The notes under the pieces were generated by a model, which was not told where the DNA came from, ran no database searches, and saw only the letters and a list, made by a program, of their open reading frames with translations. From assembly GCA_964019055.1 (NCBI GenBank), contig OZ025210.1:8575547-8639546 (forward strand): a stretch of 64,000 nucleotides of DNA, in the 5' to 3' direction. Position 1 is the stretch's first letter; every line of letters begins with the position of its first letter. This document shows positions 1-64,000 of this stretch, one piece after another. The translations under genes and the position numbers were made by a program. Source of the DNA: Anthopleura xanthogrammica (lineage: Eukaryota > Cnidaria > Anthozoa > Actiniaria > Actiniidae).

Positions 1-146
1 GACCAAAAAGCACCTTTACTCAGCCAAAACCGAATTTTTTTTCGCCAAAACGTCGTGTTTTTATCTCAAGAGGTATTATCATGAGCAAAAAGTGGGGGTT
101 TCAGCAAACAGGTCACGCCGTAAGCGAAAAACCTGGTTTTGAGAGC

Positions 147-162
147 CAAAATGGCCATTTTG
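147..162. repeat. 16-bp perfect palindrome, A-family specific
   Basis: CAAAATGGCCATTTTG is its own reverse complement. It recurs at the same monomer position in all A units with the G variant. Units with the T variant (ccatttttcag) keep the inner 14 bp, AAAATGGCCATTTT. Family B has agaatggcctttttcag here, which breaks the symmetry. A dimeric DNA-binding protein or a cruciform-prone site is possible, but nothing in the sequence proves either. Confidence 0.85.
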
Positions 163-182
163 CAGTTTTTTGGGCTAAAAAG

Positions 183-193
183 TTTTTTCCCCC
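183..193. repeat. T6C5 pyrimidine tract, indel hotspot of the monomer
   Basis: The gTTTTTTCCCCCag tract is the most length- and phase-variable site of the unit. T5C6 occurs at about 512, 1,499, 3,801 and 22,101. T5C5 occurs near 8,732 and 36,250, T6C4 near 9,060, T7C4 near 9,718 and T7C5 near 17,825. A TCTTTT form occurs near 2,157, 2,486, 10,705 and 37,565. In B the same place varies among T7C5, T6C6 and T5C6. Replication slippage at a homopolymer junction is the simplest cause; long-read homopolymer error is an alternative for singletons. Confidence 0.85.
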
Positions 194-257
194 AGCAAAA
201 CAGTGTTTTGGACACCCAAAATGTGCTTTTCTCGGCCAAAACTTGCGTTTAGCAGTG

Positions 258-390
258 AAAACGTCGTGTTTTGAGCAAAAGAAAATTCTCAGCAAATTTC
301 AAATTTTCTCAGCAAAAAACAGCTTTTTTGACCAAAAAGCACCTTTACTCAGCCAAAACCGAATTTTTTTTCGCCAAAACGTCGTGTTTT
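258..390 (+). repeat. 15-bp direct repeat within the monomer, 118 bp apart
   Basis: AAAACGTCGTGTTTT occurs at 258-272 and again at 376-390 and is repeated in essentially every A unit. Each copy has the inverted arms AAAAC and GTTTT around a five-base centre. In B the two sites have diverged to aaaacggcgtgttta and aaaaagtcgtcttttt, so the identity is specific to A. It is the clearest remaining sign that different parts of the monomer descend from one sub-repeat, or that one copy was converted by the other. Confidence 0.85.
273..318. repeat. 46-bp box identical between satellite families A and B
   Basis: From gagcaaaag (273) to ctcagcaaaaa (318), the A and B consensus monomers are identical over 46 bp, although the rest differ at roughly one base in six. 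The B copy in the unit starting at 57,863 is at 58,054-58,099. The box holds two copies of TTCTCAGCAAA about two helical turns apart and the symmetric AAATTTCAAATTT. It is also where the A patch in the B array rejoins B sequence. Either selection on a binding site or preferential exchange could explain the conservation. Confidence 0.8.
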
Positions 391-511
391 TATCTCAAGA
401 GGTATTATCATGAGCAAAAAGTGGGGGTTTCAGCAAACAGGTCACGCCGTAAGCGAAAAACCTGGTTTTGAGAGCCAAAATGGCCATTTTGCAGTTTTTT
501 GGGCTAAAAAG

Positions 512-2156
512 TTTTTCCCCCCAGCAAAACAGTGTTTTGGACACCCAAAATGTGCTTTTCTCGGCCAAAACTTGCGTTTAGCAGTGAAAACGTCGTGTTT
601 TGAGCAAAAGAAAATTCTCAGCAAATTTCAAATTTTCTCAGCAAAAAACAGCTTTTTTGACCAAAAAGCACCTTTACTCAGCCAAAACCGAATTTTTTTT
701 CGCCAAAACGTCGTGTTTTTATCTCAAGAGGTATTATCATGAGCAAAAAGTGGGGGTTTCAGCAAACAGGTCACGCCGTAAGCGAAAAACCTGGTTTTGA
801 GAGCCAAAATGGCCATTTTGCAGTTTTTTGGGCTAAAAAGTTTTTTCCCCCAGCAAAACAGTGTTTTGGACACCCAAAATGTGCTTTTCTCGGCCAAAAC
901 TTGCGTTTAGCAGTGAAAACGTCGTGTTTTGAGCAAAAGAAAATTCTCAGCAAATTTCAAATTTTCTCAGCAAAAAACAGCTTTTTTGACCAAAAAGCAC
1001 CTTTACTCAGTCAAAACCGAATTTTTTTTCGCCAAAACGTCGTGTTTTTATCTCAAGAGGTATTATCATGAGCAAAAAGTGGGGGTTTCAGCAAAGAGGT
1101 CACGCCGTAAGCGAAAAACCTGGTTTTGAGAGCCAAAATGGCCATTTTGCAGTTTTTTGGGCTAAAAAGTTTTTTCCCCCAGCAAAACAGTGTTTTGGAC
1201 ACCCAAAATGTGCTTTTCTCGGCCAAAACTTGCGTTTAGCAGTGAAAACGTTGTGTTTTGAGCAAAAGAAAATTCTCAGCAAATTTCAAATTTTCTCAGC
1301 AAAAAACAGCTTTTTTGACCAAAAAGCACCTTTACTCAGCCAAAACCGAATTTTTTTTCGCCAAAACGTCGTGTTTTTATCTCAAGAGGTATTATCATGA
1401 GCAAAAAGTGGGGGTTTCAGCAAACAGGTCACGCCGTAAGCGAAAAACCTGGTTTTGAGAGCCAAAATGGCCATTTTGCAGTTTTTTGGGCTAAAAAGTT
1501 TTTCCCCCCAGCAAAACAGTGTTTTGGACACCCAAAATGTGCTTTTCTCGGCCAAAACTTGCGTTTAGCAGTGAAAACGTCGTGTTTTGAGCAAAAGAAA
1601 ATTCTCAGCAAATTTCAAATTTTCTCAGCAAAAAACAGCTTTTTTGACCAAAAAGCACCTTTACTCAGCCAAAACCGAATTTTTTTTCGCCAAAACGTCG
1701 TGTTTTTATCTCAAGAGGTATTATCATGAGCAAAAAGTGGGGGTTTCAGCAAACAGGTCACGCCGTAAGCGAAAAACCTGGTTTTGAGAGCCAAAATGGC
1801 CATTTTGCAGTTTTTTGGGCTAAAAAGTTTTTTCCCCCAGCAAAACAGTGTTTTGGACACCCAAAATGTGCTTTTCTCGGCCAAAACTTGCGTTTAGCAG
1901 TGAAAACGTCGTGTTTTGAGCAAAAGAAAATTCTCAGCAAATTTCAAATTTTCTCAGCAAAAAACAGCTTTTTTGACCAAAAAGCACCTTTACTCAGCCA
2001 AAACCGAATTTTTTTTGCCAAAACGTCGTGTTTTTATCTCAAGAGGTATTATCATGAGCAAAAAGTGGGGGTTTCAGCAAACAGGTCACGCCGTAAGCGA
2101 AAAACCTGGTTTTGAGAGCCAAAATGGCCATTTTGCAGTTTTTTGGGCTAAAAAGT
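512..2156 (+). repeat. 7-monomer higher-order repeat, first copy
   Basis: This stretch shares a chain of rare variants with 2,814-4,458 at a constant offset of 2,302 bp, which is seven monomers minus one base. The markers are C-to-T in agccaaaa at 1,011, cagcaaaGagg at 1,096, acgtTgtg at 1,252, the T5C6 tract near 1,499, and a missing C before gccaaaacg near 2,019. The left limit is set by the T5C6 tract near 511, absent at 2,813. The right limit is set by the gTCtttt variant near 2,157, absent at 4,459. Confidence 0.9.
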
Positions 2157-2813
2157 CTTTTCCCCCAGCAAAACAGTGTTTTGGACACCCAAAATGTGCT
2201 TTTCTCGGCCAAAACTTGCGTTTAGCAGTGAAAACGTCGTGTTTTGAGCAAAAGAAAATTCTCAGCAAATTTCAAATTTTCTCAGCAAAAAACAGCTTTT
2301 TTGACCAAAAAGCACCTTTACTCAGCCAAAACCGAATTTTTTTTCGCCAAAACGTCGTGTTTTTATCTCAAGAGGTATTATCATGAGCAAAAAGTGGGGG
2401 TTTCAGCAAACAGGTCACGCCGTAAGCGAAAAACCTGGTTTTGAGAGCCAAAATGGCCATTTTGCAGTTTTTTGGGCTAAAAAGTCTTTTCCCCCAGCAA
2501 AACAGTGTTTTGGACACCCAAAATGTGCTTTTCTCGGCCAAAACTTGCGTTTAGCAGTGAAAACGTCGTGTTTTGAGCAAAAGAAAATTCTCAGCAAATT
2601 TCAAATTTTCTCAGCAAAAAACAGCTTTTTTGACCAAAAAGCACCTTTACTCAGCCAAAACCGAATTTTTTTTCGCCAAAACGTCGTGTTTTTATCTCAA
2701 GAGGTATTATCATGAGCAAAAAGTGGGGGTTTCAGCAAACAGGTCACGCCGTAAGCGAAAAACCTGGTTTTGAGAGCCAAAATGGCCATTTTGCAGTTTT
2801 TTGGGCTAAAAAG

Positions 2814-4458
2814 TTTTTTCCCCCAGCAAAACAGTGTTTTGGACACCCAAAATGTGCTTTTCTCGGCCAAAACTTGCGTTTAGCAGTGAAAACGTCGTGT
2901 TTTGAGCAAAAGAAAATTCTCAGCAAATTTCAAATTTTCTCAGCAAAAAACAGCTTTTTTGACCAAAAAGCACCTTTACTCAGCCAAAACCGAATTTTTT
3001 TTCGCCAAAACGTCGTGTTTTTATCTCAAGAGGTATTATCATGAGCAAAAAGTGGGGGTTTCAGCAAACAGGTCACGCCGTAAGCGAAAAACCTGGTTTT
3101 GAGAGCCAAAATGGCCATTTTGCAGTTTTTTGGGCTAAAAAGTTTTTTCCCCCAGCAAAACAGTGTTTTGGACACCCAAAATGTGCTTTTCTCGGCCAAA
3201 ACTTGCGTTTAGCAGTGAAAACGTCGTGTTTTGAGCAAAAGAAAATTCTCAGCAAATTTCAAATTTTCTCAGCAAAAAACAGCTTTTTTGACCAAAAAGC
3301 ACCTTTACTCAGTCAAAACCGAATTTTTTTTCGCCAAAACGTCGTGTTTTTATCTCAAGAGGTATTATCATGAGCAAAAAGTGGGGGTTTCAGCAAAGAG
3401 GTCACGCCGTAAGCGAAAAACCTGGTTTTGAGAGCCAAAATGGCCATTTTGCAGTTTTTTGGGCTAAAAAGTTTTTTCCCCCAGCAAAACAGTGTTTTGG
3501 ACACCCAAAATGTGCTTTTCTCGGCCAAAACTTGCGTTTAGCAGTGAAAACGTTGTGTTTTGAGCAAAAGAAAATTCTCAGCAAATTTCAAATTTTCTCA
3601 GCAAAAAACAGCTTTTTTGACCAAAAAGCACCTTTACTCAGCCAAAACCGAATTTTTTTTCGCCAAAACGTCGTGTTTTTATCTCAAGAGGTATTATCAT
3701 GAGCAAAAAGTGGGGGTTTCAGCAAACAGGTCACGCCGTAAGCGAAAAACCTGGTTTTGAGAGCCAAAATGGCCATTTTGCAGTTTTTTGGGCTAAAAAG
3801 TTTTTCCCCCCAGCAAAACAGTGTTTTGGACACCCAAAATGTGCTTTTCTCGGCCAAAACTTGCGTTTAGCAGTGAAAACGTCGTGTTTTGAGCAAAAGA
3901 AAATTCTCAGCAAATTTCAAATTTTCTCAGCAAAAAACAGCTTTTTTGACCAAAAAGCACCTTTACTCAGCCAAAACCGAATTTTTTTTCGCCAAAACGT
4001 CGTGTTTTTATCTCAAGAGGTATTATCATGAGCAAAAAGTGGGGGTTTCAGCAAACAGGTCACGCCGTAAGCGAAAAACCTGGTTTTGAGAGCCAAAATG
4101 GCCATTTTGCAGTTTTTTGGGCTAAAAAGTTTTTTCCCCCAGCAAAACAGTGTTTTGGACACCCAAAATGTGCTTTTCTCGGCCAAAACTTGCGTTTAGC
4201 AGTGAAAACGTCGTGTTTTGAGCAAAAGAAAATTCTCAGCAAATTTCAAATTTTCTCAGCAAAAAACAGCTTTTTTGACCAAAAAGCACCTTTACTCAGC
4301 CAAAACCGAATTTTTTTTGCCAAAACGTCGTGTTTTTATCTCAAGAGGTATTATCATGAGCAAAAAGTGGGGGTTTCAGCAAACAGGTCACGCCGTAAGC
4401 GAAAAACCTGGTTTTGAGAGCCAAAATGGCCATTTTGCAGTTTTTTGGGCTAAAAAGT
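2814..4458 (+). repeat. 7-monomer higher-order repeat, second copy
   Basis: Markers match the first copy in order: T at 3,313, G at 3,398, T at 3,554, the T5C6 tract near 3,801 and the missing C near 4,321. The unit just after it has its own deletion (ccccccGCaaaac near 4,468, an A lost). The unit at 4,684 again lacks the C (near 4,977), so this marker has spread beyond the two copies. Confidence 0.9.
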
Positions 4459-4683
4459 TTTTCCCCCCGCAAAACAGTGTTTTGGACACCCAAAATGTGC
4501 TTTTCTCGGCCAAAACTTGCGTTTAGCAGTGAAAACGTCGTGTTTTGAGCAAAAGAAAATTCTCAGCAAATTTCAAATTTTCTCAGCAAAAAACAGCTTT
4601 TTTGACCAAAAAGCACCTTTACTCAGCCAAAACCGAATTTTTTTTCGCCAAAACGTCGTGTTTTTATCTCAAGAGGTATTATC

Positions 4684-7600
4684 ATGAGCAAAAAGTGGGG
4701 GTTTCAGCAAACAGGTCACGCCGTAAGCGAAAAACCTGGTTTTGAGAGCCAAAATGGCCATTTTGCAGTTTTTTGGGCTAAAAAGTTTTTTCCCCCAGCA
4801 AAACAGTGTTTTGGACACCCAAAATGTGCTTTTCTCGGCCAAAACTTGCGTTTAGCAGTGAAAACGTCGTGTTTTGAGCAAAAGAAAATTCTCAGCAAAT
4901 TTCAAATTTTCTCAGCAAAAAACAGCTTTTTTGACCAAAAAGCACCTTTACTCAGCCAAAACCGAATTTTTTTTGCCAAAACGTCGTGTTTTTATCTCAA
5001 GAGGTATTATCATGAGCAAAAAGTGGGGGTTTCAGCAAACAGGTCACGCCGTAAGCGAAAAACCTGGTTTTGAGAGCCAAAATGGCCATTTTGCAGTTTT
5101 TTGGGTTAAAAAGTTTTTTCCCCCAGCAAAACAGTGTTTTGGACACCCAAAATGTGCTTTTCTCGGCGAAAACTTGCGTTTAGCAGTGAAAACGTCGTGT
5201 TTTGAGCAAAAGAAAATTCTCAGCAAATTTCAAATTTTCTCAGCAAAAAACAGCTTTTTTGACCAAAAAGCACCTTTACTCAGCCAAAACCGAATTTTTT
5301 TTCGCCAAAACGTCGTGTTTTTATCTCAAGAGGTATTATCATGAGCAAAAAGTGGGGGTTTCAGCAAACAGGTCACGCCGTAAGCGAAAAACCTGGTTTT
5401 GAGAGCCAAAATGGCCATTTTGCAGTTTTTTGGGCTAAAAAGTTTTTTCCCCCAGCAAAACAGTGTTTTGGACACCCAAAATGGGCTTTTCTCGGCCAAA
5501 ACTTGCGTTTAGCAGTGAAAACGTCGTGTTTTGAGCAAAAGAAAATTCTCAGCAAATTTCAAATTTTCTCAGCAAAAAACAGCTTTTTTGACCAAAAAGC
5601 ACCTTTACTCAGCCAAAACCGAATTTTTTTTCGCCAAAACGTCGTGTTTTTATCTCAAGAGGTATTATCATGAGCAAAAAGTGGAGGTTTCAGCAAACAG
5701 GTCACGCCGTAAGCGAAAAACCTGGTTTTGAGAGCCAAAATGGCCATTTTGCAGTTTTTTGGGCTAAAAAGTTTTTTCCCCCAGCAAAACAGTGTTTTGG
5801 ACACCCAAAATGTGCTTTTCTCGGCCAAAACTTGCGTTTAGCAGTGAAAACGTCGTGTTTTGAGCAAAAGAAAATTCTCAGCAAATTTCAAATTTTCTCA
5901 GCAAAAAACAGCTTTTTTGACCAAAAAGCACCTTTACTCAGCCAAAACCGAATTTTTTTTCGCCAAAACGTCGTGTTTTTATCTCAAGAGGTATTATCAT
6001 GAGCAAAAAGTGGGGGTTTCAGCAAACAGGTCACGCCGTAAGCGAAAAACCTGGTTTTGAGAGCCAAAATGGCCATTTTTCAGTTTTTTGGGCTAAAAAG
6101 TTTTTTCCCCCAGCAAAACAGTGTTTTGGACACCCAAAATGTGCTTTTCTCGGCCAAAACTTGCGTTTAGCAGTGAAAACGTCGTGTTTTGAGCAAAAGA
6201 AAATTCTCAGCAAATTTCAAATTTTCTCAGCAAAAAACAGCTTTTTTGACCAAAAAGCACCTTTACTCAGCCAAAACCGAATTTTTTTTCGCCAAAACGT
6301 CGTGTTGTTATCTCAAGAGGTATTATCATGAGCAAAAAGTGGAGGTTTCAGCAAACAGGTCACGCCGTAAGCGAAAAACCTGGTTTTGAGAGCCAAAATG
6401 GCCATTTTTCAGTTTTTTGGGCTAAAAAGTTTTTTCCCCCAGCAAAACAGTGTTTTGGACACCCAAAATGTGCTTTTCTCGGCCAAAACTTGCGTTTAGC
6501 AGTGAAAACGTCGTGTTTTGAGCAAAAGAAAATTCTCAGCAAATTTCAAATTTTCTCAGCAAAAAACAGCTTTTTTGACCAAAAAGCACCTTTACTCAGC
6601 CAAAACCGAATTTTTTTTCGCCAAAACGTCGTGTTTTTATCTCAAGAGGTATTATCATGAGCAAAAAGTGGGGGTTTCAGCAAACAGGTCACGCCGTAAG
6701 CGAAAAACCTGGTTTTGAGAGCCAAAATGGCCATTTTGCAGTTTTTTGGGCTAAAAAGTTTTTTCCCCCAGCAAAACAGTGTTTTGGACACCCAAAATGT
6801 GCTTTTCTCGGCCAAAACTTGCGTTTAGCAGTGAAAACGTCGTGTTTTGAGCAAAAGAAAATTCTCAGCAAATTTCAAATTTTCTCAGCAAAAAACAGCT
6901 TTTTTGACCAAAAAGCACCTTTACTCAGCCAAAACCGAATTTTTTTTCGCCAAAACGTCGTGTTTTTATCTCAAGAGGTATTATCATGAGCAAAAAGTGG
7001 GGGTTTCAGCAAACAGGTCACGCCGTAAGCGAAAAACCTGGTTTTGAGAGCCAAAATGGCCATTTTGCAGTTTTTTGGGCTAAAAAGTTTTTCCCCCCAG
7101 CAAAACAGTGTTTTGGACACCCAAAATGTGCTTTTCTCGGCCAAAACTTGCGTTTAGCAGTGAAAACGTCGTGTTTTGAGCAAAAGAAAATTCTCAGCAA
7201 ATTTCAAATTTTCTCAGCAAAAAACAGCTTTTTTGACCAAAAAGCACCTTTACTCAGCCAAAACCGAATTTTTTTTCGCCAAAACGTCGTGTTTTTATCT
7301 CAAGAGGTATTATCATGAGCAAAAAGTGGAGGTTTCAGCAAACAGGTCACGCCGTAAGCGAAAAACCTGGTTTTGAGAGCCAAAATGGCCATTTTTCAGT
7401 TTTTTGGGCTAAAAAGTTTTTTCCCCCAGCAAAACAGTGTTTTGGACACCCAAAATGTGCTTTTCTCGGCCAAAACTTGCGTTTAGCAGTGAAAACGTCG
7501 TGTTTTGAGCAAAAGAAAATTCTCAGCAAATTTCAAATTTTCTCAGCAAAAAACAGCTTTTTTGACCAAAAAGCACCTTTACTCAGCCAAAACCGAATTT

Positions 7601-8301
7601 TTTTTCGCCAAAACGTCGTGTTTTTATCTCAAGAGGTATTATCATGAGCAAAAAGTGGGGGTTTCAGCAAACAGGTCACGCCGTAAGCGAAAAACCTGGT
7701 TTTGAGAGCCAAAATGGCCATTTTGCAGTTTTTTGGGCTAAAAAGTTTTTTCCCCCAGCAAAACAGTGTTTTGGACACCCAAAATGTGCTTTTCTCGGCC
7801 AAAACTTGCGTTTAGCAGTGAAAACGTCGTGTTTTGAGCAAAAGAAAATTCTCAGCAAATTTCAAATTTTCTCAGCAAAAAACAGCTTTTTTGACCAAAA
7901 AGCACCTTTACTCAGCCAAAACCGAATTTTTTTTCGCCAAAACGTCGTGTTGTTATCTCAAGAGGTATTATCATGAGCAAAAAGTGGGGGTTTCAGCAAA
8001 CAGGTCACGCCGTAAGCGAAAAACCTGGTTTTGAGAGCCAAAATGGCCATTTTGCAGTTTTTTGGGCTAAAAAGTTTTTTCCCCCAGCAAAACAGTGTTT
8101 TGGACACCCAAAATGTGCTTTTCTCGGCCAAAACTTGCGTTTAGCAGTGAAAACGTCGTGTTTTGAGCAAAAGAAAATTCTCAGCAAATTTCAAATTTTC
8201 TCAGCAAAAAACAGCTTTTTTGACCAAAAAGCACCTTTACTCAGCCAAAACCGATTTTTTTTTCGCCAAAACGTCGTGTTTTTATCTCAAGAGGTATTAT
8301 C
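4684..8301 (+). repeat. A array without clear higher-order order
   Basis: Eleven units. The first is 328 bp (missing C near 4,977) and the rest are 329 bp. Scattered markers are gggTtaaaaag and cggcGaaaac in the unit at 5,012, aaatgGgct near 5,485, gtggAgg in the units at 5,670, 6,328 and 7,315, and cgtgttGtta near 6,306 and 7,951. The G/T site after the palindrome alternates irregularly. I see no constant-offset block longer than about two units. Confidence 0.8.
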
Positions 8302-11300
8302 ATGAGCAAAAAGTGGGGGTTTCAGCAAACAGGTCACGCCGTAAGCGAAAAACCTGGTTTTGAGAGCCAAAATGGCCATTTTGCAGTTTTTTGGGCTAAA
8401 AAGTTTTTTCCCCCAGCAAAACAGTGTTTTGGACACCCAAAATGTGCTTTTCTCGGCCAAAACTTGCGTTTAGCAGTGAAAACGTCGTGTTTTGAGCAAA
8501 AGAAAATTCTCAGCAAATTTCAAATTTTCTCAGCAAAAAACAGCTTTTTTGACCAAAAAGCACCTTTACTCAGCCAAAACCGAATTTTTTTCGCCAAAAC
8601 GTCGTGTTTTTATCTCAAGAGGTATTATCATGAGCAAAAAGTGGGGGTTTCAGCAAACAGGTCACGCCGTAAGCGAAAAACCTGGTTTTGAGAGCCAAAA
8701 TGGCCATTTTGCAGTTTTTTGGGCTAAAAAGTTTTTCCCCCAGCAAAACAGTGTTTTGGACACCCAAAATGTGCTTTTCTCGGCCAAAACTTGCGTTTAG
8801 CAGTGAAAACGTCGTGTTTTGAGCAAAAGAAAATTCTCAGCAAGTTTCAAATTTTCTCAGCAAAAAACAGCTTTTTTGACCAAAAAGCACCTTTACTCAG
8901 CCAAAACCGAATTTTTTTTCGCCAAAACGTCGTGTTTTTATCTCAAGAGGTATTATCATGAGCAAAAAGTGGAGGTTTCAGCAAACAGGTCACGCCGTAA
9001 GCGAAAAACCTGGTTTTGAGAGCCAAAATGGCCATTTTGCAGTTTTTTGGGCTAAAAAGTTTTTTCCCCAGCAAAACAGTGTTTTGGACACCCAAAATGT
9101 GCTCTTCTCGGCCAAAACTTGCGTTTAGCAGTGAAAACGTCGTGTTTTGAGCAAAAGAAAATTCTCAGCAAATTTCAAATTTTCTCAGCAAAAAACAGCT
9201 TTTTTGACCAAAAAGCACCTTTACTCAGCCAAAACCGAATTTGTTTTCGCCAAAACGTCGTGTTTTTATCTCAAGAGGTATTATCATGAGCAAAAAGTGG
9301 GGGTTTCAGCCAACAGTTCACGCCGTAAGCGAAAAACCTGGTTTTGAGAGCCAAAATGGCCATTTTTCAGTTTTTTGGGCTAAAAAGTTTTTTCCCCCAG
9401 CAAAACAGTGTTTTGGACACCCAAAATGTGCTTTTCTCGGCCAAAACTTGCGTTTAGCAGTGAAAACGTCGTGTTTTGAGCAAAAGAAAATTCTCAGCAA
9501 ATTTCAAATTTTCTCCAGCAAAAAACAGCTTTTTTGACCAAAAAAGCACCTTTACTCAGCCAAAACCGAATTTTTTTTCGCCAAAACGTCGTGTTTTTAT
9601 CTCAAGAGGTATTATCATGAGCAAAAAGTGGGGGTTTCAGCAAACAGGTCACGCCGTAAGCGAAAAACCTGGTTTTGAGAGCCAAAATGGCCATTTTTCA
9701 GTTTTTTGGGCTATAAAGTTTTTTTCCCCAGCAAAACAGTGTTTTGGACACCCAAAATGTGCTTTTCTCGGCCAAAACTTGCGTTTAGCAGTGAAAACGT
9801 CGTGTTTTGAGCAAAAGAAAATTCTCAGCAAATTTCAAATTTTCTCAGCAAAAAACAGCTTTTCTGACCAAAAAGCACCTTTACTCAGCCAAAACCGAAT
9901 TTTTTTTCGCCAAAACGTCGTGTTTTTATCTCAAGAGGTATTATCATGAGCAAAAAGTGGGGGTTTCAGCAAACAGGTCACGCCGTAAGCGAAAAACCTG
10001 GTTTTGAGAGCCAAAATGGCCATTTTGCAGTTTTTTGGGCTAAAAAGGTTTTTCCCCCAGCAAAACAGTGTTTTGGACACCCAAAATGTGCTTTTCTCGG
10101 CCAAAACTTGCGTTTAGCAGTGAAAACGTCGTGTTTTGAGCAAAAGAAAATTCTCAGCAAATTTCAAATTTTCTCAGCAAAAAACAGCTTTTTTGACCAA
10201 AAAGCACCTTTACTCAGCCAAAACCGAATTTTTTTTCGCCAAAACGTCGTGTTTTTATCTCAAGAGGTATTATCATGAGCAAAAAGTGGGGGTTTCAGCA
10301 AACAGGTCACGCCGTAAGCGAAAAACCTGGTTTTGAGAGCCAAAATGGCCATTTTTCAGTTTTTTGGGCTAAAAGTTTTTTCCCCCAGCAAAACAGTGTT
10401 TTGGACACCCAAAATGTGCTCTTCTCGGCCAAAACTTGCGTTTAGCAGTGAAAACGTCGTGTTTTGAGCAAAAGAAAATTCTCAGCAAATTTCAAATTTT
10501 CTCAGCAAAAAACAGCTTTTTTGACCAAAAAGCACCTTTACTCAGCCAAAACCGAATTTTTTTTCGCCAAAACGTCGTGTTTTTATCTCAAGAGGTATTA
10601 TCATGAGCAAAAAGTGAGGGTTTCAGCAAACCGGTCACGCCGTAAGCGAAAAACCTGGTTTTGAGAGCCAAAATGGCCATTTTGCAGTTTTTTGGGCTAA
10701 AAAGTCTTTTCCCCCAGCAAAACAGTGTTTTGGACACCCAAAATGTGCTTTTCTCGGCCAAAACTTGCGTTTAGCAGTGAAAACGTCGTGTTTTGAGCAA
10801 AAGAAAATTCTCAGCAAATTTCAAATTTTCTCAGCAAAAAACAGCTTTTTTGACCAAAAAGCACCTTTACTCAGCCAAAACCGAATTTTTTTTCGCCAAA
10901 ACGTCGTGTTTTTATCTCAAGAGGTATTATCATGAGCAAAAAGTGGGGGTTTCAGCAAACAGGTCACGCCGTAAGCGAAAAACCTGGTTTTGAGAGCCAA
11001 AATGGCCATTTTTCAGTTTTTTGGGCTAAAAAGTTTTTTCCCCCAGCAAAACAGTGTTTTGGACACCCAAAATGTGCTTTTCTCGGCCAAAACTTGCGTT
11101 TAGCAGTGAAAACGTCGTGTTTTGAGCAAAAGAAAATTCTCAGCAAATTTCAAATTTTCTCAGCAAAAAACAGCTTTTTTGACCAAAAAGCACCTTTACT
11201 CAGCCAAAACCGAATTTTTTTTCGCCAAAACGTCGTGTTTTTATCTCAAGAGGTATTATCATGAGCAAAAAGTGGAGGTTTCAGCAAACAGGTCACGCCG

Positions 11301-11589
11301 TAAGCGAAAAACCTGGTTTTGAGAGCCAAAATGGCCATTTTGCAGTTTTTTGGGCTAAAAAGTTTTTTCCCCCAGCAAAACAGTGTTTTGGACACCCAAA
11401 ATGTGCTTTTCTCGGCCAAAACTTGCGTTTAGCAGTGAAAACGTCGTGTTTTGAGCAAAAGAAAATTCTCAGCAAATTTCAAATTTTCTCAGCAAAAAAC
11501 AGCTTTTTTGACCAAAAAGCACCTTTACTCAGCCAAAACCGAATTTTTTTTCGCCAAAACGTCGTGTTTTTATCTCAGAGGTATTATCA
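8302..11589 (+). repeat. Indel-rich stretch of the A array
   Basis: Successive ATG landmarks at 8,302, 8,630, 8,958, 9,286, 9,617, 9,946, 10,275, 10,603, 10,932, 11,261 and 11,589 give unit lengths 328, 328, 328, 331, 329, 329, 328, 329, 329 and 328. The causes are T7 for T8 (near 8,590), T5C5 (near 8,735), T6C4 (near 9,065), an extra C and an extra A (near 9,516 and 9,545), one A lost in gctaaaag (near 10,373) and one A lost in ctcagagg (near 11,577). The unit at 10,603 has gtgAggg, a stop in the monomer frame. Substitutions are also denser here. This looks like a less recently homogenised block. Confidence 0.85.
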
Positions 11590-14500
11590 TGAGCAAAAAG
11601 TGGGGGTTTCAGCAAACAGGTCACGCCGTAAGCGAAAAACCTGGTTTTGAGAGCCAAAATGGCCATTTTTCAGTTTTTTGGGCTAAAAAGTTTTTTCCCC
11701 CAGCAAAACAGTGTTTTGGACACCCAAAATGTGCTTTTCTCGGCCAAAACTTGCGTTTAGCAGTGAAAACGTCGTGTTTTGAGCAAAAGAAAATTCTCAG
11801 CAAATTTCAAATTTTCTCAGCAAAAAACAGCTTTTTTGACCAAAAAGCACCTTTACTCAGCCAAAACCGAATTTTTTTTCGCCAAAACGTCGTGTTTTTA
11901 TCTCAAGAGGTATTATCATGAGCAAAAAGTGGGGGTTTCAGCAAACAGGTCACGCCGTAAGCGAAAAACCTGGTTTTGAGAGCCAAAATGGCCATTTTTC
12001 AGTTTTTTGGGCTAAAAAGTTTTTTCCCCCAGCAAAACAGTGTTTTGGACACCCAAAATGTGCTTTTCTCGGCCAAAACTTGCGTTTAGCAGTGAAAACG
12101 TCGTGTTTTGAGCAAAAGAAAATTCTCAGCAAATTTCAAATTTTCTCAGCAAAAAACAGCTTTTTTGACCAAAAAGCACCTTTACTCAGCCAAAACCGAA
12201 TTTTTTTTCGCCAAAACGTCGTGTTTTTATCTCAAGAGGTATTATCATGAGCAAAAAGTGGGGGTTTCAGCAAACAGGTCACGCCGTAAGCGAAAAACCT
12301 GGTTTTGAGAGCCAAAATGGCCATTTTTCAGTTTTTTGGGCTAAAAAGTTTTTCCCCCCAGCAAAACAGTGTTTTGGACACCCAAAATGTGCTTTTCTCG
12401 GCCAAAACTTGCGTTTAGCAGTGAAAACGTCGTGTTTTGAGCAAAAGAAAATTCTCAGCAAATTTCAAATTTTCTCAGCAAAAAACAGCTTTTTTGACCA
12501 AAAAGCACCTTTACTCAGCCAAAACCGCATTTTTTTTCGCCAAAACGTCGTGTTTTTATCTCAAGAGGTATTATCATGAGCAAAAAGTGGGGGTTTCAGC
12601 AAACAGGTCACGCCGTAAGCGAAAAACCTGGTTTTGAGAGCCAAAATGGCCATTTTTCAGTTTTTTGGGCTAAAAAGTTTTTTCCCCCAGCAAAACAGCG
12701 TTTTGGACACCCAAAATGTGCTTTTCTCGGCCAAAACTTGCGTTTAGCAGTGAAAACGTCGTGTTTTGAGCAAAAGAAAATTCTCAGCAAATTTCAAATT
12801 TTCTCAGCAAAAAACAGCTTTTTTGACCAAAAAGCACCTTTACTCAGCCAAAACCGCATTTTTTTTCGCCAAAACGTCGTGTTTTTATCTCAAGAGGTAT
12901 TATCATGAGCAAAAAGTGGGGGTTTCAGCAAACAGGTCACGCCGTAAGCGAAAAACCTGGTTTTGAGAGCCAAAATGGCCATTTTGCAGTTTTTTGGGCT
13001 AAAAAGTTTTTTCCCCCAGCAAAACAGCATTTTGGACACCCAAAATGTGCTTTTCTCGGCCAAAACTTGCGTTTAGCAGTGAAAACGTCGTGTTTTGAGC
13101 AAAAGAAAATTCTCAGCAAATTTCAAATTTTCTCAGCAAAAAACAGCTTTTTTGACCAAAAAGCACCTTTACTCAGCCAAAACCGAATTTTTTTTGCCAA
13201 AACGTCGTGTTTTTAATCTCAAGAGGTATTATCATGAGCAAAAAGTGGGGGTTTCAGCAAACAGGTCACGCCGTAAGCGAAAAACCTGGTTTTGAGAGCC
13301 AAAATGGCCATTTTGCAGTTTTTTGGGTTAAAAAGTTTTTTCCCCCAGCAAAACAGTGTTTTGGACACCCAAAATGTGCTTTTCTCGGCCAAAACTTGCG
13401 TTTAGCAGTGAAAACGTCGTGTTTTGAGCAAAAGAAAATTCTCAGCAAATTTCAAATTTTCTCAGCAAAAAACAGCTTTTTTGACCAAAAAGCACCTTTA
13501 CTCAGCCAAAACCGAATTTTTTTTCGCCAAAACGTCGTGTTTTTATCTCAAGAGGTATTATCATGAGCAAAAAGTGGGGGTTTCAGCAAACAGGTCACGC
13601 CGTAAGCGAAAAACCTGGTTTTGAGAGCCAAAATGGCCATTTTGCAGTTTTTTGGGCTAAAAAGTTTTTTCCCCCAGCAAAACAGTGTTTTGGACACCCA
13701 AAATGTGCTTTTCTCGGCCAAAACTTGCGTTTAGCAGTGAAAACGTCGTGTTTTGAGCAAAAGAAAATTCTCAGCAAATTTCAAATTTTCTCAGCAAAAA
13801 ACAGCTTTTTTGACCAAAAAGCACCTTTACTCAGCCAAAACCGAATTTTTTTTCGCCAAAACGTCGTGTTTTTATCTCAAGAAGTATTATCATGAGCAAA
13901 AAGTGGGGGTTTCAGCAAACAGGTCACGCCGTAAGCGAAAAACCTGGTTTTGAGAGCCAAAATGGCCATTTTTCAGTTTTTTGGGCTAAAAAGTTTTTTC
14001 CCCCAGCAAAACAGTGTTTTGGACACCCAAAATGTGCTTTTCTCGGCCAAAACTTGCGTTTAGCAGTGAAAACGTCGTGTTTTGAGCAAAAGAAAATTCT
14101 CAGCAAATTTCAAATTTTCTCAGCAAAAAACAGCTTTTTTGACCAAAAAGCACCTTTACTCAGCCAAAACCGAATTTTTTTTCGCCAAAACGTCGTGTTT
14201 TTATCTCAAGAGGTATTATCATGAGCAAAAAGTGGGGGTTTCAGCAAACAGGTCACGCCGTAAGCGAAAAACCTGGTTTTGAGAGCCAAAATGGCCATTT
14301 TGCAGTTTTTTGGGCTAAAAAGTTTTTTCCCCCAGCAAAACAGTGTTTTGGACACCCAAAATGTGCTTTTCTCGGCCAAAACTTGCGTTTAGCAGTGAAA
14401 ACGTCGTGTTTTGAGCAAAAGAAAATTCTCAGCAAATTTCAAATTTTCTCAGCAAAAAACAGCTTTTTTGACCAAAAAGCACCTTTACTCAGCCAAAACC

Positions 14501-15207
14501 GAATTTTTTTTCGCCAAAACGTCGTGTTTTTATCTCAAGAGGTATTATCATGAGCAAAAAGTGGGGGTTTCAGCAAACAGGTCACGCCGTAAGCGAAAAA
14601 CCTGGTTTTGAGAGCCAAAATGGCCATTTTGCAGTTTTTTGGGCTAAAACGTTTTTCCCCCCAGCAAAACAGTGTTTTGGACACCCAAAATGTGCTTTTC
14701 TCGGCCAAAACTTGCGTTTAGCAGTGAAAACGTCGTGTTTTGAGCAAAAGAAAATTCTCAGCAAATTTCAAATTTTCTCAGCAAAAAACAGCTTTTTTGG
14801 CCAAAAAGCACCTTTACTCAGCCAAAACCGAATTTTTTTTCGCCAAAACGTCGTGTTTTTATCTCAAGAGGTATTATCATGAGCAAAAAGTGGGGGTTTC
14901 AGCAAACAGGTCACGCCGTAAGCGAAAAACCTGGTTTTGAGAGCCAAAATGGCCATTTTTCAGTTTTTTGGGCTAAAACGTTTTTTCCCCCAGCAAAACA
15001 GTGTTTTGGACACCCAAAATGTGCTTTTCTCGGCCAAAACTTGCGTTTAGCAGTGAAAACGTCGTGTTTTGAGCAAAAGAAAATTCTCAGCAAATTTCAA
15101 ATTTTCTCAGCAAAAAACAGCTTTTTTGACCAAAAAGCACCTTTACTCAGCCAAAACAGAATTTTTTTTCGCCAAAACGTCGTGTTTTTATCTCAAGAGG
15201 TATTATC
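11590..15207 (+). repeat. A array, mixed variants
   Basis: Eleven units of 329 bp. Linked changes include accgCattt near 12,528 and 12,857, and cagCgttttgg then cagCAttttgg near 12,699 and 13,029, which looks like stepwise divergence of neighbouring units. Near 13,196 the C of ttttcgcc is missing, compensated by an extra A in ttttAatctc near 13,215. The units at 14,550 and 14,879 carry gctaaaaCgttt, and ccaaaacAgaa appears near 15,158, immediately before the shortened units. Confidence 0.8.
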
Positions 15208-16077
15208 ATGAGCAAAAAACCTGGTTTTGAGAGCCAAAATGGCCATTTTTCAGTTTTTTGGGCTAAAAAGTTTTTCCCCCCAGCAAAACAGTGTTTTGGA
15301 CACCCAAAATGTGCTTTTCTCGGCCAAAACTTGCGTTTAGCAGTGAAAACGTCGTGTTTTGAGCAAAAGAAAATTCTCAGCAAATTTCAAATTTTCTCAG
15401 CAAAAAACAGCTTTTTTGACCAAAAAGCACCTTTACTCAGCCAAAACCGAATTTTTTTTCGCCAAAACGTCGTGTTTTTATCTCAAGAGGTATTATCATG
15501 AGCAAAAAACCTGGTTTTGAGAGCCAAAATGGCCATTTTTCAGTTTTTTGGGCTAAAACGTTTTTTCCCCCAGCAAAACAGTGTTTTGGACACCCAAAAT
15601 GTGCTTTTCTCGGCCAAAACTTGCGTTTAGCAGTGAAAACGTCGTGTTTTGAGCAAAAGAAAATTCTCAGCAAATTTCAAATTTTCTCAGCAAAAAACAG
15701 CTTTTTTGACCAAAAAGCACCTTTACTCAGCCAAAACAGAATTTTATTTCGCCAAAACGTCGTGTTTTTATCTCAAGAGGTATTATCATGAGCAAAAAAC
15801 CTGGTTTTGAGAGCCAAAATGGCCATTTTTCAGTTTTTTGGGCTAAAAAGTTTTTCCCCCCAGCAAAACAGTGTTTTGGACACCCAAAATGTGCTTTTCT
15901 CGGCCAAAACTTGCGTTTAGCAGTGAAAACGTCGTGTTTTGAGCAAAAGAAAATTCTCAGCAAATTTCAAATTTTCTCAGCAAAAAACAGCTTTTTTGAC
16001 CAAAAAGCACCTTTACTCAGCCAAAACCGAATTTTTTTTCGCCAAAACGTCGTGTTGTTATCTCAAGAGGTATTATC
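15208..16077 (+). repeat. Three consecutive 290-bp short A units
   Basis: Units begin at 15,208, 15,498 and 15,788 and are 290 bp each. They lack 39 bp between atgagcaaaaa and acctggttt, from one A-run of the first sub-repeat pair to a later one, so the loss is about two sub-repeats and keeps the reading frame. The A-runs at the joint suggest slippage or microhomology-mediated deletion. The three units are not identical: 15,498 has gctaaaaCg and T6C5, while its neighbours have gctaaaaAg and T5C6. The pair pattern of the preceding units is therefore overlaid on a shared deletion. No other short units occur in the window. Confidence 0.95.
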
Positions 16078-19037
16078 ATCAGCAAAAAGTGGGGGTTTCA
16101 GCAAACAGGTCACGCCGTAAGCGAAAAACCTGGTTTTGAGAGCCAAAATGGCCATTTTGCAGTTTTTTGGGCTAAAAAGTTTTTCCCCCCAGCAAAACAG
16201 TGTTTTGGACACCCAAAATGTGCTTTTCTCGGCCAAAACTTGCGTTTAGCAGTGAAAACGTCGTGTTTTGAGCAAAAGAAAATTCTCAGCAAATTTCAAA
16301 TTTTCTCAGCAAAAAACAGCTTTTTTGACCAAAAAGCACCTTTACTCATCCAAAACCGAATTTTTTTTCGCCAAAACGTCGTGTTTTTATCTCAAGAGGT
16401 ATTATCATGAGCAAAAAGTGGGGGTTTCAGCAAACAGGTCACGCCGTAAGCGAAAAACCTGGTTTTGAGAGCCAAAATGGCCATTTTTCAGTTTTTTGGG
16501 CTAAAAAGTTTTTTCCCCCAGCAAAACAGTGTTTTGGACACCCAAAATGTGCTTTTCTCGGCCAAAACTTGCGTTTAGCAGTGAAAACGTCGTGTTTTGA
16601 GCAAAAGAAAATTCTCAGCAAATTTCAAATTTTCTCAGCAAAAAACAGCTTTTTTGACCAAAAAGCACCTTTACTCAGCCAAAACCGAATTTTTTTTCGC
16701 CAAAACGTCGTGTTTTTATCTCAAGAAGTATTATCATGAGCAAAAAGTGGGGGTTTCAGCAAACAGGTCACGCCGTAAGCGAAAAACCTGGTTTTGAGAG
16801 CCAAAAAGGCCATTTTGCAGTTTTTTGGGCTAAAAAGTTTTTTCCCCCAGCAAAACAGTGTTTTGGACACCCAAAATGTGCTTTTCTCGGCCAAAACTTG
16901 CGTTTAGCAGTGAAAACGTCGTGTTTTGAGCAAAAGAAAATTCTCAGCAAATTTCAAATTTTCTCAGCAAAAAACAGCTTTTTTGACCAAAAAGCACCTT
17001 TACTCAGCCAAAACCGAATTTTTTTTCGCCAAAACGTCGTGTTTTTATCTCAAGAAGTATTATCATGAGCAAAAAGTGGGGGTTTCAGCAAACAGGTCAC
17101 GCCGTAAGCGAAAAACCTGGTTTTGAGAGCCAAAATGGCCATTTTGCAGTTTTTTGGGCTAAAAAGTTTTTTCCCCCAGCAAAACAGTGTTTTGGACACC
17201 CAAAATGTGCTTTTCTCGGCCAAAACTTGCGTTTAGCAGTGAAAACGTCGTGTTTTGAGCAAAAGAAAATTCTCAGCAAATTTCAAATGTTCTCAGCAAA
17301 AAACAGCTTTTTTGACCAAAAAGCACCTTTACTCAGCCAAAACCGAATTTTTTTTCGCCAAAACGTCGTGTTTTTATCTCAAGAGGTATTATCATGAGCA
17401 AAAAGTGGGGGTTTCAGCAAACAGGTCACGCCGTAAGCGAAAAACCTGGTTTTGAGAGCCAAAATGGCCATTTTGCAGTTTTTTGGGCTAAAAAGTTTTT
17501 TCCCCCAGCAAAACAGTGTTTTGGACACCCAAAATGTGCTTTTCTCGGCCAAAACTTGCGTTTAGCAGTGAAAACGTCGTGTTTTGAGCAAAAGAAAATT
17601 CTCAGCAAATTTCAAATTTTCTCAGCAAAAAACAGCTTTTTTGACCAAAAAGCACCTTTACTCAGCGAAAACCAAATTTTTTTTCGCCAAAACGTCGTGT
17701 TTTTATCTCAAGAGGTATTATCATGAGCAAAAAGTGGGGGTTTCAGAAAACAGGTCACGCCGTAAGCGAAAAACCGGGTTTTGAGAGCCAAAATGGCCAT
17801 TTTGCAGTTTTTTGGGCTAAAAAGTTTTTTTCCCCCAGCAAAACAGTGTTTTGGACACCCAAAATGTGCTTTTCTCGGCCAAAACTTGCGTTTAGCAGTG
17901 AAAACGTCGTGTTTTGAGCAAAAGAAAATTCTCAGCAAATTTCAAATTTTCTCAGCAAAAAACAGCTTTTTTGACCAAAATGCACCTTTACTCAGCCAAA
18001 ACCGAATTTTTTTTCGCCAAAACGTCGTGTTTTTATCTCAAGAGGTATTATCATGAGCAAAAAGTGGGGGTTTCAGCAAACAGGTCACGCCGTAAGCGAA
18101 AAACCTGGTTTTGAGAGCCAAAATGGCCATTTTTCAGTTTTTTGGGCTAAAAAATTTTTTCCCCCAGCAAAACAGTGTTTTGGACACCCAAAATGTGCTC
18201 TTCTCGGCCAAAACTTGCGTTTAGCAGTGAAAACGTCGTGTTTTGAGCAAAAGAAAATTCTCAGCAAATTTCAAATTTTCTCAGCAAAAAAAAGCTTTTT
18301 TGACCAAAAAGCACCTTTACTCAGCCAAAACCGAATTTTTTTTCGCCAAAACGTCGTGTTTTTATCTCAAGAGGTATTATCATGAGCAAAAAGTGGGGGT
18401 TTCAGCAAACAGGTCACGCCGTAAGCGAAAAACCTGGTTTTGAGAGCCAAAATGGCTATTTTGCAGTTTTTTGGGCTAAAAAGTTTTTTCCCCCAGCAAA
18501 ACAGTGTTTTGGACACCCAAAATGTGCTTTTCTCGGCCAAAACTTGCGTTTAGCAGTGAAAACGTCGTGTTTTGAGCAAAAGAAAATTCTCAGCAAATTT
18601 CAAATTTTCTCAGCAAAAAACAGCTTTTTTGACCAAAAAGCACCTTTACTCAGCCAAAACCGAATTTTTTTTCGCCAAAACGTCGTGTTTTTATCTCGAG
18701 GTATTATCATGAGCAAAGAGTGGGGGTTTCAGCAAACAGGTCACGCCGTAAGCGAAAAACCTGGTTTTGAGAGCCAAAATGGCCATTTTTCAGTTTTTTG
18801 GGCTAAAAATTTTTTTCCCCCAGCAAAACAGTGTTTTGGACACCCAAAATGTGCTTTTCTCGGCCAAAACTTGCGTTAAGCAGTGAAAACGTCGTGTTTT
18901 GAGCAAAAGAAAATTCTCAGCAAATTTCAAATTTTCTCAGCAAAAAAAAGCTTTTTTGACCAAAAAGCACCTTTACTCAGCCAAAACCGAATTTTTTTTC
19001 GCCAAAACGTCGTGTTTTTATCTCAAGAGGTATTATC
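16078..19037 (+). repeat. A array, mixed variants
   Basis: Nine units. The first begins ATCagc instead of ATGagc (16,078). ctcaagAagta occurs before the units at 16,736 and 17,065 (and earlier at 13,892). ccaaaaAggcc appears near 16,807, and caaatGttctc near 17,289. T7C5 near 17,825 makes the unit at 17,723 330 bp long. tctcgagg near 18,698 lacks two bases, making a 327-bp unit, and gcgttAagc near 18,876 puts a stop in the frame. Confidence 0.8.
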
Positions 19038-20682
19038 ATGAGCAAAAAGTGGGGGTTTCAGCAAACAGGTCACGCCGTAAGCGAAAAACCTGGTTTTGAG
19101 AGCCAAAATGGCCATTTTGCAGTTTTTGGGGCTAAAAAGTTTTTTCCCCCAGCAAAACAGTGTTTTGGACACCCAAAATGTGCTTTTCTCGGCCAAAACT
19201 TGCGTTTAGCAGTGAAAACGTCGTGTTTTGAGCAAAAGAAAATTCTCAGCAAATTTCAAATTTTCTCAGCAAAAAAAAGCTTTTTTGACCAAAAAGCACC
19301 TTTACTCAGCCAAAACCGAATTTTTTTTCGCCAAAACGTCGTGTTTTTATCTCAAGAGGTATTATCATGAGCAAAAAGTGGGGGTTTCAGCTAACAGGTC
19401 ACGCCGTAAGCGAAAAACCTGGTTTTTAGAGCCAAAATGGCTATTTTGCAGTTTTTTGGGCTAAAAAGTTTTTTCCCCCAGCAAAACAGTGTTTTGGACA
19501 CCCAAAATGTGCTTTTTTCGGCCAAAACTTGCGTTTAGCAGTGAAAACGTCGTGTTTTGAGCAAATGAAAATTCTCAGCAAATTTCAAATTTTCTCAGCA
19601 AAAAAAAGCTTTTTTGACCATAAAGCACCTTTACTCAGCCAAAACCGAATTTTTTTTCACCAAAACGTCGTGTTTTTATCTCAAGAGGTATTATCATGAG
19701 CAAAAAGTGGGGGTTTCAGCAAACAGGTCACGCCGTAAGCGAAAAACCTGGTTTTGAGAGCCAAAATGGCCATTTTGCAGTTTTTGGGGCTAAAAAGTTT
19801 TTTCCCCCAGCAAAACAGTGTTTTGGACACCCAAAATGTGCTTTTCTCGGCCAAAACTTGCGTTTAGCAGTGAAAACGTCGTGTTTTGAGCAAAAGAAAA
19901 TTCTCAGCAAATTTCAAATTTTCTCAGCAAAAAAAAGCTTTTTTGACCAAAAAGCACCTTTACTCAGCCAAAACCGAATTTTTTTTCGCCAAAACGTCGT
20001 GTTTTTATCTCAAGAGGTATTATCATGAGCAAAAAGTGGGGGTTTCAGCTAACAGGTCACGCCGTAAGCGAAAAACCTGGTTTTTAGAGCCAAAATGGCT
20101 ATTTTGCAGTTTTTTGGGCTAAAAAGTTTTTTCCCCCAGCAAAACAGTGTTTTGGACACCCAAAATGTGCTTTTTTCGGCCAAAACTTGCGTTTAGCAGT
20201 GAAAACGTCGTGTTTTGAGCAAATGAAAATTCTCAGCAAATTTCAAATTTTCTCAGCAAAAAACAGCTTTTTTGACCATAAAGCACCTTTACTCAGCCAA
20301 AACCGAATTTTTTTTCGCCAAAACGTCGTGTTTTTATCTCAAGAGGTATTATCATGAGCAAAAAGTGGGGGTTTCAGCAAACAGGTCACGCCGTAAGCGA
20401 AAAACCTGGTTTTGAGAGCCAAAATGGCCATTTTGCAGTTTTTGGGGCTAAAAAGTTTTTTCCCCCAGCAAAACAGTGTTTTGGACACCCAAAATGTGCT
20501 TTTCTCGGCCAAAACTTGCGTTTAGCAGTGAAAACGTCGTGTTTTGAGCAAAAGAAAATTCTCAGCAAATTTCAAATTTTCTCAGCAAAAAACAGCTTTT
20601 TTGACCAAAAAGCACCTTTACTCAGCCAAAACCGAATTTTTTTTCGCCAAAACGTCGTGTTTTTATCTCAAGAGGTATTATC
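19038..20682 (+). repeat. 658-bp dimeric higher-order repeat
   Basis: Two unit types alternate. Type g (19,038, 19,696, 20,354) has gtttttGgggcta. Type s (19,367, 20,025) has cagcTaac, ggttttTagagcc, atggcTatt, gcttttTtcgg, gcaaaTgaaa and accaTaaagc. The markers repeat exactly 658 bp apart (for example T at 19,392 and 20,050). The ttttTag change gives type s a stop in the monomer frame. The type-s units differ among themselves at aaaAagc/aaaCagc and tttttcAcc/tttttcGcc. Confidence 0.93.
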
Positions 20683-22657
20683 ATGAGCAAAAAGTGGGGG
20701 TTTCAGCAAACAGGTCACGCCGTAAGCGAAAAACCTGGTTTTGAGAGCCAAAATGGCCATTTTGCAGTTTTTTGGGCTAAAACGTTTTTTCCCCCAGCAA
20801 AACAGTGTTTTGGACACCCAAAATGTGCTTTTCTCGGCCAAAACTTGCGTTTAGCAGTGAAAACGTCGTGTTTTGAGCAAAAGAAAATTCTCAGCAAATT
20901 TCAAATTTTCTCAGCAAAAAACAGCTTTTTTGACCAAAAAGCACCTTTACTCAGCCAAAACCGAATTTTTTTTCGCCAAAACGTCGTTTTTTTATCTCAA
21001 GAGGTATTATCATGAGCAAAAAGTGGGGGTTTCAGCAAACAGGTCACGCCGTAAGCGAAAAACCTGGTTTTGAGAGCCAAAATGGCCATTTTTCAGTTTT
21101 TTGGGCTAAAAAGTTTTTTCCCCCAGCAAAACAGTGTTTTGGACACCCAAAATGTGCTTTTCTCGGCCAAAACTTGCGTTTAGCAGTGAAAACGTCGTGT
21201 TTTGAGCAAAAGAAAATTCTCAGCAAATTTCAAATTTTCTCAGCAAAAAACAGCTTTTTTGACCAAAAAGCACCTTTACTCAGCCAAAACCGAATTTTTT
21301 TTCGCCAAAACGTCGTGTTTTTATCTCAAGAGGTATTATCATGAGCAAAAAGTGGGGGTTTCAGCAAACAGGTCACGCCGTAAGCGAAAAACCTGGTTTT
21401 GAGAGCCAAAATGGCCATTTTTCAGTTTTTTGGGCTAAAAAGTTTTTTCCCCCAGCAAAACAGTGTTTTGGACACCCAAAATGTGCTTTTCTCGGCCAAA
21501 ACTTGCGTTTAGCAGTGAAAACGTCGTGTTTTGAGCAAAAGAAAATTCTCAGCAAATTTCAAATTTTCTCAGCAAAAAACAGCTTTTTTGACCAAAAAGC
21601 ACCTTTACTCAGCCAAAACCGAATTTTTTTTCGCCAAAACGTCGTGTTTTTATCTCAAGAGGTATTATCATGAGCAAAAAGTGGGGGTTTCAGCAAACAG
21701 GTCACGCCGTAAGCGAAAAACCTGGTTTTGAGAGCCAAAATGGCCATTTTTCAGTTTTTTGGGCTAAAAAGTTTTTTCCCCCAGCAAAACAGTGTTTTGG
21801 ACACCCAAAATGTGCTTTTCTCGGCCAAAACTTGCGTTTAGCAGTGAAAACGTCGTGTTTTGAGCAAAAGAAAATTCTCAGCAAATTTCAAATTTTCTCA
21901 GCAAAAAACAGCTTTTTTGACCAAAAAGCACCTTTACTCAGCCAAAACCGAATTTTTTTTCGCCAAAACGTCGTGTTTTTATCTCAAGAGGTATTATCAT
22001 GAGCAAAAAGTGGGGGTTTCAGCAAACAGGTCACGCCGTAAGCGAAAAACCTGGTTTTGAGAGCCAAAATGGCCATTTTTCAGTTTTTTGGGCTAAAAAG
22101 TTTTTCCCCCCAGCAAAACAGTGTTTTGGACACCCAAAATGTGCTTTTCTCGGCCAAAACTTGCGTTTAGCAGTGAAAACGTCGTGTTTTGAGCAAAAGA
22201 AAATTCTCAGCAAATTTCAAATTTTCTCAGCAAAAAACAGCTTTTTTGACCAAAAAGCACCTTTACTCAGCCAAAACCGAATTTTTTTTCGCCAAAACGT
22301 CGTGTTTTTATCTCAAGAGGTATTATCATGAGCAAAAAGTGGGGGTTTCAGCAAACAGGTCACGCCGTAAGCGAAAAACCTGGTTTTGAGAGCCAAAATG
22401 GCCATTTTTCAGTTTTTTGGGCTAAAAAGTTTTTTCCCCCAGCAAAACAGTGTTTTGGACACCCAAAATGTGCTTTTCTCGGCCAAAACTTGCGTTTAGC
22501 AGTGAAAACGTCGTGTTTTGAGCAAAAGAAAATTCTCAGCAAAATTTCAAATTTTCTCAGCAAAAAACAGCTTTTTTGACCAAAAAGCACCTTTACTCAG
22601 CCAAAACCGAATTTTTTTTCGCCAAAACGTCGTGTTTTTATCTCAAGAGGTATTATC
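20683..22657 (+). repeat. Six-unit duplicated block, first copy (offset 4,278 bp)
   Basis: Units at 20,683, 21,012, 21,341, 21,670, 21,999 and 22,328 match those at 24,961-26,935 one for one. The first has gctaaaaCg, the next three are plain T-variant units, the fifth has T5C6, and the sixth has an extra A in agcAaaatttc near 22,541, making it 330 bp. The offset of 4,278 bp is 13 monomers plus that base. A private change is cgtcgTtttttta near 20,987. The shared one-base insertion makes independent origin very unlikely. Confidence 0.93.
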
Positions 22658-24960
22658 ATGAGCAAAAAGTGGGGGTTTCAGCTAACAGGTCACGCCGTAA
22701 GCGAAAAACCTGGTTTTTAGAGCCAAAATGGCTATTTTGCAGTTTTTTGGGCTAAAAAGTTTTTTCCCCCAGCAAAACAGTGTTTTGGACACCCAAAATG
22801 TGCTTTTTTCGGCCAAAACTTGCGTTTAGCAGTGAAAACGTCGTGTTTTGAGCAAATGAAAATTCTCAGCAAATTTCAAATTTTCTCAGCAAAAAAAAGC
22901 TTTTTTGACCATAAAGCACCTTTACTCAGCCAAAACCGAATTTTTTTTCGCCAAAACGTCGTGTTTTTATCTCAAGAGGTATTATCATGAGCAAAAAGTG
23001 GGGGTTTCAGCAAACAGGTCACGCCGTAAGCGAAAAACCTGGTTTTGAGAGCCAAAATGGCCATTTTGCAGTTTTTGGGGCTAAAAAGTTTTTTCCCCCA
23101 GCAAAACAGTGTTTTGGACACCCAAAATGTGCTTTTCTCGGCCAAAACTTGCGTTTAGCAGTGAAAACGTCGTGTTTTGAGCAAAAGAAAATTCTCAGCA
23201 AATTTCAAATTTTCTCAGCAAAAAAAAGCTTTTTTGACCAAAAAGCACCTTTACTCAGCCAAAACCGAATTTTTTTTCGCCAAAACGTCGTGTTTTTATC
23301 TCAAGAGGTATTATCATGAGCAAAAAGTGGGGGTTTCAGCTAACAGGTCACGCCGTAAGCGAAAAACCTGGTTTTTAGAGCCAAAATGGCTATTTTGCAG
23401 TTTTTTGGGCTAAAAAGTTTTTTCCCCCAGCAAAACAGTGTTTTGGACACCCAAAATGTGCTTTTTTCGGCCAAAACTTGCGTTTAGCAGTGAAAACGTC
23501 GTGTTTTGAGCAAATGAAAATTCTCAGCAAATTTCAAATTTTCTCAGCAAAAAAAAGCTTTTTTGACCATAAAGCACCTTTACTCAGCCAAAACCGAATT
23601 TTTTTTCGCCAAAACGTCGTGTTTTTATCTCAAGAGGTATTATCATGAGCAAAAAGTGGGGGTTTCAGCAAACAGGTCACGCCGTAAGCGAAAAACCTGG
23701 TTTTGAGAGCCAAAATGGCCATTTTGCAGTTTTTGGGGCTAAAAAGTTTTTTCCCCCAGCAAAACAGTGTTTTGGACACCCAAAATGTGCTTTTCTCGGC
23801 CAAAACTTGCGTTTAGCAGTGAAAACGTCGTGTTTTGAGCAAAAGAAAATTCTCAGCAAATTTCAAATTTTCTCAGCAAAAAACAGCTTTTTTGACCAAA
23901 AAGCACCTTTACTCAGCCAAAACCGAATTTTTTTTCGCCAAAACGTCGTGTTTTTATCTCAAGAGGTATTATCATGAGCAAAAAGTGGGGGTTTCAGCAA
24001 ACAGGTCACGCCGTAAGCGAAAAACCTGGTTTTGAGAGCCAAAATGGCCATTTTTCAGTTTTTTGGGCTAAAAAGTTTTTTCCCCCAGCAAAACAGTGTT
24101 TAAGACACCCAAAATGTGCTTTTCTCGGCCAAAACTTGCGTTTAGCAGTGAAAACGTCGTGTTTTGAGCAAAAGAAAATTCTCAGCAAATTTCAAATTTT
24201 CTCAGCAAAAAACAGCTTTTTTGACCAAAAAGCACCTTTACTCAGCCAAAACCGAATTTTTTTTCGCCAAAACGTCGTGTTTTTATCTCAAGAGGTATTA
24301 TCATGAGCAAAAAGTGGGGGTTTCAGCAAACAGGTCACGCCGTAAGCGAAAAACCTGGTTTTGAGAGCCAAAATGGCCATTTTGCAGTTTTTGGGGCTAA
24401 AAAGTTTTTTCCCCCAGCAAAACAGTGTTTTGGACACCCAAAATGTGCTTTTCTCGGCCAAAACTTGCGTTTAGCAGTGAAAACGTCGTGTTTTGAGCAA
24501 AAGAAAATTCTCAGCAAATTTCAAATTTTCTCAGCAAAAAACAGCTTTTTTGACCAAAAAGCACCTTTACTCAGCCAAAACCGAATTTTTTTTCGCCAAA
24601 ACGTCGTGTTTTTATCTCAAGAGGTATTATCATGAGCAAAAAGTGGGGGTTTCAGCAAACAGGTCACGCCGTAAGCGAAAAACCTGGTTTTGAGAGCCAA
24701 AATGGCCATTTTTCAGTTTTTTGGGCTAAAAAGTTTTTTCCCCCAGCAAAACAGTGTTTAAGACACCCAAAATGTGCTTTTCTCGGCCAAAACTTGCGTT
24801 TAGCAGTGAAAACGTCGTGTTTTGAGCAAAAGAAAATTCTCAGCAAATTTCAAATTTTCTCAGCAAAAAACAGCTTTTTTGACCAAAAAGCACCTTTACT
24901 CAGCCAAAACCGAATTTTTTTTCGCCAAAACGTCGTGTTTTTATCTCAAGAGGTATTATC
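22658..24960 (+). repeat. Dimeric higher-order repeat, second occurrence
   Basis: Type-s units recur at 22,658 and 23,316 and type-g units at 22,987, 23,645 and 24,303, so the dimer of 19,038-20,682 reappears. Then type g alternates with a third type at 23,974 and 24,632 marked by cagtgtttAAgacac. The dimer period stays 658 bp, but one partner is exchanged. The T marker at 22,683 lies 2,633 bp (eight monomers plus the inserted base) from the one at 20,050. Confidence 0.93.
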
Positions 24961-26935
24961 ATGAGCAAAAAGTGGGGGTTTCAGCAAACAGGTCACGCCG
25001 TAAGCGAAAAACCTGGTTTTGAGAGCCAAAATGGCCATTTTGCAGTTTTTTGGGCTAAAACGTTTTTTCCCCCAGCAAAACAGTGTTTTGGACACCCAAA
25101 ATGTGCTTTTCTCGGCCAAAACTTGCGTTTAGCAGTGAAAACGTCGTGTTTTGAGCAAAAGAAAATTCTCAGCAAATTTCAAATTTTCTCAGCAAAAAAC
25201 AGCTTTTTTGACCAAAAAGCACCTTTACTCAGCCAAAACCGAATTTTTTTTCGCCAAAACGTCGTGTTTTTATCTCAAGAGGTATTATCATGAGCAAAAA
25301 GTGGGGGTTTCAGCAAACAGGTCACGCCGTAAGCGAAAAACCTGGTTTTGAGAGCCAAAATGGCCATTTTTCAGTTTTTTGGGCTAAAAAGTTTTTTCCC
25401 CCAGCAAAACAGTGTTTTGGACACCCAAAATGTGCTTTTCTCGGCCAAAACTTGCGTTTAGCAGTGAAAACGTCGTGTTTTGAGCAAAAGAAAATTCTCA
25501 GCAAATTTCAAATTTTCTCAGCAAAAAACAGCTTTTTTGACCAAAAAGCACCTTTACTCAGCCAAAACCGAATTTTTTTTCGCCAAAACGTCGTGTTTTT
25601 ATCTCAAGAGGTATTATCATGAGCAAAAAGTGGGGGTTTCAGCAAACAGGTCACGCCGTAAGCGAAAAACCTGGTTTTGAGAGCCAAAATGGCCATTTTT
25701 CAGTTTTTTGGGCTAAAAAGTTTTTTCCCCCAGCAAAACAGTGTTTTGGACACCCAAAATGTGCTTTTCTCGGCCAAAACTTGCGTTTAGCAGTGAAAAC
25801 GTCGTGTTTTGAGCAAAAGAAAATTCTCAGCAAATTTCAAATTTTCTCAGCAAAAAACAGCTTTTTTGACCAAAAAGCACCTTTACTCAGCCAAAACCGA
25901 ATTTTTTTTCGCCAAAACGTCGTGTTTTTATCTCAAGAGGTATTATCATGAGCAAAAAGTGGGGGTTTCAGCAAACAGGTCACGCCGTAAGCGAAAAACC
26001 TGGTTTTGAGAGCCAAAATGGCCATTTTTCAGTTTTTTGGGCTAAAAAGTTTTTTCCCCCAGCAAAACAGTGTTTTGGACACCCAAAATGTGCTTTTCTC
26101 GGCCAAAACTTGCGTTTAGCAGTGAAAACGTCGTGTTTTGAGCAAAAGAAAATTCTCAGCAAATTTCAAATTTTCTCAGCAAAAAACAGCTTTTTTGACC
26201 AAAAAGCACCTTTACTCAGCCAAAACCGAATTTTTTTTCGCCAAAACGTCGTGTTTTTATCTCAAGAGGTATTATCATGAGCAAAAAGTGGGGGTTTCAG
26301 CAAACAGGTCACGCCGTAAGCGAAAAACCTGGTTTTGAGAGCCAAAATGGCCATTTTTCAGTTTTTTGGGCTAAAAAGTTTTTCCCCCCAGCAAAACAGT
26401 GTTTTGGACACCCAAAATGTGCTTTTCTCGGCCAAAACTTGCGTTTAGCAGTGAAAACGTCGTGTTTTGAGCAAAAGAAAATTCTCAGCAAATTTCAAAT
26501 TTTCTCAGCAAAAAACAGCTTTTTTGACCAAAAAGCACCTTTACTCAGCCAAAACCGAATTTTTTTTCGCCAAAACGTCGTGTTTTTATCTCAAGAGGTA
26601 TTATCATGAGCAAAAAGTGGGGGTTTCAGCAAACAGGTCACGCCGTAAGCGAAAAACCTGGTTTTGAGAGCCAAAATGGCCATTTTTCAGTTTTTTGGGC
26701 TAAAAAGTTTTTTCCCCCAGCAAAACAGTGTTTTGGACACCCAAAATGTGCTTTTCTCGGCCAAAACTTGCGTTTAGCAGTGAAAACGTCGTGTTTTGAG
26801 CAAAAGAAAATTCTCAGCAAAATTTCAAATTTTCTCAGCAAAAAACAGCTTTTTTGACCAAAAAGCACCTTTACTCAGCCAAAACCGAATTTTTTTTCGC
26901 CAAAACGTCGTGTTTTTATCTCAAGAGGTATTATC
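24961..26935 (+). repeat. Six-unit duplicated block, second copy
   Basis: Unit-for-unit match to 20,683-22,657, including gctaaaaCg in the first unit, T5C6 in the fifth (26,277) and the extra A near 26,819 in the sixth (26,606). The sequences that follow differ: here a gctaaaaCg unit begins at 26,936, whereas a type-s unit follows the first copy. That marks the right limit of the duplication. Confidence 0.93.
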
Positions 26936-28662
26936 ATGAGCAAAAAGTGGGGGTTTCAGCAAACAGGTCACGCCGTAAGCGAAAAACCTGGTTTTGAGAG
27001 CCAAAATGGCCATTTTGCAGTTTTTTGGGCTAAAACGTTTTTTCCCCCAGCAAAACAGTGTTTTGGACACCCAAAATGTGCTTTTCTCGGCCAAAACTTG
27101 CGTTTAGCAGTGAAAACGTCGTGTTTTGAGCAAAAGAAAATTCTCAGCAAATTTCAAATTTTCTCAGCAAAAAACAGCTTTTTTGACCAAAAAGCACCTT
27201 TACTCAGCCAAAACCGAATTTTTTTTCGCCAAAACGTCGTGTTTTTATCTCAAGAGGTATTATCATGAGCAAAAAGTGGGGGTTTCAGCAAACAGGTCAC
27301 GCCGTAAGCGAAAAACCTGGTTTTGAGAGCCAAAATGGCCATTTTGCAGTTTTTTGGGCTAAAACGTTTTTTCCCCCAGCAAAACAGTGTTTTGGACACC
27401 CAAAATGTGCTTTTCTCGGCCAAAACTTGCGTTTAGCAGTGAAAACGTCGTGTTTTGAGCAAAAGAAAATTCTCAGCAAATTTCAAATTTTCTCAGCAAA
27501 AAACAGCTTTTTTGACCAAAAAGCACCTTTACTCAGCCAAAACCGAATTTTTTTTCGCCAAAACGTCGTGTTTTTATCTCAAGAGGTATTATCATGAGCA
27601 AAAAGTGGGGGTTTCAGCAAACAGGTCACGCCGTAAGCGAAAAACCTGGTTTTGAGAGCCAAAATGGCCATTTTTCAGTTTTTTGGGCTAAAACGTTTTT
27701 TCCCCCAGCAAAACAGTGTTTTGGACACCCAAAATGTGCTTTTCTCGGCCAAAACTTGCGTTTAGCAGTGAAAACGTCGTGTTTTGAGCAAAAGAAAATT
27801 CTCAGCAAATTTCAAATTTTCTCAGCAAAAAACAGCTTTTTTGACCAAAAAGCACCTTTACTCAGCCAAAACCGAATTTTTTTTCGCCAAAACGTCGTGT
27901 TTTTATCTCAAGAGGTATTATCATGAGCAAAAAGTGGGGGTTTCAGCAAACAGGTCACGCCGTAAGCGAAAAACCTGGTTTTGAGAGCCAAAATGGCCAT
28001 TTTGCAGTTTTTTGGGCTAAAAAGTTTTTTCCCCCAGCAAAACAGTGTTTTGGACACCCAAAATGTGCTTTTCTCGGCCAAAACTTGCGTTTAGCAGTGA
28101 AAACGTCGTGTTTTGAGCAAAAGAAAATTCTCAGCAAATTTCAAATTTTCTCAGCAAAAAACAGCTTTTTTGACCAAAAACCACCTTTACTCAGCCAAAA
28201 CCGAATTTTTTTTTGCCAAAACGTCGTGTTTTTATCTCAAGAGGTATTATCATGAGCAAAAAGTGGGGGTTTCAGCAAACAGGTCACGCCGTAAGCGAAA
28301 AACCTGGTTTTGAGAGCCAAAATGGCCATTTTGCAGTTTTTTGGGCTAAAAAGTTTTTTCCCCCAGCAAAACAGTGTTTTGGACACCCAAAATGTGCTTT
28401 TCTCGGCCAAAACTTGCGTTTAGCAGTGAAAACGTCGTGTTTTGAGCAAAAGAAAATTCTCAGCAAATTTCAAATTTTCTCAGCAAAAAACAGCTTTTTT
28501 GACCAAAAAGCACCTTTACTCAGCCAAAACCGAATTTTTTTTCGCCAAAACGTCGTGTTTTTATCTCAAGAGGTATTATCATGAGCAAAAAGTGGGGGTT
28601 TCAGCAAACAGGTCACGCCGTAAGCGAAAAACCTGGTTTTGAGAGCCAAAATGGCCATTTTT
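26936..28662 (+). repeat. A array, run of three gctaaaaCg units
   Basis: Units at 26,936, 27,265 and 27,594 all carry gctaaaaCg, so this variant is locally amplified. The unit at 27,923 has aaaaaCcacc near 28,181 and ttttTgcc near 28,214. The rest are consensus. The start of the next duplicated block lies in the unit at 28,581. Confidence 0.8.
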
Positions 28663-30635
28663 CAGTTTTTTGGGCTAAAAAGTTTTTTCCCCCAGCAAAA
28701 CAGTGTTTTGGACACCCAAAATGTGCTTTTCTCGGCCAAAACTTGCGTTTAGCAGTGAAAACGTCGTGTTTTGAGCAAAAGAAAATTCTCAGCAAATTTC
28801 AAATTTTCTCAGCAAAAAACAGCTTTTTTGACCAAAAAGCACCTTTACTCAGCCAAAACCGATTTTTTTTTCGCCAAAACGTCGTGTTTTTATCTCAAGA
28901 GGTATTATCATGAGCAAAAGGTGGGGGTTTCAGCAAACAGGTCACGCCGTAAGCGAAAAACCTGGTTTTGAGAGCCAAAATGGCCATTTTTCAGTTTTTT
29001 GGGCTAAAAAGTTTTTTCCCCCAGCAAAACAGTGTTTTGGACACCCAAAATGTGCTTTTCTCGGCCAAAACTTGCGTTTAGCAGTGAAAACGTCGTGTTT
29101 TGAGCAAAAGAAAATTCTCAGCAAATTTCAAATTTTCTCAGCAAAAAACAGCTTTTTTGACCAAAAAGCACCTTTACTCAGCCAAAACCGAATTTTTTTT
29201 CGCCAAAACGTCGTGTTTTTATCTCAAGAGGTATTATCATGAGCAAAAAGTGGGGGTTTCAGCAAACAGGTCACGCCGTAAGCGAAAAACCTGGTTTTGA
29301 GAGCCAAAATGGCCATTTTTCAGTTTTTTGGGCTAAAAAGTTTTTTCCCCCAGCAAAACAGTGTTTTGGACACCCAAAATGTGCTTTTCTCGGCCAAAAC
29401 TTGCGTTTAGCAGTGAAAACGTCGTGTTTTGAGCAAAAGAAAATTCTCAGCAAATTTCAAATTTTCTCAGCAAAAAACAGCTTTTTTGACCAAAAAGCAC
29501 CTTTACTCAGCCAAAACCGAATTTTTTTTCGCCAAAACGTCGTGTTTTTATCTCAAGAGGTATTATCATGAGCAAAAAGTGGGGGTTTCAGCAAACAGGT
29601 CACGCCGTAAGCGAAAAACCTGGTTTTGAGAGCCAAAATGGCCATTTTTCAGTTTTTTGGGCTAAAAAGTTTTTTCCCCCAGCAAAACAGTGTTTTGGAC
29701 ACCCAAAATGTGCTTTTCTCGGCCAAAACTTGCGTTTAGCAGTGAAAACGTCGTGTTTTGAGCAAAAGAAAATTCTCAGCAAATTTCAAATTTTCTCAGC
29801 AAAAAACAGCTTTTTTGACCAAAAAGCACCTTTACTCAGCCAAAACCGAATTTTTTTTCGCCAAAACGTCGTGTTTTTATCTCAAGAGGTATTATCATGA
29901 GCAAAAAGTGGGGGTTTCAGCAAACAGGTCACGCCGTAAGCGAAAAACCTGGTTTTGAGAGCCAAAATGGCCATTTTGCAGTTTTTTGGGCTAAAAAGTT
30001 TTTTCCCCCAGCAAAACAGTGTTTTGGACACCCAAAATGTGCTTTTCTCGGCCAAAACTTGCGTTTAGCAGTGAAAACGTCGTGTTTTGAGCAAAAGAAA
30101 ATTCTCAGCAAATTTCAAATTTTCTCAGCAAAAAACAGCTTTTTTGACCAAAAAGCACCTTTACTCAGCCAAAACCGAATTTTTTTTCGCCAAAACGTCG
30201 TGTTTTTATCTCAAGAGGTATTATCATGAGCAAAAAGTGGGGGTTTCAGCAAACAGGACACGCCGTAAGCGAAAAACCTGGTTTTGAGAGCCAAAATGGC
30301 CATTTTTCAGTTTTTTGGGCTAAAAAGTTTTTTCCCCCAGCAAAACAGTGTTTGGGACACCCAAAATGTGCTTTTCTCGGCCAAAACTTGCGTTTAGCAG
30401 TGAAAACGTCGTGTTTTGAGCAAAAGAAAATTCTCAGCAAATTTCAAATTTTCTCAGCAAAAAACAGCTTTTTTGACCAAAAAGCACCTTTACTCAGCCA
30501 AAACCGAATTTTTTTTCGCCAAAACGTCGTGTTTTTATCTCAAGAGGTATTATCATGAGCAAAAAGTGGGGGTTTCAGCAAACAGGTCACGCCGTAAGCG
30601 AAAAACCTGGTTTTGAGAGCCAAAATGGCCATTTT
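28663..30635 (+). repeat. Second 7-monomer higher-order repeat, first copy
   Basis: Shared markers with 30,966-32,938 at a constant offset of 2,303 bp (exactly seven monomers): accgaTttt at 28,861-28,863, caaacaggAca at 30,258, and cagtgtttGgg near 30,354. The G/T variants of the units in between also agree. A private change is gcaaaaGgtggg near 28,920. The limits come from the G/T site after the palindrome, which differs between copies at 28,662 and at 30,636. Confidence 0.9.
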
Positions 30636-30965
30636 GCAGTTTTTTGGGCTAAAAAGTTTTTTCCCCCAGCAAAACAGTGTTTTGGACACCCAAAATGTGC
30701 TTTTCTCGGCCAAAACTTGCGTTTAGCAGTGAAAACGTCGTGTTTTGAGCAAAAGAAAATTCTCAGCAAATTTCAAATTTTCTCAGCAAAAAACAGCTTT
30801 TTTGACCAAAAAGCACCTTTACTCAGCCAAAACCGAATTTTTTTTCGCCAAAACGTCGTGTTTTTATCTCAAGAGGTATTATCATGAGCAAAAAGTGGGG
30901 GTTTCAGCAAACAGGTCACGCCGTAAGCGAAAAACCTGGTTTTGAGAGCCAAAATGGCCATTTTG

Positions 30966-32938
30966 CAGTTTTTTGGGCTAAAAAGTTTTTTCCCCCAGCA
31001 AAACAGTGTTTTGGACACCCAAAATGTGCTTTTCTCGGCCAAAACTTGCGTTTAGCAGTGAAAACGTCGTGTTTTGAGCAAAAGAAAATTCTCAGCAAAT
31101 TTCAAATTTTCTCAGCAAAAAACAGCTTTTTTGACCAAAAAGCACCTTTACTCAGCCAAAACCGATTTTTTTTTCGCCAAAACGTCGTGTTTTTATCTCA
31201 AGAGGTATTATCATGAGCAAAAAGTGGGGGTTTCAGCAAACAGGTCACGCCGTAAGCGAAAAACCTGGTTTTGAGAGCCAAAATGGCCATTTTTCAGTTT
31301 TTTGGGCTAAAAAGTTTTTTCCCCCAGCAAAACAGTGTTTTGGACACCCAAAATGTGCTTTTCTCGGCCAAAACTTGCGTTTAGCAGTGAAAACGTCGTG
31401 TTTTGAGCAAAAGAAAATTCTCAGCAAATTTCAAATTTTCTCAGCAAAAAACAGCTTTTTTGACCAAAAAGCACCTTTACTCAGCCAAAACCGAATTTTT
31501 TTTCGCCAAAACGTCGTGTTTTTATCTCAAGAGGTATTATCATGAGCAAAAAGTGGGGGTTTCAGCAAACAGGTCACGCCGTAAGCGAAAAACCTGGTTT
31601 TGAGAGCCAAAATGGCCATTTTTCAGTTTTTTGGGCTAAAAAGTTTTTTCCCCCAGCAAAACAGTGTTTTGGACACCCAAAATGTGCTTTTCTCGGCCAA
31701 AACTTGCGTTTAGCAGTGAAAACGTCGTGTTTTGAGCAAAAGAAAATTCTCAGCAAATTTCAAATTTTCTCAGCAAAAAACAGCTTTTTTGACCAAAAAG
31801 CACCTTTACTCAGCCAAAACCGAATTTTTTTTCGCCAAAACGTCGTGTTTTTATCTCAAGAGGTATTATCATGAGCAAAAAGTGGGGGTTTCAGCAAACA
31901 GGTCACGCCGTAAGCGAAAAACCTGGTTTTGAGAGCCAAAATGGCCATTTTTCAGTTTTTTGGGCTAAAAAGTTTTTTCCCCCAGCAAAACAGTGTTTTG
32001 GACACCCAAAATGTGCTTTTCTCGGCCAAAACTTGCGTTTAGCAGTGAAAACGTCGTGTTTTGAGCAAAAGAAAATTCTCAGCAAATTTCAAATTTTCTC
32101 AGCAAAAAACAGCTTTTTTGACCAAAAAGCACCTTTACTCAGCCAAAACCGAATTTTTTTTCGCCAAAACGTCGTGTTTTTATCTCAAGAGGTATTATCA
32201 TGAGCAAAAAGTGGGGGTTTCAGCAAACAGGTCACGCCGTAAGCGAAAAACCTGGTTTTGAGAGCCAAAATGGCCATTTTGCAGTTTTTTGGGCTAAAAA
32301 GTTTTTTCCCCCAGCAAAACAGTGTTTTGGACACCCAAAATGTGCTTTTCTCGGCCAAAACTTGCGTTTAGCAGTGAAAACGTCGTGTTTTGAGCAAAAG
32401 AAAATTCTCAGCAAATTTCAAATTTTCTCAGCAAAAAACAGCTTTTTTGACCAAAAAGCACCTTTACTCAGCCAAAACCGAATTTTTTTTCGCCAAAACG
32501 TCGTGTTTTTATCTCAAGAGGTATTATCATGAGCAAAAAGTGGGGGTTTCAGCAAACAGGACACGCCGTAAGCGAAAAACCTGGTTTTGAGAGCCAAAAT
32601 GGCCATTTTTCAGTTTTTTGGGCTAAAAAGTTTTTTCCCCCAGCAAAACAGTGTTTGGGACACCCAAAATGTGCTTTTCTCGGCCAAAACTTGCGTTTAG
32701 CAGTGAAAACGTCGTGTTTTGAGCAAAAGAAAATTCTCAGCAAATTTCAAATTTTCTCAGCAAAAAACAGCTTTTTTGACCAAAAAGCACCTTTACTCAG
32801 CCAAAACCGAATTTTTTTTCGCCAAAACGTCGTGTTTTTATCTCAAGAGGTATTATCATGAGCAAAAAGTGGGGGTTTCAGCAAACAGGTCACGCCGTAA
32901 GCGAAAAACCTGGTTTTGAGAGCCAAAATGGCCATTTT
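30966..32938 (+). repeat. Second 7-monomer higher-order repeat, second copy
   Basis: Markers accgaTttt near 31,165, caaacaggAca at 32,561 and cagtgtttGgg near 32,657 lie 2,303 bp from their partners. The intervening units at 31,213, 31,542, 31,871 and 32,200 show the same order of T, T, T, G variants as 28,910, 29,239, 29,568 and 29,897. Confidence 0.9.
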
Positions 32939-35900
32939 TCAGTTTTTTGGGCTAAAAAGTTTTTTCCCCCAGCAAAACAGTGTTTTGGACACCCAAAATG
33001 TGCTTTTCTCGGCCAAAACTTGCGTTTAGCAGTGAAAACGTCGTGTTTTGAGCAAAAGAAAATTCTCAGCAAATTTCAAATTTTCTCAGCCAAAAACAGC
33101 TTTTTTGACCAAAAAGCACCTTTACTCAGCCAAAACCGAATTTTTTTTCGCCAAAACGTCGTGTTTTTATCTCAAGAGGTATTATCATGAGCAAAAAGTG
33201 GGGGTTTCAGCAAACAGGTCACGCCGTAAGCGAAAAACCTGGTTTTGAGAGCCAAAATGGCCATTTTGCAGTTTTTTGGGCTAAAAAGTTTTTTCCCCCA
33301 GCAAAACAGTGTTTTGGACACCCAAAATGTGCTTTTCTCGGCCAAAACTTGCGTTTAGCAGTGAAAACGTCGTGTTTTGAGCAAAAGAAAATTCTCAGCA
33401 AATTTCAAATTTTCTCAGCAAAAAACAGCTTTTTTGACCAAAAAGCACCTTTACTCAGCCAAAACCGAATTTTTTTTCGCCAAAACGTCGTGTTTTTATC
33501 TCAAGAGGTATTATCATGAGCAAAAAGTGGGGGTTTCAGCAAACAGGTCACGCCGTAAGCGAAAAACCTGGTTTTGAGAGCCAAAATGGCCATTTTGCAG
33601 TTTTTTGGGCTAAAAAGTTTTTTCCCCCAGCAAAACAGTGTTTTGGACACCCAAAATGTGCTTTTCTCGGCCAAAACTTGCGTTTAGCAGTGAAAACGTC
33701 GTGTTTTGAGCAAAAGAAAATTCTCAGCAAATTTCAAATTTTCTCAGCCAAAAACAGCTTTTTTGACCAAAAAGCACCTTTACTCAGCCAAAACCGAATT
33801 TTTTTTCGCCAAAACGTCGTGTTTTTATCTCAAGAGGTATTATCATGAGCAAAAAGTGGGGGTTTCAGCAAACAGGTCACGCCGTAAGCGAAAAACCTGG
33901 TTTTGAGAGCCAAAATGGCCATTTTTCAGTTTTTTGGGCTAAAAAGTTTTTTCCCCCAGCAAAACAGTGTTTTGGACACCCAAAATGTGCTTTTCTCGGC
34001 CAAAACTTGCGTTTAGCAGTGAAAACGTCGTGTTTTGAGCAAAAGAAAATTCTCAGCAAATTTCAAATTTTCTCAGCAAAAAAAAGCTTTTTTGACCAAA
34101 AAGCACCTTTAGTCAGCCAAAACCGAATTTTTTTTCGCCAAAACGTCGTGTTTTTATCTCAAGAGGTATTATCATGAGCAAAAAGTGGGGGTTTCAGCAA
34201 ACAGGTCACGCCGTAAGCGAAAAACCTGGTTTTGAGAGCCAAAATGGCCATTTTTCAGTTTTTTGGGCTAAAAAGTTTTTTCCCCCAGCAAAACAGTGTT
34301 TTGGACACCCAAAATGTGCTTTTCTCGGCCAAAACTTGCGTTTAGCAGTGAAAACGTCGTGTTTTGAGCAAAAGAAAATTCTCAGCAAATTTCAAATTTT
34401 CTCAGCAAAAAACAGCTTTTTTGACCAAAAAGCACCTTTACTCAGCCAAAACCGAATTTTTTTTCGCCAAAACGTCGTGTTTTTATCTCAAGAGGTATTA
34501 TCATGAGCAAAAAGTGGGGGTTTCAGCAAACAGGTCACGCCGTAAGCGAAAAACCTGGTTTTGAGAGCCAAAATGGCCATTTTTCAGTTTTTTGGGCTAA
34601 AAAGTTTTTTCCCCCAGCAAAACAGTGTTTTGGACACCCAAAATGTGCTTTTCTCGGCCAAAACTTGCGTTTAGCAGTGAAAACGTCGTGTTTTGAGCAA
34701 AAGAAAATTCTCAGCAAATTTCAAATTTTCTCAGCAAAAAACAGCTTTTTTGACCAAAAAGCACCTTTACTCAGCCAAAACCGAATTTTTTTTCGCCAAA
34801 ACGTCGTGTTTTTATCTCAAGAGGTATTATCATGAGCAAAAAGTGGGGGTTTCAGCAAACAGGTCACGCCGTAAGCGAAAAACCTGGTTTTGAGAGCCAA
34901 AATGGCCATTTTGCAGTTTTTTGGGCTAAAAAGTTTTTTCCCCCAGCAAAACAGTGTTTTGGACACCCAAAATGTGCTTTTCTCGGCCAAAACTTGCGTT
35001 TAGCAGTGAAAACGTCGTGTTTTGAGCAAAAGAAAATTCTCAGCAAATTTCAAATTTTCTCAGCAAAAAACAGCTTTTTTGACCAAAAAGCACCTTTACT
35101 CAGCCAAAACCGAATTTTTTTTCGCCAAAACGTCGTGTTTTTATCTCAAGAGGTATTATCATGAGCAAAAAGTGGGGGTTTCAGCAAACAGGTCACGCCG
35201 TAAGCGAAAAACCTGGTTTTGAGAGCCAAAATGGCCATTTTGCAGTTTTTTGGGCTAAAAAGTTTTTTCCCCCAGCAAAACAGTGTTTTGGACACCCAAA
35301 ATGTGCTTTTCTCGGCCAAAACTTGCGTTTAGCAGTGAAAACGTCGTGTTTTGAGCAAAAGAAAATTCTCAGCAAATTTCAAATTTTCTCAGCAAAAAAA
35401 AGCTTTTTTGACCAAAAAGCACCTTTACTCAGCCAAAACCGAATTTTTTTTCGCCAAAACGTCGTGTTTTTATCTCAAGAGGTATTATCATGAGCAAAAA
35501 GTGGGGGTTTCAGCAAACAGGTCACGCCGTAAGCGAAAAACCTGGTTTTGAGAGCCAAAATGGCCATTTTGCAGTTTTTTGGGCTAAAAAGTTTTTTCCC
35601 CCAGCAAAACAGTGTTTTGGACACCCAAAATGTGCTTTTCTCGGCCAAAACTTGCGTTTAGCAGTGAAAACGTCGTGTTTTGAGCAAAAGAAAATTCTCA
35701 GCAAATTTCAAATTTTCTCAGCAAAAAACAGCTTTTTTGACCAAAAAGCACCTTTACTCAGCCAAAACCGAATTTTTTTTCGCCAAAACGTCGTGTTTTT
35801 ATCTCAAGAGGTATTATCATGAGCAAAAAGTGGGGGTTTCAGCAAACAGGTCACGCCGTAAGCGAAAAACCTGGTTTTGAGAGCCAAAATGGCCATTTTG

Positions 35901-38900
35901 CAGTTTTTTGGGCTAAAAAGTTTTTTCCCCCAGCAAAACAGTGTTTTGGACACCCAAAATGTGCTTTTCTCGGCCAAAACTTGCGTTTAGCAGTGAAAAC
36001 GTCGTGTTTTGAGCAAAATAAAATTCTCAGCAAATTTCAAATTTTCTCAGCAAAAAACAGCTTTTTTGACCAAAAAGCACCTTTACTCAGCCAAAACCGA
36101 ATTTTTTTTCGCCAAAACGTCGTGTTTTTATCTCAAGAGGTATTATCATGAGCAAAAAGTGGGGGTTTCAGCAAACAGGTCACGCCGTAAGCGAAAAACC
36201 TGGTTTTGAGAGCCAAAATGGCCATTTTTCAGTTTTTTGGGCTAAAAAGTTTTTCCCCCAGCAAAACAGTGTTTTGGACACCCGAAATGTGCTTTTCTCG
36301 GCCAAAACTTGCGTTTAGCAGTGAAAACGTCGTGTTTTGAGCAAAAGAAAATTCTCAGCAAATTTCAAATGTTCTCAGCAAAAAACAGCTTTTTTGACCA
36401 AAAAGCACCTTTACTCAGCCAAAACCGAATTTTTTTTCGCCAAAACGTCGTGTTTTTATCTCAAGAGGTATTATCATGAGCAAAAAGTGGGGGTTTCAGC
36501 AAACAGGTCACGCCGTAAGCGAAAAACCTGGTTTTGAGAGCCAAAATGGCCATTTTTCAGTTTTTTGGGCTAAAAAGTTTTTTCCCCCAGCAAAACAGTG
36601 TTTTGGACACCCAAAATGTGCTTTTCTCGGCCAAAACTTGCGTTTAGCAGTGAAAACGTCGTGTTTTGAGCAAAAGAAAATTCTCAGCAAATTTCAAATT
36701 TTCTCAGCAAAAAACAGCTTTTTTGACCAAAAAGCACCTTTACTCAGCCAAAACCGAATTTTTTTTCGCCAAAACGTCGTGTTTTTATCTCAAGAGGTAT
36801 TATCATGAGCAAAAAGTGGGGGTTTCAGCAAACAGGTCACGCCGTAAGCGAAAAACCTGGTTTTGAGAGCCAAAATGGCCATTTTGCAGTTTTTTGGGCT
36901 AAAAAGTTTTTTCCCCCAGCAAAACAGTGTTTTGGACACCCAAAATGTGCTTTTCTCGGCCAAAACTTGCGTTTAGCAGTGAAAACGTCGTGTTTTGAGC
37001 AAAAGAAAATTCTCAGCAAATTTCAAATGTTCTCAGCAAAAAACAGCTTTTTTGACCAAAAAGCACCTTTACTCAGCCAAAACCGAATTTTTTTTCGCAA
37101 AAACGTCGTGTTTTTATCTCAAGAGGTATTATCATGAGCAAAAAGTGGGGGTTTCAGCAAACAGGTCTCACCGTAAGCGAAAAACCTGGTTTTCAGAGCC
37201 AAAATGGCCATTTTGCAGTTTTTTGGGCTAAAAAGTTTTTCCCCCCAGCAAAACAGTGTTTTGGACACCCAAAATGTGCTTTTCTCGGCCAAAACTTGCG
37301 TTTAGCAGTGAAAACGTCGTGTTTTGAGCAAAAGAAAATTCTCAGCAAATTTCAAATTTTCTCAGCAAAAAACAGCTTTTTTGACCAAAAAGCACCTTTA
37401 CTCAGCCAAAACCGAATTTTTTTTCGCCAAAACGTCCTGTTTTTATCTCAAGAGGTATTATCATGAGCAAAAAGTGGGGGTTTCAGCAAACAGGTCACGC
37501 CGTAAGCGAAAAACCTGGTTTTGAGAGCCAAAATGGCCATTTTGCAGTTTTTTGGGCTAAAAAGTCTTTTCCCCCCAGCAAAACAGTGTTTTGGACACCC
37601 AAAATGTGCTTTTCTCGGCCAAAACTTGCGTTTAGCAGTGAAAACGTCGTGTTTTGAGCAAAAGAAAATTCTCAGCAAATTTCAAATTTTCTCAGCAAAA
37701 AACAGCTTTTTTGACCAAAAAGCACCTTTACTCAGCCAAAACCGAATTTTTTTTCGCCAAAACGTCGTGTTTTTATCTCAAGAGGTATTATCATGAGCAA
37801 AAAGTGGGGGTTTCAGCAAACAGGTCACGCCGTAAGCGAAAAACCTGGTTTTGAGAGCCAAAATGGCCATTTTTCAGTTTTTTGGGCTAAAAAGTTTTTT
37901 CCCCCAGCAAAACAGTGTTTTGGACACCCAAAATGTGATTTTCTCGGCCAAAACTTGCGTTTAGCAGTGAAAACGTCGTGTTTTGAGCAAAAGAAAATTC
38001 TCAGCAAATTTCAAATTTTCTCAGCAAAAAACAGCTTTTTTGACCAAAAAGCACCTTTACTCAGCCAAAACCGAATTTTTTTTCGCCAAAACGTCGTGTT
38101 TTTATCTCAAGAGGTATTATCATGAGCAAAAAGTGGGGGTTTCAGCAAACAGGTCACGCCGTAAGCGAAAAACCTGGTTTTGAGAGCCAAAATGGCCATT
38201 TTTCAGTTTTTTGGGCTAAAAAGTTTTTTCCCCCTGCAAAACAGTGTTTTGGACACCCAAAATGTGCTTTTCTCGGCCAAAACTTGCGTTTAGCAGTGAA
38301 AACGTCGTGTTTTGAGCAAAAGAAAATTCTCAGCAAATTTCAAATTTTCTCAGCAAAAAACAGCTTTTTTGACCAAAAAGCACCTTTACTCAGCCAAAAC
38401 CGAATTTTTTTTCGCCAAAACGTCGTGTTGTTATCTCAAGAGGTATTATCATGAGCAAAAAGTGGGGGTTTCAGCAAACAGGTCACGCCGTAAGCGAAAA
38501 ACCTGGTTTTGAGAGCCAAAATGGCCATTTTGCAGTTTTTTTGGGCTAAAACGTTTTTTCCCCCAGCAAAACAGTGTTTTGGACACCCAAAATGTGATTT
38601 TCTCGGCCAAAACTTGCGTTTAGCAGTGAAAACGTCGTGTTTTGAGCAAAAGAAAATTCTCAGCAAATTTCAAATTTTCTCAGCAAAAAACAGCTTTTTT
38701 GACCAAAAAGCACCTTTACTCAGCCAAAACCGAATTTCTTTTCGCCAAAACGTCGTGTTTTTATCTCAAGAGGTATTATCATGAGCAAAAAGTGGGGGTT
38801 TCAGCAAACAGGTCACGCCGTAAGCGAAAAACCTGGTTTTGAGAGCCAAAATGGCCATTTTTCAGTTTTTTGGGCTAAAAAGTTTTTTCCCCCAGCAAAA

Positions 38901-41083
38901 CAGTGTTTTGGACACCCGAAATGTGCTTTTCTCGGCCAAAACTTGCGTTTAGCAGTGAAAACGTCGTGTTTTGAGCAAAAGAAAATTCTCAGCAAATTTC
39001 AAATTTTCTCAGCAAAAAACAGCTTTTTTGACCAAAAAGCACCTTTACTCAGCCAAAACCGAATTTTTTTTCGCCAAAACGTCGTGTTTTTATCTCAAGA
39101 GGTATTATCATGAGCAAAAAGTGGGGGTTTCAGCAAACAGGTCACGCCGTAAGCGAAAAACCTGGTTTTGAGAGCCAAAATGGCCATTTTTCAGTTTTTT
39201 GGGCTAAAAAGTTTTTTCCCCCAGCAAAACAGTGTTTTGGACACCCAAAATGTGCTTTTCTCGGCCAAAACTTGCGTTTAGCAGTGAAAACGTCGTGTTT
39301 TGAGCAAAAGAAAATTCTCAGCAAATTTCAAATTTTCTCAGCAAAAAACAGCTTTTTTGACCAAAAAGCACCTTTACTCAGCCAAAACCGAATTTTTTTT
39401 CGCCAAAACGTCGTGTTTTTATCTCAAGAGGTATTATCATGAGCAAAAAGTGGGGGTTTCAGCAAACAGGTCACGCCGTAAGCGAAAAACCTGGTTTTGA
39501 GAGCCAAAATGGCCATTTTTCAGTTTTTTGGGCTAAAAAGTTTTTTCCCCCAGCAAAACAGTGTTTTGGACACCCAAAATGTGCTTTTCTCGGCCAAAAC
39601 TTGCGTTTAGCAGTGAAAACGTCGTGTTTTGAGCAAAAGAAAATTCTCAGCAAATTTCAAATTTTCTCAGCAAAAAACAGCTTTTTTGACCAAAAAGCAC
39701 CTTTACTCAGCCAAAACCGAATTTTTTTTCGCCAAAACGTCGTGTTTTTATCTCAAGAGGTATTATCATGAGCAAAAAGTGGGGGTTTCAGCAAACAGGT
39801 CACGCCGTAAGCGAAAAACCTGGTTTTGAGAGCCAAAATGGCCATTTTGCAGTTTTTTGGGCTAAAAAGTTTTTTCCCCCAGCAAAACAGTGTTTTGGAC
39901 ACCCAAAATGTGCTTTTCTCGGCCAAAACTTGCGTTTAGCAGTGAAAACGTCGTGTTTTGAGCAAAAGAAAATTCTCAGCAAATTTCAAATTTTCTCAGC
40001 AAAAAACAGCTTTTTTGACCAAAAAGCACCTTTACTCAGCCAAAACCGAATTTCTTTTCGCCAAAACGTCGTGTTTTTATCTCAAGAGGTATTATCATGA
40101 GCAAAAAGTGGGGGTTTCAGCAAACAGGTCACGCCGTAAGCGAAAAACCTGGTTTTCAGAGCCAAAATGGCCATTTTTCAGTTTTTTGGGCTAAAAAGTT
40201 TTTTCCCCCAGCAAAACAGTGTTTTGGACACCCGAAATGTGCTTTTCTCGGCCAAAACTTGCGTTTAGCAGTGAAAACGTCGTGTTTTGAGCAAAAGAAA
40301 ATTCTCAGCAAATTTCAAATTTTCTCAGCAAAAAACAGCTTTTTTGACCAAAAAGCACCTTTACTCAGCCAAAACCGAATTTTTTTTCGCCAAAACGTCG
40401 TGTTTTTATCTCAAGAGGTATTATCATGAGCAAAAAGTGGGGGTTTCAGCAAACAGGTCACGCCGTAAGCGAAAAACCTGGTTTTGAGAGCCAAAATGGC
40501 CATTTTTCAGTTTTTTGGGCTAAAAAGTTTTTTCCCCCAGCAAAACAGTGTTTTGGACACCCAAAATGTGCTTTTCTCGGCCAAAACTTGCGTTTAGCAG
40601 TGAAAACGTCGTGTTTTGAGCAAAAGAAAATTCTCAGCAAATTTCAAATTTTCTCAGCAAAAAACAGCTTTTTTGACCAAAAAGCACCTTTACTCAGCCA
40701 AAACCGAATTTTTTTTCGCCAAAACGTCGTGTTTTTATCTCAAGAGGTATTATCATGAGCAAAAAGTGGGGGTTTCAGCAAACAGGTCACGCCGTAAGCG
40801 AAAAACCTGGTTTTGAGAGCCAAAATGGCCATTTTTCAGTTTTTTGGGCTAAAAAGTTTTTTCCCCCAGCAAAACAGTGTTTTGGACACCCAAAATGTGC
40901 TTTTCTCGGCCAAAACTTGCGTTTAGCAGTGAAAACGTCGTGTTTTGAGCAAAAGAAAATTCTCAGCAAATTTCAAATTTTCTCAGCAAAAAACAGCTTT
41001 TTTGACCAAAAAGCACCTTTACTCAGCCAAAACCGAATTTTTTTTCGCCAAAACGTCGTGTTTTTATCTCAAGAGGTATTATC
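32939..41083 (+). repeat. A array, mostly consensus with scattered markers
   Basis: About 25 units. Pairs of rare variants at short offsets include ctcagcCaaaaac near 33,090 and 33,748 (658 bp), caaatGttctc near 36,369 and 37,028, and cacccGaaatg near 36,283, 38,917 and 40,233. Further markers are ggttttCagagcc near 37,193 and 40,155, tgtgAtttt near 37,938 and 38,597, and aatttCttttcg near 38,738 and 40,053. Lengths are 329 bp except 328 near 36,148 (T5C5), 330 near 37,463 (TCTTTTCCCCCC) and 330 near 38,451 (an extra T). The shared markers point to older exchanges over 1-3 kb, without a clean block. Confidence 0.8.
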
Positions 41084-43386
41084 ATGAGCAAAAAGTGGGG
41101 GTTTCAGCAAACAGGTCACGCCGTAAGCGAAAAACCTGGTTGTGAGAGCCAAAATGGCCATTTTTCAGTTTTTTGGGCTAAAAAGTTTTTTCCCCCAGCA
41201 AAACAGTGTTTTGGACACCCAAAATGTGCTTTTCTCGGCCAAAACTTGCGTTTAGCAGTGAAAACGTCGTGTTTTGAGCAAAAGAAAATTCTCAGCAAAT
41301 TTCAAATTTTCTCAGCAAAAAACAGCTTTTTTGACCAAAAAGCACCTTTACTCAGCCAAAACCGAATTTTTTTTCGCCAAAACGTCGTGTTTTTATCTCA
41401 AGAGGTATTATCATGAGCAAAAAGTGGGGGTTTCAGCAAACAGGTCACGCCGTAAGCGAAAAACCTGGTTTTGAGAGCCAAAATGGCCATTTTTCAGTTT
41501 TTTGGGCTAAAAAGTTTTTTCCCCCAGCAAAACAGTGTTTTGGACACCCAAAATGTGATTTTCTCGGCCAAAACTTGCGTTTAGCAGTGAAAACGTCGTG
41601 TTTTGAGCAAAAGAAAATTCTCAGCAAATTTCAAATTTTCTCAGCAAAAAACAGCTTTTTTGACCAAAAAGCACCTTTACTCAGCCAAAACCGAATTTTT
41701 TTTCGCCAAAACGTCGTGTTTTTATCTCAAGAGGTATTATCATGAGCAAAAAGTGGGGGTTTCAGCAAACAGGTCACGCCGTAAGCGAAAAACCTGGTTG
41801 TGAGAGCCAAAATGGCCATTTTTCAGTTTTTTGGGCTAAAAAGTTTTTTCCCCCAGCAAAACAGTGTTTTGGACACCCAAAATGTGCTTTTCTCGGCCAA
41901 AACTTGCGTTTAGCAGTGAAAACGTCGTGTTTTGAGCAAAAGAAAATTCTCAGCAAATTTCAAATTTTCTCAGCAAAAAACAGCTTTTTTGACCAAAAAG
42001 CACCTTTACTCAGCCAAAACCGAATTTTTTTTCGCCAAAACGTCGTGTTTTTATCTCAAGAGGTATTATCATGAGCAAAAAGTGGGGGTTTCAGCAAACA
42101 GGTCACGCCGTAAGCGAAAAACCTGGTTTTGAGAGCCAAAATGGCCATTTTGCAGTTTTTTGGGCTAAAAAGTTTTTTCCCCCAGCAAAACAGTGTTTTG
42201 GACACCCAAAATGTGATTTTCTCGGCCAAAACTTGCGTTTAGCAGTGAAAACGTCGTGTTTTGAGCAAAAGAAAATTCTCAGCAAATTTCAAATTTTCTC
42301 AGCAAAAAACAGCTTTTTTGACCAAAAAGCACCTTTACTCAGCCAAAACCGAATTTTTTTTCGCCAAAACGTCGTGTTTTTATCTCAAGAGGTATTATCA
42401 TGAGCAAAAAGTGGGGGTTTCAGCAAACAGGTCACGCCGTAAGCGAAAAACCTGGTTGTGAGAGCCAAAATGGCCATTTTTCAGTTTTTTGGGCTAAAAA
42501 GTTTTTTCCCCCAGCAAAACAGTGTTTTGGACACCCAAAATGTGCTTTTCTCGGCCAAAACTTGCGTTTAGCAGTGAAAACGTCGTGTTTTGAGCAAAAG
42601 AAAATTCTCAGCAAATTTCAAATTTTCTCAGCAAAAAACAGCTTTTTTGACCAAAAAGCACCTTTACTCAGCCAAAACCGAATTTTTTTTCGCCAAAACG
42701 TCGTGTTTTTATCTCAAGAGGTATTATCATGAGCAAAAAGTGGGGGTTTCAGCAAACAGGTCACGCCGTAAGCGAAAAACCTGGTTTTGAGAGCCAAAAT
42801 GGCCATTTTTCAGTTTTTTGGGCTAAAAAGTTTTTTCCCCCAGCAAAACAGTGTTTTGGACACCCAAAATGTGATTTTCTCGGCCAAAACTTGCGTTTAG
42901 CAGTGAAAACGTCGTGTTTTGAGCAAAAGAAAATTCTCAGCAAATTTCAAATTTTCTCAGCAAAAAACAGCTTTTTTGACCAAAAAGCACCTTTACTCAG
43001 CCAAAACCGAATTTTTTTTCGCCAAAACGTCGTGTTTTTATCTCAAGAGGTATTATCATGAGCAAAAAGTGGGGGTTTCAGCAAACAGGTCACGCCGTAA
43101 GCGAAAAACCTGGTTGTGAGAGCCAAAATGGCCATTTTTCAGTTTTTTGGGCTAAAAAGTTTTTTCCCCCAGCAAAACAGTGTTTTGGACACCCAAAATG
43201 TGCTTTTCTCGGCCAAAACTTGCGTTTAGCAGTGAAAACGTCGTGTTTTGAGCAAAAGAAAATTCTCAGCAAATTTCAAATTTTCTCAGCAAAAAACAGC
43301 TTTTTTGACCAAAAAGCACCTTTACTCAGCCAAAACCGAATTTTTTTTCGCCAAAACGTCGTGTTTTTATCTCAAGAGGTATTATC
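41084..43386 (+). repeat. 658-bp dimeric higher-order repeat, C/D type
   Basis: Units at 41,084, 41,742, 42,400 and 43,058 carry ggttGtgag. The units between them at 41,413, 42,071 and 42,729 carry aaatgtgAtttt. Three and a half dimers of 658 bp result. The D unit at 42,071 differs at the G/T site, so the dimers are not all identical. A single C/D pair recurs at 45,032 and 45,361. The marker set is different from the dimers near 19-25 kb, so dimer amplification happened independently. Confidence 0.93.
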
Positions 43387-44044
43387 ATGAGCAAAAAGTG
43401 GGGGTTTCAGCAAACAGGTCACGCCGTAAGCGAAAAACCTGGTTTTGAGAGCCAAAATGGCCATTTTGCAGTTTTTTGGGCTAAAAAGTTTTTTCCCCCA
43501 GCAAAACAGTGTTTTGGACACCCAAAATGTGCTTTTCTCGGCCAAAACTTGCGTTTAGCAGTGAAAACGTCGTGTTTTGAGCAAAAGAAAATTCTCAGCA
43601 AATTTCAAATGTTCTCAGCAAAAAACAGCTTTTTTGACCAAAAAGCACCTTTACTCAGCCAAAACCGAATTTTTTTTCGCCAAAACGTCGTGTTTTTATC
43701 TCAAGAGGTATTATCATGAGCAAAAAGTGGGGGTTTCAGCAAACAGGTCACGCCGTAAGCGAAAAACCTGGTTTTGAGAGCCAAACTGGCCATTTTTCAG
43801 TTTTTTGGGCTAAAAAGTTTTTTCCCCCAGCAAAACAGTGTTTTGGACACCCAAAATGTGCTTTTCTCGGCCAAAACTTGCGTTTAGCAGTGAAAACGTC
43901 GTGTTTTGAGCAAAAGAAAATTCTCAGCAAATTTCAAATTTTCTCAGCAAAAAACAGCTTTTTTGACCAAAAAGCACCTTTACTCAGCCAAAACCGAATT
44001 TTTTTTCGCCAAAACGTCGTGTTTTTATCTCAAGAGGTATTATC
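43387..44044 (+). repeat. Two-unit marker block, first copy (offset 3,948 bp)
   Basis: caaatGttctc near 43,610 followed by gccaaaCtggcc near 43,786 recurs in the same order near 47,558 and 47,734. The offset is 3,948 bp, exactly twelve monomers. The right limit lies before ctcagcCaaaa near 47,897, which the first copy lacks. Confidence 0.8.
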
Positions 44045-47000
44045 ATGAGCAAAAAGTGGGGGTTTCAGCAAACAGGTCACGCCGTAAGCGAAAAACCTGG
44101 TTTTGAGAGCCAAAATGGCCATTTTTCAGTTTTTTGGGCTAAAAAGTTTTTTCCCCCAGCAAAACAGTGTTTTGGACACCCAAAATGTGCTTTTCTCGGC
44201 CAAAACTTGCGTTTAGCAGTGAAAACGTCGTGTTTTGAGCAAAAGAAAATTCTCAGCAAATTTCAAATTTTCTCAGCAAAAAACAGCTTTTTTGACCAAA
44301 AAGCACCTTTACTCAGCCAAAACCGAATTTTTTTTCGCCAAAACGTCGTGTTTTTATCTCAAGAGGTATTATCATGAGCAAAAAGTGGGGGTTTCAGCAA
44401 ACAGGTCACGCCGTAAGCGAAAAACCTGGTTTTGAGAGCCAAAATGGCCATTTTTCAGTTTTTTGGGCTAAAAAGTTTTTTCCCCCAGCAAAACAGTGTT
44501 TTGGACACCCAAAATGTGCTTTTCTCGGCCAAAACTTGCGTTTAGCAGTGAAAACGTCGTGTTTTGAGCAAAAGAAAATTCTCAGCAAATTTCAAATTTT
44601 CTCAGCAAAAAACAGCTTTTTTGACCAAAAAGCACCTTTACTCAGCCAAAACCGAATTTTTTTTCGCCAAAACGTCGTGTTTTTATCTCAAGAGGTATTA
44701 TCATGAGCAAAAAGTGGGGGTTTCAGCAAACAGGTCACGCCGTAAGCGAAAAACCTGGTTTTGAGAGCCAAAATGGCCATTTTTCAGTTTTTTGGGCTAA
44801 AAAGTTTTTTCCCCCAGCAAAACAGTGTTTTGGACACCCAAAATGTGCTTTTCTCGGCCAAAACTTGCGTTTAGCAGTGAAAACGTCGTGTTTTGAGCAA
44901 AAGAAAATTCTCAGCAAATTTCAAATTTTCTCAGCAAAAAACAGCTTTTTTGACCAAAAAGCACCTTTACTCAGCCAAAACCGAATTTTTTTTCGCCAAA
45001 ACGTCGTGTTTTTATCTCAAGAGGTATTATCATGAGCAAAAAGTGGGGGTTTCAGCAAACAGGTCACGCCGTAAGCGAAAAACCTGGTTGTGAGAGCCAA
45101 AATGGCCATTTTTCAGTTTTTTGGGCTAAAAAGTTTTTTCCCCCAGCAAAACAGTGTTTTGGACACCCAAAATGTGCTTTTCTCGGCCAAAACTTGCGTT
45201 TAGCAGTGAAAACGTCGTGTTTTGAGCAAAAGAAAATTCTCAGCAAATTTCAAATTTTCTCAGCAAAAAACAGCTTTTTTGACCAAAAAGCACCTTTACT
45301 CAGCCAAAACCGAATTTTTTTTCGCCAAAACGTCGTGTTTTTATCTCAAGAGGTATTATCATGAGCAAAAAGTGGGGGTTTCAGCAAACAGGTCACGCCG
45401 TAAGCGAAAAACCTGGTTTTGAGAGCCAAAATGGCCATTTTGCAGTTTTTTGGGCTAAAAAGTTTTTTCCCCCAGCAAAACAGTATTTTGGACACCCAAA
45501 ATGTGATTTTCTCGGCCAAAACTTGCGTTTAGCAGTGAAAACGTCGTGTTTTGAGCAAAAGAAAATTCTCAGCAAATTTCAAATTTTCTCAGCAAAAAAC
45601 AGCTTTTTTGACCAAAAAGCACCTTTACTCAGCCAAAACCGAATTTTTTTTCGCCAAAACGTCGTGTTTTTATCTCAAGAGGTATTATCATCAGCAAAAA
45701 GTGGGGGTTTCAGCAAACAGGTCACGCCGTAAGCGAAAAACCTGGTTTTGAGAGCCAAAATGGCCATTTTTCAGTTTTTTGGGCTAAAGAGTTTTTTCCC
45801 CCAGCAAAACAGTGTTTTGGACACCCAAAATGTGCTTTTCTCGGCCAAAACTTGCGTTTAGCAGTAAAAAGGTCGTGTTTTGAGCAAAAGAAAGTTCTCA
45901 GCAAATTTCAAATGTTCTCAGCAAAAAACAGCTTTTTTGACCAAAAAGCACCTTTACTCAGCCAAAACCGAATTTTTTTTCGCCAAAACGTCGTGTTTTT
46001 ATCTCAAGAGGTATTATCATGAGCAAAAAGTGGGGGCTTCAGCAAACAGGTCACGCCGTAAGCGAAAAACCTGGTTTTGAGAGCCAAAATGGCCATTTTG
46101 CAGTTTTTTGGGCTAAAAAGTTTTTTCCCCCAGCAAAACAGTGTTTTGGACACCCAAAATGTGCTTTTCTCGGCCAAAACTTGCGTTTAGCAGTGAAAAC
46201 GTCGTGTTTTGAGCAAAAGAAAATTCTCAGCAAATTTCAAATTTTCTCAGCAAAAAACAGCTTTTTTGACCAAAAAGCACCTTTACTCAGCCAAAACCGA
46301 ATTTTTTTTCGCCAAAACGTCGTGTTTTTATCTCAAGAGGTATTATCATGAGCAAAAAGTGGGGGCTTCAGCAAACAGGTCACGCCGTAAGCGAAAAACC
46401 TGGTTTTGAGAGCCAAAATGGCCATTTTGCAGTTTTTTGGGCTAAAAAGTTTTTTCCCCCAGCAAAACAGTGTTTTGGACACCCAAAATGTGCTTTTCTC
46501 GGCCAAAACTTGCGTTTAGCAGTGAAAACGTCGTGTTTTGAGCAAAAGAAAATTCTCAGCAAATTTCAAATTTTCTCAGCCAAAAACAGCTTTTTTGACC
46601 AAAAAGCACCTTTACTCAGCCAAAACCGAATTTTTTTTCGCCAAAACGTCGTGTTTTTATCTCAAGAGGTATTATCATGAGCAAAAAGTGGGGGTTTCAG
46701 CAAACAGGTCACGCCGTAAGCGAAAAACCTGGTTTTGAGAGCCAAAATGGCCATTTTGCAGTTTTTTGGGCTAAAGAGTTTTTTCCCCCAGCAAAACAGT
46801 GTTTTGGACACCCAAAATGTGCTTTTCTCGGCCAAAACTTGCGTTTAGCAGTGAAAACGTCGTGTTTTGAGCAAAAGAAAATTCTCAGCAAATTTCAAAT
46901 TTTCTCAGCAAAAAACAGCTTTTTTGACCAAAAAGCACCTTTACTCAGCCAAAACCGAATTTTTTTTCGCCAAAACGTCGTGTTTTTATCTCAAGAGGTA

Positions 47001-47334
47001 TTATCATGAGCAAAAAGTGGGGGTTTCAGCAAACAGGTCACGCCGTAAGCGAAAAACCTGGTTTTGAGAGCCAAAATGGCCATTTTGCAGTTTTTTGGGC
47101 TAAAAAGTTTTTTCCCCCAGCAAAACAGTGTTTTGGACACCCAAAATGTGCTTTTCTCGGCCAAAACTTGCGTTTAGCAGTGAAAACGTCGTGTTTTGAG
47201 CAAAAGAAAATTCTCAGCAAATTTCAAATTTTCTCAGCAAAAAACAGCTTTTTTGACCAAAAAGCACCTTTACTCAGCCAAAACCGAATTTTTTTTCGCC
47301 AAAACGTCGTGTTTTTATCTCAAGAGGTATTATC
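44045..47334 (+). repeat. A array, mixed variants
   Basis: Ten units. A C/D pair sits at 45,032-45,689. The unit at 45,690 begins ATCagc and carries several private changes (ctaaaGagt, gcagtAaaaaGgtcg, gaaaGttctc, aaatGttctc), making it one of the most diverged A units. gggggCttcag marks the adjacent units at 46,019 and 46,348. ctaaaGagt near 46,775 recurs near 50,065, ten monomers away. Confidence 0.8.
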
Positions 47335-47992
47335 ATGAGCAAAAAGTGGGGGTTTCAGCAAACAGGTCACGCCGTAAGCGAAAAACCTGGTTTTGAGAGC
47401 CAAAATGGCCATTTTGCAGTTTTTTGGGCTAAAAAGTTTTTTCCCCCAGCAAAACAGTGTTTTGGACACCCAAAATGTGCTTTTCTCGGCCAAAACTTGC
47501 GTTTAGCAGTGAAAACGTCGTGTTTTGAGCAAAAGAAAATTCTCAGCAAATTTCAAATGTTCTCAGCAAAAAACAGCTTTTTTGACCAAAAAGCACCTTT
47601 ACTCAGCCAAAACCGAATTTTTTTTCGCCAAAACGTCGTGTTTTTATCTCAAGAGGTATTATCATGAGCAAAAAGTGGGGGTTTCAGCAAACAGGTCACG
47701 CCGTAAGCGAAAAACCTGGTTTTGAGAGCCAAACTGGCCATTTTTCAGTTTTTTGGGCTAAAAAGTTTTTTCCCCCAGCAAAACAGTGTTTTGGACACCC
47801 AAAATGTGCTTTTCTCGGCCAAAACTTGCGTTTAGCAGTGAAAACGTCGTGTTTTGAGCAAAAGAAAATTCTCAGCAAATTTCAAATTTTCTCAGCCAAA
47901 AACAGCTTTTTTGACCAAAAAGCACCTTTACTCAGCCAAAACCGAATTTTTTTTCGCCAAAACGTCGTGTTTTTATCTCAAGAGGTATTATC
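47335..47992 (+). repeat. Two-unit marker block, second copy
   Basis: Same two markers in the same order as 43,387-44,044. The second unit additionally has ctcagcCaaaaac near 47,897, a variant also seen at 33,090, 33,748 and 46,580, so the copy is mosaic at its right side. Confidence 0.8.
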
Positions 47993-50900
47993 ATGAGCAA
48001 AAAGTGGGGGTTTCAGCAAACAGGTCACGCCGTAAGCGAAAAACCTGGTTTTGAGAGCCAAAATGGCCATTTTTCAGTTTTTTGGGCCAAAAAGTTTTTT
48101 CCCCCAGCAAAACAGTGTTTTGGACACCCAAAATGTGCTTTTCTCGGCCAAAACTTGCGTTTAGCAGTGAAAACGTCGTGTTTTGAGCAAAAGAAAATTC
48201 TCAGCAAATTTCAAATTTTCTCAGCAAAAAACAGCTTTTTTGACCAAAAAGCACCTTTACTCAGCCAAAACCGAATTTTTTTTCGCCAAAACGTCGTGTT
48301 TTTATCTCAAGAGGTATTATCATGAGCAAAAAGTGGGGGTTTCAGCAAACAGGTCACGCCGTAAGCGAAAAACCTGGTTTTGAGAGCCAAAATGGCCATT
48401 TTTCAGTTTTTTGGGCTAAAAAGTTTTTTCCCCCAGCAAAACAGTGTTTTGGACACCCAAAATGTGCTTTTCTCGGCCAAAACTTGCGTTTAGCAGTGAA
48501 AACGTCGTGTTTTGAGCAAAAGAAAATTCTCAGCAAATTTCAAATTTTCTCAGCAAAAAACAGCTTTTTTGACCAAAAAGCACCTTTACTCAGCCAAAAC
48601 CGAATTTTTTTTCGCCAAAACGTCGTGTTTTTATCTCAAGAGGTATTATCATGAGCAAAAAGTGGGGGTTTCAGCAAACAGGTCACGCCGTAAGCGAAAA
48701 ACCTGGTTTTCAGAGCCAAAATGGCCATTTTGCAGTTTTTTGGGCTAAAAAGTTTTTTCCCCCAGCAAAACAATGTTTTGGACACCCAAAATGTGCTTTT
48801 CTCGGCCAAAACTTGCGTTTAGCAGTGAAAACGTCGTGTTTTGAGCAAAAGAAAATTCTCAGCAAATTTCAAATTTTCTCAGCAAAAAACAGCTTTTTTG
48901 ACCAAAAAGCACCTTTACTCAGCCAAAACCGAATTTTTTTTCGCCAAAACGTCGTGTTTTTATCTCAAGAGGTATTATCATGAGCAAAAAGTGGGGGTTT
49001 CAGCAAACAGGTCACGCCGTAAGCGAAAAACCTGGTTTTGAGAGCCAAAATGGCCATTTTGCAGTTTTTTGGGCTAAAAAGTTTTTTCCCCCAGCAAAAC
49101 AATGTTTTGGACACCCAAAATGTGCTTTTCTCGGCCAAAACTTGCGTTTAGCAGTGAAAACGTCGTGTTTTGAGCAAAAGAAAATTCTCAGCAAATTTCA
49201 AATTTTCTCAGCAAAAAACAGCTTTTTTGACCAAAAAGCACCTTTACTCAGCCAAAACCGAATTTTTTTTCGCCAAAACGTCGTGTTTTTATCTCAAGAG
49301 GTATTATCATGAGCAAAAAGTGGGGGTTTCAGCAAACAGGTCACGCCGTAAGCGAAAAACCTGGTTTTGAGAGCCAAAATGGCCATTTTTCAGTTTTTTG
49401 GGCTAAAAAGTTTTTTCCCCCAGCAAAACAGTGTTTTGGACACCCAAAATGTGCTTTTCTCGGCCAAAACTTGCGTTTAGCAGTGAAAACGTCGTGTTTT
49501 GAGCAAAAGAAAATTCTCAGCAAATTTCAAATTTTCTCAGCAAAAAACAGCTTTTTTGACCAAAAAGCACCTTTACTCAGCCAAAACCGAATTTTTTTTC
49601 GCCAAAACGTCGTGTTTTTATCTCAAGAGGTATTATCATGAGCAAAAAGTGGGGGTTTCAGCAAACAGGTCACGCCGTAAGCGAAAAACCTGGTTTTGAG
49701 AGCCAAAATGGCCATTTTGCAGTTTTTTGGGCTAAAAAGTTTTTTCCCCCAGCAAAACAGTGTTTTGGACACCCAAAATGTGCTTTTCTCGGCCAAAACT
49801 TGCGTTTAGCAGTGAAAACGTCGTGTTTTGAGCAAAAGAAAATTCTCAGCAAATTTCAAATTTTCTCAGCAAAAAACAGCTTTTTTGACCAAAAAGCACC
49901 TTTACTCAGCCAAAACCGAATTTTTTTTCGCCAAAACGTCGTGTTTTTATCTCAAGAGGTATTATCATGAGCAAAAAGTGGGGGTTTCAGCAAACAGGTC
50001 ACGCCGTAAGCGAAAAACCTGGTTTTGAGAGCCAAAATGGCCATTTTGCAGTTTTTTGGGCTAAAGAGTTTTTTCCCCCAGCAAAACAGTGTTTTGGACA
50101 CCCAAAATGTGCTTTTCTCGGCCAAAACTTGCGTTTAGCAGTGAAAACGTCGTGTTTTGAGCAAAAGAAAATTCTCAGCAAATTTCAAATTTTCTCAGCA
50201 AAAAACAGCTTTTTTGACCAAAAAGCACCTTTACTCAGCCAAAACCGAATTTTTTTTCGCCAAAACGTCGTGTTTTTATCTCAAGAGGTATTATCATGAG
50301 CAAAAAGTGGGGGTTTCAGCAAACAGGTCACGCCGTAAGCGAAAAACCTGGTTTTGAGAGCCAAAATGGCCATTTTGCAGTTTTTTGGGCTAAAAAGTTT
50401 TTTCCCCCAGCAAAACAGTGTTTTGGACACCCAAAATGTGCTTTTCTCGGCCAAAACTTGCGTTTAGCAGTGAAAACGTCGTGTTTTGAGCAAAAGAAAA
50501 TTCTCAGCAAATTTCAAATTTTCTCAGCAAAAAACAGCTTTTTTGACCAAAAAGCACCTTTACTCAGCCAAAACCGAATTTTTTTTCGCCAAAACGTCGT
50601 GTTTTTATCTCAAGAGGTATTATCATGAGCAAAAAGTGGGGGTTTCAGCAAACAGGTCACGCCGTAAGCGAAAAACCTGGTTTTGAGAGCCAAAATGGCC
50701 ATTTTTCAGTTTTTTGGGCTAAAAAGTTTTTTCCCCCAGCAAAACAGTGTTTTGGACACCCAAAATGTGCTTTTCTCGGCCAAAACTTGCGTTTAGCAGT
50801 GAAAACGTCGTGTTTTGAGCAAAAGAAAATTCTCAGCAAATTTCAAATTTTCTCAGCAAAAAACAGCTTTTTTGACCAAAAAGCACCTTTACTCAGCCAA

Positions 50901-53900
50901 AACCGAATTTTTTTTCGCCAAAACGTCGTGTTTTTATCTCAAGAGGTATTATCATGAGCAAAAAGTGGGGGTTTCAGCAAACAGGTCACGCCGTAAGCGA
51001 AAAACCTGGTTTTGAGAGCCAAAATGGCCATTTTGCAGTTTTTTGGGCTAAAAAGTTTTTTCCCCCAGCAAAACAGTGTTTTGGACACCCAAAATGTGCT
51101 TTTCTCGGCCAAAACTTGCGTTTAGCAGTGAAAACGTCGTGTTTTGAGCAAAAGAAAATTCTCAGCAAATTTCAAATTTTCTCAGCAAAAAACAGCTTTT
51201 TTGACCAAAAAGCACCTTTACTCAGCCAAAACCGAATTTTTTTTCGCCAAAACGTCGTGTTTTTATCTCAAGAGGTATTATCATGAGCAAAAAGTGGGGG
51301 TTTCAGCAAACAGGTCACGCCGTAAGCGAAAAACCTGGTTTTGAGAGCCAAAATGGCCATTTTGCAGTTTTTTGGGCTAAAAAGTTTTTTCCCCCAGCAA
51401 AACAGTGTTTTGGACACCCAAAATGTGCTTTTCTCGGCCAAAACTTGCGTTTAGCAGTGAAAACGTCGTGTTTTGAGCAAAAGAAAATTCTCAGCAAATT
51501 TCAAATTTTCTCAGCAAAAAACAGCTTTTTTGACCAAAAAGCACCTTTACTCAGCCAAAACCGAATTTTTTTTCGCCAAAACGTCGTGTTTTTATCTCAA
51601 GAGGTATTATCATGAGCAAAAAGTGGGGGTTTCAGCAAACAGGTCACGCCGTAAGCGAAAAACCTGGTTTTGAGAGCCAAAATGGCCATTTTGCAGTTTT
51701 TTGGGCTAAAAAGTTTTTTCCCCCAGCAAAACAGTGTTTTGGACACCCAAAATGTGCTTTTCTCGGCCAAAACTTGCGTTTAGCATTGAAAACGTCGTGT
51801 TTTGAGCAAAAGAAAATTCTCAGCAAATTTCAAATTTTCTCAGCAAAAAACAGCTTTTTTGACCAAAAAGCACCTTTACTCAGCCAAAACCGAATTTTTT
51901 TTCGCCAAAACGTCGTGTTTTTATCTCAAGAGGTATTATCATGAGCAAAAAGTGGGGGTTTCAGCAAACAGGTCACGCCGTAAGCGAAAAACCTGGTTTT
52001 GAGAGCCAAACTGGCCATTTTTCAGTTTTTTGGGCTAAAAAGTTTTTTCCCCCAGCAAAACAGTGTTTTGGACACCCAAAATGTGCTTTTCTCGGCCAAA
52101 ACTTGCGTTTAGCAGTGAAAACGTCGTGTTTTGAGCAAAAGAAAATTCTCAGCAAATTTCAAATTTTCTCAGCAAAAAACAGCTTTTTTGACCAAAAAGC
52201 ACCTTTACTCAGCCAAAACCGAATTTTTTTTCGCCAAAACGTCGTGTTTTTATCTCAAGAGGTATTATCATGAGCAAAAAGTGGGGGTTTCAGCAAACAG
52301 GTCACGCCGTAAGCGAAAAACCTGGTTTTGAGAGCCAAAATGGCCATTTTTCAGTTTTTTGGGCTAAAAAGTTTTTTCCCCCAGCAAAACAGTGTTTTGG
52401 ACACCCAAAATGTGCTTTTCTCGGCCAAAACTTGCGTTTAGCAGTGAAAACGTCGTGTTTTGAGCAAAAGAAAATTCTCAGCAAATTTCAAATTTTCTCA
52501 GCAAAAAACAGCTTTTTTGACCAAAAAGCACCTTTACTCAGCCAAAACCGAATTTTTTTTCGCCAAAACGTCGTGTTTTTATCTCAAGAGGTATTATCAT
52601 GAGCAAAAAGTGGGGGTTTCAGCAAACAGGTCACGCCGTAAGCGAAAAACCTGGTTTTGAGAGCCAAAATGGCCATTTTTCAGTTTTTTGGGCTAAAAAG
52701 TTTTTTCCCCCAGCAAAACAGTGTTTTGGACACCCAAAATGTGCTTTTCTCGGCCAAAACTTGCGTTTAGCAGTGAAAACGTCGTGTTTTGAGCAAAAGA
52801 AAATTCTCAGCAAATTTCAAATTTTCTCAGCAGAAAACAGCTTTTTTGACCAAAAAGCACCTTTACTCAGCCAAAACCGAATTTTTTTTCGCCAAAACGT
52901 CGTGTTTTTATCTCAAGAGGTATTATCATGAGCAAAAAGTGGGGGTTTCAGCAAACAGGTCACGCCGTAAGCGAAAAACCTGGTTTTGAGAGCCAAACTG
53001 GCCATTTTGCAGTTTTTTGGGCTAAAAAGTTTTTTCCCCCAGCAAAACAGTGTTTTGGACACCCAAAATGTGCTTTTCTCGGCCAAAACTTGCGTTTAGC
53101 AGTGAAAACGTCGTGTTTTGAGCAAAAGAAAATTCTCAGCAAATTTCAAATTTTCTCAGCAAAAAACAGCTTTTTTGACCAAAAAGCACCTTTACTCAGT
53201 CAAAACTGAATTTTTTTTCGCCAAAACGTCGTGTTTTTATCTCAAGAGGTATTATCATGAGCAAAAAGTGGGGGTTTCAGCAAACAGGTCACGCCGTAAG
53301 CGAAAAACCTGGTTTTGAGAGCCAAAATGGCCATTTTGCAGTTTTTTGGGCTAAAAAGTTTTTTCCCCCAGCAAAACAGTGTTTTGGACACCCAAAATGT
53401 GCTTTTCTCGGCCAAAACTTGCGTTTAGCAGTGAAAACGTCGTGTTTTGAGCAAAAGAAAATTCTCAGCAAATTTCAAATTTTCTCAGCAAAAAACAGCT
53501 TTTTTGACCAAAAAGCACCTTTACTCAGCCAAAACCGAATTTTTTTTCGCCAAAACGTCGTGTTTTTATCTCAAGAGGTATTATCATGAGCAAAAAGTGG
53601 GGGTTTCAGCAAACAGGTCACGCCGTAAGCGAAAAACCTGGTTTTGAGAGCCAAAATGGCCATTTTTCAGTTTTTTGGGCTAAAAAGTTTTTTCCCCCAG
53701 CAAAACAGTGTTTTGGACACCCAAAATGTGCTTTTCTCGGCCAAAACTTGCGTTTAGCATTGAAAACGTCGTGTTTTGAGCAAAAGAAAATTCTCAGCAA
53801 ATTTCAAATTTTCTCAGCAAAAAACAGCTTTTTTGACCAAAAAGCACCTTTACTCAGCCAAAACCGAATTTTTTTTCGCCAAAACGTCGTGTTTTTATCT

Positions 53901-56900
53901 CAAGAGGTATTATCATGAGCAAAAAGTGGGGGTTTCAGCAAACAGGTCACGCCGTAAGCGAAAAACCTGGTTTTGAGAGCCAAAATGGCCATTTTGCAGT
54001 TTTTTGGGCTAAAAAGTTTTTTCCCCCAGCAAAACAGTGTTTTGGACACCCAAAATGTGCTTTTCTCGGCCAAAACTTGCGTTTAGCAGTGAAAACGTCG
54101 TGTTTTGAGCAAAAGAAAATTCTCAGCAAATTTCAAATTTTCTCAGCAAAAAACAGCTTTTTTGACCAAAAAGCACCTTTACTCAGCCAAAACCGAATTT
54201 TGTTTCGCCAAAACGTCGTGTTTTTATCTCAAGAGGTATTATCATGAGCAAAAAGTGGGGGTTTCAGCAAACAGGTCACGCCGTAAGCGAAAAACCTGGT
54301 TTTGAGAGCCAAAATGGCCATTTTTCAGTTTTTTGGGCTAAAAAGTTTTTTCCCCCAGCAAAACAGTGTTTTGGACACCCAAAATGTGCTTTTCTCGGCC
54401 AAAACTTGCGTTTAGCAGTGAAAACGTCGTGTTTTGAGCAAAAGAAAATTCTCAGCAAATTTCAAATTTTCTCAGCAAAAAACAGCTTTTTTGACCAAAA
54501 AGCACCTTTACTCAGCCAAAACCGAATTTTTTTTCGCCAAAACGTCGTGTTTTTATCTCAAGAGGTATTATCATGAGCAAAAAGTGGGGGTTTCAGCAAA
54601 CAGGTCACGCCGTTAGCGAAAAACCTGGTTTTGAGAGCCAAAATGGCCATTTTTCAGTTTTTTGGGCTAAAAAGTTTTTTCCCCCAGCAAAACAGTGTTT
54701 TGGACACCCAAAATGTGCTTTTCTCGGCCAAAACTTGCGTTTAGCAGTGAAAACGTCGTGTTTTGAGCAAAAGAAAATTCTCAGCAAATTTCAAATTTTC
54801 TCAGCAAAAAACAGCTTTTTTGACCAAAAAGCACCTTTACTCAGCCAAAACCGAATTTGTTTTCGCCAAAACGTCGTGTTTTTATCTCAAGAGGTATTAT
54901 CATGAGCAAAAAGTGGGGGTTTCAGCAAACAGGTCACGCCGTAAGCGAAAAACCTGGTTTTGAGAGCCAAAATGGCCATTTTGCAGTTTTTTGGGCTAAA
55001 AAGTTTTTTCCCCCAGCAAAACAGTGTTTTGGACACCCAAAATGTGCTTTTCTCGGCCAAAACTTGCGTTTAGCAGTGAAAACGTCGTGTTTTGAGCAAA
55101 AGAAAATTCTCAGCAAATTTCAAATTTTCTCAGCAAAAAACAGCTTTTTTGACCAAAAAGCACCTTTACTCAGCCAAAACCGAATTTTTTTTCGCCAAAA
55201 CGTCGTGTTTTTATCTCAAGAGGTATTATCATGAGCAAAAAGTGGGGGTTTCAGCAAACAGGTCACGCCGTAAGCGAAAAACCTGGTTTTGAGAGCCAAA
55301 ATGGCCATTTTGCAGTTTTTTGGGCTAAAAAGTTTTTTCCCCCAGCAAAACAGTGTTTTGGACACCCAAAATGTGCTTTTCTCGGCCAAAACTTGCGTTT
55401 AGCAGTGAAAACGTCGTGTTTTGAGCAAAAGAAAATTCTCAGCAAATTTCAAATTTTCTCAGCAAAAAACAGCTTTTTTGACCAAAAAGCACCTTTACTC
55501 AGCCAAAACCGAATTTTTTTTCGCCAAAACGTCGTGTTTTTATCTCAAGAGGTATTATCATGAGCAAAAAGTGGGGGTTTCAGCAAACAGGTCACGCCGT
55601 AAGCGAAAAACCTGGTTTTCAGAGCCAAAATGGCCATTTTGCAGTTTTTTGGGCTAAAAAGTTTTTTCCCCCAGCAAAACAGTGTTTTGGACACCCAAAA
55701 TGTGCTTTTCTCGGCCAAAACTTGCGTTTAGCAGTGAAAACGTCGTGTTTTGAGCAAAAGAAAATTCTCAGCAAATTTCAAATTTTCTCAGCAAAAAACA
55801 GCTTTTTTGACCAAAAAGCACCTTTACTCAGCCAAAACCGAATTTTTTTTCGCCAAAACGTCGTGTTTTTATCTCAAGAGGTATTATCATGAGCAAAAAG
55901 TGGGGGTTTCAGCAAACAGGTCACGCCGTAAGCGAAAAACCTGGTTTTGAGAGCCAAAATGGCCATTTTGCAGTTTTTTGGGCTAAAAAGTTTTTTCCCC
56001 CAGCAAAACAGTGTTTTGGACACCCAAAATGTGCTTTTCTCGGCCAAAACTTGCGTTTAGCAGTGAAAACGTCGTGTTTTGAGCAAAAGAAAATTCTCAG
56101 CAAATTTCAAATTTTCTCAGCAAAAAACAGCTTTTTTGACCAAAAAGCACCTTTACTCAGCCAAAACCGAATTTTTTTTCGCCAAAACGTCGTGTTTTTA
56201 TCTCAAGAGGTATTATCATGAGCAAAAAGTGGGGGTTTCAGCAAACAGGTCACGCCGTAAGCGAAAAACCTGGTTTTGAGAGCCAAAATGGCCATTTTGC
56301 AGTTTTTTGGGCTAAAAAGTTTTTTCCCCCAGCAAAACAGTGTTTTGGACACCCAAAATGTGCTTTTCTCGGCCAAAACTTGCGTTTAGCAGTGAAAACG
56401 TCGTGTTTTGAGCAAAAGAAAATTCTCAGCAAATTTCAAATTTTCTCAGCAAAAAACAGCTTTTTTGACCAAAAAGCACCTTTACTCAGCCAAAACCGAA
56501 TTTTTTTTCGCCAAAACGTCGTGTTTTTATCTCAAGAGGTATTATCATGAGCAAAAAGTGGGGGTTTCAGCAAACAGGTCACGCCGTAAGCGAAAAACCT
56601 GGTTTTGAGAGCCAAAATGGCCATTTTTCAGTTTTTTGGGCTAAAAAGTTTTTTCCCCCAGCAAAACAGTGTTTTGGACACCCAAAATGTGCTTTTCTCG
56701 GCCAAAACTTGCGTTTAGCAGTGAAAACGTCGTGTTTTGAGCAAAAGAAAATTCTCAGCAAATTTCAAATTTTCTCAGCAAAAAACAGCTTTTTTGACCA
56801 AAAAGCACCTTTACTCAGCCAAAACCGAATTTTTTTTCGCCAAAACGTCGTGTTTTTATCTCAAGAGGTATTATCATGAGCAAAAAGTGGGGGTTTCAGC

Positions 56901-57533
56901 AAACAGGTCACGCCGTAAGCGAAAAACCTGGTTTTGAGAGCCAAAATGGCCATTTTGCAGTTTTTTGGGCTAAAAAGTTTTTCCCCCCAGCAAAACAGTG
57001 TTTTGGACACCCAAAATGTGCTTTTCTCGGCCAAAACTTGCGTTTAGCAGTGAAAACGTCGTGTTTTGAGCAAAAGAAAATTCTCAGCAAATTTCAAATT
57101 TTCTCAGCAAAAAACAGCTTTTTTGACCAAAAAGCACCTTTACTCAGCCAAAACCGAATTTTTTTTCGCCAAAACGTCGTGTTTTTATCTCAAGAGGTAT
57201 TATCATGAGCAAAAAGTGGGGGTTTCAGCAAACAGGTCACGCCGTAAGCGAAAAACCTGGTTTTGAGAGCCAAAATGGCCATTTTGCAGTTTTTTGGGCT
57301 AAAAAGTTTTTTCCCCCAGCAAAACAGTGTTTTGGACACCCAAAATGTGCTTTTCTCGGCCAAAACTTGCGTTTAGCAGTGAAAACGTCGTGTTTTGAGC
57401 AAAAGAAAATTCTCAGCAAATTTCAAATTTTCTCAGCAAAAAACAGCTTTTTTGACCAAAAAGCACCTTTACTCAGCCAAAACCGAATTTTTTTTCGCCA
57501 AAACGTCGTGTTTTTATCTCAAGAGGTATTATC
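47993..57533 (+). repeat. A array, most homogeneous part
   Basis: Twenty-nine units of exactly 329 bp with few variants and no indels. Markers: ggttttCagagcc near 48,711 and 55,620, caAtgttttgg near 48,772 and 49,102, gcaTtgaaa near 51,786 and 53,760 (six monomers apart), gccaaaCtgg near 52,010 and 52,997, agtcaaaacTgaa near 53,200-53,207, aattttGtttcg near 54,202, aatttGttttcg near 54,859, and gccgtTagcg near 54,614. The last A units before the B junction are almost pure consensus, consistent with recent expansion here. Confidence 0.85.
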
Positions 57534-57682
57534 ATGAGCAAAAAGTGGGGGTTTCAGCAAACAGGTCACGCCGTAAGCGAAAAACCTGGTTTTGAGAGCC
57601 AAAATGGCCATTTTGCAGTTTTTTGGGCTAAAAAGTTTTTTCCCCCAGCAAAACAGTGTTTTGGACACCCAAAATGTGCTTT

Positions 57683-57700
57683 TCTCGGCGAAAAGGTGCG
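57683..57700 (+). repeat. Satellite A/B junction, in register
   Basis: The unit starting at 57,534 is family A up to tttctcgg (last A-specific base 57,688) and family B from aaaaGGtgcg on (first B-specific bases 57,695-57,696). G at 57,690 matches neither consensus. The next B landmark is at 57,863, 329 bp after the A landmark, so the switch lies within one unit without loss of phase. Homologous exchange or conversion between related monomers is the simplest explanation. Confidence 0.92.
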
Positions 57701-57862
57701 TTTAGCAGTGAAAACGGCGTGTTTAGAGCAAAAGAAAATTCTCAGCAAATTTCAAATTTTCTCAGCAAAAAGCACCTTTTTTGACCAAAAAGCACCATTT
57801 GTCAGCCAAAACCCCATTTTTTTTCGCCAAAAAGTCGTCTTTTTATCTCATGGGGTGTTATC

Positions 57863-58190
57863 AGGAGCAAAAAAGTGGTTTTCTCAGCAACAAAGTCATC
57901 CCGTCGGCGAAAAACGTCGTTTTGAGAGCCAGAATGGCCTTTTTCAGTTTTTGGGGCAAAAAGTTTTTTTCCCCCAGAAAACACTGTTTTTGTCACCCCA
58001 AATGTGCTTTCCTCGCCCAAAAGGTGCGTTTAGCAGTGAAAACGGCGTGTTTAGAGCAAAAGAAAATTCTCAGCAAATTTCAAATTTTCTCAGCAAAAAG
58101 CACCTTTTTTGACCAAAAACCACCATTTGTCAGCCAAAACCCCATTTTTTTTCGCCAAAAAGTCGTCTTTTTATCTCATGGGGTGTTATC
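57863..58190 (+). repeat. Reference B monomer
   Basis: Representative 328-bp B unit from AGGAGCAAAAAAGTGG to the base before the next copy. It keeps the sub-repeat plan of A: runs of A preceded by c or g alternate with T-runs at a 20-21 bp period, and 328 bp is again close to 32 helical turns. The A-family palindrome is broken (agaatggccttttt), the ATG is lost, and the 15-bp direct repeat has diverged. The 46-bp shared box is at 58,054-58,099. Confidence 0.9.
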
Positions 58191-60385
58191 AGGAGCAAAA
58201 AAGTGGTTTTCTCAGCAACAAAGTCATCCCGTCGGCGAAAAACGTCGTTTTGAGAGCCAGAATGGCCTTTTTCAGTTTTTGGGGCAAAAAGTTTTTTTCC
58301 CCCAGAAAACACTGTTTTTGTCACCCCAAATGTGCTTTCCTCGCCCAAAAGGTGCGTTTAGCAGTGAAAACGGCGTGTTTAGAGCAAAAGAAAATTCTCA
58401 GCAAATTTCAAATTTTCTCAGCAAAAAGCACCTTTTTTGACCAAAAAGCACCATTTGTCAGCCAAAACCCCATTTTTTTTCGCCAAAAAGTCGTCTTTTT
58501 ATCTCATGGGGTGTTATCAGGAGCAAAAAAGTGGTTTTCTCAGCAACAAAGTCATCCCGTCGGCGAAAAACGTCGTTTTGAGAGCCAGAATGGGTTTTTT
58601 TCAGTTTTTGGGGCAAAAAGTTTTTTTCCCCCAGAAAACACTGTTTTTGTCACCCCAAATGTGCTTTCCTCGCCCAAAAGGTGCGTTTAGCAGTGAAAAC
58701 GGCGTGTTTAGAGCAAAAGAAAATTCTCAGCAAATTTCAAATTTTCTCAGCAAAAAGCACCTTTTTTGACCAAAAAGCACCATTTGTCAGCCAAAACCCC
58801 ATTTTTTTTCGCCAAAAAGTCGTCTTTTTATCTCATGGGGTGTTATCAGGAGCAAAAAAGTGGTTTTCTTAGCAACAAAGTCATCCCGTCGGCGAAAAAC
58901 GTCGTTTTGAGAGCCAGAATGGCCTTTTTCAGTTTTTGGGGCAAAAAGTTTTTTCCCCCCAGAAAACACTGTTTTTGTCACCCCAAATGTGCTTTCCTCG
59001 CCCAAAAGGTGCGTTTAGCAGTGAAAACGGCGTGTTTAGAGCAAAAGAAAATTCTCAGCAAATTTCAAATTTTCTCAGCAAAAAGCACCTTTTTTGACCA
59101 AAAAGCACCATTTGTCAGCCAAAACCCCATTTTTTTTCGCCAAAAAGTCGTCTTTTTATCTCATGGGGTGTTATCAGGAGCAAAAAAGTGGTTTTCTCAG
59201 CAACAAAGTCATCCCGTCGGCGAAAAACGTCGTTTTGAGAGCCAGAATGGCCTTTTTCAGTTTTTGGGGCAAAAAGTTTTTTCCCCCCAGAAAACACTGT
59301 TTTTGTCACCCCAAATGTGCTTTCCTCGCCCAAAAGGTGCGTTTAGCAGTGAAAACGGCGTGTTTAGAGCAAAAGAAAATTCTCAGCAAATTTCAAATTT
59401 TCTCAGCAAAAAGCACCTTTTTTGACCAAAAAGCACCATTTGTCAGCCAAAACCCCATTTTTTTTCGCCAAAAAGTCGTCTTTTTATCTCATGGGGTGTT
59501 ATCAGGAGCAAAAAAGTGGTTTTCTCAGCAACAAAGTCATCCCGTCGGCGAAAAACGTCGTTTTGAGAGCCAGAATGGCCTTTTTCAGTTTTTGGGGCAA
59601 AAAGTTTTTCCCCCCAGAAAACACTGTTTTTGTCACCCCAAATGTGCTTTCCTCGCCCAAAAGGTGCGTTTAGCAGTGAAAACGGCGTGTTTAGAGCAAA
59701 AGAAAATTCTCAGCAAATTTCAAATTTTCTCAGCAAAAAGCACCTTTTTTGACCAAAAAGCACCATTTGTCAGCCAAAACCCCATTTTTTTTCGCCAAAA
59801 AGTCGTCTTTTTATCTCATGGGGTGTTATCAGGAGCAAAAAAAGTGGTTTTCTCAGCAACAAAGTCATCCCGTCGGCGAAAAACGTCGTTTTGAGAGCCA
59901 GAATGGCCTTTTTCAGTTTTTGGGGCAAAAAGTTTTTTTCCCCCAGAAAACACTGTTTTTGTCACCCCAAATGTGCTTTCCTCGCCCAAAAGGTGCGTTT
60001 AGCAGTGAAAACGGCGTGTTTAGAGCAAAAGAAAATTCTCAGCAAATTTCAAATTTTCTCAGCAAAAAGCACCTTTTTTGACCAAAAAGCACCATTTGTC
60101 AGCCAAAACCCCATTTTTTTTCGCCAAAAAGTCGTCTTTTTATCTCATGGGGTGTTATCAGGAGCAAAAAAGTGGTTTTCTCAGCAACAAAGTCATCCCG
60201 TCGGCGAAAAACGTCGTTTTGAGAGCCAGAATAGCCTTTTTCAGTTTTTGGGGCAAAAAGTTTTTTCCCCCCAGAAAACACTGTTTTTGTCACCCCAAAT
60301 GTGCTTTCCTCGCCCAAAAGGTGCGTTTAGCAGTGAAAACAGCGTGTTTAGAGAAAAAGAAAATTCTCAGCAAATTTCAAATTTT

Positions 60386-60515
60386 CCCCCAGCAAAACAG
60401 TGTTTTGGACACCCAAAATGTGCTTTTCTCGGCCAAAACTTGCGTTTAGCAGTGAAAACGTCGTGTTTTGAGCAAAAGAAAATTCTCAGCAAATTTCAAA
60501 TTTTCTCAGCAAAAA
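60386..60515 (+). repeat. A-family patch inside the B array
   Basis: After a normal B stretch ending gcaaatttcaaatttt, the sequence jumps to A-type cccccagcaaaacag and stays A-type (ggacacccaaaatg, cttttctcggcc, acgtcgtgttttgag) through 60,469. It returns to B (aaaaagcacc) somewhere in the box shared by both families, 60,470-60,515. The word gaaaattctcagcaaat is thus present twice, at 60,359 and 60,478, and the unit is 119 bp longer than normal. The entry joint is out of register, at T-runs. Two private changes (aaaacAgcg and gagAaaaag) lie just upstream. This is one template switch or unequal exchange with an A array. Confidence 0.93.
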
Positions 60516-63500
60516 GCACCTTTTTTGACCAAAAAGCACCATTTGTCAGCCAAAACCCCATTTTTTTTCGCCAAAAAGTCGTCTTTTTATCTCATGGGGT
60601 GTTATCAGGAGCAAAAAAGTGGTTTTCTCAGCAACAAAGTCATCCCGTCGGCGAAAAACGTCGTTTTGAGAGCCAGAATGGCCTTTTTCAGTTTTTGGGG
60701 CAAAAAGTTTTTCCCCCCAGAAAACACTGTTTTTGTCACCCCAAATGTGCTTTCCTCGCCCAAAAGGTGCGTTTAGCAGTGAAAACGGCGTGTTTAGAGC
60801 AAAAGAAAATTCTCAGCAAATTTCAAATTTTCTCAGCAAAAAGCACCTTTTTTGACCAAAAAGCACCATTTGTCAGCCAAAACCCCATTTTTTTTCGCCA
60901 AAAAGTCGTCTTTTTATCTCATGGGGTGTTATCAGGAGCAAAAAAGTGGTTTTCTCAGCAACAAAGTCATCCCGTCGGCGAAAAACGTCGTTTTGAGAGC
61001 CAGAATGGCCTTTTTCAGTTTTTGGGGCAAAAAGTTTTTTCCCCCCAGAAAACACTGTTTTTGTCACCCCAAATGTGCTTTCCTCGCCCAAAAGGTGCGT
61101 TTAGCAGTGAAAACGGCGTGTTTAGAGCAAAATAAAAATTCTCAGCAAATTTCAAATTTTCTCAGCAAAAAGCACCTTTTTTGACCAAAAAGCACCATTT
61201 GTCAGCCAAAACCCCATTTTTTTTCGCCAAAAAGTCGTCTTTTTATCTCATGGGGTGTTATCAGGAGCAAAAAAGTGGTTTTCTCAGCAACAAAGTCATC
61301 CCGTCGGCGAAAAACGTCGTTTTGAGAGCCAGAATGGCCTTTTTCAGTTTTTGGGGCAAAAAGTTTTTTCCCCCCAGAAAACACTGTTTTTGTCACCCCA
61401 AATGTGCTTTCCTCGCCCAAAAGGTGCGTTTAGCAGTGAAAACGGCGTGTTTAGAGCAAAAGAAAATTCTCAGCAAATTTCAAATTTTCTCAGCAAAAAG
61501 CACCTTTTTTGACCAAAAAGCACCATTTGTCAGCCAAAACCCCATTTTTTTTCGCCAAAAAGTCGTCTTTTTATCTCATGGGGTGTTATCAGGAGCAAAA
61601 AAGTGGTTTTCTCAGCAACAAAGTCATCCCGTCGGCGAAAAACGTCGTTTTGAGAGCCAGAATGGCCTTTTTCAGTTTTTGGGGCAAAAAGTTTTTTCCC
61701 CCCAGAAAACACTGTTTTTGTCACCCCAAATGTGCTTTCCTCGCCCAAAAGGTGCGTTTAGCAGTGAAAACGGCGTGTTTAGAGCAAAAGAAAATTCTCA
61801 GCAAATTTCAAATTTTCTCAGCAAAAAGCACCTTTTTTGACCAAAAAGCACCATTTGTCAGCCAAAACCCCATTTTTTTCGCCAAAAAGTCGTCTTTTTA
61901 TCTCATGGGGTGTTATCAGGAGCAAAAAAGTGGTTTTCTCAGCAACAAAGTCATCACGTCGGCGAAAAACGTCGTTTTGAGAGCCAGAATGGCCTTTTTC
62001 AGTTTTTGGGGCAAAAAGTTTTTTCCCCCCAGAAAACACTGTTTTTGTCACCCCAAATGTGCTTTCCTCGCCCAAAAGGTGCGTTTAGCAGTGAAAACGG
62101 CGTGTTTAGAGCAAAAGAAAATTCTCAGCAAATTTCAAATTTTCTCAGCAAAAAGCACCTTTTTTGACCAAAAAGCACCATTTGTCAGCCAAAACCCCAT
62201 TTTTTTTCGCCAAAAAGTCGTCTTTTTATCTCATGGGGTGTTATCAGGAGCAAAAAAGTGGTTTTCTCAGCAACAAAGTCATCCCGTCGGCGAAAAACGT
62301 CGTTTTGAGAGCCAGAATGGCCTTTTTCAGTTTTTGGGGCAAAAAGTTTTTTCCCCCCAGAAAACACTGTTTTTGTCACCCCAAATGTGCTTTCCTCGCC
62401 CAAAAGGTGCGTTTAGCAGTGAAAACGGCGTGTTTAGAGCAAAAGAAAATTCTCAGCAAATTTCAAATTTTCTCAGCAAAAAGCACCTTTTTTGACCAAA
62501 AAGCACCATTTGTCAGCCAAAACCCCATTTTTTTTCGCCAAAAAGTCGTCTTTTTATCTCATGGGGTGTTATCAGGAGCAAAAAAGTGGTTTTCTCAGCA
62601 ACAAAGTCATCCCGTCGGCGAAAAACGTCGTTTTGAGAGCCAGAATGGCCTTTTTCAGTTTTTGGGGCAAAAAGTTTTTTCCCCCCAGAAAACACTGTTT
62701 TTGTCACCCCAAATGTGCTTTCCTCGCCCAAAAGGTGCGTTTAGCAGTGAAAACGGCGTGTTTAGAGCAAAAGAAAATTCTCAGCAAATTTCAAATTTTC
62801 TCAGCAAAAAGCACCTTTTTTGACCAAAAAGCACCATTTGTCAGCCAAAACCCCATTTTTTTTCGCCAAAAAGTCGTCTTTTTATCTCATGGGGTGTTAT
62901 CAGGAGCAAAAAAGTGGTTTTCTCAGCAACAAAGTCATCCCGTCGGCGAAAAACGTCGTTTTGAGAGCCAGAATGGCCTTTTTCAGTTTTTGGGGCAAAA
63001 AGTTTTTTCCCCCCAGAAAACACTGTTTTTGTCACCCCAAATGTGCTTTCCTCGCCCAAAAGGTGCGTTTAGCAGTGAAAACGGCGTGTTTAGAGCAAAA
63101 GAAAATTCTCAGCAAATTTCAAATTTTCTCAGCAAAAAGCACCTTTTTTGACCAAAAAGCACCATTTGTCAGCCAAAACCCCATTTTTTTTCGCCAAAAA
63201 GTCGTCTTTTTATCTCATGGGATGTTATCAGGAGCAAAAAAGTGGTTTTCTCAGCAACAAAGTCATCCCGTCGGCGAAAAACGTCGTTTTGAGAGCCAGA
63301 ATGGCCTTTTTCAGTTTTTGGGGCAAAAAGTTTTTTCCCCCCAGAAAACACTGTTTTTGTCACCCCAAATGTGCTTTCCTCGCCCAAAAGGTGCGTTTAG
63401 CAGTGAAAACGGCGTGTTTAGAGCAAAAGAAAATTCTCAGCAAATTTCAAATTTTCTCAGCAAAAAGCACCTTTTTTGACCAAAAAGCACCATTTGTCAG

Positions 63501-64000
63501 CCAAAACCCCATTTTTTTTCGCCAAAAAGTCGTCTTTTTATCTCATGGGGTGTTATCAGGAGCAAAAAAGTGGTTTTCTCAGCAACAAAGTCATCCCGTC
63601 GGCGAAAAACGTCGTTTTGAGAGCCAGAATGGCCTTTTTCAGTTTTTGGGGCAAAAAGTTTTTTCCCCCCAGAAAACACTGTTTTTGTCACCCCAAATGT
63701 GCTTTCCTCGCCCAAAAGGTGCGTTTAGCAGTGAAAACGGCGTGTTTAGAGCAAAAGAAAATTCTCAGCAAATTTCAAATTTTCTCAGCAAAAAGCACCT
63801 TTTTTTTCACCAAAAAGCACCATTTGTCAGCCAAAACCCCATTTTTTTTCGCCAAAAAGTCGTCTTTTTATCTCATGGGGTGTTATCAGGAGCAAAAAAG
63901 TGGTTTTCTCAGCAACAAAGTCATCCCGTCGGCGAAAAACGTCGTTTTGAGAGCCAGAATGGCCTTTTTCAGTTTTTGGGGCAAAAAGTTTTTTCCCCCC

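What the first reader, a model, noticed from the sequence alone, without database searches (positions are those of the whole stretch)
81..409. Monomer is a fossil 16-mer of a ~20.6-bp dyad-symmetric unit
Seen directly: A-runs start at 16 nearly even offsets, each followed about 10 bp later by a T-run, as (g/c)CAAAA-N5-TTTT. A 329-bp satellite with a complete, readable internal sub-repeat ladder records how it was built: 20-21 bp unit, then a 16-mer monomer, then dimer to 13-mer higher-order repeats. Because each sub-unit is an imperfect inverted repeat, both strands look alike.
Basis: seen in the sequence. Interest (0 to 1): 0.75.

Follow-up and report, generated by a model that had tools for sequence, protein, structure and literature searches.

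The report
Major satellite built from 20-bp units
An abundant chromosome repeat of about 320-330 letters, present in tens of thousands of copies, was itself assembled from sixteen copies of a 20-letter unit that still survives as separate small repeat arrays in the same genome, so the steps by which such a repeat was built can be read directly.

Summary
The sub-repeat is real and the fossil reading holds, with corrections. Monomer 81-409 has an autocorrelation peak at lag 20 (0 of 2000 dinucleotide shuffles reach it). The unit is 20 bp, not 20.6: the monomer is 16 units plus a ~10-bp half-unit (161-170). A 20-bp profile trained only on a separate array (C5, about 9.0 Mb) recognises the monomer beyond shuffles that keep every A/T run in place (0 of 300; 0 of 200). 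Other stages exist in this genome: a 12-copy 94% array of the unit on C3 and a 317-bp 16-mer without the half-unit on C2 and C6. Length variants are still mostly whole units (7 of 8 counted events). One monomer 17-mer has 41,455 exact hits. Not supported: dyad symmetry of the unit beyond its A/T runs; strand equivalence; strong higher-order repeats in this window. Added: the DNA is predicted to be strongly curved; whether curvature is maintained is open. Satellites built this way are known.

The parts
81..409 (+). One A-family monomer, 329 bp: 16 units of about 20 bp plus a half-unit
82..160 (+). Units 1-4 (starts 82, 101, 121, 142)
161..170 (+). ~10-bp half-unit; a 9-10 column gap at this place in the C2, C6 and edge (D) monomers, so most simply an insertion in the 328/329-bp lineage
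171..271 (+). Units 5-9 (starts 171, 192, 212, 232, 252)
272..288 (+). Unit 10, shortened to 17 bp
289..389 (+). Units 11-15 (starts 289, 309, 329, 349, 370); in B-family relatives two deletion sites and one duplication of exactly 20 bp fall in the stretch corresponding to about 309-348
390..410 (+). Unit 16, degenerate here, still recognisable in the edge monomer D and in C2
1..57690 (+). Homogeneous A array (329 bp; about 2.4 differences per monomer from consensus)
   Evidence: right end read by eye
15049..15918 (+). Three successive 290-bp monomers lacking 39 bp (about two units)
57690..64000 (+). B-family array (328 bp, 85.6% identical to A)
   Evidence: left end read by eye
60386..60480 (+). 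A-like patch inside B at a 119-bp spacing (about six units); the same 119-bp spacing occurs at the other sampled A/B edge in L014
   Evidence: patch limits read by eye

Best explanation
A 20-bp minisatellite (consensus on the monomer strand TCAGCAAAAAAGTCATTTTA) lies scattered in this animal genome. A stretch of about sixteen diverged units was amplified as a new ~320-bp repeat, most simply once (inferred from shared unit order). That 16-mer became a major satellite: a 317-bp form on C2 and C6, and, with a 10-bp half-unit more, the 328/329-bp forms on C5 and C45 (and, by signature, C1). Unequal exchange or slippage between neighbouring units still adds and removes whole 20-bp units (the length variants are shown; the mechanism is inferred). 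The A/T runs every ~10 bp give intrinsically curved DNA (predicted), which would fix the rotational setting of nucleosomes in what is most likely (peri)centromeric heterochromatin (inferred from abundance and mid-chromosome position on C5; no chromatin data).
For: Lag-20 periodicity, 0 of 2000 shuffles. A profile trained only on L021+L029 scores A and B above run-preserving shuffles (0 of 300 each; 0 of 200 each), far better forward than reverse. Graded score in bits/bp: three controls 0.02-0.09, A 0.38, B 0.43, A-like edge copy 0.44, divergent edge copies 0.47-0.63, short inverted array in L016 0.81, a stretch of L029 outside the training range (same array) 0.905. Mean similarity of 14 of the 17 decomposed pieces 0.54 against 0.457 in run-preserving shuffles, 0 of 3000. 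Two-unit pattern: 11 hits (7 in one C3 array, 2 on C19, 1 each on C20 and C4), reversed control 0; 12-copy 94% array in L040. The 317-bp satellite decomposes into the same units in the same order; A against C2 scores 223 in register and at most 82 at rotations of 50 bp or more. Counted length events: 7 of 8 within 1 bp of a multiple of 20. Exact 20-bp duplication and deletions seen base by base. 41,455, 35,830 and 8,796 exact hits for the shared, 329-type and 317-type signatures, reversed controls 0.
Against: Using only letters outside A/T runs and without gaps, lag 20 in A alone is modest (z 2.7; 16 of 2000 shuffles reach it) and second to lag 60; the maximum over all lags is unremarkable (419 of 2000 shuffles reach it; B 580, D 10). 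Length events were counted as sites, so copies may share one event, and a 31-bp duplication and a 4-bp insertion do not fit. The register used came from the profile. The order of steps rests on parsimony; D is a relative of the 317-bp family (84%), not an ancestor. No kinetochore or nucleosome data.
Confidence: 0.87

Rival explanations
1. No common descent: the periodicity is only selection or mutation bias for A/T runs at the helical repeat (curved DNA), and the letters between runs are unrelated.
For: Weak/strong base periodicity is 9.97 bp; run centres are phased (R 0.66 at 9.9 bp; null maximum 0.45, sd 0.09); the monomer is predicted to be far more curved than shuffles; the strict ungapped non-run test is weak for A.
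Against: Letters between runs match an independent 20-bp array in register and in one orientation and each other; length changes come mostly in 20-bp steps; separate 20-bp arrays exist.
Confidence: 0.04
2. Reverse order: the ~320-bp monomer came first and the 20-bp arrays are later amplifications of one of its sub-units.
For: Small arrays can arise from pieces of satellites; the cleanest 20-bp array (L040, 94%) looks young.
Against: The monomer's own units are related to each other, so a 20-bp repeat preceded it; the one array tested for it, L021, does not carry the monomer's unit order.
Confidence: 0.08
3. The 329-bp and 317-bp satellites became 16-mers independently from the same 20-bp arrays.
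For: Other arrays form longer repeats of their own (342 and 687 bp in L021 and L029; 167-293 bp in L046).
Against: A and C2 align unit by unit along 316 columns at 73%, and the in-register score far exceeds that of distant registers.
Confidence: 0.04

Closest known systems
Mouse, tilapia and sparid centromeric satellites built from a nine-nucleotide unit (review PMC5615363, one passage seen; that mouse is the classical hierarchical case is recalled)
   Different: Here the unit is 20 bp, survives as separate arrays in the same genome, and a sister 16-mer is also present
Alligator and caiman satellites of 41 and 60 bp with ~20-bp subunits (PMC10900743, passages seen)
   Same: 20-bp unit as ancestor of longer repeats; relatives of 23-24 bp still found
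   Different: 2-3 such units per repeat in the 41- and 60-bp examples seen; here 16
Primate 171-bp to 343-bp satellite and higher-order repeats (PMC4053949, passages seen)
   Same: A multimer becomes the new monomer
   Different: No short sub-unit ladder in the passages seen; higher-order structure is weak in this window
Curved satellite DNAs in general (PMC8122249, passages seen)
   Same: Curvature and dyad features are said to occur in various satellites
   Different: Here the curvature is already implied by the ancestral unit (16 copies of the consensus: 0.567)

Membership tests
Hierarchically built satellite DNA | Internal periodicity beyond chance | tested here: met
   0 of 2000 shuffles
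Hierarchically built satellite DNA | Sub-units homologous outside the low-complexity runs | tested here: met
   weaker in the ungapped test
Hierarchically built satellite DNA | Shorter relatives of the unit present | tested here: met
Centromeric satellite | Abundant tandem arrays at one central region per chromosome | tested here: inconclusive
   41,455 exact hits. On C5, sampled arrays lie at about 8.45-8.65 and 9.20-9.34 of 16.47 Mb. Place lists are cut, so other contigs were seen only in part: C1, C2, C6, C45, and two to three B-type hits on C3 and C4
Centromeric satellite | CENP-A nucleosomes on the repeat | not testable with these tools
   no chromatin data
Higher-order-repeat satellite | Multi-monomer units more alike than single monomers | tested here: inconclusive
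   Weak in the window; TRF gives 964- and 635-bp periods in L010 and L011, where monomers of 328/327 and 308 bp mix, and 594 bp in L045
Dyad-symmetric satellite | Inverted symmetry of the unit beyond its A/T runs | tested here: not met
   4482 of 5000 shuffles as good; whole monomer slightly above dinucleotide shuffles (17 of 500 reach it)

The most novel reading that the evidence does not exclude
Helical phase, not sequence, is what is being kept: the units of A have fallen to 65% identity with the 20-bp consensus while predicted curvature has stayed high, above that of the C5 20-bp arrays, and all 8 counted length changes, including the 31-bp duplication, as well as the half-unit, lie within 1 bp of a multiple of 10, so the satellite is selected or preferentially amplified as a curved nucleosome track. 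(Odds lowered from 0.3 to 0.25 on re-reading: one other unit array, L046, is predicted to be even more curved, and B's curvature fits milder neutral decay.)
Probability: 0.25. Interest if true: 0.65.

Novelty: new member of a known kind. Interest (0 to 1): 0.48.

Why it matters
How large satellites begin is usually inferred from eroded traces. Here unit arrays, a 16-mer, two sister monomers differing by a half-unit, and gain and loss of single units coexist in one assembly, so the order and rates of the steps, and whether curvature is maintained, can be measured.

Tried and rejected
Dyad-symmetric unit: rejected, explained by the A/T runs. Purifying selection on A/T runs at single sites: runs defined in one sequence look conserved (A-B 6.5% against 16.0%; A-D 9.9% against 33.3%), but with runs defined in either sequence the difference vanishes or reverses (A-B 12.2% against 11.8%; A-D 20.5% against 26.3%; B-D 23.9% against 19.6%), and the polymorphism comparison is not significant (p 0.20); claim dropped. 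D as ancestor: dropped when it proved to belong with the 317-bp family. Rfam scan of L038, window, L036 and L031: 0 matches at gathering scores. Species: not identified. C5 ends in TTAGGG repeats, and a retroelement frame in L032 has 89 relatives at E <= 1e-30, the named ones from Branchiostoma, Paramuricea, Pinctada, Mytilus, Nematostella and Caenorhabditis, so an invertebrate animal is likely, no more. Papers: the listings showed no paper that I recognised as describing this satellite; with the species unknown I do not claim that it is unpublished.

Limits of the curvature argument: the wedge-model angles are recalled, not from a call. The simulations start from D, which is not the ancestor. 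For A, 0-1 of 300 simulations at equal rates with 38 or 75 substitutions are as curved, but 26 of 300 with 38 substitutions and run sites changing at a quarter of the rate; for B, 27 of 300 at equal rates with 38 substitutions. One divergent copy (L016 1882-2203) has lost curvature (0.79), and L046, an array of the unit on C10, is more curved than A (0.627).

Full report
Setting. The window is G000:C5:8575547-8639546 in an unnamed 290-Mb, 125-contig assembly. It is one tandem array: 329-bp A monomers to about 57.7 kb, then 328-bp B monomers, 85.6% identical to A.

Observation. Lag 20 stands out (0.459, z 7.35) with echoes at 40 and 60; 0 of 2000 dinucleotide shuffles reach it. Decomposition gives 16 units plus a half-unit at 161-170; 9 of 18 unit steps are exactly 20 bp and 16 of 18 within 19-21, so 20.6 bp is an average that hides an insertion. 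The literal motif is present 3 times, a looser one 11 times.

Descent or phasing? A/T runs spaced by the helical turn could mimic a sub-repeat, so I used shuffles that keep all runs of three or more A or T in place. In C5 at 9.00 Mb I found an array of a 20-bp unit (L021), seen also in L029 and from base 864 of L039. A profile trained on L021 and L029 only scores A and B above 300 of 300 such shuffles each, and with softened weights above 200 of 200 each. Reversed, A falls well below its reversed null and B about one standard deviation below. Three control stretches score like their shuffles (168, 31 and 194 of 200 shuffles as good). Fourteen of the 17 pieces of A, three ill-formed ones left out, are more alike than in any of 3000 run-preserving shuffles, though the register came from the profile. 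The strictest, ungapped test is weaker: lag 20 is reached by 16 of 2000 shuffles for A, 3 of 2000 for B, 0 of 2000 for D, and over all lags the maximum is unremarkable for A and B (419 and 580 of 2000; D 10).

Series. The unit score rises from A through B and divergent edge copies to a short inverted array beside the edge and to L029. A two-unit pattern with up to 3 mismatches hits 11 times, 7 of them in one C3 array and the rest on C19, C20 and C4; its reversed control hits 0 times. L040 on C3 holds that 12-copy, 94% array. C2 and C6 carry a 317-bp satellite that decomposes into the same units in the same order, without the half-unit. A against C2 scores 223 in register and at most 82 at rotations of 50 bp or more; 320-bp windows of L021 against A reach at most -3. 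The simplest reading is that the 16-mer formed once, before the two families split. Exact-hit counts: shared 17-mer 41,455; B variant 500; 329-type signature 35,830; 317-type signature 8,796; reversed controls 0. Only the first 100 places of each are listed, so the spread over contigs is known in part; A-type signatures were seen on C1 too, and a few B-variant hits on C3 and C4. At about 329 bp each the shared hits would span roughly 13.6 Mb, near 5% of the assembly (arithmetic). I did not compare it with other repeats of the genome.

Still active. I examined 521 monomers from the window and 12 array loci (L001-L008 and L037 were not used) and the odd spacings between them (31, 119 twice, 427, 883). 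Counted as sites: deletions of 20 (three sites), a 20-bp duplication, a 39-bp deletion, the 119-bp junction, the 99-bp remainder of 427, and a 31-bp duplication; 7 of 8 lie within 1 bp of a multiple of 20, 8 of 8 within 1 bp of a multiple of 10. Left out: the 883 spacing at the array edge in L023, one 4-bp insertion, four replacements with a net change of 0-1 bp, and indels of 1-3 bp. Alignments show an exact 20-bp duplication and 20-bp deletions, one of them between repeated sequence of adjacent units. In the C6 sample successive anchors are 297-299 bp apart (4 of 4) where C2 has 316-318 (6 of 6), seen in the alignment as a gap of 20 columns, with a 2-column gap in C2.

Curvature. With a recalled wedge model the end-to-end/contour ratio over 120 bp is 0.686 for A against 0.927 for shuffles (0 of 60 as low; a control stretch 46 of 60). 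290 stretches from ten loci outside the satellite average 0.941 (minimum 0.793), and 142 stretches of the L021 and L029 arrays average 0.797 (minimum 0.697), so A is more curved than all of these. Six monomers, A to C6, range from 0.674 to 0.730, but one divergent copy is at 0.79 and the L046 array on C10, at 0.627, is more curved than A. Simulated decay from D at 75 substitutions leaves 0.857 on average, 0 of 300 as curved as A; with slower change in A/T runs, fewer substitutions, or B as the target the excess shrinks or vanishes. Site-level conservation of the runs did not survive the fairer definition. Maintenance of curvature is suggested, not shown.

Verdict. The fossil reading is right in substance. 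Satellites of this kind are known; what is unusual, as far as I know, is that several stages are still present side by side. A centromeric role is inference from abundance and position.

Noticed in passing
L014 near 2321 and window near 60329: The same 119-bp monomer spacing occurs at both sampled edges of the A block within B, as if the A block was inserted with, or copied, one junction.
   Followed up: partly
L020 2166-9733 and L030 4559-4998: A 40-bp repeat array, diverged (74% matches in L020), near the 20-bp arrays; the one stretch tested (L020 3001-3330) does not score as the 20-bp unit.
   Followed up: partly
L038 1-2000 (C5 at 9.37 Mb): A 482-bp tandem repeat, 4.1 copies at 99%, near the satellite; no Rfam match.
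   Followed up: partly
L016 1588-3420: Array edge with monomers in both orientations and an inverted junction at about 3236 into a short 20-bp array.
   Followed up: yes
L039 2-865: A 19-bp A/T-rich array directly abutting the 20-bp array.
   Followed up: no
L046 (C10 at 3.193 Mb): Array of the 20-bp unit with its own longer repeats of 167-293 bp and 4-bp insertions in some units; the most curved stretch predicted among those tested.
   Followed up: partly
L032 1865-4999: Open retroelement frame of 1045 codons just outside the satellite region; best relative 88% identical over 82% of it.
   Followed up: partly
L036 4833-5000: C5 ends in 28 copies of TTAGGG, preceded by a ~179-bp subterminal repeat.
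   Followed up: no
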